64,000 nucleotides of DNA from Streptomyces sp. NBC_01255 (GTDB lineage Bacteria; Actinomycetota; Actinomycetes; Streptomycetales; Streptomycetaceae). Position numbers and translations under genes: made by a program. The notes under the pieces are model-generated. The model did not search any database, had not been told where the DNA came from, and was given only the letters and a program-made list of their open reading frames with translations. The DNA lies in NCBI RefSeq assembly GCF_036226445.1, contig NZ_CP108474.1, positions 5,580,001 through 5,644,000 on the forward strand, written 5' to 3'. Positions 1-64,000 of this stretch are shown in pieces (within the stretch, counting starts at the first letter, position 1; the number at the start of each line of letters is the position of its first letter).

Positions 1-1
1 G

Positions 2-1204
2 AAGGTCTACACCGTCTCCGAGATGCTCGACCTGCGCTACGGCGGCCGGGCCGGCGTCATCTCGGGCGTCGTCATGTGGGCGTACACGCTGATGCTCGCG
101 GTCACCTCGACCATCGCCTACGCCACGATCTTCGACGTCCTCTTCGACCTGCCGCGGACCGTCGCGATCGTCCTCGGCGGCACCATCGTCGTCGCCTACT
201 CGACCCTCGGCGGCATGTGGTCGATCACCATCACCGACATGGTCCAGTTCGTGGTGAAGACCATCGGCGTGCTGCTCCTGCTCCTGCCGATCGCCGTCGT
301 CAAGGCCGGCGGCTTCGCCGAGATGAAGGCCGCGCTGCCCACCTCGTACTTCGAGCCCCTCGGCATCGGCGGCGAGACGATCTTCACGTACGTGCTGATC
401 TACACCTTCGGCATGCTCATCGGCCAGGACATCTGGCAGCGGGTCTTCACCGCCCGCACCGACAAGGTCGCCAAGTGGGGCGGCACCGTCGCCGGCACCT
501 ACTGTCTGGCGTACGCGCTGGCCGGAGCCGTCATCGGCACCGCGGCCAAGGTGCTCTACCCGAACCTGCCGAGCGCCGACGACGCCTTCGCGACCATCGT
601 CAAGGACGAGCTGCCGATGGGCGTCCGGGGCCTGGTCCTCGCCGCCGCGCTCGCCGCCGTCATGTCCACCTCCTCCGGCGCGCTCATCGCCTGCGCCACC
701 GTCGCCAACAACGACATCTGGTCGCGGCTGCGCGGAACCCTGGCGGAGGCCAAGGACGACCACGACGAGGTGAAGGGCAACCGCCTCTTCATCCTGATCA
801 TGGGCGTCGCGGTCATCGTCATCGCCATCGCCCTCAACGACGTCGTCCAGGCCCTCACCGTCGCCTACAACCTGCTGGTGGCCGGGCTCCTCGTGCCGAT
901 CCTCGGCGGACTGCTCTGGCGCCGCGGCACCGTCCAGGGCGCGCTCGCCGCGGTGACCGTCGGCGGCCTCGCCGTCATCGGCCTGATGTGGGCTTACGGA
1001 ATCCTTGCAAATGAGCCCGTTTACTATGGTTTGTTGGCATCGCTCGCCGCATATGTGATCGTTTCCCTGGCGACCCGCCCGACGGACGCCGCCGTGCTCG
1101 CGCACTGGAGGGCCCGGCTCGCGGGCCAGGACACCACCGGCCAGGACGCCACCGGAGCACCGGAGCCGGAGGCCGGGGCCGTCCCGGCGGCCGCGACCGG
1201 CTGA
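2..1204 (+). CDS. Sodium:solute symporter (SSS family), 5' end outside the window
   Basis: The reading frame is open from the first bases of the window, so the N-terminus is missing; about 400 residues remain. It is a multi-pass membrane protein of the SSS/APC fold. The sequence shows family-typical segments: a [14 protein letters not shown] stretch around residue 70 and a [15 protein letters not shown] stretch around residue 220, where the sodium and substrate path usually lies. At least nine hydrophobic helices are visible, and the C-terminal tail is short, charged and Ala/Pro rich. It lies 65 bp upstream of an agmatinase-type gene on the same strand, so the likely cargo is agmatine, guanidinobutyrate or a related guanidino compound. 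That substrate is inferred from context only. Codons 990-1070 are unusually AT-rich at third positions compared with the rest of the gene. Confidence 0.88.
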
Positions 1205-1269
1205 ACCACCCGCACCACCGGACCAGACCAGTCCGGACGACACCCCGCCACACCCAGGAGGACCCGACC

Positions 1270-2247
1270 ATGAGCAGCAGCGACCAGAACACCCCGCGCG
1301 GCCCGATCGACTCGTCCCGCACCCCGCGGTACGCCGGTCCCGCGACGTTCGCCCGGCTGCCGCGACTCGACGAGGTCGGCACCACCGACATCGCCGTGGT
1401 CGGCGTCCCCTTCGACAGCGGCGTCTCCTACCGCCCCGGCGCCCGCTTCGGCGGCAACGCCATCCGCGAGGCGTCGCGCCTCCTGCGCCCCTACAACCCG
1501 GCGCAGGACGCCTCCCCGTTCGCCCTCGCCCAGGTCGCGGACGCCGGTGACATCGCCGCCAACCCGTTCAACATCAACGAGGCCGTCGAGACCATCGAGG
1601 CCGCCGCGGACGAGCTCCTCGGCTCCGGCGCCCGCATGATGACCCTCGGCGGCGACCACACCATCGCGCTGCCGCTGCTGCGCTCCGTCGCCAAGAAGCA
1701 CGGCCCCGTCGCCCTGCTCCACTTCGACGCGCACCTCGACACCTGGGACACGTACTTCGGCGCCGAGTACACCCACGGCACCCCGTTCCGCCGGGCCGTC
1801 GAGGAGGGCATCCTCGACACCGAGGCGCTCTCCCACGTCGGCACCCGCGGCCCGCTCTACGGCAAGCAGGACCTCACCGACGACGAGAAGATGGGCTTCG
1901 GCATCGTCACCTCGGCCGACATCTACCGCCGCGGCGCCGACGAGGTCGCCGACCAGCTCCGCCAGCGCATCGGCGACCGCCCGCTGTACATCTCCATCGA
2001 CATCGACTGCCTCGACCCGGCCCACGCGCCCGGCACCGGCACCCCCGAGGCCGGCGGCATGACGTCCCGCGAGCTCCTGGAGATCCTCCGCGGCCTCTCC
2101 TCCTGCAACCTGGTCTCCGCCGACGTCGTCGAGGTCGCCCCGGCGTACGACCACGCGGAGATCACCGCGGTCGCGGCCTCGCACACCGCGTACGAGCTGA
2201 CGACGATCATGTCCCGCCAGATCGCCGCGAGCCGCACCGCGCAGTAG
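1270..2247 (+). CDS. speB: Agmatinase / guanidinobutyrase-type ureohydrolase
   Basis: A 325-residue cytoplasmic ureohydrolase that would cleave a guanidino group from agmatine or a related compound to release urea. All manganese-binding motifs of the arginase/agmatinase family are present: GGDHT near residue 127, DAHLDTWD near 153 and [16 protein letters not shown] near 242. The start is an ATG preceded by CCAGGAGGACCCGACC, a strong ribosome binding site. It sits between a sodium symporter and a ThDP-dependent enzyme, all on the plus strand with short gaps, which suggests one operon. Family membership is secure. Whether the substrate is agmatine, 4-guanidinobutyrate or 3-guanidinopropionate cannot be told from sequence. 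Confidence 0.93.
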
Positions 2248-2347
2248 GCGTTCCCGCCGGGTGTGGCACGCTCGCCGCGAGCAGCGCGCCGCACCCGGCC
2301 GCCGGGCCGCACCGTACCGACCACGCCACGCCCCGAGGGGACCGTTC

Positions 2348-4030
2348 ATGACCCACGACCACGACCTGGTGCTGCGCCCCACGCCGGCGCAGACCGAGGC
2401 CGCCCTGAACCCGCCCCCCGGGCGCAACGGCGGCGACCTCGTCGTCGAGACCCTCACCGGCCTCGGCGCGACCACCGTCTTCGGCCTGCCCGGCCAGCAC
2501 GCGCTCGGCATGTTCGACGCCCTGCGCCGCTCCGCCCTGCGGTACGTCGGCCTCCGCGTCGAGAACAACGCGGGCTTCGCCGCCGACGCGTACGGCCGGA
2601 TCACCGGCGAGGCCGCCCCGCTGCTGCTCTCCACCGGGCCCGGCGCGCTCATGTCGCTCGCCGCGCTCCAGGAGGCGGCCGCCGCGTCCGCGCCCGTCCT
2701 CGCGATCGGCAGCCAGATCCCCGTCGCCGGGCTCGGCGGCGGCCGGCACGGCTACCTCCACGAGCTGCGCGACCAGCAGGCCTCCTTCCGGGACGTCGTG
2801 AAGTCCGTCCACACGGTCCGTACGCAGTCCCAGATCCCGTCCGCGATCGCGGCGGCCTGGGAGTCGGCGCTCACCGCCCCGCACGGCCCCGTCTGGGTCG
2901 AGATCCCGCAGGACGTGCTCCTCGCCGAGACGACCCTGCCGGTGGTCACCGCCATGGACGCGACACCTGAGGAGGTCGTCCCGCGCCCCGAGCTCACGGC
3001 CGTCGCGGCCGACCTGCTGACGAAGGCCGCCCGGCCCGTGATCATCGCGGGCGGCGGAGTCGTACGCTCCGACGCCTCCGGCAAGCTCCTCGCGCTCGCC
3101 GAGCGGATCGACGCGCCCGTCGTCACCACCTTCGGCGGCAAGGGCGCCTTCCCCTGGGAGCACCCGCTCTCGCTCCAGTCCTGGCTGGAGGACCGGCACA
3201 CCACCGACTTCCTGGAGGACGCCGACGTCCTCCTCGTCGTCGGCTCGGGCCTCGGCGAGCTGTCCTCGAACTACCACACGTTCGCCCCGCGCGGCCGGGT
3301 GATCCAGATCGAGGCCGACGCGGGCAAGCTGGAGTCCAACCACCCGGCGCTCGGCATCCACGCGGACGCCCGGCTCGCCCTCCAGGCCCTCCTGGAGACG
3401 GCCGGCGAGCGCACGGACCCGACCGCCCCCGAGCGGGTCTCGGCCGTCCTGGCCAAGGTGCGGGAGCGGATCGCCGCCCAGGACCTCGGCCTGGAGCAGC
3501 GGATCGTCGCCGCGGTGCGCGAGGCGCTCCCGGACCGGGCCCCGAGCTTCTGGGACATGACGATCCTCGCGTACTGGGCGTGGTCGGCCTTCGACGCCCG
3601 GCACCCGAACACCATGCACTCCGCCCAGGGCGCCGGCGGCCTCGGCTACGGCTTCCCCGCCGCCCTCGGCGCGGCCGCCGCGGACCCGTCGCAGCCGGTC
3701 CTCGCGGTCTCCGGCGACGGCGGCGCGATGTACTCGATCGCGGAGCTGGCCACGGCGAGGCAGTACGACCTCGACGTGACCTGGCTGATCGTCGACGACG
3801 GCGGCTACGGCATCCTGCGCGAGTACATGACGGGCGCGTTCGGCGAGGCCACGGGCACCGAGCTCAGCCGCCCGGACTTCGTCGCGCTCGCCGAGTCCTT
3901 CGGCGTCCCGGCGGCGACGACGACCCCGGAGACGCTCGCGGCCGACCTGGCGAAGGCCCTGGCGACCCCCGGCCCGTCGGTGGTCGTCCTCCCGGCCCTC
4001 CTGAGGATGTTCGAACCGACCCACCTCTGA
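2348..4030 (+). CDS. Thiamine diphosphate-binding enzyme, acetolactate synthase-like
   Basis: A 560-residue protein with the three-domain layout of the acetolactate synthase/benzoylformate decarboxylase superfamily. The N-terminal pyrimidine-binding domain carries the activating glutamate in a RVENNAGFAADAYG context near residue 77. The middle domain follows, and the C-terminal ThDP/Mg domain starts with GDGGAMYS near residue 456 and ends its metal motif with VDDGGYG. I chose the ATG at 2348, although the frame is open upstream, because the family N-terminus begins after it and the upstream stretch is low-complexity. Its position after the agmatinase suggests action on a carbon product of guanidino-compound breakdown. 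The true substrate is unknown, and it is not obviously a biosynthetic IlvB, having no partner small subunit nearby. Confidence 0.85.
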   Translation: MTHDHDLVLRPTPAQTEAALNPPPGRNGGDLVVETLTGLGATTVFGLPGQHALGMFDALRRSALRYVGLRVENNAGFAADAYGRITGEAAPLLLSTGPGALMSLAALQEAAAASAPVLAIGSQIPVAGLGGGRHGYLHELRDQQASFRDVVKSVHTVRTQSQIPSAIAAAWESALTAPHGPVWVEIPQDVLLAETTLPVVTAMDATPEEVVPRPELTAVAADLLTKAARPVIIAGGGVVRSDASGKLLALAERIDAPVVTTFGGKGAFPWEHPLSLQSWLEDRHTTDFLEDADVLLVVGSGLGELSSNYHTFAPRGRVIQIEADAGKLESNHPALGIHADARLALQALLETAGERTDPTAPERVSAVLAKVRERIAAQDLGLEQRIVAAVREALPDRAPSFWDMTILAYWAWSAFDARHPNTMHSAQGAGGLGYGFPAALGAAAADPSQPVLAVSGDGGAMYSIAELATARQYDLDVTWLIVDDGGYGILREYMTGAFGEATGTELSRPDFVALAESFGVPAATTTPETLAADLAKALATPGPSVVVLPALLRMFEPTHL

Positions 4031-4038
4031 GCCACGCT

Positions 4039-4082
4039 CCCGGCCCCGCCGCCGGTCGATCCCGGCGGGCGGCGGGGCCGGG
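4039..4082. terminator. Bidirectional hairpin terminator
   Basis: Perfect 15-bp inverted repeat CCCGGCCCCGCCGCC / GGCGGCGGGGCCGGG around a 14-nt loop. It lies between the stop codons of two convergent genes and can serve both. As usual in this genus there is no clear U tract. Confidence 0.85.
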
Positions 4083-4093
4083 ATGCTCCCGCC

Positions 4094-4465
4094 TCAGACC
4101 ACGAGGTCGCCCCACTTCTCGCGGTACAGACCGATCTGGTGGTCGTACCCCTGGCGGAACTCGGCGACCTCCCGTGGGTCCAGGTTGTTCCTGGACATCC
4201 GCTCCGGGGCTATCAGCCTCACCATGTCCCCGACGACCGCCTCGGCGGCCTCGGCGTGGCGGCCGCCCTTCTCCCGGGCGAGCAGGAGATGGAGCCCCAT
4301 CGCGCCGAGGAGCTTGATGAAGGTGTTCCGCGGGGTGTCGGTCGTCTCGCGCAGTTTCGACGGCTTGCCCAGCTCCGTCCTCCCGGCGGCGAGCCCCTCA
4401 AGGACCTGGAACGCCGCGTGCAGCCGCCCCCACCCGTACGGCTTCCCTTCCTCGACCCGCGCCAT
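4094..4465 (-). CDS. Small orphan protein resembling the C-terminal part of Cas8c/Csd1
   Basis: A 123-residue, mostly alpha-helical cytoplasmic protein. The start is the ATG at 4465, preceded by GGAAGGGGAG; the frame is open further upstream but low-complexity there. The pattern is GRLHAAFQVLE near residue 13, then TPRNTFIKLLGAMGLHLLL near 44, then LDPREVAEFRQGYDHQ near 95. From memory this order matches the C-terminal region of the type I-C protein Cas8c/Csd1 (GRLFAVLE ... TP..VFPRLL....HHL ... LSLE.QG.FALGYYHQ), the region that can also be made separately as Cas11c. No other cas gene or repeat array is visible nearby. The resemblance is my reading and has not been computed. Otherwise it is a conserved hypothetical protein of unknown role. 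Confidence 0.6.
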   Translation of the reverse strand: MARVEEGKPYGWGRLHAAFQVLEGLAAGRTELGKPSKLRETTDTPRNTFIKLLGAMGLHLLLAREKGGRHAEAAEAVVGDMVRLIAPERMSRNNLDPREVAEFRQGYDHQIGLYREKWGDLVV

Positions 4466-4644
4466 GATCTCCCCTTCCGGTCCGACCCCGGCGCCGCCCG
4501 TACGGCGGCCCCCCGGCCCCCTACCCCGCCCGGCGCCCCGGCGACCCTGTCGCCGAGTGGTCGCTCGGTTTGTTGCGGCGGGATGAAATCGCAGCCCAGG
4601 TGCGTTGGGCCTTCCGGTAGAGCAGGACGAACGGGAGGCCACTC

Positions 4645-7600
4645 GTGGCGGCGGTCGGGCAGAAACAGACGGGCGAGCGGCAGCAGGGGTGGGCACGCAG
4701 GCTCGCCGGGTACGCGTGGCACTACAAGGCCAACGTGGTGCTCGCGCTCGGGTCGTCGCTCGTCGGCATGGCCGTCCTCGCCCTCGTGCCGCTCGTCACC
4801 AAGGTGATCATCGACGATGTCATCGGGACGAAGACCCGGGACCTCTCCACCTGGACCGGCCTCCTCATAGGTGCCGCCGTCCTCGTGTACGTCCTCACCT
4901 ACATCCGCCGCTACTACGGCGGGCGCCTCGCCCTCGACGTGCAGCACGACCTCCGTACGGACATGTACGGCACCATCACCCGGCTCGACGGGCGGCGGCA
5001 GGACGAGCTGTCCACCGGGCAGGTCGTCGGTCGCGCCACCAGCGACCTCCAGCTCATCCAGGGCCTTCTCTTCATGCTCCCGATGACCATCGGGAACATC
5101 CTGCTCTTCGTCATCTCGCTGGCCGTCATGGCCTGGCTCTCCCTCCCCCTCACCCTCGTCGCGCTCGCCGTCGCCCCTGCCCTCTGGTTCATCGCCAAGC
5201 GCAGCCGCACCCGCCTCCACCCGGCCACCTGGCACGCGCAGCAGCAGGCCGCGGTGGTCGCCGGGGTCGTCGACGGGGCCGTGACCGGCGTACGGGTCGT
5301 CAAGGGCTTCGGCCAGGAGGACCAGGAGACCGGCAAGATCCGGGAGGCCGGGCGCAGGCTCTTCGCCGGCCGGCTGCGGACGATCCGGCTGAACTCGAAG
5401 TACACCCCCGCCCTCCAGGCCGTGCCCGCCCTCGGGCAGGTCGCCGTCCTCGCCCTCGGCGGCTGGCTCGCCTACAAGGGGCAGATCACCCTCGGCACCT
5501 TCGTCGCCTTCTCCGCCTACCTGGCGTCCCTCGTCGGCCCGGTCCGGATGCTCGCCATGGTCCTCACCGTCGGCCAGCAGGCCCGCGCGGGCGTCGAGCG
5601 GGTCCTCGACCTCGTCGACACCGAGCCGGTGATCCAGGACGGGACGAAGGACCTCCCGGCCGACGCGCCCGCGACCGTCGAGTTCGACGACGTCTCGTTC
5701 TCCTACCAGGACGGCCGGCCGGTTCTCGACGGTTTCTCCCTGGACATCCGCTCCGGCGAGACCGTCGCCGTCGTCGGCGCCTCCGGCTCCGGCAAGTCCA
5801 CCGTCTCGCTCCTCCTGCCCCGCTTCTACGACGTCACCCACGGCGCCGTCCTCGTCGGCGGCCACGACGTCCGCGAGCTCACCCTCGACTCCCTGCGCGC
5901 CGCGATCGGGCTCGTCCCCGAGGACTCGTTCCTCTTCTCCGACACGGTCCGCGCCAACATCGCCTACGGCGCCCCCGACGCCACCCAGGAGCAGATCGAG
6001 ACCGCGGCACGCGCCGCCCAGGCCGACCGGTTCATCGCCGAGCTGCCCGAGGGGTACGACACCAAGGTCGGCGAGCACGGCCTCACCCTCTCCGGCGGCC
6101 AGCGCCAGCGCGTCGCGCTCGCCCGCGCGATCCTCACCGACCCCCGGCTCCTCCTCCTCGACGACGCCACCTCCGCCGTCGACGCCAAGGTCGAGCACGA
6201 GATCCACGAGGCCCTGAAGTCGGTCATGGCGGGCCGTACGACCCTCCTCATCGCCCACCGCCGCTCCACCCTCGGCCTCGCCGACCGCATCGCCGTCCTC
6301 GACGACGGGCGGCTCTCCGACATCGGCACCCACGAGGAGCTGGAGGAGCGCTCCGCGCTCTACCGCCGCCTCCTCACCGACCCCGACGAGCTCGGCGCCG
6401 TCTCGCCCGGTCACGTCACCCCGGCCGAGGTCCCCGAGGACGCCACGCTGCGGGCCGAGCTCGACGCCGAGTTCGACGCCGAGCGGGGCATCACCCCGAC
6501 CCTGTGGGTACGGGACGCCGGCGCCGCCGAGGAGAGCCCCGCGCCCGGGGCCACCCCCGAGCTGCTCGCCGCCGTCGAGGCCCTGCCGCCCGCCGACGAC
6601 ACCCCCGGGATCGACGAGTCCCGCGCCGTCTCGCCCGAGGACAGCTACGGCCTGCGCCGGCTGCTCCGCGGCTTCGGCGTCCCGCTGCTCATCAGCCTCG
6701 GCCTGGTCGCCCTCGACGCGGGCGCCGGCCTCCTGCTTCCCGTCCTGATCCGGCACGGCATCGACGAGGGCGTGAACCGGCTGGCGGTCGGCGCCGTCTG
6801 GGCGGCCTCCGCGCTCGCCCTGGTCACCGTGCTCGTGCAGTGGGTCGCGCAGACCGCCGAGATCCGGATGACGGGCCGCACCGGCGAGCGGGTTCTCTAC
6901 GGTCTGCGCCTGAAGATCTTCGCCCAGCTCCAGCGGCTCGGCCTGGACTACTACGAGCGCGAGCTCACCGGCCGGATCATGACCCGCATGACCACGGACG
7001 TGGACGCCCTGTCCACGTTCCTCCAGACGGGCCTCGTCACCGCCTTCGTCTCGGTCGTGACGTTCTTCGGGATCATGGGCGCGCTGCTCGTGCTCGACCT
7101 CCAGCTCGCCCTGGTCGTCTTCGCGACCCTGCCGGTCCTGGCCGTCGCCACGTACTTCTTCCGCCGGTCGAGCGTGAAGGCGTACGAGCTGGCGCGCGAC
7201 CGGATCAGCGTCGTCAACGCCGACCTCCAGGAGTCGGTCTCCGGGCTGCGGATCGTGCAGGCCTTCCGCCGCGAGCGCTCGGGCGCGGACCGGTTCGCCG
7301 CCCGCAGCGACGACTACCGCGAGGCACGCGTCCGCGGTCAGTGGCTGATCTCGATCTACTTCCCCTTCGTGACCCTGCTGTCCTCGGTGGCCGCCGCGGC
7401 CGTCATGATCGTCGGCGCGAACCGCATCGACGGCGGCACCCTCACCACCGGCGCGCTCGTCGCCTACCTCCTCTACATCGACCTCTTCTTCGCCCCCGTG
7501 CAGCAGCTCTCGCAGGTCTTCGACGGCTACCAGCAGGCCGCGGTCTCGCTGAAGCGGATGCAGGAGCTGCTCCAGGAGCCGACGTCGACGGCCGCCGCCG

Positions 7601-8385
7601 ACGCGCCCCGGGACGTGAAGTCGCTGCGCGGCGAGATCGCCTTCGAGGACGTGTCGTTCGCGTACGACTCCAAGGAAGCGGCCCTCACCGGCATCGACCT
7701 GCGCATCCCCGCCGGGCAGACCGTCGCCTTCGTCGGCGAGACCGGCGCGGGCAAGTCGACCCTGGTCAAGCTGGTCGCGCGGTTCTACGACCCGACGGGC
7801 GGCCGGGTCACCGCCGACGGCACCGACCTGCGGGACCTGGACCTCACCGCGTACCGCCACCGGCTCGGGGTCGTCCCCCAGGAGGCGTACCTCTTCGCCG
7901 GGACGGTCCGTGACGCCATCGCCTACGGCCGCCCCGAGGCGACCGACGCCGAGGTCGAGGCGGCGGCCCGCGCGGTCGGCGCGCACGACATGATCGCCAC
8001 GCTCGACGGCGGCTACCTCCACGAGGTCGCCGAGCGCGGCCGGAACCTGTCGGCGGGTCAGCGCCAGCTCATCGCCCTGGCCCGCGCCGAGCTCGTCGAC
8101 CCGGACGTCCTGCTCCTCGACGAGGCCACGGCGGCCCTCGACCTCGCCACCGAGGCCCAGGTCAACCAGGCCACCGACCGGCTCGCGGGCCGCCGGACGA
8201 CGCTCGTCGTCGCCCACCGCCTGACCACGGCGGCGCGCGCCGACCGGGTGGTCGTGATGGACCGCGGGCGGGTCGCGGAGGACGGCACCCACGACGAACT
8301 GCTCGCCCTGGGCGGCCGGTACGCGTCGCTGTGGAGCACGTTCATCGGGGAGGCCGAGGAGGAGGCGGAGCCCGAGCGGGTGTGA
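4645..8385 (+). CDS. Single-chain ABC exporter, TMD-NBD-TMD-NBD
   Basis: A 1246-residue export-type ABC transporter containing both halves in one chain. The GTG start at 4645 follows GGGAGG. Half one has six helices within residues 20-320, Walker A GASGSGKST near 378, signature LSGGQ near 483 and Walker B ending LLLLDDATSAVD near 503. Half two has a membrane domain at about 665-950, Walker A GETGAGKST near 1031, signature LSAGQ near 1135 and LLLDEATAALD near 1155. The first site has Asp where the catalytic Glu is expected, and the second signature has Ala for Gly. The halves are joined by an acidic Ala/Pro-rich linker (about 580-660). This resembles heterodimeric asymmetric exporters fused into one protein. 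The substrate is unknown, probably a drug, lipid or peptide. Confidence 0.93.
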   Translation: MAAVGQKQTGERQQGWARRLAGYAWHYKANVVLALGSSLVGMAVLALVPLVTKVIIDDVIGTKTRDLSTWTGLLIGAAVLVYVLTYIRRYYGGRLALDVQHDLRTDMYGTITRLDGRRQDELSTGQVVGRATSDLQLIQGLLFMLPMTIGNILLFVISLAVMAWLSLPLTLVALAVAPALWFIAKRSRTRLHPATWHAQQQAAVVAGVVDGAVTGVRVVKGFGQEDQETGKIREAGRRLFAGRLRTIRLNSKYTPALQAVPALGQVAVLALGGWLAYKGQITLGTFVAFSAYLASLVGPVRMLAMVLTVGQQARAGVERVLDLVDTEPVIQDGTKDLPADAPATVEFDDVSFSYQDGRPVLDGFSLDIRSGETVAVVGASGSGKSTVSLLLPRFYDVTHGAVLVGGHDVRELTLDSLRAAIGLVPEDSFLFSDTVRANIAYGAPDATQEQIETAARAAQADRFIAELPEGYDTKVGEHGLTLSGGQRQRVALARAILTDPRLLLLDDATSAVDAKVEHEIHEALKSVMAGRTTLLIAHRRSTLGLADRIAVLDDGRLSDIGTHEELEERSALYRRLLTDPDELGAVSPGHVTPAEVPEDATLRAELDAEFDAERGITPTLWVRDAGAAEESPAPGATPELLAAVEALPPADDTPGIDESRAVSPEDSYGLRRLLRGFGVPLLISLGLVALDAGAGLLLPVLIRHGIDEGVNRLAVGAVWAASALALVTVLVQWVAQTAEIRMTGRTGERVLYGLRLKIFAQLQRLGLDYYERELTGRIMTRMTTDVDALSTFLQTGLVTAFVSVVTFFGIMGALLVLDLQLALVVFATLPVLAVATYFFRRSSVKAYELARDRISVVNADLQESVSGLRIVQAFRRERSGADRFAARSDDYREARVRGQWLISIYFPFVTLLSSVAAAAVMIVGANRIDGGTLTTGALVAYLLYIDLFFAPVQQLSQVFDGYQQAAVSLKRMQELLQEPTSTAAADAPRDVKSLRGEIAFEDVSFAYDSKEAALTGIDLRIPAGQTVAFVGETGAGKSTLVKLVARFYDPTGGRVTADGTDLRDLDLTAYRHRLGVVPQEAYLFAGTVRDAIAYGRPEATDAEVEAAARAVGAHDMIATLDGGYLHEVAERGRNLSAGQRQLIALARAELVDPDVLLLDEATAALDLATEAQVNQATDRLAGRRTTLVVAHRLTTAARADRVVVMDRGRVAEDGTHDELLALGGRYASLWSTFIGEAEEEAEPERV

Positions 8386-8447
8386 GTACGCGGGATGAGT
8401 ATCCGAGCGGATTCCCGTCCACCACCCCCGCGGGCTTGGATGGGGGC

Positions 8448-8801
8448 ATGAGCCCCGACCTCCGCACCCGCGCCGCCTCGCCCGTCCCGATCACCTCGCC
8501 GGACGTCGAAGGCGCGCGGCTGCGGAAGCGGTCGCTGATCTGGGCCGGGCTGCTGCTGCCCGCGACCCTGCTGGTCGGTTTTCTCGTCCTCTTCACCGAG
8601 GACGCCTCCAGCTGCATCGCCAAGGGGACCGGCTGCGGCGGCGCGCCCGGTTTCCTGTACGTCGCGAGCCTGGTGATCGCCGGCGCGGCCTTCGTGGCCG
8701 TGCAGAGCACCTCCCGCGCCGACGTCCGCCGGGCGGCCCTGTGGACCCAGCTCGGCGCGGAGGCCGTCTTCCTGCTGTTCGTCGCCACGACGTTCGCGTA
8801 G
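8448..8801 (+). CDS. Small integral membrane protein
   Basis: About 117 residues if started at the ATG at 8448; the frame is open upstream into the ABC gene but that part is not protein-like. Three hydrophobic segments are visible near residues 30-50, 66-84 and 97-116. Two cysteines in the SSCIAKGTGCGG loop between the first two helices could form an exported disulfide. I do not recognise the family. It may be co-transcribed with the ABC exporter 62 bp upstream, but nothing in the sequence ties it to transport. Confidence 0.65.
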   Translation: MSPDLRTRAASPVPITSPDVEGARLRKRSLIWAGLLLPATLLVGFLVLFTEDASSCIAKGTGCGGAPGFLYVASLVIAGAAFVAVQSTSRADVRRAALWTQLGAEAVFLLFVATTFA

Positions 8802-8880
8802 GAGGGCGGCCGAGGTCGTCTCCGGACCCCGGAGGCAACCATTCCGGTGGCTGGCGCGTCGTACGCCCGTACGTCCGAAT

Positions 8881-8900
8881 CTCCGTACGTTCGTACGGAG
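8881..8900. promoter_or_regulatory. Perfect palindromic arms CTCCGTACG-TT-CGTACGGAG
   Basis: A 9-bp inverted repeat with a 2-nt centre lies 30 bp upstream of the secreted-protein gene at 8930. Two extra GTACG motifs sit just before it (8861-8873). It could be an operator for a dimeric repressor or a small hairpin; no regulator gene is adjacent. Confidence 0.5.
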
Positions 8901-8929
8901 GCTCGCTGACCCGCTCGGGAGGGGACCGT

Positions 8930-9370
8930 ATGCCCACGGACACGCCCACGGACATGCCCACGGGCACGACGCACGGACCCCGCCGCCGGTGGCTGCCCGC
9001 CCGCGTCCTCGTCCCGCTCCTCGCCGCCCTCGCCCTGCTCGTGCTCCCCGGTCCCGGCCCCGGCGGCTCCACCGCCGACGCCGCCTCCGTCTGCCAGGGC
9101 CGCCCGACCAAGACCTACCGCTTCGCCACCGGCGAGCTGCGCCTCTACCGGACCCGCCACTACGCCTGCGCCGTCACCCTCGCCAAGCGCCCCGGCGCCG
9201 CCCGCCCGATGACCGTCTCCCTCCAGCCGCGCGGCGGCCGCCCCGCCGTCAAGGCCGGCCGGTTCGCCCGGCAGACCGGCCCGGTCACCGTCCACGCCCT
9301 CAACCGCTGCGTCCGCGCCTACGGTTCGGTGTCCGGGCAGGGCAGGTCCACGGGCTGGATCCTCTGCTGA
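8930..9370 (+). CDS. Small secreted protein
   Basis: A 146-residue protein starting at the ATG at 8930, after GGGAGGGGACC. The N-terminus is Thr/Pro rich, then an RRRWLPAR patch leads to a hydrophobic stretch near residues 29-45 and an ADAAS cleavage region, so it is exported. The mature part (about 90 residues) has four cysteines, in SVCQG, HYACAV, NRCVRAYG and the last residue, enough for two disulfides. I do not recognise the family; the compact basic mature domain is typical of small extracellular proteins in this genus. A palindrome lies directly upstream. Confidence 0.65.
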   Translation: MPTDTPTDMPTGTTHGPRRRWLPARVLVPLLAALALLVLPGPGPGGSTADAASVCQGRPTKTYRFATGELRLYRTRHYACAVTLAKRPGAARPMTVSLQPRGGRPAVKAGRFARQTGPVTVHALNRCVRAYGSVSGQGRSTGWILC

Positions 9371-9415
9371 CGCGGTACCGGATCTCTGCTGATGTCGTCC
9401 CGGTTCCTCTGCTGA
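9362..9415 (+). repeat. Three direct copies of CTCTGCTGA at 22-23 bp spacing
   Basis: CTCTGCTGA occurs at 9362-9370 (ending on the stop codon of the secreted-protein gene), 9384-9392 and 9407-9415. The last two extend to CTCTGCTGATG. The spacing is close to two helical turns. They lie 100-150 bp upstream of the S37 peptidase start. Confidence 0.6.
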
Positions 9416-9514
9416 TGCACAGGAAAGTCCAAGGGTAAGGACCAACTGGGTCTGGCGGTCCACACGTTGCCCCCGCTAGGTTCGCGACACCGTTGTGAAC
9501 CAAGGGGAGGACGA

Positions 9515-10963
9515 ATGCGCAAGTCGCTCAGATGGCTGGTGTCGCTCTCGGTGCTCATAGGCACCGTCGGCTCCACGGGCGTGGCCACCGCCGCGGACAC
9601 GGACGCCGGCAGCACCACGGCCGTCGCCGACGCGCAGAGCGCGGACATCAAGGACCGCATCCTGGCGATCCCCGGGATGAGCCTGATCGAGGAGAAGCCC
9701 TACGCCGGCTACCGCTACTTCGTCCTGGAGTACGTCCAGCCGGTCGACCACCGGCGCCCGTGGGCGGGCACGTTCAAGCAGCGGCTGTCGGTCCTCCACA
9801 AGGACACCAGCCGTCCCACCGTCTTCCGCACCAGCGGCTACGGGCTGAGCACCACCCCCAGCCGCGCCGAGCCGACCCGGATCATCGACGGCAACCAGAT
9901 CTCGATGGAGTACCGCTTCTTCACGCCGTCGCGCCCGCAGCCGGCCGACTGGTCCAAGCTGGACATCTGGCAGGCGGCCACGGACCAGCACCGGATCTAC
10001 ACCGCGCTGAAGAGGATCTACGACGAGAACTGGCTCTCCACCGGCGGCTCGAAGGGCGGCATGACCGCCACGTACTACGAGCGTTTCTACCCGCGTGACA
10101 TGGACGGCGTCGTCGCGTACGTCGCCCCGAACGACGTGGTGGAGAAGGAGGACTCGGCCTACGACCGGTTCTTCGAGAACGTCGGCACCAAGGACTGCCG
10201 CGACCGGCTGAACAACATCCAGCGCGAGGCCCTCGTCCGCCGCGAGCCGCTGCAGAAGAAGTTCAAGGAGTGGGCCGAGACCGAGGGCGTCACCTTCAAC
10301 ACGGTCGGCAGCCTCGACAAGGCCTACGAGGCCGTCGTCCTCGACTTCGTCTGGGCGTTCTGGCAGTACGCCGGCCAGGACGTCTGCGACCAGATCCCGG
10401 ACGCGGCGACCGCGAGCGACGACACCGTCTACGAGACGATCGACGCCCACTCCGGCTGGTCCGCCTACACCGACCAGGGCCTGGACTACTACACGCCGTA
10501 CTACTACCAGGCGGCCACCCAGCTCGGCTCGCCCAGCATCAAGCAGCCGCACCTCGACGGCCTCAGCCGCTACGGCTACCAGCCGGCCCGCAACTTCGTC
10601 CCGAGCTCGATCCCGATGAAGTTCCAGCCGCACGTCATGCGGGACGTCGACAACTGGGTCCGCAAGAACGCGAACCGGATGCTCTTCGTCTACGGCGGCA
10701 ACGACCCGTGGGGCGCCGAGCCGTTCCACCTCGGCAAGGGCACGCGCGACAGCTACGTCTACACGGCGCCGGGCGCGAACCACGGCGCGAACGTCGCCGG
10801 GCTCGTCGACGCCGAGCGGGAGAAGGCCACCGCCCGCATCCTGGCCTGGGCCGGCGTCTCCGCCCCGGCCGTCGAGGCGGCGCAGCCGCTGGCGCGCTTC
10901 GACGCCCGCCTCGACAAGCCGGTCGACGAGGACGTGACGCGGGAGCACGGGCTGCGCCCGTAA
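9515..10963 (+). CDS. Secreted S37-family tripeptidyl aminopeptidase
   Basis: A 482-residue secreted serine peptidase of the PS-10/S37 family, which removes tripeptides from the N-terminus of extracellular proteins. The ATG at 9515 follows AAGGGGAGGACGA. The signal peptide is KSLRW followed by a hydrophobic core and an ATAAD cleavage region near residue 27. The nucleophile lies in STGGSKGGMT with Ser near 179, the acid in GGNDPWG near 396 and the histidine in PGANHGAN near 422, the usual alpha/beta-hydrolase order. Length matches the family. A 16-bp hairpin follows the stop codon. The gene stands alone, convergent with a secreted GH3 enzyme, and fits extracellular nutrient turnover. Confidence 0.9.
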   Translation: MRKSLRWLVSLSVLIGTVGSTGVATAADTDAGSTTAVADAQSADIKDRILAIPGMSLIEEKPYAGYRYFVLEYVQPVDHRRPWAGTFKQRLSVLHKDTSRPTVFRTSGYGLSTTPSRAEPTRIIDGNQISMEYRFFTPSRPQPADWSKLDIWQAATDQHRIYTALKRIYDENWLSTGGSKGGMTATYYERFYPRDMDGVVAYVAPNDVVEKEDSAYDRFFENVGTKDCRDRLNNIQREALVRREPLQKKFKEWAETEGVTFNTVGSLDKAYEAVVLDFVWAFWQYAGQDVCDQIPDAATASDDTVYETIDAHSGWSAYTDQGLDYYTPYYYQAATQLGSPSIKQPHLDGLSRYGYQPARNFVPSSIPMKFQPHVMRDVDNWVRKNANRMLFVYGGNDPWGAEPFHLGKGTRDSYVYTAPGANHGANVAGLVDAEREKATARILAWAGVSAPAVEAAQPLARFDARLDKPVDEDVTREHGLRP

Positions 10964-10980
10964 CCGTCCCGTACGCGTGA

Positions 10981-11017
10981 GTGTGCCCGGTGGTCCGTCG
11001 AGGACCACCGGGCACAC
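10981..11017. terminator. Bidirectional hairpin terminator
   Basis: Perfect 16-bp stem GTGTGCCCGGTGGTCC / GGACCACCGGGCACAC with a 5-nt loop, between the convergent S37 peptidase and GH3 genes. Confidence 0.88.
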
Positions 11018-11029
11018 CCGTCTGACCCC

Positions 11030-12856
11030 CTAGCGGTACGAGAGCCCGTACCCGACGGGGTAGAGCACCTTGCTCGGATCGTCCGCGCTCTGCACCGGGA
11101 CGGGCAGCCGCCCCTTCGGCCGCGCCCGTCCGGCCAGGACCCGGACCGCGGCGCGGAGTTCGACGTCGGTCCAGGAGTAGGCGGCGAGGGTCGCCCGCTG
11201 GCCGCCGATCCGGGCGATGTCGTACGGGTTGCGGATCGCGATCGTCACGACCGGGACGCCGCTCGCGACGAGCCGCGCGACGAGCGTGCGCTGCGGACTG
11301 GCCGCGGTGACGTTGTACGTGCCCACGACGACCACGTCCTGCCCGGCCGCCGCCGCCACCGCCTCCTCGATCTTCGCCGCCGTCGGGGTGATCCCGGTGG
11401 AGAGCGCGGTCGCGGTGAACCCGAGCTCCCCGAGGGCCGTCGCCAGGGTGGTGGTGGGCGGCCCGGTCGTGCCGGACGGCGAGGCGGGGTCGGCGCCGAC
11501 GACGAGGACCCTGCCGTGGCCGGACGGGCTCAGCGGCAGGAAGCCGTCCTCGTTGAGGAGCAGGGTCGTGGTCTGTTCGGCGATCCGGTCCGCCTGGGCC
11601 AGGTGCGCCTTGGTGCCGACCACCCGGTCGACGCCCGCGCGCGTCACGTACGGCTGCCGGAAGAGGCCCAGCTTCGCCTTGAGCCGCAGGATCCGCAGGA
11701 TCGATTCGTCGAGCCGGTCCTCCGTCAGCTCGCCGTCCCTGACCGCCGCCAGGACCGCCTTCCAGGCCACGTCGAGGTTCGGCGGGTTGAGCAGTTGGTC
11801 GACCCCGGCCTCGAGCGCCAGGACCGGGACGCGCTCGTCGCCGTACTTGGTGCGCACGCCCTCCATGCCGAGCGAGTCGGTGACCACCACGCCGTCGTAG
11901 CCGAGCTGTTCGCGCAGTATCCCGGTGAGGATGGGCCGGGAGAGGGTCGCCGGGTCCTCGCTGGGGTCGAGCGCGGGCACCACGATGTGCGCGGTCATGA
12001 TCGAGTCGATCCCCGCGTCGATCGCCGACTCGAACGGCGGCGCGTCGAGCTCGGCCCACTGGGCCCGGGTGTGGGTGATCGTCGGCAGTCCGTAGTGGCT
12101 GTCGACGGCGGTGTCGCCGTGCCCCGGGAAGTGCTTGGAGGTGGCCGCGACCCCGGCCCGCTGGTAGCCCTTGACCTGGGCGGCGACCAGACCGGCGACC
12201 GCACGGGGGTCGGAGCCGAAGGAGCGGACGCCGATGACCGGGTTCGCCGGGTTGACGTTGACGTCGGCGACCGGGGCGTAGTTCTGCCGGATGCCGACGG
12301 CGGCGAGCTCGGCGCCCGCGATCTGCGCGGCCTTACGGGCGTCCGCGAGCGAGCCGCCCGCGCCGAGGGCCATCGCCCCGGGCACCAGGGTGGCGGGCTC
12401 GCCGACCCGGCAGACGATGCCGTGCTCCTGGTCGGTGGAGATGAGCAGCGGGACCGGGGTCGGCTGGGCGAGCCCGGCCTGCTGGATGCCGTTGGACAGC
12501 TCGGCGATCTGGTGCGGGTCACGGGTGTTGTGGGCCCACGAGAAGTAGATGACGCCGCCCACGTGGTAGCGCTCGACCAGCTCGGCGGCGGTGCGGACGC
12601 CGATCTCCTTGAGGTTGGCGTCGATGTCGGCCTGGTCGGGGGCGGTCGCGGAGTGGCCGTACACCCGCATCACGAAGAGCTGGCCGACCTTCTCCTCCAG
12701 CGACATCCGGTCGATGATCCGCTGGAGCTTCCTGTCGTCGGTCTCCGCGTGGGCGACGGGGGCGGTGACCCCGGTGACGGCGGCCGCGGCGGCTGCGGCG
12801 GTCACCGTGAGGAGGGTGCGTCGGGAGGGGGAGGGGGCGGGGGCGCGGTGGTGCAC
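11030..12856 (-). CDS. Tat-exported glycoside hydrolase family 3, NagZ-like beta-N-acetylhexosaminidase
   Basis: A 608-residue GH3 enzyme. I chose the GTG at 12856 because GGAAGGAG lies just upstream; an ATG 42 bp earlier lacks this. The N-terminus reads PSPSRRTLLT followed by an alanine-rich core and APVAHAET, a twin-arginine signal peptide. The catalytic (beta/alpha)8 domain contains KHFPGHGDTAVDSHYG near residue 240, the NagZ-subfamily loop whose Asp/His pair acts as acid/base, and VVTDSLGMEGV near 340 holding the nucleophile Asp. A C-terminal GH3_C-type alpha/beta domain follows (about 400-600), as in larger secreted relatives. It probably releases N-acetylglucosamine from chitin or peptidoglycan fragments outside the cell. 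Confidence 0.9.
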   Translation of the reverse strand: MHHRAPAPSPSRRTLLTVTAAAAAAAVTGVTAPVAHAETDDRKLQRIIDRMSLEEKVGQLFVMRVYGHSATAPDQADIDANLKEIGVRTAAELVERYHVGGVIYFSWAHNTRDPHQIAELSNGIQQAGLAQPTPVPLLISTDQEHGIVCRVGEPATLVPGAMALGAGGSLADARKAAQIAGAELAAVGIRQNYAPVADVNVNPANPVIGVRSFGSDPRAVAGLVAAQVKGYQRAGVAATSKHFPGHGDTAVDSHYGLPTITHTRAQWAELDAPPFESAIDAGIDSIMTAHIVVPALDPSEDPATLSRPILTGILREQLGYDGVVVTDSLGMEGVRTKYGDERVPVLALEAGVDQLLNPPNLDVAWKAVLAAVRDGELTEDRLDESILRILRLKAKLGLFRQPYVTRAGVDRVVGTKAHLAQADRIAEQTTTLLLNEDGFLPLSPSGHGRVLVVGADPASPSGTTGPPTTTLATALGELGFTATALSTGITPTAAKIEEAVAAAAGQDVVVVGTYNVTAASPQRTLVARLVASGVPVVTIAIRNPYDIARIGGQRATLAAYSWTDVELRAAVRVLAGRARPKGRLPVPVQSADDPSKVLYPVGYGLSYR

Positions 12857-12959
12857 TGATGCTCCTTCCGGCCGTGCAAGGTTGAAGGAAACTTCCAAGG
12901 AGTCACGGATAGCCCGAAAGTAACTGCCAGGTCAAGGATCCGCGCAGGAATCGAGGTTC

Positions 12960-13877
12960 CTACGCCTCGCCGGTCGAAGTGACGGAGGGCCAGAGTTCCT
13001 GGAGCGTACGGACCGTCTCCCGGATCGCCGGGCGCCGCGCCGCCCCTGTCCGCCACATGGCGTGCAACCGGCGCGTCGGCACCGGGTCGAGACGGACCGG
13101 CGTCACCTCCGGCGGCAGCGTCCCGCGGCCGAGCCGCGGGACGAGCGCGATGCCCAGACCGGCCGCCACCAGGGCGACCTGGGTGTGGTTCTCCTCCGCC
13201 TGGTGGACGATCAGCGGCTCGTACCCCGTGGCCCGCAGCGTCCGGGTCAGCCAGGTGTGGCAGACCGTCCCCGGCGGCTGCGAGATCCACCGCTCGTCCG
13301 CCAGCTCCTCCCGCCGCACTGACTCCCGGGCCGCCAGCGGATGGTCCCGGTGGACGAGGATGTCGCAGAGGTCGTCGCCGACGGCCGCCCGCTCGACCCC
13401 CGGCGGCGTCGGCAGCGGGGCGATGTCCCAGTCGTGCGCCACGGCCAGATCGATCACGCCCCGCGCCACCAGGTCGATCGAGAGGTGCGGGTCCACCTCC
13501 GACAGGCGGGCGTCGAGACCGGGGTGACGCCGGGCCAGCTCCGCGAGCGCCCGGGGCATCAGACCGCGCGCCGCGCTCGCGAAGCAGCCGATCGTCAGGC
13601 GCCCGGAGGGCAGGCCGCGCCGCTCCTCGATCCGCACCTCGGCCTCCTCCACGAGGGCGAGCAACTGCTGTGCGGTGGCGGCCAGTTGGTGGGCCTCGTC
13701 GGTGAGACGGATACCTCGCCCGCTGCGTTCGAGCAGGGTCGTACGGGTCTCGCGCTCCAACTTCGCGATCTGCTGCGAGACGGCGGACGGGGTGTAGCCG
13801 AGGGCGGAGGCGGCGGCGCCGACGCTGCCGTGGACGGCGACGGCGTGGAGGGCACGCAGACGGCCGAGATCCAGCAC
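12960..13877 (-). CDS. LysR-family transcriptional regulator
   Basis: A 305-residue LysR regulator. The GTG at 13877 places the usual opening LDLGRLRALHAVAVHGSVGAAA at the start and follows GGGAG; an ATG 45 bp upstream is less likely. The winged HTH covers residues 1-60 (ASALGYTPSAVSQQIAKLE) and the effector-binding domain about 90-300. It is divergent from an EamA-family exporter gene 92 bp away, which is its probable target. An inverted repeat between the two genes is a candidate binding site. Confidence 0.9.
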   Translation of the reverse strand: MLDLGRLRALHAVAVHGSVGAAASALGYTPSAVSQQIAKLERETRTTLLERSGRGIRLTDEAHQLAATAQQLLALVEEAEVRIEERRGLPSGRLTIGCFASAARGLMPRALAELARRHPGLDARLSEVDPHLSIDLVARGVIDLAVAHDWDIAPLPTPPGVERAAVGDDLCDILVHRDHPLAARESVRREELADERWISQPPGTVCHTWLTRTLRATGYEPLIVHQAEENHTQVALVAAGLGIALVPRLGRGTLPPEVTPVRLDPVPTRRLHAMWRTGAARRPAIRETVRTLQELWPSVTSTGEA

Positions 13878-13904
13878 GAGGGACTCCCGTCGGAGGGGTC
13901 GGAC

Positions 13905-13923
13905 GATGAAGAACTGCTTCATC
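13905..13923. promoter_or_regulatory. Inverted repeat GATGAAG-N5-CTTCATC, candidate LysR site
   Basis: Perfect 7-bp arms between the divergent LysR (start 13877) and EamA (start 13970) genes. The position 28 bp upstream of the regulator start suits autoregulation plus control of the exporter. Assignment rests on symmetry and location only. Confidence 0.5.
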
Positions 13924-13969
13924 CCACCATGAAGGAACCCGTGCTGGTGCTACACGGTCACTCGCGCGC

Positions 13970-15112
13970 ATGCTCGACACCATGAGCCCCGCCCCGTCCC
14001 CCGCCTCCGCCCCCACCCGCCTCGCCCCGGCCCACCTCGCTCTCGCCGCGCTCGTCGCGGCCGTCTGGGGCGTCAACTTCGTCGTCATCGAGATCGGCCT
14101 CGACCACTTCCCGCCGCTGCTCTTCTCCGCGCTCCGCTTCCTCGCCGCCGCCCTGCCGGCCGTCTTCCTCGTGGGCCGCCCCACCGTGGCCTGGAAGTGG
14201 ATCGTGGGCGTCGGACTCGTCCTGGGCGTGGCCAAGTTCGGGCTGCTCTTCACCGGCATGGACCTCGGCGCCCCGGCCGGACTCTCCTCCCTCGTCCTCC
14301 AGGTCCAGGCGGTCTTCACCGCCCTCTTCGCCTTCGCGGCCCTCGGCGAACGCCCCGGCCGCCTCAAGGTGGCGGGCATGGCGGTCGCCCTCGCGGGCAT
14401 CGGCGTCGCGGCGGTCGACGAGGGGGCGTTCGACGGCGCGGCGGGGGCGCTCACGGGCTTCGCCCTGGTGATCGCCGCGGCGGCCTGCTGGGGCGTCTCC
14501 AACGTCCTGACCCGCAAGGCCTCCCCGCCCGACGCGCTCAACTTCATGGTCTGGGTCAGCACCGTGCCCGTCCTGCCGCTGCTCGCCCTCTCCCTCCTCC
14601 TGGAGGGCCCGGAGCGCGACCTCGCGGCCCTGCGCGGACTCGACTGGACGGGCGTCGGCGTCATCCTCTACGTCGCCTGGGTCACGACCGTCTTCGGCTT
14701 CGGCGCCTGGGGGTGGCTGCTCCGCCGCTACCCGGCCTCGTCCGTCGCGCCCTTCTCGCTCCTGGTCCCCGTCTTCGGTATGTCCTCGGCCGCCCTGTTC
14801 CTGGGGGAGGGCGTGAGCCCGCTCCGCTGGTGCGCGGCGGCGCTGCTGGTCGGGGGAGTGGCGCTGACGTCCTTCGCACCGGGAGCGCGCCGGGCTCCGG
14901 CGTCGGCCGGGCCGCCGGGGGAGGGAGCGGGCCCGGCTTCCGCGGCCGTGCGGCCGGCCGCCGAAGCGCGCCCGGCTCCCGCGCCGGCCGGGCAGCCGGG
15001 GAACGAAGCGAGCCCGTCCCCGACGCCCGTACCGCCGGAGAATTCCCTGGCGTCCCGCGAGCCCGCGACCGTATCGTCGTCCGGTCCCACCGGCGAAGAA
15101 AGGCCCGTATGA
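13970..15112 (+). CDS. EamA/DMT-family exporter with long disordered tail
   Basis: A 380-residue drug/metabolite transporter with two EamA repeats of about five helices each, roughly residues 20-150 and 160-300. Typical motifs are WGVNFVVIEIGL in the first repeat and WGVSNVLTRKA in the second. The last 75 residues are Pro/Ala/Gly rich and presumably disordered and cytoplasmic, longer than usual for the family. A second in-frame ATG at 13982 is possible. The gene faces a LysR regulator and overlaps the next gene by four bases (ATGA), so the two are co-translated. It probably exports an amino acid or small metabolite. Confidence 0.85.
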   Translation: MLDTMSPAPSPASAPTRLAPAHLALAALVAAVWGVNFVVIEIGLDHFPPLLFSALRFLAAALPAVFLVGRPTVAWKWIVGVGLVLGVAKFGLLFTGMDLGAPAGLSSLVLQVQAVFTALFAFAALGERPGRLKVAGMAVALAGIGVAAVDEGAFDGAAGALTGFALVIAAAACWGVSNVLTRKASPPDALNFMVWVSTVPVLPLLALSLLLEGPERDLAALRGLDWTGVGVILYVAWVTTVFGFGAWGWLLRRYPASSVAPFSLLVPVFGMSSAALFLGEGVSPLRWCAAALLVGGVALTSFAPGARRAPASAGPPGEGAGPASAAVRPAAEARPAPAPAGQPGNEASPSPTPVPPENSLASREPATVSSSGPTGEERPV

Positions 15113-15672
15113 CCTTCGCGCACATCACCGTCGACACCCCCGAGCCCGTCCCCGGCGCCGTCCTGCTGGCCGGCATACCCGGCAGCGGCAAGTCGACCGT
15201 CGCGGCGGCCCTCGCGGCCCGCTTCGCCCGCTCCGCGCACATCGAGGTCGACGACCTCCAGGAGCTGATCGTCCAGGGCTGCCACTGGCCCACCCCGGAC
15301 GGCGACCCGGAGGCGGACCGCCAGATCCTGCTGCGCGCCCGCAACGCCTGCCTCCTCGCGGACAGCTTCGCCTCGGCCGGCTTCCTGCCGGTCCTCGACG
15401 ACGTGGTCGTACGCCGCTCCCACCTGGACTTCTACCGCGCCCACGCGAAGGCGGTCCCGCTCCACGTGGTGATCCTGGCCCCCGGCCCGGACAAGGCCTG
15501 GGAACGCAACAACGCCCGCCACAAGCGCCTCACGACCAACTGGGCCTTCCTGGACGAGGCCATGCGCGAGGAGCTCTCCGGCGAGGGCGTCTGGATCGAC
15601 AACGCGAACCAGACGGTCGAGGAGACGGTGGAAGCGGTCCTCGCGGCGACGGGCCTGACGCCGGAGAAGTAG
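15109..15672 (+). CDS. P-loop kinase-like AAA-family ATPase
   Basis: A 187-residue P-loop protein. Walker A is GIPGSGKST near residue 22. The fold and length (VLDDVVVRRSHLDFYRAHA, then LHVVILAP, then ERNNARHK) resemble small-molecule kinases such as chloramphenicol phosphotransferase or gluconate kinase relatives. The ATG overlaps the stop codon of the EamA gene, so it is translationally coupled to an exporter; the pair could modify and export the same compound. Substrate unknown. Its stop codon is one base from that of the convergent Uma2 gene. Confidence 0.75.
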   Translation: MTFAHITVDTPEPVPGAVLLAGIPGSGKSTVAAALAARFARSAHIEVDDLQELIVQGCHWPTPDGDPEADRQILLRARNACLLADSFASAGFLPVLDDVVVRRSHLDFYRAHAKAVPLHVVILAPGPDKAWERNNARHKRLTTNWAFLDEAMREELSGEGVWIDNANQTVEETVEAVLAATGLTPEK

Positions 15673-15673
15673 G

Positions 15674-16240
15674 TCAGCCTCCGGAGCGCGGGAATCCGTC
15701 CGTCTTCACGACGATCCCGCGCCCTTCGAGCGGCAGGAGCAGATCCTCGCCGAAGGCGATCTGCTCCTGGTCCACGTAGACGCCGGTGCGGGTGGGGTTG
15801 CTGTGGATGGTGCAGGTGTTGTCCGAGGGGTCGACGATCACGTAGAGCGGGATGGCGCACTCGGCATACATGCGCAGCTTCTTGTCGAAGTCGTTGTCCC
15901 GCGTGCTCATGGAGACGACCTCGATCACCGCCTCCAGACTGTGCCACTCGAACCGGCCACGGCTGTTCCGCTCGGAGCCGGGCGCGATGATGGCCAGGTC
16001 GGGGGCGTACCCGAACTGGCTGGACGGGAAATCGATCATGACGTCCGAGAGGATGTCCCCGTGCCCGGCGAGCTGCTGCTCGATCTGGGGGGCGGTGCGG
16101 AGGATGACCCTCCACTGCTGCTCGCCCTGGGGCGTCATGATGATCTTCCCGTCCGTGATCTCGACGCGGTAGCCGCGGGGCAGGGGGACGCCGTCCAAGG
16201 CGTCCCAGGCGCTGGGAAGGTCCATCAGTATGGTCGCCAT
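15674..16240 (-). CDS. Uma2-family (DUF820) putative restriction endonuclease-fold protein
   Basis: A 188-residue Uma2 protein, a family widespread and multicopy in Streptomyces and cyanobacteria. The PD-(D/E)XK core can be read as GYAPDLAIIA near residue 97, AVIEVVS near 122 and DKKLRMYAE near 136. The N-terminal helix and the strand EITDGKIIMTP are typical. Activity is inferred from fold; the biological role of most Uma2 proteins is unknown. The gene is monocistronic, starts at the ATG at 16240 and ends one base from the convergent kinase gene. Confidence 0.85.
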   Translation of the reverse strand: MATILMDLPSAWDALDGVPLPRGYRVEITDGKIIMTPQGEQQWRVILRTAPQIEQQLAGHGDILSDVMIDFPSSQFGYAPDLAIIAPGSERNSRGRFEWHSLEAVIEVVSMSTRDNDFDKKLRMYAECAIPLYVIVDPSDNTCTIHSNPTRTGVYVDQEQIAFGEDLLLPLEGRGIVVKTDGFPRSGG

Positions 16241-16281
16241 GCGATCCTCCGTGTGCCGTTCGTCACCACGATAGCGCCCGG

Positions 16282-17328
16282 CTACCCCCGCGGCCGGGCC
16301 GTCGACCCCCGCACCACCAGTTCCCCCGGGACGTTCACCGGGCCCCCCGCCGGAGGCTCCTCCGCTCCCATGGCCAGGCGGCCCGCCCGCGCGCCCGCCT
16401 CGTGCAAAGGCAGGCGTACGGTCGTCAGGGCCGGGACCGCGTCCACCGAGAACGGCAGGTCGTCGAAGCCCGCCACCGAGACGTCGTCCGGGATGGACAG
16501 GCCCCGTTCCCGCAGGGCCGCGCAGACGCCGAGCGCCACCGTGTCGTTGGCGGCGACGACCGCCGTCAGGTCCGGGGCGCGGTCGAGGAGTTCGGCGGTC
16601 GCCTCGTAGCCGGACCGGCGGTCGTACGGGCCGTGGACCGTCGGGCCCTCGGCGACCCCCGCCGCCGCGAGCGCCGCCCGGTGGCCTTCGAGCCGGTGCC
16701 GGGTCGTCGTCCGGTCGGCCGGCCCCGCCACGTATCCGATGCGCCGGTGTCCGAGCCCGAGCAAGTGCTCGGTCAGGCGCCGCGCGCCGGTGCGGTTGTC
16801 GAAGACGAGCGCCGCCGCGTTCGCGTCGCCCGGCACCGGCGGGCGCCCGCACAGCACGACCCGCGTCCCCGCCTCCGCGAGCTTCGCCAGTTTGCCCGCC
16901 GTCGCCGCGAGGTGTTCCGGGTCCTCCAGTGAACCGCCCATGAGGATGACGGCCGCGGCCCGCTGCCGCTGGAGCAGGGTGAGGTAGGTCAGTTCGCGCG
17001 CGGGGGAGCCGCCGGTGTTGCAGACGACGGCGAGCTTCTCGCCCCCGGCCCGCCCCGACGCGACCTCCCCGATCGCGCTCTGCGCCGCGCTCGCCATGAT
17101 CCCGAAGAAGGGGTCGGCGATGTCGTTGACCAGCACGCCGACCAGGTCGGAGGTGGCGGCCGCCAGTGAGCTCGCGGGGCCGTTGAGGACGTAGTCCAGC
17201 TCGTCCACCGCCCGCAGGACCCGCTCGCGGGTCGAGGCGGCGACCGGGTAGTTGCCGTTCAGGACCCGGGACACGGTCGCGGGGGAGACCCGGGCGCGGG
17301 CGGCCACGTCCGCCAGGGTGACGGTCAT
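16282..17328 (-). CDS. LacI-family transcriptional repressor
   Basis: A 348-residue LacI regulator. The N-terminal HTH is TLADVAARARVSPATVSRVL with the hinge helix LNGPASSLAAA near residue 50, then a periplasmic-binding-protein-like sensor domain (GVLVNDIADPFFGIM to the end). It is divergent from a three-gene sugar-type operon, and a perfect palindrome with a central CG, typical of LacI operators, lies between them. It almost certainly represses that operon and releases it on binding a sugar or sugar derivative. Confidence 0.93.
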   Translation of the reverse strand: MTVTLADVAARARVSPATVSRVLNGNYPVAASTRERVLRAVDELDYVLNGPASSLAAATSDLVGVLVNDIADPFFGIMASAAQSAIGEVASGRAGGEKLAVVCNTGGSPARELTYLTLLQRQRAAAVILMGGSLEDPEHLAATAGKLAKLAEAGTRVVLCGRPPVPGDANAAALVFDNRTGARRLTEHLLGLGHRRIGYVAGPADRTTTRHRLEGHRAALAAAGVAEGPTVHGPYDRRSGYEATAELLDRAPDLTAVVAANDTVALGVCAALRERGLSIPDDVSVAGFDDLPFSVDAVPALTTVRLPLHEAGARAGRLAMGAEEPPAGGPVNVPGELVVRGSTARPRG

Positions 17329-17390
17329 CGTCTGCGTACCTCCGAGGCCCTTGTCCGGCGTGATGTCGGCAGGTTAGCTTCCTCCCAGAC

Positions 17391-17404
17391 AGAAAGCGCT
17401 TTCT
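17391..17404. promoter_or_regulatory. LacI-type operator AGAAAGCGCTTTCT
   Basis: A perfect 14-bp palindrome with central CG, the hallmark of LacI-family operators. It lies 63 bp from the regulator start and 37 bp from the start of the divergent operon, placed to cover both promoters. Confidence 0.88.
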
Positions 17405-17440
17405 ACCGAGGCGCGGAATTGCCGGGGAGAGGGAGATCTC

Positions 17441-18592
17441 GTGACACGCAGGACAGTCCGCATCGCCATGAACGGCGTCACCGGACGCATGGGCTACCGC
17501 CAGCACCTCGTCCGCTCGATCCTCGCCCTGCGCGAGCAGGGCGGACTCGACCTCGGCAACGGCGAGACCCTCTGGCCCGAGCCCGTCCTCGTCGGCCGCC
17601 GCGAGCACGCCCTGCGCACGCTCGCCGAGCGCCACGGCCTCGCCGAATGGTCCACCGACCTCGACGCCGTCCTCGCCGACGACAGCATCGACATCTACTT
17701 CGACGCCCAGGTCACCTCCGCCCGCGTCGACGCCCTCACCAAGGCCATCGCGGCCGGCAAGCACATCTACACGGAGAAGCCCACCGCCGCCGACCTCGCC
17801 GGTGCCCTGGAACTCGCCCGCCTCGCCTCCGAGCAGGGCATCAAGCACGGCGTCGTCCAGGACAAGCTCTTCCTCCCCGGCCTGCTCAAGCTCAAGCGGC
17901 TCATCGACGGCGGCTTCTTCGGCGAGATCCTGTCCGTGCGCGGCGAGTTCGGCTACTGGGTCTTCGAGGGCGACTGGCAGGACGCCCAGCGCCCCAGCTG
18001 GAACTACCGCGCGGAGGACGGCGGCGGCATCGTCGTCGACATGTTCCCGCACTGGGAGTACGTGCTCCACGAGCTCTTCGGCCGCGTCACGAGCGTCAGC
18101 GCGCACGTCGCCACCCACGTCCCGCGCCGCTGGGACGAGCAGGGCAAGCCCTACGAGGCCACCGCCGACGACGCCGCGTACGGCATCTTCCAGCTGGAGG
18201 GCGGCGCGATCGCCCAGATCAACTCCTCCTGGACCGTCCGCGTCAACCGCGACGAACTCGTCGAGTTCCAGGTCGACGGCACCCACGGCTCCGCCGTCGC
18301 GGGCCTGCGCAACTGCCGCGTCCAGCACCGCTCGGCCACCCCCAAGCCGGTCTGGAACCCGGACATCCCGGCGACCGAGTCCTTCCGCGAGCAGTGGCAG
18401 GAAGTCCCCGACAACGCCGAGTTCGACAACGGCTTCAAGGCCCAGTGGGAGCTCTTCCTCCGCCACATTGCGCTCGACGAGCCGTACCACTGGGACCTGC
18501 TCGCCGGCGCCCGCGGCGTCCAGCTCGCCGAGCTGGGTCTGAAGTCGGCCGCCGAGGGCCGCCGCCTCGACGTCCCGGAGGTCTCGCTGTGA
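17441..18592 (+). CDS. Gfo/Idh/MocA-family oxidoreductase
   Basis: A 383-residue NAD(P)-dependent sugar-type dehydrogenase. The GTG start follows GGAGAGGGAGATCTC. The Rossmann domain opens with IAMNGVTGRMGYR and includes the family-typical EKP in KHIYTEKPTAADL near residue 110; the C-terminal alpha/beta domain follows (ARGEFGYWVFEGDW). The N-terminal glycine motif is GVTGRMG rather than the commoner GxGxxG. It is the first gene of a LacI-controlled operon and overlaps the next gene by four bases. Substrate unknown, presumably a sugar, inositol or sugar acid. Confidence 0.87.
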   Translation: MTRRTVRIAMNGVTGRMGYRQHLVRSILALREQGGLDLGNGETLWPEPVLVGRREHALRTLAERHGLAEWSTDLDAVLADDSIDIYFDAQVTSARVDALTKAIAAGKHIYTEKPTAADLAGALELARLASEQGIKHGVVQDKLFLPGLLKLKRLIDGGFFGEILSVRGEFGYWVFEGDWQDAQRPSWNYRAEDGGGIVVDMFPHWEYVLHELFGRVTSVSAHVATHVPRRWDEQGKPYEATADDAAYGIFQLEGGAIAQINSSWTVRVNRDELVEFQVDGTHGSAVAGLRNCRVQHRSATPKPVWNPDIPATESFREQWQEVPDNAEFDNGFKAQWELFLRHIALDEPYHWDLLAGARGVQLAELGLKSAAEGRRLDVPEVSL

Positions 18593-19740
18593 TCCGCCTC
18601 CCGCAGGCGGGCGGAGGCGTCCGCGCGTACGAGCCCCGCACCGAGCCGCTGAACCCGAGCGGGGTCGGCGCCCTGACCTCCCGTACGGTCTTCTCCGCCG
18701 CGCACGTCGTCGCCGACCCGTACGCCGACACCACCCCCGACTCGCCCGCCGCCGTCGACTGGGACGCCACCCTCGCCTTCCGCCGCCACCTCTGGGCCCA
18801 TGGCCTCGGGGTCGCCGAGGCCATGGACACCGCCCAGCGCGGCATGGGCCTCGACTGGGCCGGCGCCGCCGAGCTGATCCGCCGCTCCGCCGCCGAGGCG
18901 AAGGCCGTCGGCGGCCGCATCGCCTGCGGCGTCGGCACCGACCAACTCACCGGCCCCGCCGGCCTGGTGGAGGTCCGCAAGGCCTACGAGGAGCAGCTCG
19001 CACTCGTCGAGGAGACCGGCTCCCAGGCCATCCTCATGGCCTCCCGCGCCCTCGCCGCCGCCGCGAGCGGCCCGGACGACTACCTCGACCTGTACGGGCA
19101 TCTCCTCCGGCAGGCGAGCGAGCCGGTGATCCTGCACTGGCTCGGCCCGATGTTCGACCCGGCACTCCAGGGCTACTGGGGCTCGGCCGACCTGGACGCG
19201 GCCACGGAGACCTTCCTCGACGTGATCGCCGCCCACCCCGACAAGGTCGACGGCATCAAGGTCTCCCTCCTCGACGCCCGGCGCGAGGTCGAGCTGCGCC
19301 GCCGCCTCCCGGAGGGCGTCCGCTGCTACACGGGCGACGACTTCCACTACCCGGAGCTCATCGCCGGCGACGAACAGGGCTTCAGCCACGCCCTGCTGGG
19401 CATCTTCGACCCCCTCGCCCCGCTCGCCGCCGCGGCGGTCCGGACCCTCGACACCGGCGACGTCGCGGGCTTCCGCGAGCTCCTCGACCCCACCGTCGGG
19501 CTCTCCCGTCACCTCTTCGCGGCCCCGACCCGCTTCTACAAGACGGGCGTCGTCCTCCTCGCCTGGCTCGCCGGCCACCAGGACCACTTCACGATGGTCG
19601 GCGGCCTCCAGTCCGCCCGCTCGCTCCCGCACCTCGCCCGCGCCTACGAACTCGCCGACGGACTGGGCCTGTTCCCCGACCCGGCGCTCGCCGAGGCCCG
19701 CATGCGCTCCCTGCTCACCGTGTACGGAGTCCCGCAGTGA
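18589..19740 (+). CDS. DUF993 family, dihydrodipicolinate synthase-like TIM barrel
   Basis: A 383-residue protein starting at a GTG that overlaps the preceding stop codon (GTGA). The sequence pattern fits DUF993, distant relatives of the DHDPS/N-acetylneuraminate lyase aldolases: HGLGVAEAMDTAQRGMGLDW near residue 65, ILMASRALAAA near 147 and a probable Schiff-base lysine in KVDGIKVSLLDA near 223. An aldolase or dehydratase role on a keto-sugar product of the adjacent dehydrogenase is plausible but unproven. It overlaps the next gene by four bases, so three enzymes are made in fixed ratio. Confidence 0.78.
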   Translation: MIRLPQAGGGVRAYEPRTEPLNPSGVGALTSRTVFSAAHVVADPYADTTPDSPAAVDWDATLAFRRHLWAHGLGVAEAMDTAQRGMGLDWAGAAELIRRSAAEAKAVGGRIACGVGTDQLTGPAGLVEVRKAYEEQLALVEETGSQAILMASRALAAAASGPDDYLDLYGHLLRQASEPVILHWLGPMFDPALQGYWGSADLDAATETFLDVIAAHPDKVDGIKVSLLDARREVELRRRLPEGVRCYTGDDFHYPELIAGDEQGFSHALLGIFDPLAPLAAAAVRTLDTGDVAGFRELLDPTVGLSRHLFAAPTRFYKTGVVLLAWLAGHQDHFTMVGGLQSARSLPHLARAYELADGLGLFPDPALAEARMRSLLTVYGVPQ

Positions 19741-20540
19741 ACCCCGACCGCTTCAGCATCAACCAGATGACCGTCAAACAGCTCTCCCTGCCCGACCTGG
19801 TCGCCCACTGCGTCCGCCTCGGCATCCCGGGCGTCGGCCTGTGGCGCGAGCCCGTGCAGGCGTACGGGGTCGACGCCGCCGCCGCTCTCGTACGGGACGC
19901 GGGCCTCACCGTCACCACCCTCTGCCGGGGCGGCTTCTTCACGGCGGACGGCTGGCTCGCGGAGAACCGCGCGGCGATCGACGAGGCCGTGACGCTCGGC
20001 ACCGACACCCTCGTCCTGGTCTCCGGCGGCCTCACCCCCGCCTTCCCGGACCTGCCGTCCGCCCGCGCCCGCATCACCGAGGCGATCGGCGAACTCGCCC
20101 CGTACGCGGGCGAGCGGGGAATCCGCCTGGCCATCGAGCCGCTCCACCCGATGTACGCCTCCGACCGCTGCGCCGTCTCGACCCTGGACCAGGCCCTGGA
20201 CATCGCGGAGCGCTTCCCGGCCGAGCAGGTCGGCGTCACCGTCGACACGTACCACCTCTGGTGGGACGACCGGGCCCCGGCCGCGGTGGAACGCGCGGGC
20301 GCGGCCGGCCGGATCCACTCCTTCCAGCTCGCCGACTGGACGACCCCGCTCCCGGCCGGAGTCCTCAACGGCCGGGGCCAGTTGGGCACCGGCGCGATCG
20401 ACCTGCGGGCCTGGGCGGACCTGGTCGAGAAGGCCGGCTGGACGGGCCCGGTCGAGGTGGAGCTCTTCAACGACGAGCTGTGGGCCCGGGACGGCGTCGA
20501 GGTCCTGGAGGAGACCCTGGACCGCTTCCTGGCGGTCTGA
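19737..20540 (+). CDS. Sugar phosphate isomerase/epimerase, AP-endonuclease-2 TIM barrel
   Basis: A 267-residue xylose-isomerase-like TIM barrel. Metal-ligand positions can be read in LAIEPLHPMY near residue 130, VGVTVDTYHLWWD near 163 and EVELFNDELW near 241. The GTG start overlaps the upstream stop. As the last gene of the LacI-controlled operon it probably isomerises, epimerises or dehydrates an oxidised sugar intermediate. The order dehydrogenase, aldolase-like, isomerase suggests oxidation followed by carbon-skeleton cleavage. Confidence 0.85.
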   Translation: MNPDRFSINQMTVKQLSLPDLVAHCVRLGIPGVGLWREPVQAYGVDAAAALVRDAGLTVTTLCRGGFFTADGWLAENRAAIDEAVTLGTDTLVLVSGGLTPAFPDLPSARARITEAIGELAPYAGERGIRLAIEPLHPMYASDRCAVSTLDQALDIAERFPAEQVGVTVDTYHLWWDDRAPAAVERAGAAGRIHSFQLADWTTPLPAGVLNGRGQLGTGAIDLRAWADLVEKAGWTGPVEVELFNDELWARDGVEVLEETLDRFLAV

Positions 20541-20645
20541 GCTCCGGGAGTGCAGCCCCGGTGCGCGGAGGGGAGACACTGGGAGCCGTCCGGTCGTACA
20601 TGCCAGAAGGGGAACAGACGCAGGTCCAAGGGGAAGGGCGACCGA

Positions 20646-21020
20646 GTGACCGACGAGACACCCTCACAGAGCGCGGAGGAGATCGTGGAGGCCCAGTGGC
20701 GCACGGTTCTTTCGTACGGGCCCGAGGTGATCGGGCAGGAGATGGTCCGGGCGGCGTACGCCCAGCCGCGGCTACGGCAGCTCTTTCCCGGCGTGAGTCA
20801 CGGGATCCTGCTGTTGAGCCGATGCGTCGGGTATCCCCAGACGAGGGACGTACCCGTCGTGTATCCCCTCGGCGAAGGAGGCTACGAGGTCACGAACCGT
20901 GCGGGGGCGGACGGGCTCTACGGCCGATGCGCGACAGCCGAGGAGGCGTTCGCCAGGGTCGCGGCCAACCTGCCCGAGGGGTGCGGTCCGGCTGTCATGG
21001 GTACGGCGGACGACCTGTGA
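20646..21020 (+). CDS. DUF6193-type small protein
   Basis: About 124 residues from the GTG at 20646, which follows AAGGGGAAGGG. The pattern IVEAQWRTVLSYGPEVIG, then RLRQLFPGVSHGILLLSRC, then EGCGPAVMGTADDL at the C-terminus matches, from memory, the DUF6193 'natural product biosynthesis' family found in many Streptomyces, often next to regulators or in small clusters. No catalytic residues are obvious. The isolated position gives no functional hint. Confidence 0.7.
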   Translation: MTDETPSQSAEEIVEAQWRTVLSYGPEVIGQEMVRAAYAQPRLRQLFPGVSHGILLLSRCVGYPQTRDVPVVYPLGEGGYEVTNRAGADGLYGRCATAEEAFARVAANLPEGCGPAVMGTADDL

Positions 21021-21194
21021 GGCGTAACGGGTGAACCGCGTCCCCGCGGGCCGGTGGCGGTCGCCGCCTGCGTCGCGGGGCCGTCCGCTCGCCCGGTGGT
21101 GCGACCGTGGTCGCCGAGGAGGCGCACGATCCGTTCGCCCCCCGCCTCCGCCCCCGCCCCCCCGCCTCCCGGGGGCGGCGGTCCGCTACTTCTT

Positions 21195-21668
21195 CTACTT
21201 CTTCGGGCCGCCCAAGAGGTCGCCCAGGCCGTCCGCCGCCGTGCCTCCGCTCCTCTTCGTCGCCGCGCGCCTCGTCATGACCGCGAGGACCACCGGGACC
21301 AGGATGTCGACCGCTCGGGTGACCGTGGCCGCCGGGAGGCCGGACTTCTTCGCGATCGCGTTCGCCGCCGGGCGGGCCAGTCTGCTCAGAACTCCGGCCA
21401 TGAGGCCGCCGGCCGCGAGGCCGCCGAAGCCGGCGACACCCTGGAGCGGCGGCTCGGCCGAGGTCACCTCGTCGACGGCGGCCCGCACCTCGTCCGCGCC
21501 GGCAGGCTCGGCCGCCGCCTGGCGCAGCTCACCGGTGAGCTCGGCCACCGAACTGCCCACGAGCTCCTGCGCCCCGGTGGCGTCGGTGCCGAGCAGCCCG
21601 GCGATCTCCTGGAGCCGGTCGTCGCCGAGCTCGGTCAGGACGTCGTCCTGGAAGGAAGATTCAGTCAT
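21195..21668 (-). CDS. DUF937-domain protein
   Basis: A 157-residue cytoplasmic protein. The N-terminal half contains the DUF937-like pattern LGDDRLQEIAGLLGTD...ELVGSSVAELTGEL; the C-terminal half is a Gly/Ala-rich stretch (GVAGFGGLAAGGLMAGVL) followed by a hydrophobic helix IVLVPVVLAVM-like near residue 125 and the tail LGDLLGGPKK. Starts at the ATG at 21668. Function unknown; the family is common in actinobacteria. Confidence 0.75.
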   Translation of the reverse strand: MTESSFQDDVLTELGDDRLQEIAGLLGTDATGAQELVGSSVAELTGELRQAAAEPAGADEVRAAVDEVTSAEPPLQGVAGFGGLAAGGLMAGVLSRLARPAANAIAKKSGLPAATVTRAVDILVPVVLAVMTRRAATKRSGGTAADGLGDLLGGPKK

Positions 21669-21767
21669 ACCGGAAACGCTACTTTTGCTCCGGTTTCCCG
21701 GCACCCCGGGAAGGGAGTTGTCCACAGGGCCCGGCGGGGTGTCCGACGCCTTCGCTACGGTCGGTGC

Positions 21768-23990
21768 ATGTCCAACGAGGGTCGGGGTCCGGCAGTGCTC
21801 GAAGGGGTCCTGGAGCGGATCACCTACGCCAATGAGGAGAGCGGCTACACGGTCGCGCGCGTCGACACCGGGCGCGGCGCCGGTGACCTGCTGACGGTCG
21901 TCGGCGCGCTGCTCGGCGCCCAGCCGGGGGAGTCGCTGCGGATGGAGGGCCGTTGGGGCTCCCACCCCCAATACGGCAAGCAGTTCGCCGTCGACAACTA
22001 CACGACGATCCTCCCCGCCACCATCCAGGGCATCCGCCGCTACCTGGGCTCCGGCCTCGTCAAGGGAATCGGCCCCGTCTTCGCCGACCGCATCACCTCT
22101 CACTTCGGCCTGGACACTCTCGACATCCTGGAAGAGGCCCCCGCGCGGCTGATCGAGGTGCCGGGTCTCGGCCCCAAGCGCACCAAGAACATCACGGCGG
22201 CCTGGGAGGAACAGAAGGCGATCAAGGAGGTCATGGTCTTCCTCCAGGGGGTCGGCGTCTCCACCTCCATCGCCGTGCGGATCTACAAGAAGTACGGGGA
22301 CGCCTCCATCTCCGTCGTGCGGAACCAGCCCTACCGGCTCGCCGCCGACGTGTGGGGCATCGGCTTCCTCACCGCCGACCGCATCGCCCAGGCCGTCGGC
22401 ATCCCGCACGACAGCCCGGACCGGGTGAAGGCCGGCCTCCAGTACGCGCTGTCGCAATCCACCGACCAGGGCCACTGCTTCCTCCCCGAGGAGCGGCTGA
22501 TCGCCGACGCCGTCAAGCTCCTCCAGGTCGACACGGGGCTCGTCATCGAGTGCCTGGCCGAGCTCGCCGAGGACCCCGAGGGGGTCGTACGGGAGTCGGT
22601 GCCCGGCCCCGAGGGGACGCCGGTCACCGCCGTGTACCTCGTCCCCTTCCACCGCGCCGAGCTGTCGCTCGCCGGGCAGGTGGGACGGTTGCTGCGGACG
22701 GAGGAGGACCGGATGCCCGCCTTCCGGGGCGTGGCCTGGGACAAGGCGCTGGCCTGGCTCGCCGACCGCACCGGGGCCTCGCTCGCGCCCGAGCAGGAGG
22801 ACGCGGTCCGGCTCGCCCTGACCCGCAAGGTCGCGGTCCTCACCGGCGGCCCGGGCTGCGGCAAGTCCTTCACGGTCCGCTCGATCGTGGAGCTGGCCCG
22901 CGCCAAGAAGGCCAAAGTCGTTCTCGCCGCGCCCACCGGGCGGGCGGCCAAGCGACTCGCCGAGCTGACCGGTGCCGAGGCGTCCACCGTCCACCGGCTC
23001 CTGGAGCTCAAGCCGGGCGGGGACGCGGCCTACGACCGGGACCGGCCGCTCGACGCCGACCTGGTCGTCGTCGACGAGGCCTCCATGCTCGACCTGCTCC
23101 TGGCGAACAAGCTGGTCAAGGCGGTGGCACCGGGCGCCCACCTCCTTCTCGTCGGGGACGTGGACCAGCTCCCCTCGGTCGGCGCGGGCGAGGTCCTCGG
23201 CGACCTGCTGGCCCCCGGCAGCCCCGTACCCGCCGTGCGGCTGACGCGCATCTTCCGGCAGGCCCAGCAGTCCGGGGTCGTCACCAACGCGCACCGGATC
23301 AACGCCGGCACCCCGCCCCTCACCCAGGGCCTGCCGGACTTCTTCCTCTTCGTCGAGGAGGAGACCGAGGACGCCGCGCGGGTCGCCGTGGAGGTCGCGG
23401 CCCGGCGCATTCCGGCCAAGTTCGGCCTCGACCCGCGGGACGTACAGGTCCTGGCCCCCATGCACCGGGGCCCGGCGGGCGCGGGCGCGCTCAACGGACT
23501 GCTCCAGCAGGCGATCACCCCGGCCCGCCCCGACCTGCCGGAGAAGCGGTTCGGCGGCCGGGTCTTCCGGGTGGGCGACAAGGTCACCCAGATCAGGAAC
23601 AACTATGACAAGGGCGCCAACGGCGTCTTCAATGGAACGGTCGGCGTCGTCACCGCCCTCGACACCGTCGAACAGCGGCTGACGGTGCGGACGGACGAGG
23701 ACGAGGAGGTGCCGTACGACTTCGACGAGCTGGACGAACTGGCCCACGCGTACGCGGTCACCATCCACCGTTCGCAGGGCAGCGAGTATCCGGCGGTGGT
23801 CATCCCGGTCACGATGAGTGCCTGGATGATGCTCCAGCGCAACCTGCTCTACACGGCGGTGACGAGGGCCAAGAAGCTGGTCGTCCTCGTCGGCTCCCGC
23901 CGGGCGATCGCCCAGGCGGTCCGCACGGTCTCGGCGGGCAGACGCTTTACCTCACTGTCCCATCGGCTCACAGGTGGCTCCCTCGTGTGA
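21768..23990 (+). CDS. recD2: RecD2-type ATP-dependent DNA helicase
   Basis: A 740-residue superfamily 1B helicase that moves 5' to 3' on DNA and works without RecBC. The ATG at 21768 places the usual opening VLEGVLERITYANEESGYTV at the N-terminus. Two helix-hairpin-helix segments follow (GLVKGIGPVFADRI near 96 and LIEVPGLGPKRTKN near 128). Walker A is GGPGCGKS near 360, Walker B LVVVDEASML near 433 and the late motif AVTIHRSQGSEYPAV near 662. Length and domain order match RecD2. Probable role in repair or fork processing. It stands alone on its strand. Confidence 0.93.
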   Translation: MSNEGRGPAVLEGVLERITYANEESGYTVARVDTGRGAGDLLTVVGALLGAQPGESLRMEGRWGSHPQYGKQFAVDNYTTILPATIQGIRRYLGSGLVKGIGPVFADRITSHFGLDTLDILEEAPARLIEVPGLGPKRTKNITAAWEEQKAIKEVMVFLQGVGVSTSIAVRIYKKYGDASISVVRNQPYRLAADVWGIGFLTADRIAQAVGIPHDSPDRVKAGLQYALSQSTDQGHCFLPEERLIADAVKLLQVDTGLVIECLAELAEDPEGVVRESVPGPEGTPVTAVYLVPFHRAELSLAGQVGRLLRTEEDRMPAFRGVAWDKALAWLADRTGASLAPEQEDAVRLALTRKVAVLTGGPGCGKSFTVRSIVELARAKKAKVVLAAPTGRAAKRLAELTGAEASTVHRLLELKPGGDAAYDRDRPLDADLVVVDEASMLDLLLANKLVKAVAPGAHLLLVGDVDQLPSVGAGEVLGDLLAPGSPVPAVRLTRIFRQAQQSGVVTNAHRINAGTPPLTQGLPDFFLFVEEETEDAARVAVEVAARRIPAKFGLDPRDVQVLAPMHRGPAGAGALNGLLQQAITPARPDLPEKRFGGRVFRVGDKVTQIRNNYDKGANGVFNGTVGVVTALDTVEQRLTVRTDEDEEVPYDFDELDELAHAYAVTIHRSQGSEYPAVVIPVTMSAWMMLQRNLLYTAVTRAKKLVVLVGSRRAIAQAVRTVSAGRRFTSLSHRLTGGSLV

Positions 23991-24043
23991 AAGATCACGG
24001 AGGGCTACCGGAACCAGGGCGAAGGGGGCAGGATGTGAAGGTT

Positions 24044-24062
24044 GGCGGCACTGAGTGCCGCC
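24044..24062. terminator. Small hairpin between helicase and citrate synthase genes
   Basis: Perfect 8-bp stem GGCGGCAC / GTGCCGCC with a 3-nt loop, about 55 bp after the helicase stop. Candidate terminator for recD2. Confidence 0.6.
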
Positions 24063-24169
24063 GATTGGCCCAATGGTCGACCCCGAGTGCACTCTCCTGA
24101 GCCAAATGGGGGATGGTAGAGACAGTCAGGGCACCTCGAAGAAGAGGCACTACGTCGGTGAGGGATGAC

Positions 24170-25459
24170 GTGAGCGACAACTCTGTAGTACTGCGGTACG
24201 CGGACGGTGAATACACCTACCCGGTGGTCGAGAGCACCGTTGGCGACAAGGGCTTCGACATCGGGAAACTCCGAGCCCAGACCGGTCTGGTCACCCTGGA
24301 CAGCGGATACGGCAACACCGCCGCCTATAAATCCGCGATCACCTACCTCGATGGTGAGCAGGGGATCCTGCGGTACCGCGGCTACCCCATCGAGCAGCTG
24401 GCCGAGCGCTCCACCTTCCTTGAGGTGGCGTACCTGCTGATCAACGGTGAGCTGCCCAAGGTCGACGAGCTGGCGACCTTCAAGAACGAGATCACGCAGC
24501 ACACGCTGGTCCACGAGGACGTCAAGAACTTCTTCCGTGGCTTCCCGCGGGACGCCCACCCGATGGCGATGCTGTCGTCGGTGGTCTCCGCGCTGTCCAC
24601 CTTCTACCAGGACAGCCACAACCCGTTCGACGAGAAGCAGCGCCACCTCTCCACGATCCGGCTGCTCGCCAAGCTTCCGACGATCGCGGCGTACGCGTAC
24701 AAGAAGTCGATCGGCCACCCCTTCGTCTACCCGCGCAACGACCTCGGGTACGTCGAGAACTTCCTGCGCATGACCTTCTCGGTCCCGGCGCAGGAGTACG
24801 ACCTGGACCCGGTCGTCGTCGCGGCGCTCGACAAGCTGCTGATCCTGCACGCGGACCACGAGCAGAACTGTTCGACCTCCACCGTGCGTCTGGTCGGCTC
24901 GTCGCAGGCGAACATGTTCGCCTCGATCTCCGCCGGCATCTCGGCCCTGTGGGGCCCGCTGCACGGTGGCGCCAACCAGTCGGTCCTGGAGATGCTGGAA
25001 GGCATCCAGGCCAACGGCGGCGATGTCGACTCCTTCATCCGCAAGGTGAAGAACAAGGAGGACGGCGTCCGCCTGATGGGCTTCGGCCACCGGGTGTACA
25101 AGTCCTTCGACCCGCGCGCCAAGATCATCAAGGCGGCTGCGCACGACGTCCTCTCCGCGCTCGGCAAGGACGACGCGCTGCTGGACATCGCGCTCAAGCT
25201 GGAGGAGCACGCGCTCTCGGACGAGTACTTCGTCTCGCGCAACCTCTACCCGAACGTGGACTTCTACACGGGCCTGATCTACCGCGCCATGGGCTTCCCG
25301 ACCGAGATGTTCACCGTGCTCTTCGCGCTCGGCCGCCTTCCCGGCTGGATCGCCCAGTGGCACGAGATGATCAAGGAGCCGGGCTCCCGCATCGGCCGCC
25401 CGCGCCAGATCTACACGGGCGAGGTCCTCCGCGACTTCGTCCCGGTCGAGGCCCGCTAG
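24170..25459 (+). CDS. gltA: Citrate synthase (type II, TCA cycle)
   Basis: A 429-residue citrate synthase condensing oxaloacetate and acetyl-CoA. I chose the GTG at 24170, giving the actinobacterial start SDNSVVLRYADGEYTYP after GAGGG; an ATG 57 bp upstream is in frame but gives an atypical leader. Catalytic residues are in LWGPLHGGANQ (His near 267), FGHRVYKSFDPRA (His near 306) and NVDFYTG (Asp near 363). It lacks any 2-methylcitrate genes nearby and has the length of the primary hexameric-type enzyme, so it is probably the main TCA-cycle enzyme. A strong hairpin follows. Confidence 0.95.
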   Translation: MSDNSVVLRYADGEYTYPVVESTVGDKGFDIGKLRAQTGLVTLDSGYGNTAAYKSAITYLDGEQGILRYRGYPIEQLAERSTFLEVAYLLINGELPKVDELATFKNEITQHTLVHEDVKNFFRGFPRDAHPMAMLSSVVSALSTFYQDSHNPFDEKQRHLSTIRLLAKLPTIAAYAYKKSIGHPFVYPRNDLGYVENFLRMTFSVPAQEYDLDPVVVAALDKLLILHADHEQNCSTSTVRLVGSSQANMFASISAGISALWGPLHGGANQSVLEMLEGIQANGGDVDSFIRKVKNKEDGVRLMGFGHRVYKSFDPRAKIIKAAAHDVLSALGKDDALLDIALKLEEHALSDEYFVSRNLYPNVDFYTGLIYRAMGFPTEMFTVLFALGRLPGWIAQWHEMIKEPGSRIGRPRQIYTGEVLRDFVPVEAR

Positions 25460-25874
25460 GACCTCAGGGACCCGGTTGCGCCCCGGAGGCGAACCGAGCC
25501 CTAAAAAAGGCAGCAAGAAGCGCCCCGCCGCCGATCCCCCCACGGGTCGACGGTCGGGGCGCTTCCCATATCCCCCGGTGCGGATTCCCCCCACGGGATC
25601 CGGGCCGGGCGTCTGCCGGCGTCAGCAGTAGCTGCGCGGGTTCGGGCGTGACGCGGTCTGCCGGGGTACGTACGGGAGGGCCGCTCAAAGCTCCCCGGTG
25701 CACGTGCCCCGGCCAACGCTTGCCTAGGGACGTCCCCCAAGACATCCCATGAACGTCCCCCAAGACGTTCTCGGCATCGCCCACTTAGACTCGCGAACAG
25801 CCCAGATGGTTACCCCCCAATATCTGTGATCTAGATCTCTTTGTGAAGGTCCTGTGCGTCACGTGTAGGTGAAT
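25460..25874. other. 415-bp intergenic region between convergent gltA and copA
   Basis: Contains the gltA terminator (25518-25564), then a stretch without a convincing gene. Two direct copies of ACGTCCCCCAAGAC lie at 25730-25743 and 25753-25766; the second is part of an inverted repeat GAACGTC-N6-GACGTTC (25751-25770, allowing one extra base at the left end). The last 80 bases are relatively AT-rich (AATATCTGTGATCTAGATC). An open frame on the minus strand (25464-25784) has no protein-like features. Confidence 0.6.
25518..25564 (+). terminator. gltA terminator hairpin
   Basis: Perfect 10-bp arms AAGCGCCCCG / CGGGGCGCTT enclosing a 27-nt loop, preceded by an A-rich run (CTAAAAAAGG). Lies 58 bp after the citrate synthase stop. 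Confidence 0.7.
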
Positions 25875-28088
25875 TCACGTGAAGCGCCGCAGCCGCAGGC
25901 TGTTGGATACGACGAAGACGGACGAAAAGGCCATCGCGAGGCCCGCGATCATCGGATTGAGCAGGCCGGCCGCCGCCAGGGGCAGCGCGGCCACGTTGTA
26001 GCCGAAGGCCCAGGCGAGGTTGCCCTTGATCGTCGCCAGGGTGCGGCGGGAGAGCCGGATGGCGTCCGCCGCGACGCGGAGGTCGCCGCGGACCAGGGTC
26101 AGGTCGCTCGCCTCGATGGCCGCGTCCGTGCCCGTTCCCATCGCCAGGCCGAGGTCCGCCGTGGCGAGGGCGGCGGCGTCGTTGACCCCGTCGCCGACCA
26201 TCGCGACGGTCCTGCCCTCCTCCTGGAGCCGCCGGATCACCCCGGCCTTCTCCTCGGGCAGCACTCCGGCGATCACCTCGTCGATGCCGACCTCCGCCGC
26301 GACGGCCTCCGCGACCGCCCGGTGGTCCCCGGTGAGCAGGACGGGCCTCAGCCCGAGGCCGCGCAGCCGGGTGACGGCCTCGGCACTGGTGTCCTTGACG
26401 GTGTCGGCGACGGTCAGGGTGCCGCGGGCGACGCCGTCCCAGGCGACGTGGACGGCGCCGGGCTCGGCGGTGCCGGGCACCTCGACGCCCTCGGTCGTGA
26501 GGAGGGCGGCGCGGCCGACGAGGACGAGCCGGCCGTCGACGGAGCCGCGGACGCCGAGCCCGGGGACGTTCTCGAAGGTCTTCGGTACGGGGAGCTCGCC
26601 GCACCGTTCGGCGGCGCCGGCCGCGACCGCGCGGGCGACGGGGTGCTCGGAGGAGTGCTCCAGGGCGCCCGCGAGCCGCAGCAGCTCGGTCTCGTCGGTG
26701 CCCGAGGTGCCGTAACCGCCCCCGTACACGCGGACGCCGACGAGCCGCATGCGGCCCGTGGTGACCGTCCCCGTCTTGTCGAGGACGACGGTGTCGACGC
26801 GGCGGGTGGACTCCAGGACTTCGGGGCCCTTGATGAGGATGCCGAGCTGGGCGCCGCGGCCGGTGCCGACCAGCAGCGCGGTCGGGGTCGCGAGCCCCAG
26901 GGCGCAGGGGCAGGCGATGATCAGGACGGCGACGGCAGCGGTGAAGGAGGCCGTCGGGTCGTCGGTCGTCAGCAGCCAGGTGACGAGCGTGCCGAGCGCG
27001 ATGAGGAGCACCACCGGGACGAAGACGGCGGAGATCCGGTCGGCGAGCCGCTGTACCTCGGCCTTGCCGTTCTGGGCGTCCTCGACGAGTTTCGCCATCC
27101 GGGCGAGCCGGGTGTCGGCGCCGACGGCGGCGGCCCGGACGACGAGCCGGCCCGAGACGTTGACGCAGCCGCCGGTCACCTCGGAGCCCTCGGTGACGTC
27201 CAGGGGCATCGATTCGCCGGTGAGCAGGGAGGCGTCGACGGCCGACGTGCCGGTGGTGACGGTGCCGTCGGTGGCGATCTTCTCCCCGGGGCGTACGACG
27301 AAGAGGTCGCCGGCCCGCAGCTCGGCGACCGGGATCCGTACCTCCGTGGTCCCGCGCAGGACGGCCACGTCCTTGGCGCCGAGCTCCATGAGGGCGCGCA
27401 GGGCGGCGCCCGCCTTCCGCTTGGCGCGGGCCTCCAGGTAGCGGCCGAGCAGGATGAAGGTGATGACCCCGGCGGCGACCTCCAGGTAGATGGTGGAGGT
27501 GCCGTGGGCGCGGTCCACGGTGAGGTCGAAGCCGTGGCGCATGCCGGGCATGCCGGCGTCGCCGAGGAAGAGGGCCCAGAGCGACCAGCCGTAGGCGGCG
27601 AGGGTGCCGACGGAGACCAGGGTGTCCATGGTGGCGGCGCCGTGCTTGGCGTTGGTCCAGGCGGCCCGGTGGAAGGGCAGTCCGCCCCAGACGACGACGG
27701 GGGAGGCGAGGGTGAGCGAGAGCCACTGCCAGTTGTCGAACTGGAGCGCCGGGACCATGGCGAGCAGGATCACGGGCGCGGCGAGGACGGCGGAGACGGT
27801 CAGCCGCTGCCGGAGCGCGGCGAGCTCGGGGTCCTCCTCGCGGGCTTCGGCCTCGTCGGGCTCGGGCTCCGGCGGCAGGGGTTCCTCGGCGGTGTAGCCG
27901 GTCTTGACGACGGTGGCGATCAGGTCCCCGGCCGTGAGCTCCGGGGGATGTTCGACCCGTGCCTTCTCGGTGGCGTAGTTGACCGTCGCGGTCACCCCGT
28001 CCATCCGGTTGAGCTTCTTCTCGACGCGGGCCGCGCAGGAGGCACAGGTCATGCCACCGATCGTCAGCTCGGTGATCGTGGACGTCAT
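25875..28088 (-). CDS. copA: Copper-exporting P1B-type ATPase
   Basis: A 737-residue heavy-metal pump. The N-terminal HMA domain carries GGMTCASC with Cys15 and Cys18. Eight helices are expected; the metal-selecting motif is ACPCALGLATP near residue 394, the CPC of Cu(I) exporters. The phosphorylated Asp is in VVLDKTGT near 437, and the hinge is MVGDGVNDAAAL near 630. It lies 75 bp downstream of copZ, in the order chaperone then pump, under a CsoR-like operator. An intercistronic hairpin separates them. Function as Cu(I) efflux ATPase at the cytoplasmic membrane is well supported. Confidence 0.95.
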   Translation of the reverse strand: MTSTITELTIGGMTCASCAARVEKKLNRMDGVTATVNYATEKARVEHPPELTAGDLIATVVKTGYTAEEPLPPEPEPDEAEAREEDPELAALRQRLTVSAVLAAPVILLAMVPALQFDNWQWLSLTLASPVVVWGGLPFHRAAWTNAKHGAATMDTLVSVGTLAAYGWSLWALFLGDAGMPGMRHGFDLTVDRAHGTSTIYLEVAAGVITFILLGRYLEARAKRKAGAALRALMELGAKDVAVLRGTTEVRIPVAELRAGDLFVVRPGEKIATDGTVTTGTSAVDASLLTGESMPLDVTEGSEVTGGCVNVSGRLVVRAAAVGADTRLARMAKLVEDAQNGKAEVQRLADRISAVFVPVVLLIALGTLVTWLLTTDDPTASFTAAVAVLIIACPCALGLATPTALLVGTGRGAQLGILIKGPEVLESTRRVDTVVLDKTGTVTTGRMRLVGVRVYGGGYGTSGTDETELLRLAGALEHSSEHPVARAVAAGAAERCGELPVPKTFENVPGLGVRGSVDGRLVLVGRAALLTTEGVEVPGTAEPGAVHVAWDGVARGTLTVADTVKDTSAEAVTRLRGLGLRPVLLTGDHRAVAEAVAAEVGIDEVIAGVLPEEKAGVIRRLQEEGRTVAMVGDGVNDAAALATADLGLAMGTGTDAAIEASDLTLVRGDLRVAADAIRLSRRTLATIKGNLAWAFGYNVAALPLAAAGLLNPMIAGLAMAFSSVFVVSNSLRLRRFT

Positions 28089-28106
28089 GAGCGCTTCCCA
28101 ACGAGA

Positions 28107-28139
28107 GCAGGGCCGTACCCGGTAACGGTACGGCCCTGC
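28107..28139 (-). terminator. Intercistronic hairpin between copZ and copA
   Basis: Perfect 13-bp stem GCAGGGCCGTACC / GGTACGGCCCTGC with a 7-nt loop. It sits inside the copZ-copA transcription unit, so it probably acts as a partial terminator or RNA-stability element that gives more chaperone than pump. Confidence 0.7.
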
Positions 28140-28163
28140 GGGGTGTCGACCACGGGGGGTCGG

Positions 28164-28388
28164 TCAGACCAGTTCGTAGCCGGCCTCGTCGACGGCGGCG
28201 CGCACGGCGTCCTCGTCGAGCGGGGCGGCGGAGACGACGGTGACCTGGCCGGTCGAGGCGACGGCCGTGACCGAGACGACGCCGGCGAGCTCGGAGATCT
28301 CGCCGGAGACCGCGCCCTCGCAGTGGCCGCAGGTCATGCCCTTGACCTGGTAGACGGTGGTGAGTTCGGTCTTCGTCTCAGCGGTCAT
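28164..28388 (-). CDS. copZ: Copper chaperone CopZ-like protein
   Basis: A 74-residue single HMA domain with the metal site VKGMTCGHC (Cys20, Cys23). The ATG at 28388 follows GAAGGAGAACGCC; the frame is open upstream but crosses the promoter. It would carry Cu(I) to the CopA pump encoded next. Regulation is likely by a CsoR-type repressor through the operator 43-58 bp upstream; the csoR gene itself is not in this window. Confidence 0.93.
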   Translation of the reverse strand: MTAETKTELTTVYQVKGMTCGHCEGAVSGEISELAGVVSVTAVASTGQVTVVSAAPLDEDAVRAAVDEAGYELV

Positions 28389-28430
28389 GGCGTTCTCCTT
28401 CGGGGGTTCAGAGCCGTACAAAACCGAGAT

Positions 28431-28448
28431 TATACCCCTAGGGGGTAT
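28431..28448. promoter_or_regulatory. CsoR-like copper operator TATACCCC-TA-GGGGGTAT
   Basis: Near-perfect palindrome of the A/T-C-run-G-run-A/T type bound by CsoR copper sensors, 43 bp upstream of copZ. It spans the stop codon (28438-28440) of the upstream prsW-like gene, so operator and coding end share bases. Confidence 0.8.
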
Positions 28449-29382
28449 GAATTCCAGTCCCGGTCGGCCCGCGTCGCGCAAGTGCTCTCAGCCAGCCGAG
28501 TCCCACCAGTGTCACCAGGACGAGCCCGCCCACCGAGAAGAGGGTGAAGAGGTGCTCCTGCTGTGAGGTGGGCTGCGGGATGTACCCCTGGGCGAAGAGC
28601 GAGCGGTCGAGGTCGGTGGTGGTCATCCGCAGCACCAGCCAGAGCGCGATGCCGTGCATCGAGTCCCACAGCGCGTGCAGGACCGCGACCCCGAGGTACG
28701 TGCCGATGACGGGCGCGGCGAAGCGGAACCGGCCGTCGGGGCGGCGGAAGGCGAGCAGGACCCCGCCGGCGATCGCCGTCCACAGACCGTGCCCGAAGGG
28801 GGCGAGCACCCCGCGCAGGATCTCGGTCTCCAGGAGCGAGCGCAGGTCGATGCCGTCCATCGTGACGGCGGCGTTGAATGCGTATCCGGCGCTCTCGAAG
28901 GCGGCGAAGCCGAAGCCGACCGAGCCGCCGAGGACGAGTCCGGCGCGGATGCCGCGCAGCCGCGGGTAGCGGCGTACGACGAACATCAGGGCCGCCAGCT
29001 TCACGGCCTCCTCGATCAGCCCGACCCCCAGGAACATCCAGAGGGAGGGGTGGAGGAGGTAGTACTCCATGACCGAGGCGCCGAGCACGCCGAGGACTCC
29101 GCCGGTGAGGAAGCAGCCGAGGATCACCGGCACGCCGAAGTCCTGGCCGTGCCGCTCGTAGGCCCAGAGCACGAACACCGCGGGAACGAGGAAGCTGCCG
29201 AGCAGGATGAGGGTGGGGAGCAGGGTGGTGTTCTCGGTGGCGTACGTGACGACCGCCGTCAGGATCCAGAGCGTCAGCCCGCCCCACAGGCAGCGCTTCC
29301 ACAGTCCGGGGCGCGGCTGCGGGACGGGCGGCGGGGTCGTGGGCGGCGGGGGTGTCTGCGTGGTGGGCGGGTACTCGTGCAC
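28438..29382 (-). CDS. PrsW-family intramembrane metalloprotease
   Basis: A 314-residue membrane protein with a Pro/Thr-rich cytoplasmic N-terminus (about 25 residues) and eight or so helices. The PrsW/CAAX-protease signature EE is in GLIEEAVKLAAL (Glu124, Glu125), with conserved histidines in FGHGLWTAIAGG and HALWDSMHGIAL. GTG start at 29382 (VHEYPP). PrsW proteases cleave anti-sigma factors in Bacillus; the target here is unknown. Its 3' end overlaps the copper operator, so repressor binding there could also affect read-through from this gene into copZ. Confidence 0.88.
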   Translation of the reverse strand: MHEYPPTTQTPPPPTTPPPVPQPRPGLWKRCLWGGLTLWILTAVVTYATENTTLLPTLILLGSFLVPAVFVLWAYERHGQDFGVPVILGCFLTGGVLGVLGASVMEYYLLHPSLWMFLGVGLIEEAVKLAALMFVVRRYPRLRGIRAGLVLGGSVGFGFAAFESAGYAFNAAVTMDGIDLRSLLETEILRGVLAPFGHGLWTAIAGGVLLAFRRPDGRFRFAAPVIGTYLGVAVLHALWDSMHGIALWLVLRMTTTDLDRSLFAQGYIPQPTSQQEHLFTLFSVGGLVLVTLVGLGWLRALARRGPTGTGIHTP

Positions 29383-29448
29383 GGGGGAAGACCTCCAAGT
29401 CCCTCCGCCGACAGGTCATCTGACCGGAGCTTATGGTAAATACCCGTT

Positions 29449-30663
29449 ATGTCGCATTCGGGGACCACGCTCATCCTGATCATGGCGATCGCCGTCCTGG
29501 CGCCGCTGCTCGCCTACGGGGTGGGACGCAAGCTCCCCGTACCCCTCGTCATCTTCGAGATCCTCCTCGGCATCCTCATCGGCCCCGACGTCCTGGGCTG
29601 GGCCCACTCCGACGAGCTGATCGACGGCCTCTCCGAGCTCGGCCTCACCATGCTGATCTTCCTCGCGGGGTACGAGATCGAGTTCGGCAAGGTCCGCGGC
29701 GACACCCTCAAGCGCGCGGTCTGGGCCTGGGTCGCCGCCCTCGCCCTCGGGCTCGGCACCGGGATCCTGCTGGGCGGCGGCTACGCCAAGGGCGTCTTCA
29801 TCGGGGTGGCGCTCACCAGCACCGCGCTCGGCACCGTCCTGCCCGTGCTGCGCGACGCGGGCGAGCTCCACGGCCGGTTCGGCTCGGTCGTCATGGCCTT
29901 CGGCGCGGTGGGCGAGTTCGGGCCGATCATCGCGATGGCGCTGCTGCTCAGCGGGCGCGCCGCGGCCGAGTCGACCGTGCTCCTCGCCGTCTTCGCCGCG
30001 CTCACGGCCGCCGCCGTCTTCTGGGCGCTGCGCCCGCGCCCGCCGTGGTTCTCCCGGGTCATCGCCAAGACCCTGCACAGCAGCGGTCAGTTCGCCGTCC
30101 GGTTCGTGTTCCTGCTGCTCGCCCTGATGCTGGGGGCCTCGACGGCGCTCGGGCTCGACGTCCTGCTCGGCGCCTTCGCGGCCGGGCTCATCACCCGGCT
30201 CTTGCTGACGGGGGCGGCGCCCGAGGCCGGCCCGGAGATCCTGGAGAAGATCGAGGCCGTCGGCTTCGGCTTCCTCGTCCCGGTCTTCTTCGTCGTCACC
30301 GGGATCGAGTTCGACCTGGACTCGCTCCTCTCCGGCGGCCGGACGCTGCTCCTGCTGCCGGTCTTCCTGCTGCTCTTCCTGGTCGTGCGCGGCGGGCCGA
30401 TCTGGTTCCTCGCCCCGCGTGACCTCGACCGCAAGGACCGGGGCGGGCTCGTCCTCTACGGCTCCACGGCGCTGCCGCTCGTCGTCGCGATCACGACCAT
30501 CGGCGTGGAGGACCACGAGCTGACGGCGGGTGAGGCGGCGGCGCTCGTCGGCGCCGGCATGGTCTCCGTCCTCGTCTTCCCGCTGCTCGCGCTGAAGCTG
30601 CGGGCGCGGGCCGGGGAGAAGGCGCTGCCGTCCGAGGCGGTCAGGGGTTCCGAGGCGTGGTGA
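29449..30663 (+). CDS. Kef-type cation:proton antiporter (CPA2)
   Basis: A 404-residue membrane protein of the CPA2 family with about 12 helices. Recognisable are FEILLGILIGPDVLG near residue 37, FLAGYEIEFGKVRGD near 72 and FFVVTGIEFDLDSL near 280. It lacks the C-terminal TrkA-N/RCK domain of KefB/C, so it is a short form. ATG at 29449, divergent from prsW by 66 bp. Its last 23 bp overlap the end of the convergent TetR gene. Probable role is K+ or Na+/H+ exchange. Confidence 0.87.
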   Translation: MSHSGTTLILIMAIAVLAPLLAYGVGRKLPVPLVIFEILLGILIGPDVLGWAHSDELIDGLSELGLTMLIFLAGYEIEFGKVRGDTLKRAVWAWVAALALGLGTGILLGGGYAKGVFIGVALTSTALGTVLPVLRDAGELHGRFGSVVMAFGAVGEFGPIIAMALLLSGRAAAESTVLLAVFAALTAAAVFWALRPRPPWFSRVIAKTLHSSGQFAVRFVFLLLALMLGASTALGLDVLLGAFAAGLITRLLLTGAAPEAGPEILEKIEAVGFGFLVPVFFVVTGIEFDLDSLLSGGRTLLLLPVFLLLFLVVRGGPIWFLAPRDLDRKDRGGLVLYGSTALPLVVAITTIGVEDHELTAGEAAALVGAGMVSVLVFPLLALKLRARAGEKALPSEAVRGSEAW

Positions 30664-31318
30664 GCACGGCGCCGTCGGCGTGGGTGCCGCCGATGACCGG
30701 GTCGAGGTAGCGCAGGAGGACCCTCTTCAGCTCGGCGACCGTGGCGTCCCGCTCGGGCCCCTCGGGGGCGGCGAGGACCAGGTGGAGGCCGCCCTTGAAG
30801 ACCGCGAAGGCCATGTCCGCGACCCGGACGCACTCCTCGGGCGGGCTGTCCGGGAGGTAGTGGGCGATCAGGAGGCGGACCCGCTCGATCAGCGAGGCGT
30901 GCAGGGCGTCGTGCTCCTCCGCGATGCGTCCGGGGATCTCGGAGCCGTGCATCAGGGCGAGGAAGACGGGGTTGGCGCAGTTGAACTCGATCAGCGGGTC
31001 GACGACCGCGTCGAGCAGCTCGGGCAGCGGCAGGGCCAGGTTCTCCGCGGTGAAGGCCTGGCCGTGGGCCGCGCGCATCTCGTGCATGAGGCGGCCGCCG
31101 AGCTCGACGGCGATGGCTTCCTTGTTCGGGAAGTACTGGTAGAGCGTGCCGGGCGAGACGTGTGCCTCGCGGGCGATCGCGTTGGTGCTGGCCGCCGTGT
31201 ACCCGTTCGCGCAGAAGACGTTCGCGGCGGCCTGGAGCAGCTGCGTGATGCGGCGCTCGCCGCGCGCCTGACGGCGGCGCGGCTTCGGTTCCTCGGACAT
31301 CTCGGGCTTCTCGGACAT
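30641..31318 (-). CDS. TetR-family repressor of the adjacent MMPL transporter
   Basis: A 225-residue TetR regulator. The HTH is ITQLLQAAANVFCANGYTAASTNAIAREAHVSPGTLYQYF (read as ITQLLQAAANVF then SPGTLYQYF), residues about 27-65, followed by an alpha-helical ligand domain. ATG at 31318; a second ATG 18 bp in is possible. It faces an MMPL/RND-type transporter 174 bp away, with two palindromes between them, and very likely represses it. Its 3' end overlaps the convergent antiporter gene by 23 bp. Confidence 0.9.
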   Translation of the reverse strand: MSEKPEMSEEPKPRRRQARGERRITQLLQAAANVFCANGYTAASTNAIAREAHVSPGTLYQYFPNKEAIAVELGGRLMHEMRAAHGQAFTAENLALPLPELLDAVVDPLIEFNCANPVFLALMHGSEIPGRIAEEHDALHASLIERVRLLIAHYLPDSPPEECVRVADMAFAVFKGGLHLVLAAPEGPERDATVAELKRVLLRYLDPVIGGTHADGAVLTTPRNP

Positions 31319-31356
31319 GGCTGTCCCCAGTTCTCCTCAATACGGGCTCGACGCGT

Positions 31357-31386
31357 TTGACAAATGCGAGAGGTCGCTCGCATTCT
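31357..31386 (+). promoter_or_regulatory. Probable promoter with embedded inverted repeat AATGCGAG-N6-CTCGCATT
   Basis: TTGACA at 31357-31362 and CATTCT at 31381-31386 (18-bp spacing) could form a sigma-70-type promoter for the MMPL gene. The spacer is filled by a perfect 8-bp inverted repeat (31363-31384), a suitable place for TetR to block RNA polymerase. Confidence 0.65.
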
Positions 31387-31392
31387 AAGGAA

Positions 31393-31412
31393 ACGCGAGT
31401 GATCACTCGTGT
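31393..31412. promoter_or_regulatory. Palindrome CGAGTGATCACTCG, second TetR operator candidate
   Basis: Perfect 14-bp palindrome at 31396-31409, extended by AC...GT with one mismatch on each side, located 9 bp after the first repeat. Its GAGTGA half-site is a form often bound by TetR proteins. Confidence 0.7.
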
Positions 31413-31492
31413 TTGTCATTCTATGGCAATGGGCGACCTATGTGACCTGCCGGGAAGCGCGCACATGGGTCAGGTGAAGGGGACACCGCGTC

Positions 31493-33790
31493 ATGGCCGA
31501 AGTCAAGAAATCAGCTCCCGGCGGGGGCGCGGGCGGCGGGTGGACGCGGTTCGTCACCGCCCGGCCGCGCCTGACGCTCCTCGTGGCGCTCGTGCTCACC
31601 GCCCTCGCCGTCCTGGCGGGCGGCGGCGTCGCCGACCGGATGGGCAGCGGCGGCTGGGAGGACCCGGCCGCCGAGTCCACGTACGCGACGGAGGCGCTGG
31701 CCCGGGAGTTCCCCGGCTCGCAGCCCAACCTGCTCCTCCTCCTCCTCGACACGGGAGAGACCGGGAAGACCGAGAAGGCCGGGGCCGCCGGGGCCGTCGC
31801 GGTCGACGCCCCCGCCGTCGCCGCCGAGGCCCGGAAGCTCGCCGAGCGGCTCGACGCCGAGCCGGGCGTCGACGGCGTCGGCTCGTACTGGTCCACCGGC
31901 TCGCCCGCCCTCCGCTCCGAGGACGGCCGCCAGGCGGTCATCGCCGCCCGGATCGCCGGCGAGGAGAAGGACGCCGCCGCGCTCCTCGACCGGATCGCCC
32001 CCGAGTACCGGGGCACGCACGGCCCCGTCGAGGTCACCCTCGGCGGCGGCCTCGCCGTCCGCCACGAGATGCAGGTCATCATCCAGGAGGACCTGCTGCG
32101 GGCCGAGCTCATCGCCCTGCCCCTCACCCTCGTCCTCCTCGTCATGGTCTTCGGCAGCGCCGTCGCCGCCCTGCTGCCGCTCGGCGTCGGCATCGTCGCC
32201 ATCCTCGGCACCAACGCCGTCCTGCGCGGCATCACCGAGTTCACCGACGTCTCGGTCTTCGCACAGAACCTGACGACCGCCCTCGGGCTCGGACTCGCCA
32301 TCGACTACGCCCTGTTCGTCGTCCGCCGCTACCGCGAGGAGCTCGCCGCAGGCGCCGACACGTACACCGCAGTCCGCACCACCCTGCGCACGGCGGGACG
32401 GACCGTGCTGTTCTCCGCGCTGACCGTCGCCGTCTCGCTCTCCGCGATGCTCGTCTTCCCGCAGTACTTCCTGCGCTCCTTCGCCTACGCCGGGATCGCC
32501 GTCGTCGTCCTCGCCGCGACCGCCGCGCTCACCCTGCTCCCGGCCGCCCTCGTGCTGCTCGGCGACCGGGTCAACGCCCTGGACCTGCGGCGCCTCCTGC
32601 GGCGCGGCCGCCCGCCCCGGGAGGACTCCGACGGGTCCGGCTGGGCCCGGGCCGCCGACCTCGTGATGCGCCGCGCACCGGTCTTCGCCGTCGCCACCGC
32701 GGCCGGTCTCGTCCTGCTCGGACTGCCCTTCCTCGGCGTCAAGTTCGGCACCGCCGACGACCGTCAGCTCCCCGTCACCGCCTCCTCCCGGGTCGTCCAG
32801 GACCAGCTCCGCGACGGCTTCCCCGGCAACCCCGGCGGCGGGCTCACCGTCCTCGCCGAGGGCGAGGCCACCCCCGCCCAGTACGAGGCCTTCCGCGAGC
32901 GGATCGCCGCCCTCGACGGCGTCGAACGGGCCGACGGCCCCGTCACCGCGGCCGGCGGCGCCGGCCACGCCTACTTCACCGTCGTGCCCGAGGGCGAGAC
33001 CGTCGGCGCCGAGGCCCAGCGGGTCGTGGGCGAACTCCGGGCCGCGCCCGCGCCCTTCGAGACCTCCGTCACCGGCCAGGCCGCCGTCCTCGTCGACTCC
33101 AAGGACGCCCTCGGCGAGCGGCTGCCCTGGGCGGCGGCGATCGTCGTCCTCGCCACCCTGCTCCTCGTCTTCCTGCTCACCGGCAGCGTGATCGTCCCCG
33201 TCCAGGCCGTCGTCCTCAACGCCCTCAGCCTCACGGCGATGTTCGGCGCGGTCGTCTGGGTCTTCCAGGAGGGCCACCTCGCCGGGCTCCTCGGCTTCAC
33301 CGCCACCGGAGACATCGAGACCACCCTGCCCGTGCTCATGTTCTGCGTGGCCTTCGGACTCTCCATGGACTACGGCGTCTTCCTGCTCTCCCGCATCAAG
33401 GAGGAGTACGACGTCACCGGCGACCACGAGCACTCCGTCCGCTTCGGGCTGCGCAAGACCGGTGGCCTGATCACCGCCGCCGCCGTGATCCTCGCCGTCG
33501 TCATGGTCGCGATCGGCACCTCGCGGGTCACCAACACCAAGATGCTCGGCCTCGGCGTCGCCCTCGCCGTCGTCATGGACGCGATGGTGGTCCGCAGCCT
33601 CCTCGTCCCCGCCGTGATGAAGCTGACCGGCCGCTTCACCTGGTGGGCCCCGGCACCGCTGCGCCGCTTCCACGACCGCTTCGGCGTCAGCGAGTCGGAC
33701 GGCCCCGCGCCGCTGCCGGAACCGAAGGCCACAGAGGTCGCCGAGAAGGCAGCAGAGGAGCGGCGCGAGAGCGCATCCGCACGCGGCTGA
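31493..33790 (+). CDS. MMPL/RND-family membrane transporter
   Basis: A 765-residue transporter with the two-fold MMPL layout: a helix near residues 22-40, an extracytoplasmic domain (about 45-190), five helices (190-360), a second extracytoplasmic domain (about 400-545) and five more helices to about 720. The proton-relay type motif GLGLAIDYALFVVRRYREEL near 260 and AFGLSMDYGVFLLSRIKEEY near 622 are the paired conserved segments. It probably exports a lipid, pigment or drug. The tail is short and charged. Control by the divergent TetR is strongly suggested. An 18-bp terminator follows. Confidence 0.92.
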   Translation: MAEVKKSAPGGGAGGGWTRFVTARPRLTLLVALVLTALAVLAGGGVADRMGSGGWEDPAAESTYATEALAREFPGSQPNLLLLLLDTGETGKTEKAGAAGAVAVDAPAVAAEARKLAERLDAEPGVDGVGSYWSTGSPALRSEDGRQAVIAARIAGEEKDAAALLDRIAPEYRGTHGPVEVTLGGGLAVRHEMQVIIQEDLLRAELIALPLTLVLLVMVFGSAVAALLPLGVGIVAILGTNAVLRGITEFTDVSVFAQNLTTALGLGLAIDYALFVVRRYREELAAGADTYTAVRTTLRTAGRTVLFSALTVAVSLSAMLVFPQYFLRSFAYAGIAVVVLAATAALTLLPAALVLLGDRVNALDLRRLLRRGRPPREDSDGSGWARAADLVMRRAPVFAVATAAGLVLLGLPFLGVKFGTADDRQLPVTASSRVVQDQLRDGFPGNPGGGLTVLAEGEATPAQYEAFRERIAALDGVERADGPVTAAGGAGHAYFTVVPEGETVGAEAQRVVGELRAAPAPFETSVTGQAAVLVDSKDALGERLPWAAAIVVLATLLLVFLLTGSVIVPVQAVVLNALSLTAMFGAVVWVFQEGHLAGLLGFTATGDIETTLPVLMFCVAFGLSMDYGVFLLSRIKEEYDVTGDHEHSVRFGLRKTGGLITAAAVILAVVMVAIGTSRVTNTKMLGLGVALAVVMDAMVVRSLLVPAVMKLTGRFTWWAPAPLRRFHDRFGVSESDGPAPLPEPKATEVAEKAAEERRESASARG

Positions 33791-33802
33791 CCCTCTGACG
33801 AC

Positions 33803-33842
33803 AGGACGCCGGGCCCCGGAACTCTCCGGGGCCCGGCGTCCT
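33803..33842. terminator. Bidirectional hairpin terminator
   Basis: Perfect 18-bp stem AGGACGCCGGGCCCCGGA / TCCGGGGCCCGGCGTCCT with a 4-nt loop, between the convergent MMPL and small HTH genes. The strongest hairpin in the window. Confidence 0.9.
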
Positions 33843-33866
33843 CGCCGTAAAGGGGAGGAGGGACGG

Positions 33867-34064
33867 TCAGTCGCGGCGGGCCCGGTTGCCGGGGCGGCTG
33901 GCGACCCAGGCGCGGATCGTGTCCGGGTACCAGTACGGCTTGCCCGACTCGACCTGGTCGGGCGCCGGCAGGAGGCCGTGCTTCCGGTAGGAGCGGACCG
34001 TGTCCGGCTGGACGCGGATGTGCGCGGCGATGTCCTTGTACGACCAGAGCCTGCTGTCCGTCAT
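33867..34064 (-). CDS. Small MerR/AlpA-like helix-turn-helix protein
   Basis: A 65-residue DNA-binding protein made almost only of a winged HTH: WSYKDIAAHIRVQPDTVRSYRKHG (read as WSYKDIAAHIRV then TVRSYRKHG) with the wing YWYPDTIRAWVASRPG. The ATG at 34064 follows GGGAGGTACC. The size and pattern match HTH_17/AlpA-like proteins, which in actinobacteria are often excisionases or small regulators. No integrase or att site is visible here, so a regulator is more likely. Upstream lies an unusual 273-bp stretch with repeats and a long hairpin. Confidence 0.82.
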   Translation of the reverse strand: MTDSRLWSYKDIAAHIRVQPDTVRSYRKHGLLPAPDQVESGKPYWYPDTIRAWVASRPGNRARRD

Positions 34065-34337
34065 GCCTGGTACCTCCCTGCGCACCGCGCAGCGGCGGCA
34101 GGGGGTGCCGTTCGGGGGCGCTGCGGGCGGGCGATGGTGATCACTGAGCCTGTGCCCGTTGAACGACCCCTGCCGACCGGAGGAGAGCGGCTGTCGAGCG
34201 CCTGTGACGGAAGACCCGCGTAATGGAGATACATGTGACGGGGAACGGACCTGTGTGACGGAAGTGATGCACGCGGCCGCCGGTGTGTCCGCGTGCGTCA
34301 CCCCTGGTCACACAGGTATGCGCGGGCTATGCGCCGG
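34065..34337. other. Repeat-rich intergenic region upstream of the small HTH gene
   Basis: Holds three direct copies of TGTGACGG (34203, 34234 and 34254), two in the form TGTGACGGAAG, and a long imperfect stem-loop (34249-34317). No open frame here looks like a real protein. The region lies between two leftward genes, so it can be both the 3' end of the IolE/IolI-like gene and the control region of the small HTH gene. Confidence 0.6.
34249..34317. repeat. Long imperfect stem-loop
   Basis: Outer stem ACCTGTGTGAC / GTCACACAGGT (11 bp, perfect) and inner stem GTGATGCACGCGG / CCGCGTGCGTCAC (13 positions, one G-T mismatch-type pair), separated by short internal loops GGAA and CCCTG, with a 12-nt apical loop. 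It may be a terminator for the leftward gene, a structured RNA or a paired operator. Confidence 0.75.
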
Positions 34338-35264
34338 TCACACGCCGCAGGAGCGCAGAAAGCGCCGGGTGCGCAGCGCGATCGGGTACGGAGTGTCCGG
34401 CTCGCACGGGTACATGTCCTGCTCGACGATCGCGAAGAGGTCCACGTCCAGGGCCTGCGCGGCGGCGAGCACCGGCTCCAGGGCGGGCACCCCGGACGGC
34501 GGTTCGCACATCACGCCCCGCGCCACCGCCGGGCCGAACGGCACCTCCTCGGCCACCACCCGGGCCAGGACCTCCGGATCGACCTGCTTGAGGTGGAGGT
34601 AGCCGATCCGTTCCCCGTAGCTCTCGATCAGCTTGACGCTGTCCCCGCCGGCGTACGCGTAGTGCCCGGTGTCCAGACAGAGCGCGACGGCCTCCGGGTC
34701 GGTGGCGTCGAGGAAGCGCGTCACGCTCTCCTCGCCGTCGAGGTGGGTGTCGGCGTGCGGATGGACGACGAGCCGCAGCCCGTACCGCTCCCGTACCTCC
34801 CGCCCCAGCCGTTCCGTCAGACCGGTCAGATCCCGCCACTGCTCCACGGTGAGCGTGCGGTCCTCCAGGACCTCGCCCGTCCGGTCGTCACGCCAGAACG
34901 ACGGGATGACGACGAGATGACCGGCGCCCATGGCCTGGGCGAGGGCGGCGTTCTCGGCGACGTGCGCCCAGGTGCGGTCCCAGACGCCCGGTCCGTGGTG
35001 CAGCCCGGTGAAGACCGTCCCCGCCGAGACCCGCAGCCCGCGCCGCGCGGTCTCCTCCGCGAGGACGGCCGGATCGGTGGGCAGATAGCCGTACGGCCCC
35101 AGCTCGATCCACTCGTACCCCGCGCCGGAGACCTCGTCGAGGAAGCGCTGCCACGGCACCTGCCGGGGATCGTCGGGGAACCACACCCCCCAGGAGTCCG
35201 GGGCGGAGCCGATCCGGATACGGGACGGACGCGAGGGACGAGACGGACGCGACGGCTTCGTCAT
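34338..35264 (-). CDS. Inosose dehydratase/isomerase-like TIM barrel (IolE/IolI-like)
   Basis: About 308 residues of the xylose-isomerase-like TIM-barrel family, starting at the ATG at 35264 (another ATG lies 9 bp upstream). The N-terminus has four PSR repeats from a tandem DNA repeat, then RIRIGSAPDSWGVWF. Metal-ligand motifs are LRLVVHPHADTHL near residue 158, VALCLDTGHYAYAGGD near 188 and YLHLKQVD near 216, with a final Glu in AIVEQDM near 280. It is divergent from iolC-iolB-iolD-mmsA, so an inosose dehydratase (IolE) or isomerase (IolI) role is likely. The sequence alone does not decide which. Confidence 0.8.
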   Translation of the reverse strand: MTKPSRPSRPSRPSRIRIGSAPDSWGVWFPDDPRQVPWQRFLDEVSGAGYEWIELGPYGYLPTDPAVLAEETARRGLRVSAGTVFTGLHHGPGVWDRTWAHVAENAALAQAMGAGHLVVIPSFWRDDRTGEVLEDRTLTVEQWRDLTGLTERLGREVRERYGLRLVVHPHADTHLDGEESVTRFLDATDPEAVALCLDTGHYAYAGGDSVKLIESYGERIGYLHLKQVDPEVLARVVAEEVPFGPAVARGVMCEPPSGVPALEPVLAAAQALDVDLFAIVEQDMYPCEPDTPYPIALRTRRFLRSCGV

Positions 35265-35334
35265 GTCTGCCACCTTGGCCGGGGCCCGAGAGCAGCGTCA
35301 AGCGGGCGGGCGGACACATGGACAGGGCGTCCGA

Positions 35335-35346
35335 ATGTCCGGACAT
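35335..35346. promoter_or_regulatory. Palindrome ATGTCCGGACAT, candidate inositol-regulator operator
   Basis: Perfect 12-bp palindrome in the divergent iolE/iolC control region, just upstream of the -35 box of the iolC promoter. No iolR gene is in the window. Confidence 0.5.
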
Positions 35347-35350
35347 GTCG

Positions 35351-35380
35351 TTGACACGCCTCCGGGCGGCCGACTACACC
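35351..35380 (+). promoter_or_regulatory. Sigma-70-type promoter of iolC operon
   Basis: TTGACA (35351-35356), an 18-bp spacer and TACACC (35375-35380), 33 bp before the iolC start. The -35 box is perfect and the -10 is a fair match for the main sigma factor. Confidence 0.6.
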
Positions 35381-35412
35381 TGAGGGCGGGGCCGCAGGCG
35401 GAAGAGGGGCGC

Positions 35413-36390
35413 GTGGAGACGGAGCCGTACGACCTGATCACCATGGGGCGCCTCGGCGTGGATCTGTACCCGCTCCAGAGCGGCGTCGGGCTCGACCGCG
35501 TCGAGACCTATCGCAGGTTCCTCGGCGGCTCCCCGGCCAACGTGGCCGTGGCCGCCGCCCGGCTCGGCCGCCGTACCGCGCTCGTCTCCCGCACCGGCGC
35601 CGACCCCTTCGGCGCCGCGCTCCACCACGACCTCAAGCGCTTCGGCGTGGACGACCGCTGGGTGACCGAGGTCGCGGCGTACCCCACGCCCGTCACCTTC
35701 TGCGAACTCTTCCCGCCCGACGACTTCCCGCTCCACTTCTACCGCCTCCCCAAGGCCCCCGACCTGGAGATCCACCCGCACGAGCTCGACCTCGAAGCGA
35801 TCCGCGCCGCCCGGGTCTTCTGGGCGACCGGCACCGGCCTCTGCGCCGAGCCGAGCCGCACCGCGACCCTGGGCGCGCTGCGCGCCCGCGCCGGCCGGGA
35901 GGTGACGGTCCTCGACCTGGACTGGCGGCCCGTGTTCTGGACGGACCCGGCGGAGGCCCGCCCGTTCTACGCCGAGGCGCTGCGCCACGCGACCGTGGCC
36001 GTCGGCAACCTCGACGAGTGCGCGGTCGCGACGGGGGAGCGCGAGCCGTACGCCGCCGCCCGCGCGCTGCTCGCCACCGGCGCGGTCCGGCTCGCCGTCG
36101 TGAAGCAGGGACCCGCGGGCGTCCTCGCGCTCGCCGCCGACGGGACGGAGGCCGAGGTGCCACCCCTGCCGGTGGAGGTGGTCAACGGGCTCGGCGCGGG
36201 CGACGCGTTCGGCGGCGCGCTCGTCCACGGCCTCCTCGCCGGCTGGGACCTCGCACGGACCCTGCGCCACGCCAACGCCGCCGGCGCGATCGTCGCGGGC
36301 CGCCTCGCCTGCTCCCCCGCGATGCCGACCGCGGAGGAGATCGCCGAGGCGCTCGCGGCGGGTACGGGAACGATCCCGGAGAGAGGGTAG
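35413..36390 (+). CDS. iolC: 5-dehydro-2-deoxygluconokinase
   Basis: A 325-residue PfkB-family kinase that phosphorylates 2-deoxy-5-keto-gluconate in inositol breakdown. The GTG at 35413 (VETEPYDLITMGRLGVDLYP) follows GAAGAGGGG and matches the usual IolC opening; the frame is open upstream. PfkB signatures are GGSPANVAVAAARLG near residue 38 and NGLGAGDAFGGALVHG near 257, with the catalytic Asp in GAGD. First gene of the iolC-iolB-iolD-mmsA operon. Confidence 0.92.
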   Translation: METEPYDLITMGRLGVDLYPLQSGVGLDRVETYRRFLGGSPANVAVAAARLGRRTALVSRTGADPFGAALHHDLKRFGVDDRWVTEVAAYPTPVTFCELFPPDDFPLHFYRLPKAPDLEIHPHELDLEAIRAARVFWATGTGLCAEPSRTATLGALRARAGREVTVLDLDWRPVFWTDPAEARPFYAEALRHATVAVGNLDECAVATGEREPYAAARALLATGAVRLAVVKQGPAGVLALAADGTEAEVPPLPVEVVNGLGAGDAFGGALVHGLLAGWDLARTLRHANAAGAIVAGRLACSPAMPTAEEIAEALAAGTGTIPERG

Positions 36391-36399
36391 GGATCGGTC

Positions 36400-37230
36400 A
36401 TGAACTCCGGCCCCTCGCGCACCGAGCGCCTCCATCTGCCCTCCGGGTCCGCCGCCCGCGGTCCGTACGCGCTCCACATCGACCCCGACCGGGCCGGCTG
36501 GGCGCACTCCGCCCTCCGGGTCCTCACCCTCGGTCCGGGGGAGACCCTCGCCTTCGAGAGCGGGGATTCCGAATGGGTCGTGCTTCCCCTCGCCGGTGCC
36601 TGTAGCGTGCGCGTCGACGGCGAAGTCCTCGAACTCCTGGGCCGCGACAGCGTGTTCGCCGGAGTGACCGACTTCGCCTACGTACCGCGCGACGCCCACG
36701 CCCAGATCGCCTCCGGTGCGGGAGGCCGCTTCGCTTTGGCAGGAGCGAAGTGCGAGCGACGACTCCCCGCCCGCTACGGCCCCGCGCCGGAGGTTCCCGT
36801 CGAGACGAGGGGCAGCGGCAACCGCGCCCGCCAGGTGCGGAACTTCGCCGCGGCCGGCGCCTTCGCGTGCGACCGGCTGATCGCCGTCGAGGTCGTCACG
36901 CCCGGCGGCAACTGGTCCTCCTACCCGCCGCACAAGCACGACGAGCACCGCCCGGGCGCCGAGTCCGTCCTGGAGGAGATCTACTACTACGAGATCGCGG
37001 GCCCGCACGGACTCGCCTACCAGCGGATCTCGCCCTCCCGGCCCGGCGGCGCCGAGCTCCTCGCCGAGGTGAGGGACGGCGACGCCGTCCTCGTACCGGA
37101 CGGCTGGCACGGGCCGTCGATCGCCCAGCCGGGTCACGACCTCTACTACCTCAACGTCATGGCGGGCCCCGGAACCGAGCGGGAGTGGAAGATCTCCTTC
37201 CACCCGGACCACACGGAGGGATACGCATGA
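36400..37230 (+). CDS. iolB: 5-deoxy-glucuronate isomerase
   Basis: A 276-residue bicupin that converts 5-deoxy-glucuronate to 2-deoxy-5-keto-gluconate. The metal-binding cupin is visible as SSYPPHKHDEH near residue 180 and EEIYYYEI near 196, with DGWHGPSIAQ near 236. Length and motif order match IolB. It lies 9 bp after iolC and overlaps iolD by four bases (ATGA), so the operon is tightly coupled. Confidence 0.93.
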   Translation: MNSGPSRTERLHLPSGSAARGPYALHIDPDRAGWAHSALRVLTLGPGETLAFESGDSEWVVLPLAGACSVRVDGEVLELLGRDSVFAGVTDFAYVPRDAHAQIASGAGGRFALAGAKCERRLPARYGPAPEVPVETRGSGNRARQVRNFAAAGAFACDRLIAVEVVTPGGNWSSYPPHKHDEHRPGAESVLEEIYYYEIAGPHGLAYQRISPSRPGGAELLAEVRDGDAVLVPDGWHGPSIAQPGHDLYYLNVMAGPGTEREWKISFHPDHTEGYA

Positions 37231-39098
37231 GCATCCGGCTGACCGTCGCCCAGGCGCTCGTCCGCTTCCTCGCCGCCCAGTACACCGAGCGCGACGGGGC
37301 CCGGCAGCGGCTGATCGCCGCCACCTGGGGCATCTTCGGCCACGGGAACGTCGCCGGGATCGGCCAGGCGCTGGTGGAGGACCGCGACCTCATGCCCTTC
37401 CACCAGGGCCGCAACGAGCAGGCCATGGTCCACGCCGCCGTCGGCTACGCCCGCCAGTCGAACCGGCTCTCCGCGCACGCCGTCACCACCTCCATCGGCC
37501 CCGGCGCCACCAACCTCGTCACCGGCGCCGCCCTCGCCACGATCAACCACCTGCCCGTCCTGCTCCTCCCCGGCGACACGTTCGCCACCCGCCCCGCCGA
37601 CCCCGTCCTCCAGCAGCTCCAACTCCCGTACGCCGGCGACGTGTCGGTCAACGACTGCCTGCGGCCCGTCTCCCGCTACTTCGACCGGATCGGCCGCCCC
37701 GAGGCGCTGATCCCGGCCGCGCTCGCCGCCATGCGGGTCCTCGCCGACCCGATGGAGACCGGCGCCGTCACCCTCGCACTGCCCCAGGACGTCCAGGCGG
37801 AGGCGTACGACTGGCCGGCGGAGTTCTTCGCCGAGCGGGTCTGGCGGGTCCGCCGCCTCTCCCCGGACGAGGACGAACTGGACGCGGCGGTCGCGGCGAT
37901 CGGCACGGCCACCCGGCCGCTGATCGTCGCCGGCGGCGGCGTCCGGTACAGCGGGGCCGAGGAGGCGCTCCACGACTTCGCCGCGCTGACCGGCATCCCG
38001 GTCGCCTTCACCCAGGCCGGCAAGGGTTCGCTGTCGCACGACCACCCCCAGAACGTCGGCGGCATCGGCCACACCGGCACCGCCGTCGCCGACCACCTGG
38101 CCCGCACCGCCGACGTGGTCATCGGCGTCGGCACCCGCTGGACCGACTTCACCACCGCCTCGGGAACGCTCTTCGGCCACCCCTCCGTACGGTTCGTCAA
38201 CCTCAACATCGCCGCCTTCGACTCCCACAAGATGGCCGCGCTCCCGCTCGTGGCAGACGCCCGCGAGGGCCTGGAACAGCTCCACACACTCCTGGAGCCG
38301 CACCACGTCACCCCGCACTACGTGCACGAGTACGCCGAGGAGCGACTCCGCTGGCAGAGACGTGTCGACGCCGCCTACGCCGTCCCCGACGAGGACGCCC
38401 GGCCCACCCAGGTCCAGGTCCTCGGCGTACTCGACACTCTGGTCGACGGCAGCGACATCCTGATCAACGCCGCAGGATCGCTCCCCGGCGACCTCCACAA
38501 GCTCTGGCGGACCCGCTCCACGGACCAGTACCACGTCGAATACGGCTACTCCTGCATGGGCTACGAGATCCCCGCGGCCCTCGGCGTCCTGCTCGCGGCA
38601 CCCGGCCGGCCCGTCTGGGCGCTCGTCGGCGACGGGACGTATCTGATGAATCCCACCGAGATCGTCACCGCCGTGCAGGAGCGGCTGCCCCTGCGTCTCG
38701 TCATCCTGCAGAACCACGGCTACGCCTCCATCGGCGGCCTCTCGGAGGCCGTCGGCGCCGAGCGGTACGGCACCGACTACCGCCACCGGGACCCGGACGG
38801 CGGCTTCACCGGCGCGCCGCTCCCCGTCGACCTCGGGGCCAACGCCGCCTCCCTCGGCATGCGCGTGCTGCGCCCCCGCACCGTGCGTGACCTGCGAGAA
38901 GCCCTCGCGGACGCGCGGACCGCGACGGTTCCCACATGTGTCTACGTCGAGACCGAAACGGCAGACACAGTGTCGGGCCCGCCCCCGGCCCAGGCATGGT
39001 GGGATGTGCCCGTGGCCGAGACGTCGACCCGCCCGTCGGCGGTCAAGGCCCGCGAGGAGTACGACCGGCACGTCACCGCCCGACGCCGCCATCTCTGA
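37227..39098 (+). CDS. iolD: 3D-(3,5/4)-trihydroxycyclohexane-1,2-dione acylhydrolase (decyclizing)
   Basis: A 623-residue ThDP-dependent enzyme that opens the inositol-derived ring to 5-deoxy-glucuronate. The N-terminal ThDP domain has GRNEQAMVHAAVGYARQ (Glu near residue 62) and the C-terminal metal motif is GDGTYLMNPTEIV near 468, ending at LQNHGY. A typical IolD stretch is FGHGNVAGIGQAL near 36. The ATG overlaps the iolB stop. It makes the committed hydrolytic step in the pathway. Confidence 0.93.
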   Translation: MSIRLTVAQALVRFLAAQYTERDGARQRLIAATWGIFGHGNVAGIGQALVEDRDLMPFHQGRNEQAMVHAAVGYARQSNRLSAHAVTTSIGPGATNLVTGAALATINHLPVLLLPGDTFATRPADPVLQQLQLPYAGDVSVNDCLRPVSRYFDRIGRPEALIPAALAAMRVLADPMETGAVTLALPQDVQAEAYDWPAEFFAERVWRVRRLSPDEDELDAAVAAIGTATRPLIVAGGGVRYSGAEEALHDFAALTGIPVAFTQAGKGSLSHDHPQNVGGIGHTGTAVADHLARTADVVIGVGTRWTDFTTASGTLFGHPSVRFVNLNIAAFDSHKMAALPLVADAREGLEQLHTLLEPHHVTPHYVHEYAEERLRWQRRVDAAYAVPDEDARPTQVQVLGVLDTLVDGSDILINAAGSLPGDLHKLWRTRSTDQYHVEYGYSCMGYEIPAALGVLLAAPGRPVWALVGDGTYLMNPTEIVTAVQERLPLRLVILQNHGYASIGGLSEAVGAERYGTDYRHRDPDGGFTGAPLPVDLGANAASLGMRVLRPRTVRDLREALADARTATVPTCVYVETETADTVSGPPPAQAWWDVPVAETSTRPSAVKAREEYDRHVTARRRHL

Positions 39099-39112
39099 AG
39101 GAGCATTTCGTC

Positions 39113-40624
39113 ATGACGAACACCGTCAAGACTGTCAACCACTGGATCGGTGGCAAGGCCGTCGAGGGCACGTCGGGCAACTGGGGCCCGGTCACCGACC
39201 CGGCCACCGGCGCCGTGACCACCCGTGTCGCGCTCGCCTCCGTCGAGGAGGTGGACGCCGCCGTCGCCGCCGCCAAGGACGCCTTCGCGACCTGGGGCAC
39301 CTCGTCCCTCGCGCAGCGCACCACGATCCTCTTCAAGTTCCGCGCGCTGCTCGACGCCAACCGCGACGCGATCGCCGAGCTGATCACCGCCGAGCACGGC
39401 AAGGTCCACTCGGACGCGCTCGGCGAGGTCGCCCGCGGCCTGGAGATCGTCGACCTGGCCTGCGGCATCACCGTCCAGCTCAAGGGCGAGCTCTCCACCC
39501 AGGTGTCGAACCGCGTGGACGTCGCCTCGATCCGCCAGCCGGTGGGCGTCGTCGCGGGCATCACGCCCTTCAACTTCCCGGCCATGGTGCCGATGTGGAT
39601 GTTCCCGATCGCCATCGCGACCGGCAACACCTTCATCCTCAAGCCGAGCGAGAAGGACCCGTCGCCGTCCCTGAAGATCGCCGAGCTGCTCGCCGAGGCG
39701 GGCCTCCCGGACGGTGTCTTCAACGTCCTGAACGGCGACAAGGTCTCCGTGGACCGCCTCCTGGAGCACCCGGACGTCTCCGCGATCTCCTTCGTGGGCT
39801 CGACCCCGATCGCCCGCCACATCCACACCACCGCCTCCGCCAACGGCAAGCGCGTCCAGGCGCTCGGCGGCGCGAAGAACCACATGCTGGTCCTCCCGGA
39901 CGCCGACCTCGACGCGGCCGCCGACGCGGCCGTCTCGGCGGCGTACGGCTCCGCCGGCGAGCGCTGCATGGCGATCTCCGCGGTCGTGGCCGTCGGCTCC
40001 ATCGGCGACCAGCTCGTCGACAAGATCCGCGAGCGCGCCGAGAAGATCAAGATCGGCCCCGGCAACGACCCGACCTCCGAGATGGGCCCGCTCATCACGG
40101 CCGTCCACCGCGACAAGGTCGCCTCCTACGTCACCGGCGCGGCGGCCGAGGGCTGCGAGGTCGTCCTCGACGGCACGGGCTACACGGTCGAGGGCCACGA
40201 GGACGGCCACTGGATCGGCCTGTCCCTCCTGGACCACGTGCCGACCACGGCCGCGGCCTACCAGGACGAGATCTTCGGCCCGGTGCTCTGCGTGCTGCGC
40301 GCCGAGACGTACGAGGAGGGCCTCGCCCTCATCAACGGCTCGCGCTTCGGCAACGGCACCGCGATCTTCACCCGTGACGGCGGCGCGGCCCGCCGCTTCC
40401 AGATGGAGGTCGAGGCCGGCATGGTCGGCGTCAACGTGCCGATCCCGGTGCCGGTGGGCTACCACTCCTTCGGTGGCTGGAAGGACTCGCTCTTCGGCGA
40501 CCACCACATCTACGGCAACGACGGCGTGCACTTCTACACGCGCGGCAAGGTCGTCACCACCCGCTGGCCGGACCCGTCCGACGCCCCGGCGGGCGTGGAC
40601 CTGGGCTTCCCCCGCAACCACTGA
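39113..40624 (+). CDS. mmsA: Methylmalonate/malonate semialdehyde dehydrogenase (acylating)
   Basis: A 503-residue CoA-acylating aldehyde dehydrogenase (IolA/MmsA) that turns malonate semialdehyde from inositol, or methylmalonate semialdehyde from valine, into acetyl- or propionyl-CoA. The ATG at 39113 follows GAAGGAG. Catalytic Cys is in GSAGERCMAISA (near 284). NAD-binding motifs are LKPSEKDPS near 178 and SFVGSTPIARHI near 225. Its place after iolD points to a main role in inositol use. A strong terminator follows. Confidence 0.93.
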   Translation: MTNTVKTVNHWIGGKAVEGTSGNWGPVTDPATGAVTTRVALASVEEVDAAVAAAKDAFATWGTSSLAQRTTILFKFRALLDANRDAIAELITAEHGKVHSDALGEVARGLEIVDLACGITVQLKGELSTQVSNRVDVASIRQPVGVVAGITPFNFPAMVPMWMFPIAIATGNTFILKPSEKDPSPSLKIAELLAEAGLPDGVFNVLNGDKVSVDRLLEHPDVSAISFVGSTPIARHIHTTASANGKRVQALGGAKNHMLVLPDADLDAAADAAVSAAYGSAGERCMAISAVVAVGSIGDQLVDKIRERAEKIKIGPGNDPTSEMGPLITAVHRDKVASYVTGAAAEGCEVVLDGTGYTVEGHEDGHWIGLSLLDHVPTTAAAYQDEIFGPVLCVLRAETYEEGLALINGSRFGNGTAIFTRDGGAARRFQMEVEAGMVGVNVPIPVPVGYHSFGGWKDSLFGDHHIYGNDGVHFYTRGKVVTTRWPDPSDAPAGVDLGFPRNH

Positions 40625-40661
40625 CCTTCCGGTCGTGGCCGTGACGAACGGCCCATGACGA

Positions 40662-40703
40662 ACGGCCCCCGGAGCGCGCACGACACCGCGCCCCGGGGGC
40701 CGT
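40662..40703 (+). terminator. Terminator of the iol operon
   Basis: Perfect 11-bp stem ACGGCCCCCGG / CCGGGGGCCGT, 37 bp after the mmsA stop. A direct repeat TGACGAACGGCCC (twice between 40641 and 40668) overlaps the left arm. Confidence 0.82.
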
Positions 40704-40838
40704 CCTCGTCGGGGTGCGGCGGCGATCGCGCGTACCGCGCCTGGTGTACGGCGAGGCCGCGCGTACGACCCCAGGAGGTCGGGCGCCTCCCCCTCCGGAC
40801 CGCAGTGCCGCACGACCCGGCCCGCATAGGCTCGACCC

Positions 40839-43499
40839 ATGCGACTCCGACTTCCCCGGTGGGCCGCGGTCACCGCCGTCCTCGCCGTCCTCGCGGGTGC
40901 CGGCACCTGGACCGCCGTCGCCTCCGACGAACCGCCACCCGTGCAGCGCGCGGACAAGGCGCTCGACATCGACGGTGTACGGCTCGACACCTCGTACTTC
41001 ACGAGCGGCGGAGGGGAACGGCGCCCCGCCGTCCTCCTCGGCCACGGCTTCGGCGGCTCGAAGAACGACGTCCGCGCCCAGGCCGAACAGCTCGCCCGCG
41101 ACGGCTACGCCGTCCTCACCTGGTCCGCCCGCGGCTTCGGCGCCTCCACCGGCGAGATCGGCCTCAACGACCCCGACCACGAGGTCGCGGACGTCCGGAA
41201 ACTGATCGACTGGCTCGCGGCCCGCCCCGAGGTCCTCCTCGACAAGGCCGGCGACCCGCGCGTCGGCGTCACCGGCGCCTCCTACGGCGGCGCGATCTCC
41301 CTGCTCGCCGCCGGACACGACCCGCGCGTCGACGCCGTCGCCCCCCAGATCACCTACTGGAACCTCGCCGACGCCCTCTTCCCGAACGACGTCTTCAAGA
41401 AGCTCTGGGCCGGGATCTTCTTCTCGGCGGGGAATCAGGGGAACCAGCCGGGCACGGCCCCGGCCCCGACCCAGGCGGCGGACGGCTGCGGCCGCTTCAC
41501 CGCCGAACTCTGCTCCCTCTACCAGCGCGTCGCCGTCAGCGGAAAGCCCGACGCCGCCGCCCGCGCCCTCCTCGAAGCCCGCAGTCCCTCCGCCGTCGGC
41601 GCCCGCATCAAGGTGCCCGCGCTCATCGTCCAGGGCCAGTCCGACTCCCTCTTCACCCTCGCCCAATCCGACGCCATGGCCCGCACCCTCACCGCCAACG
41701 GCGCCCCCGTCGCCGTCGACTGGATCGCCGGCGGCCACGACGGCGGCGACCGCGAGACCGAGCGCGTCGAGCGACGGATCAGCACGTGGTTCGACCGCTG
41801 GCTGAAGCGCGACACCTCCGCCGACACCGGCCCCGCCTTCCGCGTCAGCCGCACCGGCGGCGTCGATTCCACGGACGGACAGGCCACCCTGCGCGGCGCG
41901 ACCGCCGACCGCTACCCGGGCCTCACCGCCGCCACCGAGTCCTTCGCGCTCGCCGGGCCCCCGCAGACCTTCGCCAACCCGGCCGGCGCCGCGCCGCCCG
42001 CCATCTCGGCCGTCCCCGGCCTCGGCGGCGGACTCTCCGGCCTCTCCTCCCTCGGCGTCGGCCTCTCCCTCGACTTCCCGGGCCAGTACGCCCGCTTCGA
42101 CGCGAAGCCGCAGACCGGCACCGTCCGGATCACCGGCACCCCGACCGTCCGCGTCAAGGTCACCTCGACCGCCGCCGACGGCTCCGCCGTCCTCTTCGCC
42201 AAGGTGTACGACGTCGGGCCCGACGGACGGCAGCAGGTGCTGCCCTCCCAGCTCGTCACCCCCGTCCGCGTCGAGGACGCCAAGGCCGGCCGAAGCGTCA
42301 CCCTTACGCTGCCCGCGATCGACCACGAGGTGGAGGCCGGGCACCGGCTGCGGCTCGTCCTCGCCGCCACCGACCTCGGCTATGCCTCCCCGACCGTCCC
42401 CGCCGGCTACACCGTCGCCGTCGAGGGCCCGCTCACCGTCCCGACCGCGCCCGGCCTCGACACCCAGGCCGCCACCCTGCCCTGGTGGGTCTGGGGCCTG
42501 CCGCTCCTCGGCCTCGCCGTCGCCGCGGCCCTCCTCCTGACCGCCCGCCGCCGCACCACGGCCCCCGCGCCGGACCCGGAACTCACCTCCGTACCCCTCC
42601 AGATCACCGGACTCTCCAAGAAGTACGCGGGCGGCGACCGGTACAGCGTCAAGGACCTCTCCTTCCGCGTCGAACAGGGCCAGGTCCTCGGTCTCCTCGG
42701 CCCGAACGGCGCCGGAAAGACCACCACCCTGCGCATGCTGATGGGCCTGATCCGGCCCGACGAGGGCGAGATCCGGGTCTTCGGCCAGGCCATCCGCCCC
42801 GGCGCCCCGGTCCTCTCCCGGGTCGGCTCCTTCGTCGAGGGCGCCGGCTTCCTGCCGCACCTCTCCGGCCGGGAGAACCTGGCGCTGTACTGGAAGGCCA
42901 CCGGCCGCCCCGCCGAGGACGCCCGCGTCGACGACGCCCTGCGGATCGCGAACCTGGGCAGCGCCCTCGAACGCGCCGTACGGACCTACTCGCAGGGCAT
43001 GCGGCAGCGCCTCGCCATCGCCCAGGCCATGCTCGGCCTGCCGGACCTGCTCATCCTCGACGAGCCGACCAACGGCCTCGACCCGCCGCAGATCCGCGAG
43101 ATGCGGGAGGTGATGATCCGGTACGCGGCCGAGGGCCGGACCGTCATCGTCTCCAGCCACCTCCTCGCGGAGGTCGAGCAGTCCTGCACCCACCTCGTCG
43201 TCATGGACCGGGGGCAGCTCGTCCAGGCCGGGCCGGTCGCCGAGATCACCGGTTCCGGCGACACCCTGCTCGTGACGCTGGCCGGAGAGATCGACGACCC
43301 GCTCGTCGAGAAGATCGGCGCCCTCCCGGGCGTCGGCTCCGCCGCCCGCGCCGACGGCGGGCTCCTCGTCCGCCTCGACGGCGCGGACGCCACCGCCCTC
43401 ATCGGCGACCTCGTCCGCCTGGACGTACCGCTGACCGGGGTCGGACCGCACCGGCGCCTCGAAGACGCGTTCCTGACCCTGATCGGAGGAGCCGCATGA
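40839..43499 (+). CDS. Fusion of exported alpha/beta hydrolase (X-Pro peptidase-like) with ABC ATPase
   Basis: An 886-residue protein of two unlike halves. Residues 1-30 hold a basic start and one hydrophobic helix (signal or anchor). Residues 45-300 form an alpha/beta hydrolase with GHGFGGSKND near 70 and GASYGGAIS (Ser near 147). Residues 390-540 are a beta-rich jelly-roll like the C-terminal domain of X-Pro dipeptidyl peptidase/CocE. A second helix WWVWGLPLLGLAVAAALLL lies at 549-567. The cytoplasmic ABC ATPase follows: Walker A GPNGAGKTT near 622, signature YSQGMRQR near 717, Walker B LLILDEPTNGLD near 737. The next gene is the permease. A link between extracytoplasmic hydrolysis and ATP-driven transport is implied; the substrate is unknown. 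Confidence 0.88.
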   Translation: MRLRLPRWAAVTAVLAVLAGAGTWTAVASDEPPPVQRADKALDIDGVRLDTSYFTSGGGERRPAVLLGHGFGGSKNDVRAQAEQLARDGYAVLTWSARGFGASTGEIGLNDPDHEVADVRKLIDWLAARPEVLLDKAGDPRVGVTGASYGGAISLLAAGHDPRVDAVAPQITYWNLADALFPNDVFKKLWAGIFFSAGNQGNQPGTAPAPTQAADGCGRFTAELCSLYQRVAVSGKPDAAARALLEARSPSAVGARIKVPALIVQGQSDSLFTLAQSDAMARTLTANGAPVAVDWIAGGHDGGDRETERVERRISTWFDRWLKRDTSADTGPAFRVSRTGGVDSTDGQATLRGATADRYPGLTAATESFALAGPPQTFANPAGAAPPAISAVPGLGGGLSGLSSLGVGLSLDFPGQYARFDAKPQTGTVRITGTPTVRVKVTSTAADGSAVLFAKVYDVGPDGRQQVLPSQLVTPVRVEDAKAGRSVTLTLPAIDHEVEAGHRLRLVLAATDLGYASPTVPAGYTVAVEGPLTVPTAPGLDTQAATLPWWVWGLPLLGLAVAAALLLTARRRTTAPAPDPELTSVPLQITGLSKKYAGGDRYSVKDLSFRVEQGQVLGLLGPNGAGKTTTLRMLMGLIRPDEGEIRVFGQAIRPGAPVLSRVGSFVEGAGFLPHLSGRENLALYWKATGRPAEDARVDDALRIANLGSALERAVRTYSQGMRQRLAIAQAMLGLPDLLILDEPTNGLDPPQIREMREVMIRYAAEGRTVIVSSHLLAEVEQSCTHLVVMDRGQLVQAGPVAEITGSGDTLLVTLAGEIDDPLVEKIGALPGVGSAARADGGLLVRLDGADATALIGDLVRLDVPLTGVGPHRRLEDAFLTLIGGAA

Positions 43500-44398
43500 G
43501 CGCGCCGACCACGAAGCCGACCGTCACGCCGACCACCACCGCGCCCCCGGCCGAGACGACCGCCCCCGGCTACCGGGCCGGCCGCACCCTGCCGCTGCGC
43601 GTCGAAGCCCTGCGTCAGTGGAAGCGGCGCCGCACCCTGGTCATGGGCGGGATCCTCGTCGCCCTACCCTTCGTCCTGATCGCCGCCTTCGCGATCGGCG
43701 GCGCCGGGGACGGCGACACCAACGGCCGGATCACGCTCATGGACACGGCGACGGCCTCCGGCGCCAACTTCGCGGCGACCTGCCTCTTCGTCTCGGCCGG
43801 TTTCCTCCTCGTCGTCCCCGTCGCCCTCTTCTGCGGCGACACCGTCGCCTCCGAGGCGAGCTGGTCCTCGCTGCGCTACCTCCTGGCCGCACCGGTGCCG
43901 CGCTCCCGGCTCCTCGCCTCGAAGCTGACGGTGGCCCTCGCGTACAGCGCGGCCGCGATGGTCCTCCTGCCGCTCGTGGCGCTCGCCGCGGGCACGGTCG
44001 CCTACGGCTGGGGGCCGCTCCAGCTGCCGACCGGCGGCTCCGTGCCCGCCATGGACGCGGTGCTGCGCATCGCCGTCGCCGTCGCCTTCGTGTTCGTCTC
44101 CCAACTGGTCACCGCCGGGCTCGCCTTCTGGCTCTCCACCCGCACCGACGCCCCGCTCGGCGCGGTGGGCGGCGCCGTCGGCCTGACCATCGTCGGCAAC
44201 GTCCTGGACGCCGTCACGGCGCTCGGCGACTGGCGCGAGTTCCTGCCCGCGCACTGGCAGTTCGCCTGGATCGACGCCCTTCAGCCGCAGCTGGAGTGGG
44301 GCGGCATGGTGAAGGGCGCGGCGATCTCGGTGACGTACGCGGTGATCCTCTTCGCCCTGGCCTTCCGGGGCTTCGCCCGTAAGGACATCGTGTCGTAG
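43496..44398 (+). CDS. ABC-2 type permease
   Basis: A 300-residue membrane protein with a Thr/Pro-rich N-terminal 25 residues and six helices: about 45-70, 95-118, 135-165, 185-205, 215-235 and 275-295. Segments such as SLRYLLAAPVPRSRLLASK are typical of ABC-2 permeases. The ATG overlaps the stop codon of the hydrolase-ATPase fusion (ATGA), so the two form one transporter in fixed ratio. Direction is probably export or membrane remodelling, as for most ABC-2 systems. Confidence 0.9.
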   Translation: MSAPTTKPTVTPTTTAPPAETTAPGYRAGRTLPLRVEALRQWKRRRTLVMGGILVALPFVLIAAFAIGGAGDGDTNGRITLMDTATASGANFAATCLFVSAGFLLVVPVALFCGDTVASEASWSSLRYLLAAPVPRSRLLASKLTVALAYSAAAMVLLPLVALAAGTVAYGWGPLQLPTGGSVPAMDAVLRIAVAVAFVFVSQLVTAGLAFWLSTRTDAPLGAVGGAVGLTIVGNVLDAVTALGDWREFLPAHWQFAWIDALQPQLEWGGMVKGAAISVTYAVILFALAFRGFARKDIVS

Positions 44399-44399
44399 G

Positions 44400-44438
44400 A
44401 GCCGTCGTAGGAGCTTTCGTAGGAGTCGAGTAGGAGCC
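44400..44438 (+). repeat. Four GTAGGAG repeats in the intergenic gap
   Basis: GTAGGAG occurs four times from the permease stop codon onward (about 44395, 44406, 44418 and 44430), at 11-12 bp spacing. Each copy contains a TAG and a GGAG. They fill the short gap between convergent genes. Confidence 0.55.
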
Positions 44439-44439
44439 G

Positions 44440-45159
44440 CTACACCCACCCCCTCCGAGCCGCTTCCGCACCCGCGCGGAAGCGGCTCGTCGTGCCGAGC
44501 GCGGCCATCAGCTCTCCCACCCGGCGGCTGTACGTCCGCGCCGACATGCCGAGCCGGGCCGCCGCCGCCTCGTCCGTGAGCCCCGACAGGAGGGCGTCGA
44601 GGACCAGCCGCGACTGCGGCGCGAGGTCCAGCGGCGGGGGAGAGGGAGGCGGCACGTACGTCAGCTCCTCGGCCGCCGCCCAGCAGGCGTGATGCGCCCG
44701 GACGAGGGCCTGCACCACCACCGGGTCGCGGATCAGCAGCAGGCCGTTGTAGAGCAGCTCCAGATCGAGCGGGACCGCCGCCACCGTCCGGTCCACGACG
44801 ATCATTTTGAACGGGATGGCGTCCGCGAGCCGGGCCCGGCCGGGAATCCGCAGCCCGCTCTCGAGCCGGGGCAGGGCGTGCCGCGGCACGATCCGCCGGA
44901 CCTCGTCGGCCCGCTCCGCCGCGGCCCGCATGCACGCTCCCGCCAGCTCCAGGAACGGCCCGGGGATCGCGCAGCCCGCGGAGGCGACGGGGTCGTCGAA
45001 GGTCAGCAGCTCGTGCCGGGTGGAAGCGGCCAGCCCGGCGAGCGCGGCACTGATGCGCCGCGCGCCCCGGACCGGGCGCCCCGCGGGCCGCTGTCCCTCG
45101 GTCGCGGCCCGGTTCATCGCCGAACGGGCGAGCATCACGGAGCCCGCGCTCTCTGCCAC
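44440..45159 (-). CDS. LuxR-type helix-turn-helix regulator
   Basis: A 239-residue regulator. The C-terminal LuxR HTH reads LVLDALLSGLTDEAAAARLG then MSARTYSRRVGELMAALG, residues about 180-230. The N-terminal part resembles a truncated sensor region (HELLTFDDP, then LPRLESGLRIPGRARLADAIPFKMIVVD) common to Streptomyces orphan 'HTH-type' regulators, with no receiver Asp motif or P-loop. It starts at the ATG at 45159 and is divergent from a vWA lipoprotein gene 215 bp away. A hairpin lies inside its last 11 codons. Confidence 0.82.
   Translation of the reverse strand: MAESAGSVMLARSAMNRAATEGQRPAGRPVRGARRISAALAGLAASTRHELLTFDDPVASAGCAIPGPFLELAGACMRAAAERADEVRRIVPRHALPRLESGLRIPGRARLADAIPFKMIVVDRTVAAVPLDLELLYNGLLLIRDPVVVQALVRAHHACWAAAEELTYVPPPSPPPLDLAPQSRLVLDALLSGLTDEAAAARLGMSARTYSRRVGELMAALGTTSRFRAGAEAARRGWV
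44456..44489. terminator. 14-bp hairpin inside the 3' end of the LuxR-type gene
   Basis: Perfect stem CGAGCCGCTTCCGC / GCGGAAGCGGCTCG with a 6-nt loop. It lies within the coding end of the minus-strand gene and 57 bp after the stop of the convergent permease, so it probably ends the ABC transcript and overlaps coding sequence. Confidence 0.75.
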
Positions 45160-45374
45160 CGCTGACCACCCCCGCCCGATCGATGTCCACTAAATGTACG
45201 CATGCGACTGCACACGGTGACAACCCCTGTTGAAAAGGATGGCGAATCCATGCCACCCTCGTCCGCCCCCGTCGCCGTTGCCACATCGAGATCCATCCGC
45301 AACTCCTCCGACTGCTCCGTCCGGGCCCTTTGTTCGTCACATTCACAAGTGCCATACGAAGAGGGGGAGATGAC

Positions 45375-47021
45375 ATGAGTCGACAGAGCGCGGCGGCGAA
45401 CGGTCGCCGCAGGGCCCGGTTCAGGGCCGCGATCGCGGGGGTGCTCGTCGCAGGACTGGCCGTCGGCGGCTGTGGCGCGTCGGGTGAGAGGAGCGACGCG
45501 TCGCACGCGGAGAAGGGCCGCACCGCACCGGGCACCACCGGCGGCGGAGGGGCCACGAAGCCGGGGTACGTCGCCCCGGGAACGGCGAGCCCGGGGGCGG
45601 ACGCGGTCGCGCCCGACGAGGGCGAGCAGCGCACCAGGCCCCCCGCCCCCGACTACCTCTCCACCTTCGCCCTCGACGTGGACACCGCCTCGTACGGCTA
45701 CGCCCGCCGTTCCCTCGCCGAGGGCCGGCTGCCCGAGCCGACGACCGTGCGCCCCGAGGAGTTCGTCAACAGCTTCCGCCCCGACTACCCGCGCCCGGCG
45801 GACAACGGCTTCGGCGTGAGCCTCGACGGCGCCCGCACCGGCACGGACGGCTGGTCCCTGGTGCGGGTGGGGCTCGCCACCCGCGGCGCGGACCGGAGCG
45901 GCGCCCGCCCGCCCGCCGCCCTCACCTTCGTCGTCGACATCTCCGGCTCGATGGCCGAGCCCGGCCGGCTCGACCTCGTCAAGGAGTCCCTCCGGCTGCT
46001 CGCCGACGAGCTCCGCGACGACGACTCGTTCGCCCTCGTCACCTTCAGCGACGAGGCCGAGACCCGGCTGCCCATGACCCGCGTCGGAGAGGCCCGCGGC
46101 CGGATCCGCGAGGTCGTGGAGTCCCTGGCGACGACCTCGTCCACCAACGTCGAGGCCGGTGTCCGCACCGGTTACGACGTCGCCGTCGAGGGCCACCGCG
46201 AGGGCGCCACCAACCGGGTCGTGCTGCTCTCCGACGCCCTCGCCAACACCGGTGAGACCGACGCGGACGCGATCCTCGCCCGCATCGACGAGGAGCGCAG
46301 GGCCCACGGCATCACGCTGTTCGGCGTCGGGGTCGGCAGCGAGTACGGCGACGACTTCATGGAGCGGCTCGCCGACAAGGGCGACGGCCACACGACGTAC
46401 GTCTCCACCCCCGAGCAGGCCCGGAAGGTCTTCGTCGACCAGCTGCCCGCCCATGTCGAGCTGCGCGCCCGCGACGCCAAGGCGCAGGTGGCCTTCGACG
46501 CGCGGACCGTCGAGAAGTTCCGGCTGATCGGGTACGAGAACCGGGAGGTCGCCGACGAGGACTTCCGGAACGACCGGGTGGACGGCGGCGAGGTCGGCGC
46601 CGGCCACACCGTCACCGCGCTGTACGCCGTGAAGACCCGGTCCGGGGCGACGGGCCGCGTCGCCACCGCCACGGTCCGCTGGCTCGACCCGGCGACCCGG
46701 GCGCCGCACGAGCGCTCCGGCACGGTCGAGGTCGAGAAGCTCGCCAAGGGACTGTGGGACGGCGGCCACGACAGCCTCCAGCTGACCGCGATCACCGCCT
46801 ACTTCGCGGACGCGCTGCGCGGCGGCGACCTGCCGGGCGACCCCGGGCTCACGGCGCTCGCGGAGCGGGCGGAGGCGATCGCGGGACGGTCGGGATCGGC
46901 GGTGGTCCGGGAGCTCGCCGAGGCGGTCCGGCAGGCCGAACGGCTGCTCGGGCCGGCCGCGGGGCCGGGCGAAGGCGCTTCAGGGGAAGGCGAGTTGCGA
47001 TCGGGTGACCCATACAGCTAA
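45375..47021 (+). CDS. von Willebrand factor A domain lipoprotein (YfbK-like)
   Basis: A 548-residue exported protein. The ATG at 45375 follows GAGGGGGAGATGAC. The signal peptide ends in a lipobox LAVGGC near residue 34, so it is a lipoprotein on the outer face of the membrane. A Gly/Thr-rich linker leads to the N-terminal family domain (STFALDVDTASYGYARR) and a vWA domain with MIDAS motif VVDISGSMAEPG near 187 and VLLSDALANTGE near 283. A C-terminal DUF3520-like region follows. The family is widespread but its partner proteins are unknown. It faces a LuxR-type regulator. Confidence 0.87.
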   Translation: MSRQSAAANGRRRARFRAAIAGVLVAGLAVGGCGASGERSDASHAEKGRTAPGTTGGGGATKPGYVAPGTASPGADAVAPDEGEQRTRPPAPDYLSTFALDVDTASYGYARRSLAEGRLPEPTTVRPEEFVNSFRPDYPRPADNGFGVSLDGARTGTDGWSLVRVGLATRGADRSGARPPAALTFVVDISGSMAEPGRLDLVKESLRLLADELRDDDSFALVTFSDEAETRLPMTRVGEARGRIREVVESLATTSSTNVEAGVRTGYDVAVEGHREGATNRVVLLSDALANTGETDADAILARIDEERRAHGITLFGVGVGSEYGDDFMERLADKGDGHTTYVSTPEQARKVFVDQLPAHVELRARDAKAQVAFDARTVEKFRLIGYENREVADEDFRNDRVDGGEVGAGHTVTALYAVKTRSGATGRVATATVRWLDPATRAPHERSGTVEVEKLAKGLWDGGHDSLQLTAITAYFADALRGGDLPGDPGLTALAERAEAIAGRSGSAVVRELAEAVRQAERLLGPAAGPGEGASGEGELRSGDPYS

Positions 47022-47080
47022 CCCGGACAGCTGACCCGTACGACTGACGCGTGGGGCGGGTGGGAGGCCAGAATGGCCGC

Positions 47081-47560
47081 ATGGCCACCCTGCTGCTCGC
47101 CCTCGCCGTCGGATGCACCGGGCTCTACGCCGGTTTCATGCTGATCTTCCAGACCGGGATCATGCCCGCCCTCGCCCGCCTGACGGACGCCGAGTTCGTC
47201 ACGGCGATGCGCCGGATCAACGAATGCGTCCCGAGGGCCGTGTTCCTGCTCGTCTTCTTCGGGGTCGTCGCGTTCCCCGTCGCCGCCTTCCTCGTCCCCG
47301 CCGACGGACGCACGGACACCCAGAAGTGGCTCGTCCTGGCCGGGCTCGTGGCCGCGGCGCTCAACCACCTGGTCACCGTCGCCGGGAACGTCCCGCTGAA
47401 CGTGGCCCTCGCCGCGTCGGAGCGCCCGGGAGAGTCGGCCGGGGAGGACCCGGCGGCGGTGCGGGCCGCCTTCGAGAAGCGGTGGAACGGATTCCACCGG
47501 GTCCGTACGGCCCTGATCGTCGTCTCGTTCGGACTGCTCACCGCCGCCGCCGTGCTCTGA
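47081..47560 (+). CDS. DUF1772 membrane protein
   Basis: A 159-residue protein with four helices near residues 5-28, 50-72, 85-105 and 138-157. The pattern LYAGFMLIFQTGIMPAL and the conserved Asn in NHLVTVAGNVPLN near 98 match DUF1772, a family that includes fungal anthrone-oxidase-like proteins. Starts at the ATG at 47081. It lies 59 bp after the vWA gene and may share its transcript. Bacterial function unknown. Confidence 0.83.
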   Translation: MATLLLALAVGCTGLYAGFMLIFQTGIMPALARLTDAEFVTAMRRINECVPRAVFLLVFFGVVAFPVAAFLVPADGRTDTQKWLVLAGLVAAALNHLVTVAGNVPLNVALAASERPGESAGEDPAAVRAAFEKRWNGFHRVRTALIVVSFGLLTAAAVL

Positions 47561-47723
47561 ACCGTACCCACCGGGCGGTTTCTGGCGTGAAGTAGCGGTT
47601 GAGGACCCCTCTGACGTCCGCGAGAGCCCTTCGAAAGCGTACCCCTGAGTCCTGAAACAGTCTTTCGGAGGGCAAAGGTCTGAGCCAGTGACGAAATCCT
47701 GACGCCGAAATATCCCCTCAAAT

Positions 47724-47738
47724 GGGGTGAAGCACCCC
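47724..47738. promoter_or_regulatory. Inverted repeat GGGGT-N5-ACCCC upstream of the SARP promoter
   Basis: Perfect 5-bp arms, flanked further out by ATATC and GATAT, 40 bp upstream of the -35 box of the SARP gene. Candidate activator or repressor site. Confidence 0.4.
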
Positions 47739-47777
47739 GATATCACGGGTCAGGTTTCCGTACCCTCCGGTTTCTTA

Positions 47778-47806
47778 TTGACATGCCTACGGGGGTCTTT
47801 TCTAAT
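47778..47806 (+). promoter_or_regulatory. Near-consensus promoter of the SARP gene
   Basis: TTGACA (47778-47783), a 17-bp spacer and TCTAAT (47801-47806): eleven of twelve positions match the main sigma-factor consensus, the best promoter in the window. It lies 52 bp before the SARP start. Confidence 0.8.
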
Positions 47807-47857
47807 CAACGAGGGTCATCCCGCGCGCAGACACCGCACAGGCACTGAGGGGGCAAG

Positions 47858-48811
47858 GTGGACGTCCGGATCCTGGGGGGACTGTCGGTACGGGAGAACG
47901 GCGTGTCCATCACCCCGACGGCAGCCGCACCGAGGCAGCTGCTCGCCCTGCTCACCGCCAGCGCCGACCAGGTCGTCCCCGTGACGGTCCTGACCGAGGA
48001 GCTCTGGCCCTCGGGCGCCCCGCGCGGCGCCCGGGCCGAACTCCAGTCCCATATAGCGGAGCTGCGGAGGCTCGTCGCGAGCGCGCTGAACGGCGCCGAC
48101 CCGGCGGAGCCCCGCCAGGGCTGGACCGACCGGCGCACCGCCGACGCGGTCCTCGTCGCCCAGCCCGGCGGCTACCGCCTCGACACCGGCGGCGGCGTCC
48201 ACGACGTCTGGCAGTTCGAGCGCGCGGCGGGCGCCGGATACCGGGCCATGGAAGCGGGCGACCTTCCACGCGCCGCGCTCCGCCTCGGCGAGGCGCTCGC
48301 CCTGTGGCGCGGCGAGCCGTACGCGGGCGTCGCGGCGGGCCCCCGGCTCCGCCGCGAGATCGAACGCCTCGAAGCCTCGCGCCTGAGCGTGCTCGACCAG
48401 TGGGTCGAGGCGCAGCTGGGCCTCGGCCACCACGCCGAGCTGGTCTCCGAACTCTCCGGCCTCGTCGCCCACTACCGCACCAACGAACCCCTGCACGCCC
48501 ACTACATGGTCGCCCTGCTGCGCTGCGGCCACCACGACGAGGCCCTCACCGCGTACGAGCGGTTGCGGGCGGCCCTCGAGGGGGAGGGCGGCATGGAACC
48601 CTCGGCGCGCCTGCGCCGGCTCCACCGCTCGGTCCTGACCATGCGGAACACCGCGGGCCGCTCCGTCTTCGACACCCAGGCGCCCGCCTGGACGCCCGCG
48701 TGGACCCCCGCCTGGAATGCTGCCGGGATGCCCGCCCGGACACCCGCTCACGTACCCGCCCAGTACACCCCGGCCCGGTCCCGTCCCGTCCCCGTGGGCT
48801 CCCTCGTCTGA
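47858..48811 (+). CDS. SARP-family (AfsR/DnrI-type) transcriptional activator
   Basis: A 317-residue Streptomyces antibiotic regulatory protein. Residues 1-95 are the OmpR-like winged HTH (MDVRILGGLSV, then RQLLALLTASADQVV, then LWPSGAPRGARAELQSHI). Residues 120-265 are the bacterial activation domain (HDVWQFERAAGAG...YRTNEPLHAHYMVALLRCG). The C-terminal 50 residues are Pro/Trp/Thr rich with three APAWTPAW-like repeats. GTG start at 47858, after GGGGCAAG. No biosynthetic cluster lies beside it, so the target is unknown; its promoter is strong. Confidence 0.9.
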   Translation: MDVRILGGLSVRENGVSITPTAAAPRQLLALLTASADQVVPVTVLTEELWPSGAPRGARAELQSHIAELRRLVASALNGADPAEPRQGWTDRRTADAVLVAQPGGYRLDTGGGVHDVWQFERAAGAGYRAMEAGDLPRAALRLGEALALWRGEPYAGVAAGPRLRREIERLEASRLSVLDQWVEAQLGLGHHAELVSELSGLVAHYRTNEPLHAHYMVALLRCGHHDEALTAYERLRAALEGEGGMEPSARLRRLHRSVLTMRNTAGRSVFDTQAPAWTPAWTPAWNAAGMPARTPAHVPAQYTPARSRPVPVGSLV

Positions 48812-48843
48812 GGGAGCGGCGGGACCTCGGGAACGAAGTACGT

Positions 48844-48880
48844 CAGGTCGCCGTTGTGGACGTGCGGCAGGTCGCTGTTG
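48844..48880. repeat. Direct repeat CAGGTCGCYGTTG, 24-bp period
   Basis: CAGGTCGCCGTTG (48844-48856) and CAGGTCGCTGTTG (48868-48880) match at 12 of 13 bases. They lie between the SARP gene and the GAF/PucR gene. SARP sites are direct repeats, though with other spacing, so a SARP site is only a suggestion. Confidence 0.45.
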
Positions 48881-48893
48881 ACCGACTCCCGAA

Positions 48894-48910
48894 GCCGAAA
48901 TAGTTTCGGC
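48894..48910. terminator. Hairpin GCCGAAA-TAG-TTTCGGC
   Basis: Perfect 7-bp stem with a 3-nt loop, between the SARP and PucR-type genes. It could end the SARP transcript or act as an operator 60 bp upstream of the next start. Confidence 0.55.
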
Positions 48911-48968
48911 GAACAGGAGGGGTTTCCACCGAGATGCCCCATTTCGCTCTACTCCGGGGGTGGAGACC

Positions 48969-50996
48969 ATGACCTCGCACGGCGCGGACGCAGCCGGCGG
49001 TGCCGACGCGCTGCTCACGGTCCTCGAACTGCTCGCCGGACAGGCCCCGGCCGCCCGCTACGACGCCCTCCTCGACGAGGCCCGCCTGGCCGGTCTCTCC
49101 GGCGAGGCACTCGAACGGCTGGAGCGGGCCGTGAAGCTCGCCGGCCAGGCCCGCTCCGAAAGCGAGGACGGCGCGCGCCGCGAGGCCGGACTCGCCGCCC
49201 TCACCGACACCGCGCGCGACCTGACCTTCTCGTACGACCTCGACAGCCTGCTCCGCGTCATCACGCGCCGAGCCCGCCGGCTCCTCGGCCTCGACATGGC
49301 GTTCGTGACGCTGCGGGGACAGCACGGCCGCTGCTACGTCCACACCACCGAGGGCGCCCGCGCCGGACTCGACACCGGCCCCGGCCGCACGACCGGACCG
49401 CGCCTCGCCCCCGGGTTCACGATCGCCGAGGGGTACGGACTCGGCGGCGCCGTCCAGCTCCACGGCGAGCCCGTCTGGACCGCCGACTACCTCGCCGACG
49501 AGCGCTTCGCCCCCTCGGGCTCCCTCGACGCAGGCGTCCACGCGCCCGCCTTCGACGAGGCCGCCGAGGCCGCCGTCCGCGGCGAAGGGCTGCACGCCAT
49601 CATGGCCGCGCCCCTGCGCAGCGGCGACGCCGTGATCGGCGTGCTGTACGGCGCGGACCGGCGCGTCCGCGACCACACCTCCGAAGAGCTCGGCCTCCTC
49701 GCCGCGCTCGCCGACCTCGCCGCGCTCGCCGTCGAGAAGGCGGGACTCCTCGACCGGACCCGCGCCGAGGTCTCCGAACTGGAGCGGGACAGCTCCCGCG
49801 TACGGACCAGCCTCACCCGGATGCGGCACGTCAGCGAGGCCCACAGCCGCATCATGAACCTCGTCCTCGCGGGCGGCGACCTGGGGAACGTGGCCAAGGC
49901 CGCGGGCGACGCCCTCGACGCGACCGTCCTCGTCCGCGACCAGGGCGGCCGCGCCCTCGCCGGCGGGGACATCCCCGGCCTCGACGAGGAGGCCGTCGCC
50001 AAGGCCTCGCTCGACGCGCACGCCCGCCGCCGCCCGGTCCCCGCCGACGACGACACCTGGGTCGCCCCGGTCATCGCCGGCTCCGAGGACCTCGGCGGTC
50101 TGGTGATCCGCGCCGCGAGCGGGCTCACCGGCGAGGACGAACGGCTCCTCGAACTCGCCGCCCAGTCCGTCGCCTTCCTCCTCCTGATGCGGCGCTCCAC
50201 GGCCGTCGCCGAGGGGCCCGTACGCGACGAACTCCTCGACGACCTCATCGCCGACCCGCCGCACGCGCCGCAGCAGATCGCGCAGCGGGCCCGCCGCCTC
50301 GGCGTCGACCTGCGCCGACCGCACGTCCTCGTGCTGGCCAGACCGGAAGGCGGCGAACAGGGCCGGGCGGTCGTGTGGGCGTCCTCGTACGCGTACCGCC
50401 TCTCCGGCCTGAAGACCGTGCAGGGCGGGTGCATCGTGCTGCTGCTCCCCGGCATCGACGCCTCCGCCGCCGCCAAGGCCGTCGCCGCCGAACTGTCCCC
50501 GCTGCTCGGCCACCCCGTCTCCGTCGCCGCCGCCGGACCCGCGACGAGCCCGGACGGCGTCGGACGGATGCACCTGGAGGCCCAGCGCTGCCTCGACGCG
50601 ATGAGCGCCCTGGGCGGCACCGGTTCGGCCGCCTCCGTGCACGACCTGGGCTTCCTCGGGCTGCTGCTCTCCGACGACCACGACGTGGAGGGCTTCGTCG
50701 AGGGGGCGATCGGGCCCGTACTCGACTACGACGCCGAACGGTTCACCGACCTCACCCGCACCCTGGAGGCGTACTTCGCCTCCGGCGGCAGCCCGACCAA
50801 CGCGGCCGAGGCGCTGCACGTCCACCCCAACACGGTCTCGCGCCGACTGGAACGGATCGGCGAACTCCTCGGCCCGGAGTGGCAGAAGCCGGGCCAGGTC
50901 CTGGAGGTCCAGCTCGCCCTGCGCCTCCAGCGCACCCGCGAGGTCCTCTCCCGGGGCCGCGCCACGACCGACCCGACCCGCCCGGCCGCTCCGTAG
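48969..50996 (+). CDS. GAF-domain PucR/CdaR-family transcriptional regulator
   Basis: A 675-residue regulator. I prefer the ATG at 48969 because GGTGGAG lies just upstream; a GTG 9 bp earlier is possible. Residues about 90-260 form a GAF sensor domain (LDMAFVTLRGQHGRCYV...AIMAAPLRSGDAVIGVLYGA read in parts), followed by a coiled-coil segment (RAEVSELERDSSRVRTSL, near 270). The PucR-type middle region follows, and the C-terminal HTH_30 reads LEAYFASGGSPTNAAEALHV then HPNTVSRRLERIGELLG near 615-655. In Streptomyces such proteins often control catabolic or purine genes. Target unknown. Confidence 0.9.
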   Translation: MTSHGADAAGGADALLTVLELLAGQAPAARYDALLDEARLAGLSGEALERLERAVKLAGQARSESEDGARREAGLAALTDTARDLTFSYDLDSLLRVITRRARRLLGLDMAFVTLRGQHGRCYVHTTEGARAGLDTGPGRTTGPRLAPGFTIAEGYGLGGAVQLHGEPVWTADYLADERFAPSGSLDAGVHAPAFDEAAEAAVRGEGLHAIMAAPLRSGDAVIGVLYGADRRVRDHTSEELGLLAALADLAALAVEKAGLLDRTRAEVSELERDSSRVRTSLTRMRHVSEAHSRIMNLVLAGGDLGNVAKAAGDALDATVLVRDQGGRALAGGDIPGLDEEAVAKASLDAHARRRPVPADDDTWVAPVIAGSEDLGGLVIRAASGLTGEDERLLELAAQSVAFLLLMRRSTAVAEGPVRDELLDDLIADPPHAPQQIAQRARRLGVDLRRPHVLVLARPEGGEQGRAVVWASSYAYRLSGLKTVQGGCIVLLLPGIDASAAAKAVAAELSPLLGHPVSVAAAGPATSPDGVGRMHLEAQRCLDAMSALGGTGSAASVHDLGFLGLLLSDDHDVEGFVEGAIGPVLDYDAERFTDLTRTLEAYFASGGSPTNAAEALHVHPNTVSRRLERIGELLGPEWQKPGQVLEVQLALRLQRTREVLSRGRATTDPTRPAAP

Positions 50997-51033
50997 GAGC
51001 AGCGGGCGGGCCGGGGCAGTCGGTCGGTCCCGG

Positions 51034-52299
51034 TCAGCTCGCCTTGCGTCGCGACCCGTACCCTGAGTCGTAGGCGGAGTCCCAGTCCGACGAGGCCAGG
51101 AGCGTCGCCGCGTGGGCCGCCGAGGCCAGCGTGATGTGGCGGTGCCAGCCGCGGAACGAACGGCCCACGAAGTCCCGCAGCCCCGCCCCCTCGCCGACCT
51201 CCACGAAGTCCCGCTCCACCCGCCGCGCGAGCTTGGTCAGCCGCAGCAGGGAGCCGACGGGGGACTGGGTCAGATCGCTGATCCACACCCGGGCAGGGGC
51301 CCGCCGCGGGTCGTCCCACTCGCCCAGCAGCACCAGGGGCCGCATCCGCTCGCCGCCCGGCGTGGGCAGCGCGACCCGTACCGCCGTGGCGAGCGACGTC
51401 CGCGAGGTCCGCACACCGGCCACCGTGTCCACCCAGCTCACCGGCCTGCGCAGGCCCTTGAGCGACTCCAGGATCTGCACCGCGGACAGCGGACCCGCGC
51501 CGAAGCCCGGCAGCGAACGGTCCGCGATCGCCAGCCGCGAACCCGGACCGATCCGCGCCACGACGGGAACCCCGGCCCCGGCGAGCCGGGTGAGTGCCGC
51601 GCGGCCCGCGCCGCCGCGGATGTCGAGGAGCACCGGCTTGCGGGTGACGTCCGACCAGCGGGCGGTGTCGAGCGCCGCGGCGACCGCGCACTCCTCCAGC
51701 GTCTCCTCGCCGGCCTCCTGGGGGACCTCCGCGCGGTCGCGCCGCGTACGGTCGTTGACCCACGGGTCCGGCAGGAACAGCCGCCAGTTGACGGGGACGC
51801 TGAGCTCGTCGCTCGCGAACCACACCCCGAACGCCTGCTGGCCGTGGAAGACCTGACCGCGCTCCGGGTCGAAACGCCGGTCCACGCCCACCGAGTGCTC
51901 CCCGGCCTTCGGGATCGGCATCGGCCGGACCACCCAGGCCTGCGGGCAGCTGTTCCGCTCCAGGAACCGGCCGAGCGCGGCCCGCATGGGCTGCCAGTCC
52001 CAGGTGGAACTGGAGACGAAGTGGTGCAGGCTCTGCTCGGCGGCCGGCCCGCCTATCTGCGCGGCGATGTTACGGATCGACTTGCGGCCCTGCGCGGTGA
52101 GCAGACCGTAGAGGTACTGCTCGGCCTTCAGGCGCTGGTCGCGCCGCGGGAAGCCGGAGAAGAGCGCGGAACACAGCTCGGCGTAGGCCTCCTCGCCCGA
52201 ACCGGCCGCACCGACGGGCATGGTGACGCTCAGGGGAACCGTCAAGGACGAGACGGCCCCGGTGGTGGCCCTGCGCTTGGTTGCGACGGATGTACTCAC
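51034..52299 (-). CDS. IS701-family transposase-like protein, probably degenerate or domesticated
   Basis: A 421-residue protein of the IS701 type. The GTG at 52299 (VSTSVATKRR) follows GGCAGGAG. Family stretches are LKAEQYLYGLLTAQGRKSIR near 75, SLHHFVSSSTWDW near 108, AWVVRPMPIPKAGEHSVG near 140 and PVNWRLFLPDPWVND near 190. The usual DDE first motif (VVDDTGF.KKG in active members) reads RPMPIPKAGEHSVGVDRRF, and the second reads LLDIRGGAG, so the catalytic acids look altered. No terminal inverted repeats are visible around it. It resembles the conserved, non-mobile IS701-like genes found once per chromosome in many Streptomyces. Confidence 0.8.
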   Translation of the reverse strand: MSTSVATKRRATTGAVSSLTVPLSVTMPVGAAGSGEEAYAELCSALFSGFPRRDQRLKAEQYLYGLLTAQGRKSIRNIAAQIGGPAAEQSLHHFVSSSTWDWQPMRAALGRFLERNSCPQAWVVRPMPIPKAGEHSVGVDRRFDPERGQVFHGQQAFGVWFASDELSVPVNWRLFLPDPWVNDRTRRDRAEVPQEAGEETLEECAVAAALDTARWSDVTRKPVLLDIRGGAGRAALTRLAGAGVPVVARIGPGSRLAIADRSLPGFGAGPLSAVQILESLKGLRRPVSWVDTVAGVRTSRTSLATAVRVALPTPGGERMRPLVLLGEWDDPRRAPARVWISDLTQSPVGSLLRLTKLARRVERDFVEVGEGAGLRDFVGRSFRGWHRHITLASAAHAATLLASSDWDSAYDSGYGSRRKAS

Positions 52300-52707
52300 G
52301 ACACTCCTGCCCGAAGGTTGCGCAGCTCCCTCCCGCTGCTCCACCACCGTCGCCCGTACCCGCCCCCCGGGACGAGGTGTACCCGGCACCCGAATCGGCC
52401 GCCGAATGGTGGCCGGACCACCTCCCCCTACATCACCCCAGGTCACGGCCGTCGCCACCGCCCCGCCCCGGACATGCCCTAGGGGTGTCCGGGGGATCTC
52501 CGGAACACCCCGCGGGGGGATCCGACGGATCCCGCGGGGGATCTGACAGACTCACCGGCGCCGCTTGACCCGTCGCGCGGAGTGGCCGGACCATCGCAGA
52601 GCGAGGTCGCACGGGCGTCGGCTCCCGGTTAATGCCCCAGGCCGGGAACCGTGCCCGTGCGCCTCGCCTCTACTTCCTCCGCACCCGTGCCCCGTAACCT
52701 TCCGGGC
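52300..52707. other. 408-bp region between the IS701-like gene and crcB
   Basis: No convincing gene. It contains three GGGGGATC copies and a bulged hairpin (52508-52539), then a possible structured leader just before crcB: GCACGGGC (52608-52615) can pair with GCCCGTGC (52652-52659) around CCCGGTTAATGCCCCAGG. The two flanking genes are divergent, so both promoters should lie here. Confidence 0.5.
52508..52539. repeat. Bulged hairpin with GGGGGATC repeats
   Basis: CCCCGCGGG(GGG)ATCC-GAC-GGATCCCGCGGGG: a 13-bp stem with a 3-nt bulge. GGGGGATC also occurs at 52491 and 52535, so the element sits in a small repeat cluster. Confidence 0.55.
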
Positions 52708-53130
52708 ATGGGAACACGCGGAGAGACGGCGGTCGTCGGGGTCGTCGCCGCCGGGGGCGCCCTCGGCGCGGCCGCCCGCTACGGGGCCTCGCTCGTCTGG
52801 CCCACCCCGGCCCACGCGTTCCCCTGGACGACCTTCACGGTGAACGCGGTGGGCTGCGCGGTGCTGGGTGTCCTCATGGTGCTGCTCACCGAGACCCGCA
52901 TCCGCGTGGCTCCCCATCCGCTGCTCCGCCCCTTCCTGGGCACCGGGTTCTGCGGAGGGTTCACCACCTTCTCGACGTACGCGCTCGACACCCAGCGGCT
53001 GCTGGCCGCGGGCGATGCCACCCGAGGCCTGCTCTACCTGGGGGCGACCGTGCTCACCGCCCTCGCCGCCGTCTGGGCGGGGGTCGCCGCCACCCGGGTG
53101 GTCGCACCGGTCCGGGTGAGGCCCGCGTGA
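52708..53130 (+). CDS. crcB: Fluoride ion channel subunit (CrcB/FluC), first copy
   Basis: A 140-residue, four-helix membrane protein of the Fluc family. Family motifs are [11 protein letters not shown] near residue 18, [12 protein letters not shown] near 45 and [16 protein letters not shown] near 82, with the pore Asn and Phe residues and the TFST track. ATG at 52708. It overlaps the second crcB by four bases (GTGA), which fits a heterodimeric fluoride channel that lowers cytoplasmic fluoride. Confidence 0.92.
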
Positions 53131-53480
53131 ACTGGCTCCTGGTCGTGGCGGGCGCCGCCATCGGCGCGCCCTTGCGCCATCTCACCGATCGGCTGGCGAA
53201 GGCCCGCTTCGGCCTCGGCCTTCCCTGGGGCACGTTCGCGGTGAACGTCGTCGGCTCGTTCGTGCTCGGGCTGCTCACCGGCGTCTCCTCGGAGCGGCTG
53301 CACCTGCTCCTCGGCACCGGTCTGTGCGGCGCCCTCACCACGTACTCCACCTTCTCGTACGAGACGCTGAAGCTGTACGAGGGCGGGGCGAAGGGGTACG
53401 CGGTGCTGAACGTGGCCGGGAGCCTGGCCGCCGGACTCGGAGCCGTATGGCTGGGAGTCGAGACGGCCAGGCCGTGGTGA
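53127..53480 (+). CDS. crcB: Fluoride ion channel subunit (CrcB/FluC), second copy
   Basis: A 117-residue Fluc protein with [11 protein letters not shown] near residue 12, [12 protein letters not shown] near 37 and [16 protein letters not shown] near 66. The GTG start overlaps the stop of the first crcB. Paired genes of this kind usually make a heterodimer with antiparallel subunits. It ends three bases before the convergent broken uricase gene, with no room for a terminator. Confidence 0.92.
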
Positions 53481-53483
53481 TCC

Positions 53484-54198
53484 TTACGCGGTGATCCAGT
53501 CGCTGGTCGCGATCACCGGCCGGACGCCGTCACGATGGATGGTGCCCTCGATCAGGCCGTACATCCGGTCCGCCGCGAAGTACACCTCGTTGTCGTTCTT
53601 CAGCCCGAACGGCTCCAGGTCCACGAGGAAGTGGTGCTTGTTCGGGAGGTTGAGCCGGACCTCGTTGACCGTGGAGACGTTGTCCAGGACCCGGTCGGCC
53701 ATCGCGTGCAGGGTCTGCTGGAGCGAGTAGCTGTACGTCTCCGCGAACGCCTCCAGCATGTGGCGGCGCACCTTGCCGTACGAGCGGTCTGATCTGCGCG
53801 GTGCGGACCTCCTGGCCCTTGCGCACGAAGGAGTGCTGCTCCTTGCGCGTGGGCACCGAGACGCGCTCCCAGGCGTACTCCTCGATCCGGATCTGCGCCT
53901 CGTGGATCACGGGCTGCGAGGTCACGAAGTGCCGGGCGAGGAGGATGCCGAAGGCCTCGGGGGAGTCGACGCCGTGCTCCTTGGCGAAGGCGTAGACCGT
54001 GTTCTTGGTGGTGTCGGTCGGCAGGCAGTTACCGTTGTCGCCGGTCAGATGGACGTCGCGGTACTCGCCGCGCAGCGCCACCGACACGTTCAGGTCGCGG
54101 ATCTCGTGCCACGCGCCGTCGTTGCCCTTGCGGGTGACCGTGACGATGCGGTTCTCGGCCTTGCCGTACTGGTTCTGCGCCAGGACGTGCTTGCTCAT
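53484..54198 (-). pseudogene. Urate oxidase pseudogene (internal deletion and frameshift)
   Basis: Two frames encode the two ends of a bacterial uricase. The first starts at the ATG at 54198 (SKHVLAQNQYGKAENRIV) and runs in frame through HSFVRKGQEVRTAQI to about 53790. The second covers VRRHMLEAFAETYSYSLQQT to the end (DLEPFGLKNDNEVYFAADRM). Between them the usual 65-70 residues (beginning TYDGRWEVVSGLKDL-like and containing NSTDSEFWGF-like sequence, from memory) are gone, and the frames do not match. The span is 715 bp, against about 920 expected, so roughly 200 bp were lost. The protein cannot be functional. No allantoinase or other uric acid genes are adjacent. Confidence 0.88.
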
Positions 54199-54414
54199 GT
54201 GCTGCTCAGCTCCTGCGGGTACGCGGATACGGATATCCCGTACGCCCGGCGTCCGGCGAACCCGTCGTCCCGAAGGTTCCGCCCCCCGCCGTCCGGCCCG
54301 TGAACGGCGGACCGCCCCGGGACTGACGAGCATCCCGGTCCGTAGGTGGTGTTCGGCACGAATGTATGTGCAGTACCGACGACTGGCAATGGCGACCGGT
54401 TGGCGGTGGCGGTG

Positions 54415-55563
54415 TCAGAGGACGGGGAACACCTTCGACTCGACCACCGGCAGCCCCTTCGCCCACCAGTGGTCGTAGCGCCGGTAGACCAGCGGATCCC
54501 GGCCCGCCAGGAAAGCCCCGAGGGCCGCGGCCTCTCCGGCGAGCTCCTCCCAGACGCGGGCCGGGAGCGGCCGGAACGCCGAGGCCTCGATCCCGCCGTC
54601 GACGGGCCGCCAGACCCCGGCGACGTACCCGTCGACGAGCAGCGTCGGCAGGACGTCGCCGTTCACGCGGATCACGGCCTTGCGGTACTCGGGCGGGATG
54701 ACGCGGCCACGGTCCGCGTACGCCAGCAGGATGCTGTCCCACATGGCCATCAGCCGGGGCGGGGCCGGCACGTCCTCGTCGGGCCGGACCGCCCCGGGCA
54801 CGTCGTACAGCACCACCCCGTCCGGCCCTTCCAGGGGCTCGACCAGGCCGTCGAGCGCCGCCAACGCCTCGCGCACCCGGCCCCGTTGCGTCATGGAGAA
54901 CTGCGCGATGTCCGCCACGGACGCCGGCCCGAACCCCTCCAGATAGCGCCGGACGAGCACCGCGAGGCCCGCCGCGACCGCGTCCGGATCGGCGCGCTCC
55001 GGCAGCTCGTCCGCCGTGACGAAGGACTGCGCGGTGCCGTACGACCACGGCGGCCCCGTCGGGGCGTGCCACAGCGGCGCGTACTGGCGGATCATCCGCC
55101 AGGCCACGGATTCCACCGGACCGCCCCGGCACTCCGCGAGACGGCTCAGCATCTCGGCGCCGGTCCGCGCCCGCTCGGCGTACGCGAGGAGCCCGGGCAG
55201 CAGCGCGTCGGCGTCGGCCGGCGTGAACCCGGCGGCCCTGAACCGGTGGTCGCCGAGGCGCGAACCGCGCAGCGTCGGCTCCATGCCCTCCCGGAACGCC
55301 CGGTAGTCCTCGACGTGCACCACGTGCAGCGTGAGCCGCATCAGCGTCGACCGCACCGCCCGGAAGCCCTCCACCGCCCCGTCGAACAGGCCCGGGTCGA
55401 ATCCCGCGACCCGGTTCCACAGGGCCACGTACGGCGAACCCGGCTGCTGCGCCTGAAGCGCGACCACCCGCCGCAGGGCCTCCTCGACGTCCATCGGGGC
55501 CCGTTCGAGGAGCAACTGGCGGGCGAGGGTGGAGCGATTGAGGGCGCGCGGGGTCATCACCAT
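54415..55563 (-). CDS. Winged-helix DNA-binding protein, AlkZ-like (HTH_42) DNA glycosylase family
   Basis: A 382-residue protein of the HTH_42 superfamily that includes AlkZ/AlkX interstrand-crosslink glycosylases. The characteristic catalytic QxQ motif can be read in VVALQAQQPGSPY (Gln37, Gln39). Later family features are RFLEGFGPASVADIA-like RRYLEGFGPASVADIAQF near 208 and VDGYVAGVWRP near 320. ATG at 55563; a second ATG two codons on is possible. Probable DNA repair enzyme. In Streptomyces relatives protect against natural-product alkylators, but no toxin cluster is visible here. Confidence 0.82.
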   Translation of the reverse strand: MVMTPRALNRSTLARQLLLERAPMDVEEALRRVVALQAQQPGSPYVALWNRVAGFDPGLFDGAVEGFRAVRSTLMRLTLHVVHVEDYRAFREGMEPTLRGSRLGDHRFRAAGFTPADADALLPGLLAYAERARTGAEMLSRLAECRGGPVESVAWRMIRQYAPLWHAPTGPPWSYGTAQSFVTADELPERADPDAVAAGLAVLVRRYLEGFGPASVADIAQFSMTQRGRVREALAALDGLVEPLEGPDGVVLYDVPGAVRPDEDVPAPPRLMAMWDSILLAYADRGRVIPPEYRKAVIRVNGDVLPTLLVDGYVAGVWRPVDGGIEASAFRPLPARVWEELAGEAAALGAFLAGRDPLVYRRYDHWWAKGLPVVESKVFPVL

Positions 55564-55770
55564 GCCCTGATTCTCGCGCGGCCCTCAGAAGCCCGGGGGC
55601 GGCGGGTTCCCGCCGCCGCCGGTTCACCGGCGTCACGTCCCCGAGTCACCCTGCGCGTTCACCCAGGACTCACCCGGTCGTCGCGAACGCGTGGCCGGGA
55701 GTTGCGCGCGGAACCGGACCATGAGGCCGCGCCCAGCCCCGCCCTCACCGGCGACTTTCCACGAGTACCC

Positions 55771-55821
55771 CACGCGCACCCCACGCGCACCCCCCCACGC
55801 GTCCCACGCGTATGTCACGCG
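55771..55821. repeat. Five CACGCG motifs near helical spacing
   Basis: CACGCG starts at 55771, 55782, 55796, 55805 and 55816 (steps of 11, 14, 9 and 11 bp), 29-79 bp before the start of the secreted phytase-like gene. Could be an array of regulator sites or a slippage product. Confidence 0.5.
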
Positions 55822-55849
55822 TACCCCATGTGTGTCCAAGGGAGTTCAG

Positions 55850-57187
55850 ATGAATCCGCGTCTCCTGCGCCGGCCCGCCGCCCTGGTGCTTCCCGTCTCC
55901 GCCGCACTCGCGCTCTCGGTGGTGGTGGGGACGGCCGACGCGACGCCGGCGCACCACGGCTCCGCCGCGCGGGTCGTCTCCACCTCGACCCTCCCCGACA
56001 TCCCGCTCGCCGCGTTCAGCAACGACCTGCTGTCCGGCAGCGTCGACGACGACCGGGGCGTCGACCTGGGCGGCATCGGCAGCGACCTGTACCCGGCCGA
56101 ACGGCCCGGCGAGTACTGGACCGTCACCGACCGCGGCCCCAACGGCCAGATATCCGTGGGGAAGGACAAGCGCCGTACGTTCCCGGTGCCCGGCTTCGAC
56201 CCGGCGATCGTCAAGATCCGCGCCGTCGGCGGCCGTATCGACGTCCTGCGCTCCATCCCGCTCACCACGCGGTCCGGCGCCCCCGTGACCGGCCTGCCGA
56301 ACCAGCCGGGCCGCGACGAGGCCCCGTACACGTACGACGCCTCCACCCCGCTCGCGTACGACCCGAACGGCCTGGACACCGAGGGCATCGTGCGGGACCG
56401 GGACGGCAGCTTCTGGCTCGTCGACGAGTACGGCCCCTCGCTCGTTCACGTCTCCGCGAAGGGCCGGGTCCTCGCCCGCCACGTCCCGAAGGGCCTCGGC
56501 CTCACCGGCGCCGGCTACCCGGTGATCGAGTCGCTCCCGTCGGTCTTCCTCCAGCGCAAGATCAACCGCGGCTTCGAGGGCCTCGCGCTGCTCCCCGGCG
56601 GCGATCTGGTCATGGCGCTGCAGAGCCCGCTGCTCAACCCCGACAAGGCCACCGGCGAGAACTCCCGCACCACGCGCCTGCTGCGCTTCTCGACCCGCAC
56701 GAACGAGGTCACCGCCGAGTACGCCTACCGCTTCGACCCGGTCGAGGTCGTCGAGCCCGGCCAGACCAAGACCTCCGAGCTCAAGATCTCCGCCCTCGTC
56801 GCCCTCGGCGGCGACCGCCTCCTCGTCCAGGAGCGCACCGACAAGGCCTCCCGCCTGTACGAGGTCCGCCTCCGCCGCGGTGCCGACATCCTCGACACCG
56901 TCTGGGACACCCCCGCGACCCCCACCCTGGAGCAGCTCGACGGCGAGGCCGCGAAGGACGCCCCGATCCTGGCCAAGCGCCTGGTCCTCGACGTGAACAC
57001 GGTCGAGGGAGTCCCCGGCAAGATCGAGGGCATCGCCCTCGAAGGCCGCTCGACTCTCGTCCTGCTCAACGACAACGACTTCGGCATGACGGACGGCCCC
57101 GCGGCCTTCGACGCGGCCGGCCGCCTGGTCGACAGCGGCGTGGAGACGACGCTCGTCCGCGTACGCCTGCCCCGCCCGGTCCGCTGA
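55850..57187 (+). CDS. Secreted esterase/phytase-like beta-propeller protein
   Basis: A 445-residue exported protein. The ATG at 55850 follows AAGGGAGTTCAG. The signal peptide is RLLRRPAALVLPVSAAL then a hydrophobic core and ADATPA cleavage region near 32. The mature part fits the 'esterase-like activity of phytase' family (PF13449-type): LPDIPLAAFSND, then GIGSDLYPAERPGEYWTVTDRG-like repeats, NRGFEGLALLPGGD near 240 and IEGIALEG near 392. This suggests a calcium-dependent propeller acting on phosphate esters or lipids outside the cell. Exact substrate unknown. Confidence 0.85.
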   Translation: MNPRLLRRPAALVLPVSAALALSVVVGTADATPAHHGSAARVVSTSTLPDIPLAAFSNDLLSGSVDDDRGVDLGGIGSDLYPAERPGEYWTVTDRGPNGQISVGKDKRRTFPVPGFDPAIVKIRAVGGRIDVLRSIPLTTRSGAPVTGLPNQPGRDEAPYTYDASTPLAYDPNGLDTEGIVRDRDGSFWLVDEYGPSLVHVSAKGRVLARHVPKGLGLTGAGYPVIESLPSVFLQRKINRGFEGLALLPGGDLVMALQSPLLNPDKATGENSRTTRLLRFSTRTNEVTAEYAYRFDPVEVVEPGQTKTSELKISALVALGGDRLLVQERTDKASRLYEVRLRRGADILDTVWDTPATPTLEQLDGEAAKDAPILAKRLVLDVNTVEGVPGKIEGIALEGRSTLVLLNDNDFGMTDGPAAFDAAGRLVDSGVETTLVRVRLPRPVR

Positions 57188-57303
57188 TCACCCCGAAGAT
57201 CCGCCAGGGCACCATGGCGCCGTGAACCGCACTTCCCGAACTCCGTGGCCGGCGCGGTCCGCGCCGACCTGGAGCAGTGAGCGGAAGGAGCCGCCCATTC
57301 ACA

Positions 57304-57921
57304 TCAAACTGCCCCGCGTTGGCGCACCCCGTCGAGGACGAGCGTCAGCAGGCGATCGGTTTCGGCCGCGCCGTCGCTGTCGTGTTCGGTGGCCAGCGCG
57401 ATGGCTCCGACGAGCTTGAGGAGCCGGGTGATGGTGACCTCGGGGCGTACGGCGTGCGCCTGGTGAGCGCGGTCGAGTAGATCGCTGCCCGCGTTCAGGA
57501 TCAGTGTGTGGCAGGAATCCCCGAGATCCGGATCGCCGCCGCCGGCACTGCTCTCGCCGGCCCCCGGCATCAGCGCCGCCCCCAGCCCCTTGTTGGTCAC
57601 GGCGTGCGCGCCGACGGCGTGGAGCCAGGCGACCAGGGCGGCTTCCGGGTCGAGTTCGGCCGCGAGATCGCGTGCCGTGGCGCAGAGAGTCTCCACCCGG
57701 TCCTTGAAGACGGCCTCCAACAGCGCCTGCCGGGAGGGGAAATGCCGGTGCAGGGTGGCCGAGCCGACCCCCGCGTCCCGCGCGATCTCCTCCAGGGAGG
57801 CATCGACGCCGTGCCGGGCGACGGCGGCCCCGGCGGCGGCCAGGATCCGTTCGTGGTTGCGCCGCGCGTCGGCACGCATGGCACGCCGGGGAGGGGGCGG
57901 CGTGGTGGCGTCTCGGGTCAT
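57304..57921 (-). CDS. TetR-family repressor
   Basis: A 205-residue regulator starting at the ATG at 57921 after AGGAGCGCAC; the frame is open upstream but crosses the promoter. HTH near residues 22-65: NHERILAAAGAAVARHGVDA then LEEIARDAGVGSATLHRHF. The C-terminal SBD-like domain follows. It is divergent from an NmrA-LLM gene pair and probably represses it through the inverted repeat between them. Confidence 0.9.
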   Translation of the reverse strand: MTRDATTPPPPRRAMRADARRNHERILAAAGAAVARHGVDASLEEIARDAGVGSATLHRHFPSRQALLEAVFKDRVETLCATARDLAAELDPEAALVAWLHAVGAHAVTNKGLGAALMPGAGESSAGGGDPDLGDSCHTLILNAGSDLLDRAHQAHAVRPEVTITRLLKLVGAIALATEHDSDGAAETDRLLTLVLDGVRQRGAV

Positions 57922-57946
57922 GTGCGCTCCTGGCGGCTTGCTAAAC

Positions 57947-57993
57947 GGGGTGGTCCTCCATATCGTAGCCAACGCTAACCGGGGGACCACCCC
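57947..57993. promoter_or_regulatory. Inverted repeat GGGGTGGTCC...GGACCACCCC, TetR operator candidate
   Basis: 10-bp perfect arms at 57947-57956 and 57984-57993. A smaller symmetric element TAGC-CAAC-GCTA lies between them (57966-57977). Both are placed between divergent tetR and nmrA starts. Confidence 0.65.
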
Positions 57994-58015
57994 ACTTCGC
58001 TGCCGGGGAGAGACA

Positions 58016-58942
58016 GTGGAATCGACGGACAAGATCATCGTGGTGGCCGGCGCGACCGGCCTTCAGGGGCGGGCCGTGACCAGGCATCTGCTCGACGGCG
58101 GCTGGCGGGTGCGCGCCCTCACCCGCGATCCGGACGGGGCGCCGGCCAAGGCCCTGGCGAGCGCCGGCGCGCGGATCGTACGAGCGGAGATGGAGGACGT
58201 CCCGTCGCTCGTCGCCGCCGCCGAAGGCGCGTACGGAATGTTCAGCGTGCAGCCCACGGTGGGCTCCCCGGGCACGGCGCCCGACTTCTCCGCCGAGGAC
58301 GAGGTCCGCTGGGGAAGGAACGTCGCCGACGCCGCCAGGGCCGCCGGCATCGGGCACCTGGTCTTCAGCTCGGTCGCCGGCGCGGACCGGCACGGCAGCG
58401 AGGCGTTGCCCCAGAACCTGATCAGCAAGTGGCGGATCGAGCAGCACATCGCGAAGCTCGGCCTGCCCGCCACGATTCTGCGGCCGGTGTCCTTCATGGA
58501 GAACTACACCGGTGAGTACGCCCTGCAAGGCGGAAACCTGGTCTCGGGCATCGCCCCCGACGTTCCGCTGCAGATCGTGGCGGTGGACGACGTCGGCTTC
58601 GTCACCGCGCTGGCCTTCTCCCGCCCCGAGGAGTGGATCGGGCGGTCGGCGGCGCTGGCCGGCGACGAACTGACCCCGGTCCGGATCGCCGCGCAGATCG
58701 CGGCGGCCATCGGGCGCCCGCTGCCGTACGCCAGGATCCCGATGGAGACGATCCGTGCGTTCAACGAGGAGTTCGCGATCGCCCACGAGTGGCTCAACGA
58801 ACGCGGCTACCGGGCCGACATCCCCGCCACGCGACGGATCCACCCCACCGTGATGGACTTCCGCACGTGGCTGGAGCGCACGGGTGCGGCCCGGATCACG
58901 GGGTACCTGGACACCCGGGGCGCGCAGAAGGGGGAAGCGTGA
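58016..58942 (+). CDS. NmrA-family NAD(P)-binding protein
   Basis: A 308-residue atypical short-chain dehydrogenase/NmrA protein. The GTG at 58016 (VESTDKIIVVAGATGLQG) follows GGGGAG; the GATGLQG Rossmann motif is near residue 12. VFSSVAGADRHG near 118 and LRPVSFMENYTGEY near 153 match quinone oxidoreductase or redox-sensor relatives. It overlaps the next gene by four bases (GTGA). Probably a redox enzyme or sensor under TetR control; substrate unknown. Confidence 0.88.
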   Translation: MESTDKIIVVAGATGLQGRAVTRHLLDGGWRVRALTRDPDGAPAKALASAGARIVRAEMEDVPSLVAAAEGAYGMFSVQPTVGSPGTAPDFSAEDEVRWGRNVADAARAAGIGHLVFSSVAGADRHGSEALPQNLISKWRIEQHIAKLGLPATILRPVSFMENYTGEYALQGGNLVSGIAPDVPLQIVAVDDVGFVTALAFSRPEEWIGRSAALAGDELTPVRIAAQIAAAIGRPLPYARIPMETIRAFNEEFAIAHEWLNERGYRADIPATRRIHPTVMDFRTWLERTGAARITGYLDTRGAQKGEA

Positions 58943-59838
58943 AAGCCGTCCGCCCCCACCTCGGACGCGTCGGCATCTGGGCGGGCGAACTCGACACCTG
59001 CTCGGCGCCCGCGGTCCGCGAGGCGGTGACCGCGATCGAGGACCTCGGTTTCGGCACCCTGTGGTTCCCCGAGACGGCGGGACGGGAAGCGATGGCACAG
59101 GCGGCGATCCTGCTGTCACAGTCCGAACGGATCGTCGTGGCGTCCGGCAGCACGGACATCTACGCGCGCGACCCGGTGACGGCCGCCGCCGCGCAGCGCA
59201 CCCTTGAGGAGGCGTTCCCCGGACGGTTCCTGCTCGGCCTGTGGGACAGCCATCCCAGCCTCGCCGAAGACGTCCGAGGCCACCGATTCGGCCTCCCGCT
59301 CCCGACCATGCGCGCCTACCTCGACGCGATGGACGCCGCCCCTTTCGGCCCGCCCGCGACGGCGCCCTCGCCCCACCGGGTGCTCGCCGCCCTGGACCCC
59401 GGCATGCTCGCCCTCGCCGCCGAACGCGCCTGGGGCGCGAACCCGTTGGGCATGCCGGTCGAGCACACCCGCAACGCCAGAGCCACGCTCGGACCCACCG
59501 CGCTCCTGGCCGTCACCCAACTGTGCGTGCTGGGCCCCGACCGCGCACACACCACCGAACAGGCCCGCGCCACGGCCGCAGCCGCCCTGCCCAACCGTCG
59601 CGCCCTGCTCCGGGATCTGGGGTTCGAGACCGCCGAGAACGCCCAGAACGCGGAAACGCCCGACGACCGGCTCATCGACGCGCTGGTGGCCCACGGCACC
59701 GCCGAGGACATCGCCCGCCGAGTCCACGAGCACCTCGCCGCCGGCGCCGATCACGTCAGCCTCCACCTCCTCACGGACACCCCCGACGCCCCACCCCTCC
59801 GCCAGTGGCAGGACCTCGCCGCACACCTCCTGCCCTGA
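58939..59838 (+). CDS. LLM-class F420-dependent oxidoreductase
   Basis: A 299-residue luciferase-like TIM barrel. The GTG overlaps the nmrA stop. Typical features are LGRVGIWAGEL at the start, FGTLWFPETAGREA near 36, VASGSTDIYARDPVTAAAA near 66 and FPGRFLLGLWDSHP near 93. The family uses F420 or FMN to reduce or oxidise small molecules, and the sequence fits the TIGR03620-like F420 group. Together with NmrA it may detoxify a quinone or xenobiotic that also inactivates the TetR repressor. Confidence 0.88.
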   Translation: MKAVRPHLGRVGIWAGELDTCSAPAVREAVTAIEDLGFGTLWFPETAGREAMAQAAILLSQSERIVVASGSTDIYARDPVTAAAAQRTLEEAFPGRFLLGLWDSHPSLAEDVRGHRFGLPLPTMRAYLDAMDAAPFGPPATAPSPHRVLAALDPGMLALAAERAWGANPLGMPVEHTRNARATLGPTALLAVTQLCVLGPDRAHTTEQARATAAAALPNRRALLRDLGFETAENAQNAETPDDRLIDALVAHGTAEDIARRVHEHLAAGADHVSLHLLTDTPDAPPLRQWQDLAAHLLP

Positions 59839-59847
59839 CCGGGCAGG
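59829..59847 (+). terminator. Hairpin overlapping the LLM stop codon
   Basis: Perfect 7-bp stem CCTGCCC / GGGCAGG with the TGA stop in its 5-nt loop. It is followed by imperfect tandem copies of GGGCAGGGGGCTACT up to 59898, reaching the end of the convergent Lrp gene. Confidence 0.65.
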
Positions 59848-59883
59848 GGGGCTACTTGGGCAGGGGGCTGCTCGGCAGCGGGG

Positions 59884-60336
59884 CTACTCGGGCAGTGGGC
59901 GGTCGTCGATGACGTTCTTCATGACGAGGGTGGAGGCCAGGCGCTGGACCCCGGGCAGCCGGGCGAGCCGCTGGTCGAAGAGCTGCTGATAGGCGGCCAG
60001 GTCGGTGGTGGCGACGCGGAGGAGGTAGTCGGGTTCGCCGAAGAGGCGCTGGGCCTGGATGACCTGGGGGATGGCGGTGATGGCCGTTTCGAAGGTGGTG
60101 ACGGTGTCGGGGTTCTCCCAGCGCAGGGTGGCGAAGACGAGGGCTTCGAAGTTCAGGCCGACGGCGGCCGGGTCGACGACGGCGCGGTAGCCGCGGATGG
60201 CGCCCTCGCGTTCGAGGTCGCGCAGGCGGCGGTGGCAGGGCGAGACGCTGAGCCGCACACGGGCGGCCAGCTCGGTGATCGTCAGGCGGCCGTCCATCTG
60301 CAGCTCGGTAAGAATCTTCCGGTCCATGGCATCCAT
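59884..60336 (-). CDS. Lrp/AsnC-family regulator
   Basis: A 150-residue feast/famine regulator. The ATG at 60336 (MDAMDRKILTELQ) is chosen; an ATG three codons on is possible. The HTH reads LTITELAARVRLSVSPCHRRL, residues about 20-45 (here given in parts: LTITELAARV, LSVSPCHRRL), and the RAM effector domain covers about 65-140. It is divergent from a LysE-family exporter, a classic pairing in which an amino acid induces its own export. A palindrome sits at the start codon. Confidence 0.92.
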   Translation of the reverse strand: MDAMDRKILTELQMDGRLTITELAARVRLSVSPCHRRLRDLEREGAIRGYRAVVDPAAVGLNFEALVFATLRWENPDTVTTFETAITAIPQVIQAQRLFGEPDYLLRVATTDLAAYQQLFDQRLARLPGVQRLASTLVMKNVIDDRPLPE

Positions 60337-60350
60337 GGAGAAGATTCTCC
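60337..60350. promoter_or_regulatory. Palindrome GGAGAAGATTCTCC at the lrp-type start codon
   Basis: 6-bp perfect arms with a 2-nt centre, directly upstream of the ATG and overlapping the ribosome binding site on the minus strand. A likely autorepression site. Confidence 0.55.
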
Positions 60351-60448
60351 CTCGGAACGCCCATTCATGGGGTAAGAACGCAAACACTTTCGGGCATATC
60401 CGCCCTAGCCTTCCCTCTCAGGACAAGGAATGCGAGAGGGAACGAGCG

Positions 60449-61105
60449 ATGGACACGACGACACTGGCGGCCTTCCTGGCGGTGGACCTGCTGCTGGTGT
60501 TCACCCCGGGCGCGGACTGGGCCTACGCGATCTCGGCGGGCCTGCGCGACCGGTCGGTCGTACCCGCCGTCACCGGGCTGGTCGCCGGCCACGCCGCGTA
60601 CGCGCTGGTGGCCGTCGCGGGCCTGGCGATGATCGTGGCGAGCTCCCCGGCCGCGGTCACCGCGCTGACCATGGCGGGTGCCTGCTATCTGCTGTGGCTG
60701 GGCTGGGGCGTTCTGCGGCAGCCGGCCGCACCGGCGGCGACCGCCGGAGAGGGTGCGACCGCCGGAGAGGGTGCGACCGCCGGAGAGCGCGCGGGCGCCT
60801 CCCCCACACGGGTCATGCTCAGGGGCGCCGGGATCAGCGGCCTGAACCCCAAGGCGCTGCTCCTCTACTTCTCGCTGTTTCCGCAGTTCATCGACGTCGC
60901 CGACGGCTGGCCGGTCGCCGCGCAGACCGGGCTGCTCAGCACGCTGCACCTGACCGCGTGCGCCGTCGTCTACCTCGGCGTCGGCGTCCTGGCCCGCACG
61001 GTCCTGAAGGCCAGACCCTCGGCAGCCCTGGCCGTCACCCGGGCCTCCGGTGCCATGATGATCGCCATCGGCGGGTTCCTGCTGGTGGAACGCCTGGCCG
61101 GCTGA
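60449..61105 (+). CDS. LysE-family amino acid exporter
   Basis: A 218-residue membrane protein with six helices (RhtB/LysE family). FTPGADWAYAISAGLRDR near residue 17 and AGISGLNPKALLLYFSLFPQFID near 130 (conserved NPK) are diagnostic. ATG at 60449 follows GAGAGGG. The loop between helices 3 and 4 carries three copies of the hexapeptide TAGEGA, encoded by an 18-bp tandem repeat. Divergent from Lrp. Probably exports an amino acid or homoserine-lactone-like compound. Confidence 0.9.
   Translation: MDTTTLAAFLAVDLLLVFTPGADWAYAISAGLRDRSVVPAVTGLVAGHAAYALVAVAGLAMIVASSPAAVTALTMAGACYLLWLGWGVLRQPAAPAATAGEGATAGEGATAGERAGASPTRVMLRGAGISGLNPKALLLYFSLFPQFIDVADGWPVAAQTGLLSTLHLTACAVVYLGVGVLARTVLKARPSAALAVTRASGAMMIAIGGFLLVERLAG
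60737..60788 (+). repeat. 18-bp tandem repeat inside the LysE gene
   Basis: Unit GCGACCGCCGGAGAGGGT in just under three copies (60737, 60755 and 60773), identical except near the end of the last copy. In frame, so it adds TAGEGA units to a cytoplasmic loop and could vary in number between strains. Confidence 0.85.
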
Positions 61106-61151
61106 CACACACGACTCCACTCGACAGACGGGCGCGAAGGAGAGTACGTAC

Positions 61152-61613
61152 GTGGAAGACGAGACACAGGGGGAACAGGAGGCAGGCCCCGCGATCCGGA
61201 AGCGCGTCCAGACCAGCTTCGATCGCCAGGGCCTGATGACCCACCTCGGCGCGCACCTCGCCCACATCGGCCCGGGCCGCGTACGCATCGTGCTCCCGGC
61301 CCGCCCCGAGGTGACCCAACAGCGCGGCTACGTCCACGCCGGCGCCACCAGCGCCATCGCGGACAGCGCCGGCGGCTACGCGGCACTCACCCTCTTCGAC
61401 GAGGACTCCGAGGTTCTCACCGTCGAGTACAAGATCAACCTCCTCGCGCCCGCGGCGGGCGCCCACATCGAGGCGATCGGCACCGTGGTGAAATACGGAC
61501 GCACCCTGACCGTCTGCCAGTTGGAGGTGTACGGCGTCCAGTCCGGCGGCGAGCGGAAGCTCGTCGCCAACGGCCAGCAGACCCTCATCCGCGTGAACAG
61601 GCCCGAGCGGTGA
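61152..61613 (+). CDS. PaaI-family hotdog thioesterase
   Basis: A 153-residue acyl-CoA thioesterase-like protein. The GTG at 61152 follows GAAGGAGAG. The hotdog core reads QGLMTHLGAHLAHIGPGRV near residue 25, VTQQRGYVHAGATSAIADSAGGY near 55-77 (with the conserved HAGATSAIAD segment) and VEYKINLLAPAAG near 96. It overlaps the following MBL gene by four bases. Probably hydrolyses aromatic or short acyl-CoA thioesters. Confidence 0.88.
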   Translation: MEDETQGEQEAGPAIRKRVQTSFDRQGLMTHLGAHLAHIGPGRVRIVLPARPEVTQQRGYVHAGATSAIADSAGGYAALTLFDEDSEVLTVEYKINLLAPAAGAHIEAIGTVVKYGRTLTVCQLEVYGVQSGGERKLVANGQQTLIRVNRPER

Positions 61614-62596
61614 GCCGGCACCCCACCCCCGCGCTGCCGCGCTGGGCGACCTGGTGGCAGCGCCCCTTCCCCGACGCCAACACCCTGCTGCTCCACGGAC
61701 GTCAACCGGCCCTGATCGACACCGGCTTCGTGGGCCACGCCGAGGAGACCGCCGCCTGGGCCCGTGCCCAAGCCGGGACGGCCATCGGCCTGGTCGTGAA
61801 CACCCACTGGCACTCCGACCACGTCGGCGGCAACGCCCTCCTCCAGGCCCAGGGCGCCGCGATAGCGGCCGGGGCCCCGGAGGCGGAGGCCATCTCCCGC
61901 CGGGACCCCGGCTGTTGCGCCGCCGAGTACCTCGACCAGCCCGTGGCCCCGTACACGGTCGACGTCTCCCTCGACGACGGTCAGGTCCTCCGCCTCGGCG
62001 ACACGGACTGGGAAGTCGTACGCACCCCTGGCCACACGCCGGGCCATCTGGCCCTGTGGCAGCCGGACGAACGCCTGCTCGTGGTCGGGGACGCGCTGTC
62101 GGACTACGACGTCGGCTGGGTGAACCTCGCTCTCGACGGCCTCGACGCGGCCACCACCGCGCTCGCCTCCCTCAAGCGGATGGCCGACCTCGCCCCCCGG
62201 GTGATCCTCCCCTCCCACGGCCCGATCCCCACCGACCCCGAGGCCGCGTTCGCCGCGGCCGTGCGCCGCGCGCAGCGACTGGTCGACGACCCGGACGGCG
62301 CCGTCCGGTACGGCGCCCGGCGGATCTTCGCCTTCGCCCTGATGATCCGCGGAGGCATCCCGGCGGCCGAGGCCGAGCCGTACCTCCACGCCCGAACCTG
62401 GCTCACCGACGCCGCCCGGCTCCTGGACACGACTCCCGAGTCACTGGCCACCGAACTGATCACGACCATGACGCGAGCCGGCGCGATCGCCCTGCGAGAC
62501 GGCCGCCTGCACGCCACCACCCCCCACACCCCGTCCCCGGCCGAAACACTCCGAGTGCCCTACCCCCGCACCTGGCCGCCGCCGAAGCGACCCTGA
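61610..62596 (+). CDS. MBL-fold metallo-hydrolase
   Basis: A 328-residue metallo-beta-lactamase-fold hydrolase. Zinc ligands are in THWHSDHVGG near residue 65, PGHTPGHLAL near 141, VGDALSDYDVGW near 159 (Asp) and LPSHGPIP near 200. The GTG start overlaps the thioesterase stop. The last 100 residues form a helical extension with a winged-helix-like character (SLATELITTMTRAGAIALRDGRL), as in LACTB2-like hydrolases. The coupling to a thioesterase suggests shared thioester or lactone substrates. Confidence 0.9.
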   Translation: MSRHPTPALPRWATWWQRPFPDANTLLLHGRQPALIDTGFVGHAEETAAWARAQAGTAIGLVVNTHWHSDHVGGNALLQAQGAAIAAGAPEAEAISRRDPGCCAAEYLDQPVAPYTVDVSLDDGQVLRLGDTDWEVVRTPGHTPGHLALWQPDERLLVVGDALSDYDVGWVNLALDGLDAATTALASLKRMADLAPRVILPSHGPIPTDPEAAFAAAVRRAQRLVDDPDGAVRYGARRIFAFALMIRGGIPAAEAEPYLHARTWLTDAARLLDTTPESLATELITTMTRAGAIALRDGRLHATTPHTPSPAETLRVPYPRTWPPPKRP

Positions 62597-62619
62597 CACG
62601 CACCCCCGACCAGCAAAAA

Positions 62620-62639
62620 GACCCTCCCGAAGGAGGGTC
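62620..62639. terminator. Bidirectional hairpin terminator
   Basis: GACCCTCC-CGAA-GGAGGGTC: 8-bp perfect stem with a stable tetraloop, preceded by CAAAAA. Between the convergent MBL and DoxX genes. Confidence 0.88.
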
Positions 62640-62703
62640 GTCCGATCGGCCCCGCTGCGCGCACCGGCTGAACGCAGCGGGGTGTGGCCGGACAATGTCC
62701 CGG

Positions 62704-63090
62704 TCAGGCCGTGAAGGACTCGGGGCCGAAGCGGCCCCACACCACGAAGGCGGCCAGGGCGAGGTAGGCCAGGTCCACCACCATGTATGTGGTCTCGTGG
62801 CGCCGTATGCGGACGATCGCCGCGCCGGCCATCATCAGTACCAGGCCGAGAGCCGCCAGCGGGACCAGAATCGGCGCTGTGCCGAGCAGGGCGGGCAGGA
62901 CCAGGCCCACCGCGGCCAGCACCTCGAGGGCTCCGATGGTCTTGATGCCGCCGGCGCTGAAGTCCTCGGTCCAGCGGGCACTGGCGCCGCTCGCGGCGAT
63001 CTTCTCCTTCGGCGTGATCACCTTGAAGGCGCCGCCGAGCAGGTAGGCGGCGGCGAGAAGTCCGGTGATGATCCACAGGGCGAGGTTCAT
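62704..63090 (-). CDS. DoxX-family membrane protein
   Basis: A 128-residue four-helix protein (about 3-22, 47-66, 71-91 and 100-118). LLGGAFKVITPKEKI near residue 17 and GIKTIGALEVLAAVGL near 48 match DoxX-like proteins. ATG at 63090. It lies 56 bp downstream of a carboxymuconolactone decarboxylase gene on the same strand and should be in its transcript. DoxX proteins often take part in redox stress responses with peroxidase-like partners. Confidence 0.88.
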   Translation of the reverse strand: MNLALWIITGLLAAAYLLGGAFKVITPKEKIAASGASARWTEDFSAGGIKTIGALEVLAAVGLVLPALLGTAPILVPLAALGLVLMMAGAAIVRIRRHETTYMVVDLAYLALAAFVVWGRFGPESFTA

Positions 63091-63146
63091 GGGATGTGTC
63101 CTTGCGTGGTGTCGGCTCGCGGAACCAGGGGGCGGCGGGCGGTTGG

Positions 63147-63620
63147 TCAGCCGTGCAGGCCGGGCTGGTAGTCGCCCGCGGGCTGCTGGATCATGACGTT
63201 GCCGCGGTTGAAGGCGTTGATGATGGCGATCTGGGCCACCAGGTCGGCGAGCTGGTCGTCGTCGTAGTACTTGGCCGCGTTCGCCCAGACGGCGTCCGAG
63301 ACCCCGCCGGCCGTGTCGGCGATGCGGGTGCCCTCTTCGGCCAGCTCCAGGGCGGCGCGTTCGGCGTCGGTGAACACCGTGGCCTCCCGCCACGCCACGA
63401 CCAGGTTGAGCCGTACCGCGCTCTCACCGGCGTGCGCGGCGTCCTTGGTGTGCATGTCGATGCATCCGGAGCAGCCGTTGATCTGGCTGGCGCGGAGCAT
63501 CACCAGTTCCCGGGTGGAAGCGGGAACGGTCGACTCCGCGAGCGCCCTGCTCGCGGCGATGATGTGCTTCATGGCCTTGGCTGCGACGGGGCTGGTCATG
63601 AAGTTCAGTCGAGCGTTCAT
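63147..63620 (-). CDS. Carboxymuconolactone decarboxylase/AhpD-like protein
   Basis: A 157-residue AhpD-fold protein. The active-site motif is INGCSGCIDMHTKDA with Cys50, Cys53 and His57, the CxxC of alkylhydroperoxidase-type members. ATG at 63620 follows CAAGGAGTGCACG. It is preceded by a -35 TGTCACA and -10 TGTC at the spacing known for ECF41 sigma factors, and the start of an ECF sigma gene lies divergently. It is the likely main target of that sigma factor. Confidence 0.92.
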   Translation of the reverse strand: MNARLNFMTSPVAAKAMKHIIAASRALAESTVPASTRELVMLRASQINGCSGCIDMHTKDAAHAGESAVRLNLVVAWREATVFTDAERAALELAEEGTRIADTAGGVSDAVWANAAKYYDDDQLADLVAQIAIINAFNRGNVMIQQPAGDYQPGLHG

Positions 63621-63660
63621 CGTGCACTCCTTGTTCCTGCTGTTCGCTGGTGCCCTCTAA

Positions 63661-63687
63661 GACAGGGCACCCCGGCAGCCTGTGACA
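63661..63687 (-). promoter_or_regulatory. ECF41-type promoter of the CMD-DoxX operon
   Basis: On the minus strand: TGTCACA (63687-63681), 16-bp spacer, TGTC (63664-63661). The published ECF41 consensus, as I recall it, is TGTCACA-N16-CGTC; the -35 is perfect and the -10 differs at one base. It lies 41 bp upstream of the CMD start. Confidence 0.78.
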
Positions 63688-63851
63688 GGGGCTGATGTGA
63701 CGTGCGTCTCACCGTCGCGCGGCGGCGGCCCGGCGGCGGCCGCCGGGTCCCTCGGATACCCTCTGGGCGTCCTGTGGATCTTGGATTGAGCAGGCGGGGC
63801 GGCGTGCTCGGACTGGGCATTGCCGTAAGCGAGTTGAAGGAGAGGGTCCCG

Positions 63852-64000
63852 TTGCCGGGAGCGTCGGGAACGACGGATGTGACGGACGTAGCCGGCTATC
63901 GACCGCTGATGTTCTCCATCGCCTACGGGATGACCGGGTCGGTGGGCGACGCCGAGGACCTCGTCCAGGACGCCTTCCTCGGCCTGACCCGGGCGCACCA
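63852..64000 (+). CDS. ECF-family RNA polymerase sigma factor, SigJ/ECF41-like (3' end outside window)
   Basis: The first 50 or so residues of a sigma-70-family protein. The frame gives VAGYRPLMFSIAYGMTGSVG then DAEDLVQDAFLGLTRAH, which is region 2 of ECF sigma factors in the SigJ/ECF41 style. I prefer the TTG at 63852, which follows GAAGGAGAGG at a good distance; a GTG at 63804 is in frame but has a weak ribosome site. ECF41 sigma genes are typically beside carboxymuconolactone decarboxylase or similar (COE) genes, as here, and carry a C-terminal SnoaL-like control domain that would lie beyond the window. Confidence 0.78.
   Translation, partial: MPGASGTTDVTDVAGYRPLMFSIAYGMTGSVGDAEDLVQDAFLGLTRAH

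Follow-up and report, generated by a model that had tools for sequence, protein, structure and literature searches.

What would a single polypeptide do that carries a hydrolase on one side of the membrane and an ABC ATPase on the other? This question is raised by a gene of Streptomyces sp. NBC_01255 in a stretch of 64,000 nucleotides (NZ_CP108474.1, positions 5,580,001 to 5,644,000), referred to below as the window. Sequence comparison established the architecture of the protein, its intact motifs, its conservation and its pairing with a permease; hydrolysis may also be coupled to transport, as the original prediction for this DNA proposed.

Architecture of the fusion gene

From its N to its C terminus, the protein consists of a hydrophobic segment, a CocE/NonD-type alpha/beta hydrolase, a jelly-roll, a transmembrane (TM) helix and a complete ABC ATPase (Table 1). 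The 886-residue open reading frame and its Pfam matches, all over the cut-off (Peptidase_S15, residues 45-285; PepX_C, 418-519; ABC_tran, 604-745), bear out the prediction that these parts lie on one chain. The range first given, 40,839 to 44,398, is correct for the fusion plus the permease, which ends at 44,398, and too long for the chain itself, which ends at 43,499. The four-base overlap with the permease gene was read correctly; it is ATGA, with the permease in another frame. The GASYGG motif (residues 146-151), Walker A, the signature, Walker B and the H-loop are intact, as noted earlier, and Glu takes the place of the Q-loop Gln.

Table 1 Features of the fusion gene and the adjacent permease gene, with positions in the window
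Feature	Position	Strand	Basis and remarks
Fusion gene, 886 aa: exported CocE-type hydrolase, TM helix, ABC ATPase	40839..43499	+	ATG start
N-terminal hydrophobic helix, residues 7-26, signal peptide or anchor	40857..40916	+	AF2 7-26; hydropathy 9-27
Alpha/beta hydrolase domain with helical cap, about residues 45-310	40971..41768	+	Peptidase_S15; CocE_NonD; PaL lipase/cocaine esterase fold match
Ser148, presumed nucleophile in GASYGG	41280..41282	+	59/60 aligned fusions
Cys217 and Cys225, presumed cap disulfide	41487..41513	+	59/60 each
Asp269, presumed triad acid	41643..41645	+	60/60 aligned fusions
His300, presumed triad base	41736..41738	+	60/60 aligned fusions
Jelly-roll, PepX_C, residues 418-519	42090..42395	+	Pfam over cut-off; fold matches span residues 31-539
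TM helix, residues 550-571, then Arg cluster	42486..42551	+	AF2 550-571; hydropathy 551-569
ABC ATPase domain, residues 587-885	42597..43493	+	Pfam ABC_tran; motif counts; fold match
ATPase motifs: Walker A 621-628, Glu667 in Q-loop, signature 717-724, Walker B 737-742, H-loop His774			
ABC-2 permease, 300 aa, six hydrophobic segments	43496..44398	+	ATGA overlap with fusion; Pfam; fold match

The fusion is a large and old family

We read 79 loci chosen by match (the window, L009-L030, L059-L098 and L189-L204), which comprise 70 frames with both domains, four ATPase-only genes and five hydrolase-only genes. The fused proteins stand at about 40-100% identity across loci, and a recurrence of this extent is not to be expected by chance. 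A strong match (E<=1e-186) was found in 36 of 37 Streptomyces genomes, the window's own included; as exceptions in this genus, one genome gave a best match of 2.5e-54 (G031) and another shows residues 383-885 only (G008). When the class was sampled evenly, 108 of 394 genomes matched at E<=1e-70, several of them with partial alignments, and Streptomyces was represented by 40 listed genomes, of which 36 matched. One-half matches in this sample are confined to the hydrolase in G084 and G102 and to the ATPase in G136. The phylum sample, queried with another member, gave a match at E<=1e-60 in 23 of 296 genomes, with the ATPase only in G645, G491 and G527. Ten of the fused loci (L192-L201) come from outside the class. 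In a species scan, all of the best 80 of 333 confirmed relatives bear actinobacterial titles, and in a plasmid collection two records, one of Tsukamurella tyrosinosolvens and one of Nonomuraea gerenzanensis, match the query over 80% of its length or more. The distribution is patchy in a family of relatives with small genomes (f27; L062-L064): 12 of the 61 searched have the fusion, among them genomes of only 1.3-1.9 Mb. The fusion is thus a large conserved and old family. Its presence in 36 of 37 and 36 of 40 Streptomyces genomes speaks against the immunity of a single producer.

The recurrence also settles whether two proteins were joined by a sequencing error or fused by accident in one strain. 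At one locus, L092 (G282), the hydrolase begins in a frame other than that of the remaining fusion, which could be an assembly error or decay; we counted it as fused despite this. In favor of an artefact one could cite this locus, but the two domains share a frame in 70 loci, which come from within the class and from beyond it, and the family reaches more than a quarter of the class sample. The joining of two proteins by frameshift, which would have undone the original prediction, is therefore excluded, and an error or a private fusion is refuted with a residual probability that we regard as negligible.

Predicted topology of the fusion

Conservation was counted over 60 aligned fusions; the free forms L059, L060 and L061 were left out, L092 is a truncated gene call, and for the motif counts L065, L089 and L023 were trimmed to the C-terminal 1000 residues. 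An N-terminal hydrophobic segment is found in 57 of the 60. The segment between jelly-roll and ATPase scores above the TM threshold in 59, the last one, L018, reaching 1.56 against a threshold of 1.6. The flank that follows this segment carries more positive charge than the preceding one in 53 fusions, as much in six and less in one, with a mean net charge of +2.40 after and +0.03 before. Exactly two cysteines are present in the exported part of 58 fusions, three in one and none in one; the latter, L016, is without both conserved cysteines. As the cysteines are kept in pairs and lost in pairs, they point to a disulfide and hence to an exported part that lies outside. The N-terminal segment, the TM helix, the Arg-rich stretch next to the ATPase and the paired cysteines agree with the opposite-side topology first predicted, and nothing in the predictions puts the two domains on the same side. 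Together these features make a strong case, at the level of prediction, for the hydrolase outside and the ATPase inside.

The linker from the TM helix to the ATPase has 14-33 residues in 58 of 59 measured fusions and 108 in one. The long linker, of a Nonomuraea copy (L030:9732-10055), compares with about 20 residues as usual, and the part of it that was inspected is rich in Gly, Ser and Ala. Since linker length varies, a tether fits better than a rigid lever.

The predicted exported hydrolase

The exported part scores 106.5 bits with NCBIfam CocE_NonD (TIGR00976; cut-off 66.3), and its fold matches contain the hydrolase, cap and jelly-roll of the CocE/NonD fold. Pfam matches to S15 and PepX_C cannot separate a peptidase from an esterase. 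As the nearest solved relatives are ester hydrolases of the lipase and cocaine esterase type, we infer that the exported domain is an ester hydrolase. CocE/NonD hydrolases such as cocaine esterase, alpha-amino acid ester hydrolase and PaL lipase (8yzn/8yzo) have the same cap and jelly-roll, the GxSYGG motif, and the Asp and His. The matched solved members are stand-alone enzymes, whereas the fusion family is tethered through a TM helix to an ABC ATPase; the conserved cysteine pair in the cap is a further difference from them. In-frame insertions of differing sizes occur in the cap near residues 205-213 in L021, L022 and L023 (G036, G006 and G025) and in G030 and G034, and they may alter the substrate range.

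The triad Ser148, Asp269 and His300 was assigned by homology. The sole exception at Ser148 is L092, which has its GxSYGG motif in another frame than its ATPase. This conservation bears on the idea that the hydrolase fold is a binding domain that serves the exporter like a lipoprotein partner, with catalysis secondary. A precedent is described in PMC5786555, where lantibiotic exporters act beside the membrane-associated binding lipoprotein LanI. A binding domain alone would not need the triad residues, which are kept in 59-60 of 60 fusions, and we hold this idea to be very improbable.

The ATPase and the permease

The ATPase motifs are conserved throughout: Walker A Lys, signature Gly and H-loop His in all 60 fusions, and Walker B Asp and Glu in 59 each, with L024 lacking the acidic pair in the alignment. 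Glu667 replaces the Q-loop Gln in 60 of 60. The same Glu is found in four free relatives and in a Bacillota relative, while ten other ATPases have Gln in eight cases, Glu in one and Asp in one. We take a Glu in this position (the E-loop) to be a mark of the BcrA/LanF group of peptide-antibiotic exporters; PMC5786555, which treats LanFEG, mentions neither an E-loop nor a Q-loop. With the lantibiotic protection model TIGR03740 the ATPase scored 171.1 bits, far below the cut-off of 309.75, and tied with DrrA. NosF is among its best solved relatives. When PADLOC was searched for defence systems, matches of the fusion were confined to its ATPase part and the permease had none.

Both ABC2_membrane_4 and ABC2_membrane_2 match the permease over the Pfam cut-off. 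A permease homologue lies on the same strand directly 3' of the fusion in all 70 fused loci, in 67 within -30 to +400 bases and in the other three with an overlap of about 45-54 bases. Its fold is that of NosY and ABCG2, with NosY as the best match; the Foldseek E-values are weak, the best being 1.2e-3. A search of the PDB for sequence relatives of the permease gave chance matches only (E 0.12 and worse).

No other conserved neighbour was found in 63 loci read with a rough gene caller. As the permease is the sole conserved neighbour, the gene context gives no pathway. In the window, inositol-type genes lie directly upstream (35263..40624, + strand), encoding a PfkB kinase, IolB, a TPP enzyme and an aldehyde dehydrogenase; genes for TPP enzymes and for dehydrogenases recur near the fusion in eight Streptomyces loci each. 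After the permease follows a convergent gene (44440..45159, - strand) whose product matches helix-turn-helix models weakly at its C terminus and reaches the cut-off of no Pfam family. Further on lies a gene (45330..47021, + strand) for a YfbK-type von Willebrand A protein, the start of which resembles that of a lipoprotein; such a gene is near the fusion in eight loci of the genus.

Free halves and the origin of the fusion

Four ATPase-permease pairs (L059, L189-L191) have the permease and no hydrolase match, and five apparently secreted hydrolases (L060, L061, L202-L204) have no permease match, so both halves exist alone. L202-L204 belong to Streptomyces, and L202 comes from the window's own genome. 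That genome has seven places with PepX_C; of the two read for fusion, the window's is fused and that of L202 is not. In none of the 79 loci, themselves chosen by match, did separate genes for hydrolase and ATPase lie next to each other.

In a hydrolase tree of 61 rows, the five free enzymes fall on one side of one branch with support 100/99. An ATPase tree of 70 rows places the four free ATPases near a poorly resolved base, with three label changes and long outgroup branches; by itself it gives no proof of a single fusion origin. Both trees leave out 12 of 16 Streptomyces rows and two unrelated ATPases, and the hydrolase tree dropped two further fused rows by length. Compared with the protein of the window, the ATPase has a median identity of 70 and the hydrolase domain one of 54, which indicates that the halves evolve at unequal rates.

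The fusion might be a mere convenience that fixes the stoichiometry and location of an esterase and an exporter, the two serving one response with no exchange of substrate. The variable linker, the unequal rates of the halves and their occurrence alone all fit this. Against it stand the missing split pair among the match-chosen loci and the position of the fused set on one side of the supported hydrolase branch, which suggests that the single-chain state has long been kept. We rate such a convenience as unlikely.

Other exported enzymes on related ATPases were sought in 15 loci with long frames, where the motif found the frame in six and missed it in nine. Among the six, five upstream readings look spurious, and in each of these a start codon directly precedes the ATPase; L219 has almost no extension.

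Comparison with known systems

Public names on the hydrolase side are 'CocE/NonD family hydrolase' and 'alpha/beta fold hydrolase', and on the ATPase side 'ABC transporter ATP-binding protein' and 'ABC-2 type transport system ATP-binding protein' (best 120 per source). As each name covers one half or the other, the two-sided design is hidden. We found no published description of such a hydrolase-ATPase fusion in the open-licence literature, which is consistent with the earlier remark that no characterised example was known. The design is widespread and apparently unstudied.

BcrAB and LanFEG exporters likewise have an ATPase with Glu in the Q-loop and a six-TM permease in one operon. LanFEG has LanE plus LanG where the fusion family has one permease gene, and the ATPase of the fusion family is joined to an exported enzyme. 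We recognised no lantibiotic cluster, and in the window the permease is followed by a gene on the opposite strand, with no second permease in the operon. Because both the score with the lantibiotic model and the number of permeases fall short, the fusion is not filed as LanFEG. A Bacillota relative precedes two permease genes, an order like that of LanFEG. Perhaps the fusion family works like LanFEG, which, according to PMC5786555, removes lantibiotics from the membrane and has a membrane-associated binding protein at its side.

NosDFY offers the nearest solved fold for the permease and a close relative of the ATPase. There, an ABC-2 pair cooperates with the exported NosD, a separate periplasmic protein that is not known to be a hydrolase. 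Here the exported part is joined covalently to the ATPase. No NosD-like family was found by Pfam in the flanking genes.

The peptidase of PCAT transporters is a cytoplasmic C39 domain fused to the TM domain. PCAT1 and LanT likewise unite a hydrolytic domain with an ABC motor in one system (PMC13001449). In the fusion family, the alpha/beta hydrolase would lie outside and sits on the ATPase, and the TM domain is encoded separately. Pfam found no C39 peptidase domain in the fusion or the permease.

A possible mechanism

Our proposal, to which we give slightly less than an even chance, is an ABC-2 exporter with its own tethered ester hydrolase at the outer face that processes or destroys the extruded compound. 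The system would be a two-gene exporter of the ABCG/NosFY-like type whose ATPase subunit bears an exported CocE-type ester hydrolase. The N-terminal segment would send the hydrolase out, and the helix 550-571 would return the chain, leaving the ATPase beneath the permease. As there is a single half-size permease gene, the assembly most likely has two fusion and two permease chains, with two hydrolases above the outer mouth. The pump would extrude an amphipathic compound or lift it from the membrane, export being the presumed direction. The compound would then be handed to the tethered hydrolase, which would cut an ester or amide at the outer face; the compound might thereby be destroyed, so that it could not re-enter, or an exported product might be matured.

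The ATPase could instead serve as a power unit, with ATP binding and hydrolysis inside opening or positioning the exported hydrolase through the permease and the helix. In NosDFY and FtsEX, the ABC part drives an exported partner by conformational change. The fold match of the permease to NosY, the kinship of the ATPase with NosF and the joining of ATPase and hydrolase in a single chain at 70 of the 75 loci with a hydrolase are in line with this. We regard it as unlikely, and equally so its strictest form, a one-chain machine in which ATP hydrolysis inside directly switches or powers the alpha/beta hydrolase outside, with the permease and tether as transmission.

The natural halves that occur without a partner could serve as controls for both readings, the export-linked hydrolase and the ATP-driven one. 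If the outer enzyme acts on the pumped compound, the family would be a built-in device for export and processing or export and destruction; if ATP controls the enzyme, it would be a novel means of running extracellular chemistry. The family is present in most searched genomes of Streptomyces, the makers of many drugs, and in other actinobacteria, some of them with very small genomes.
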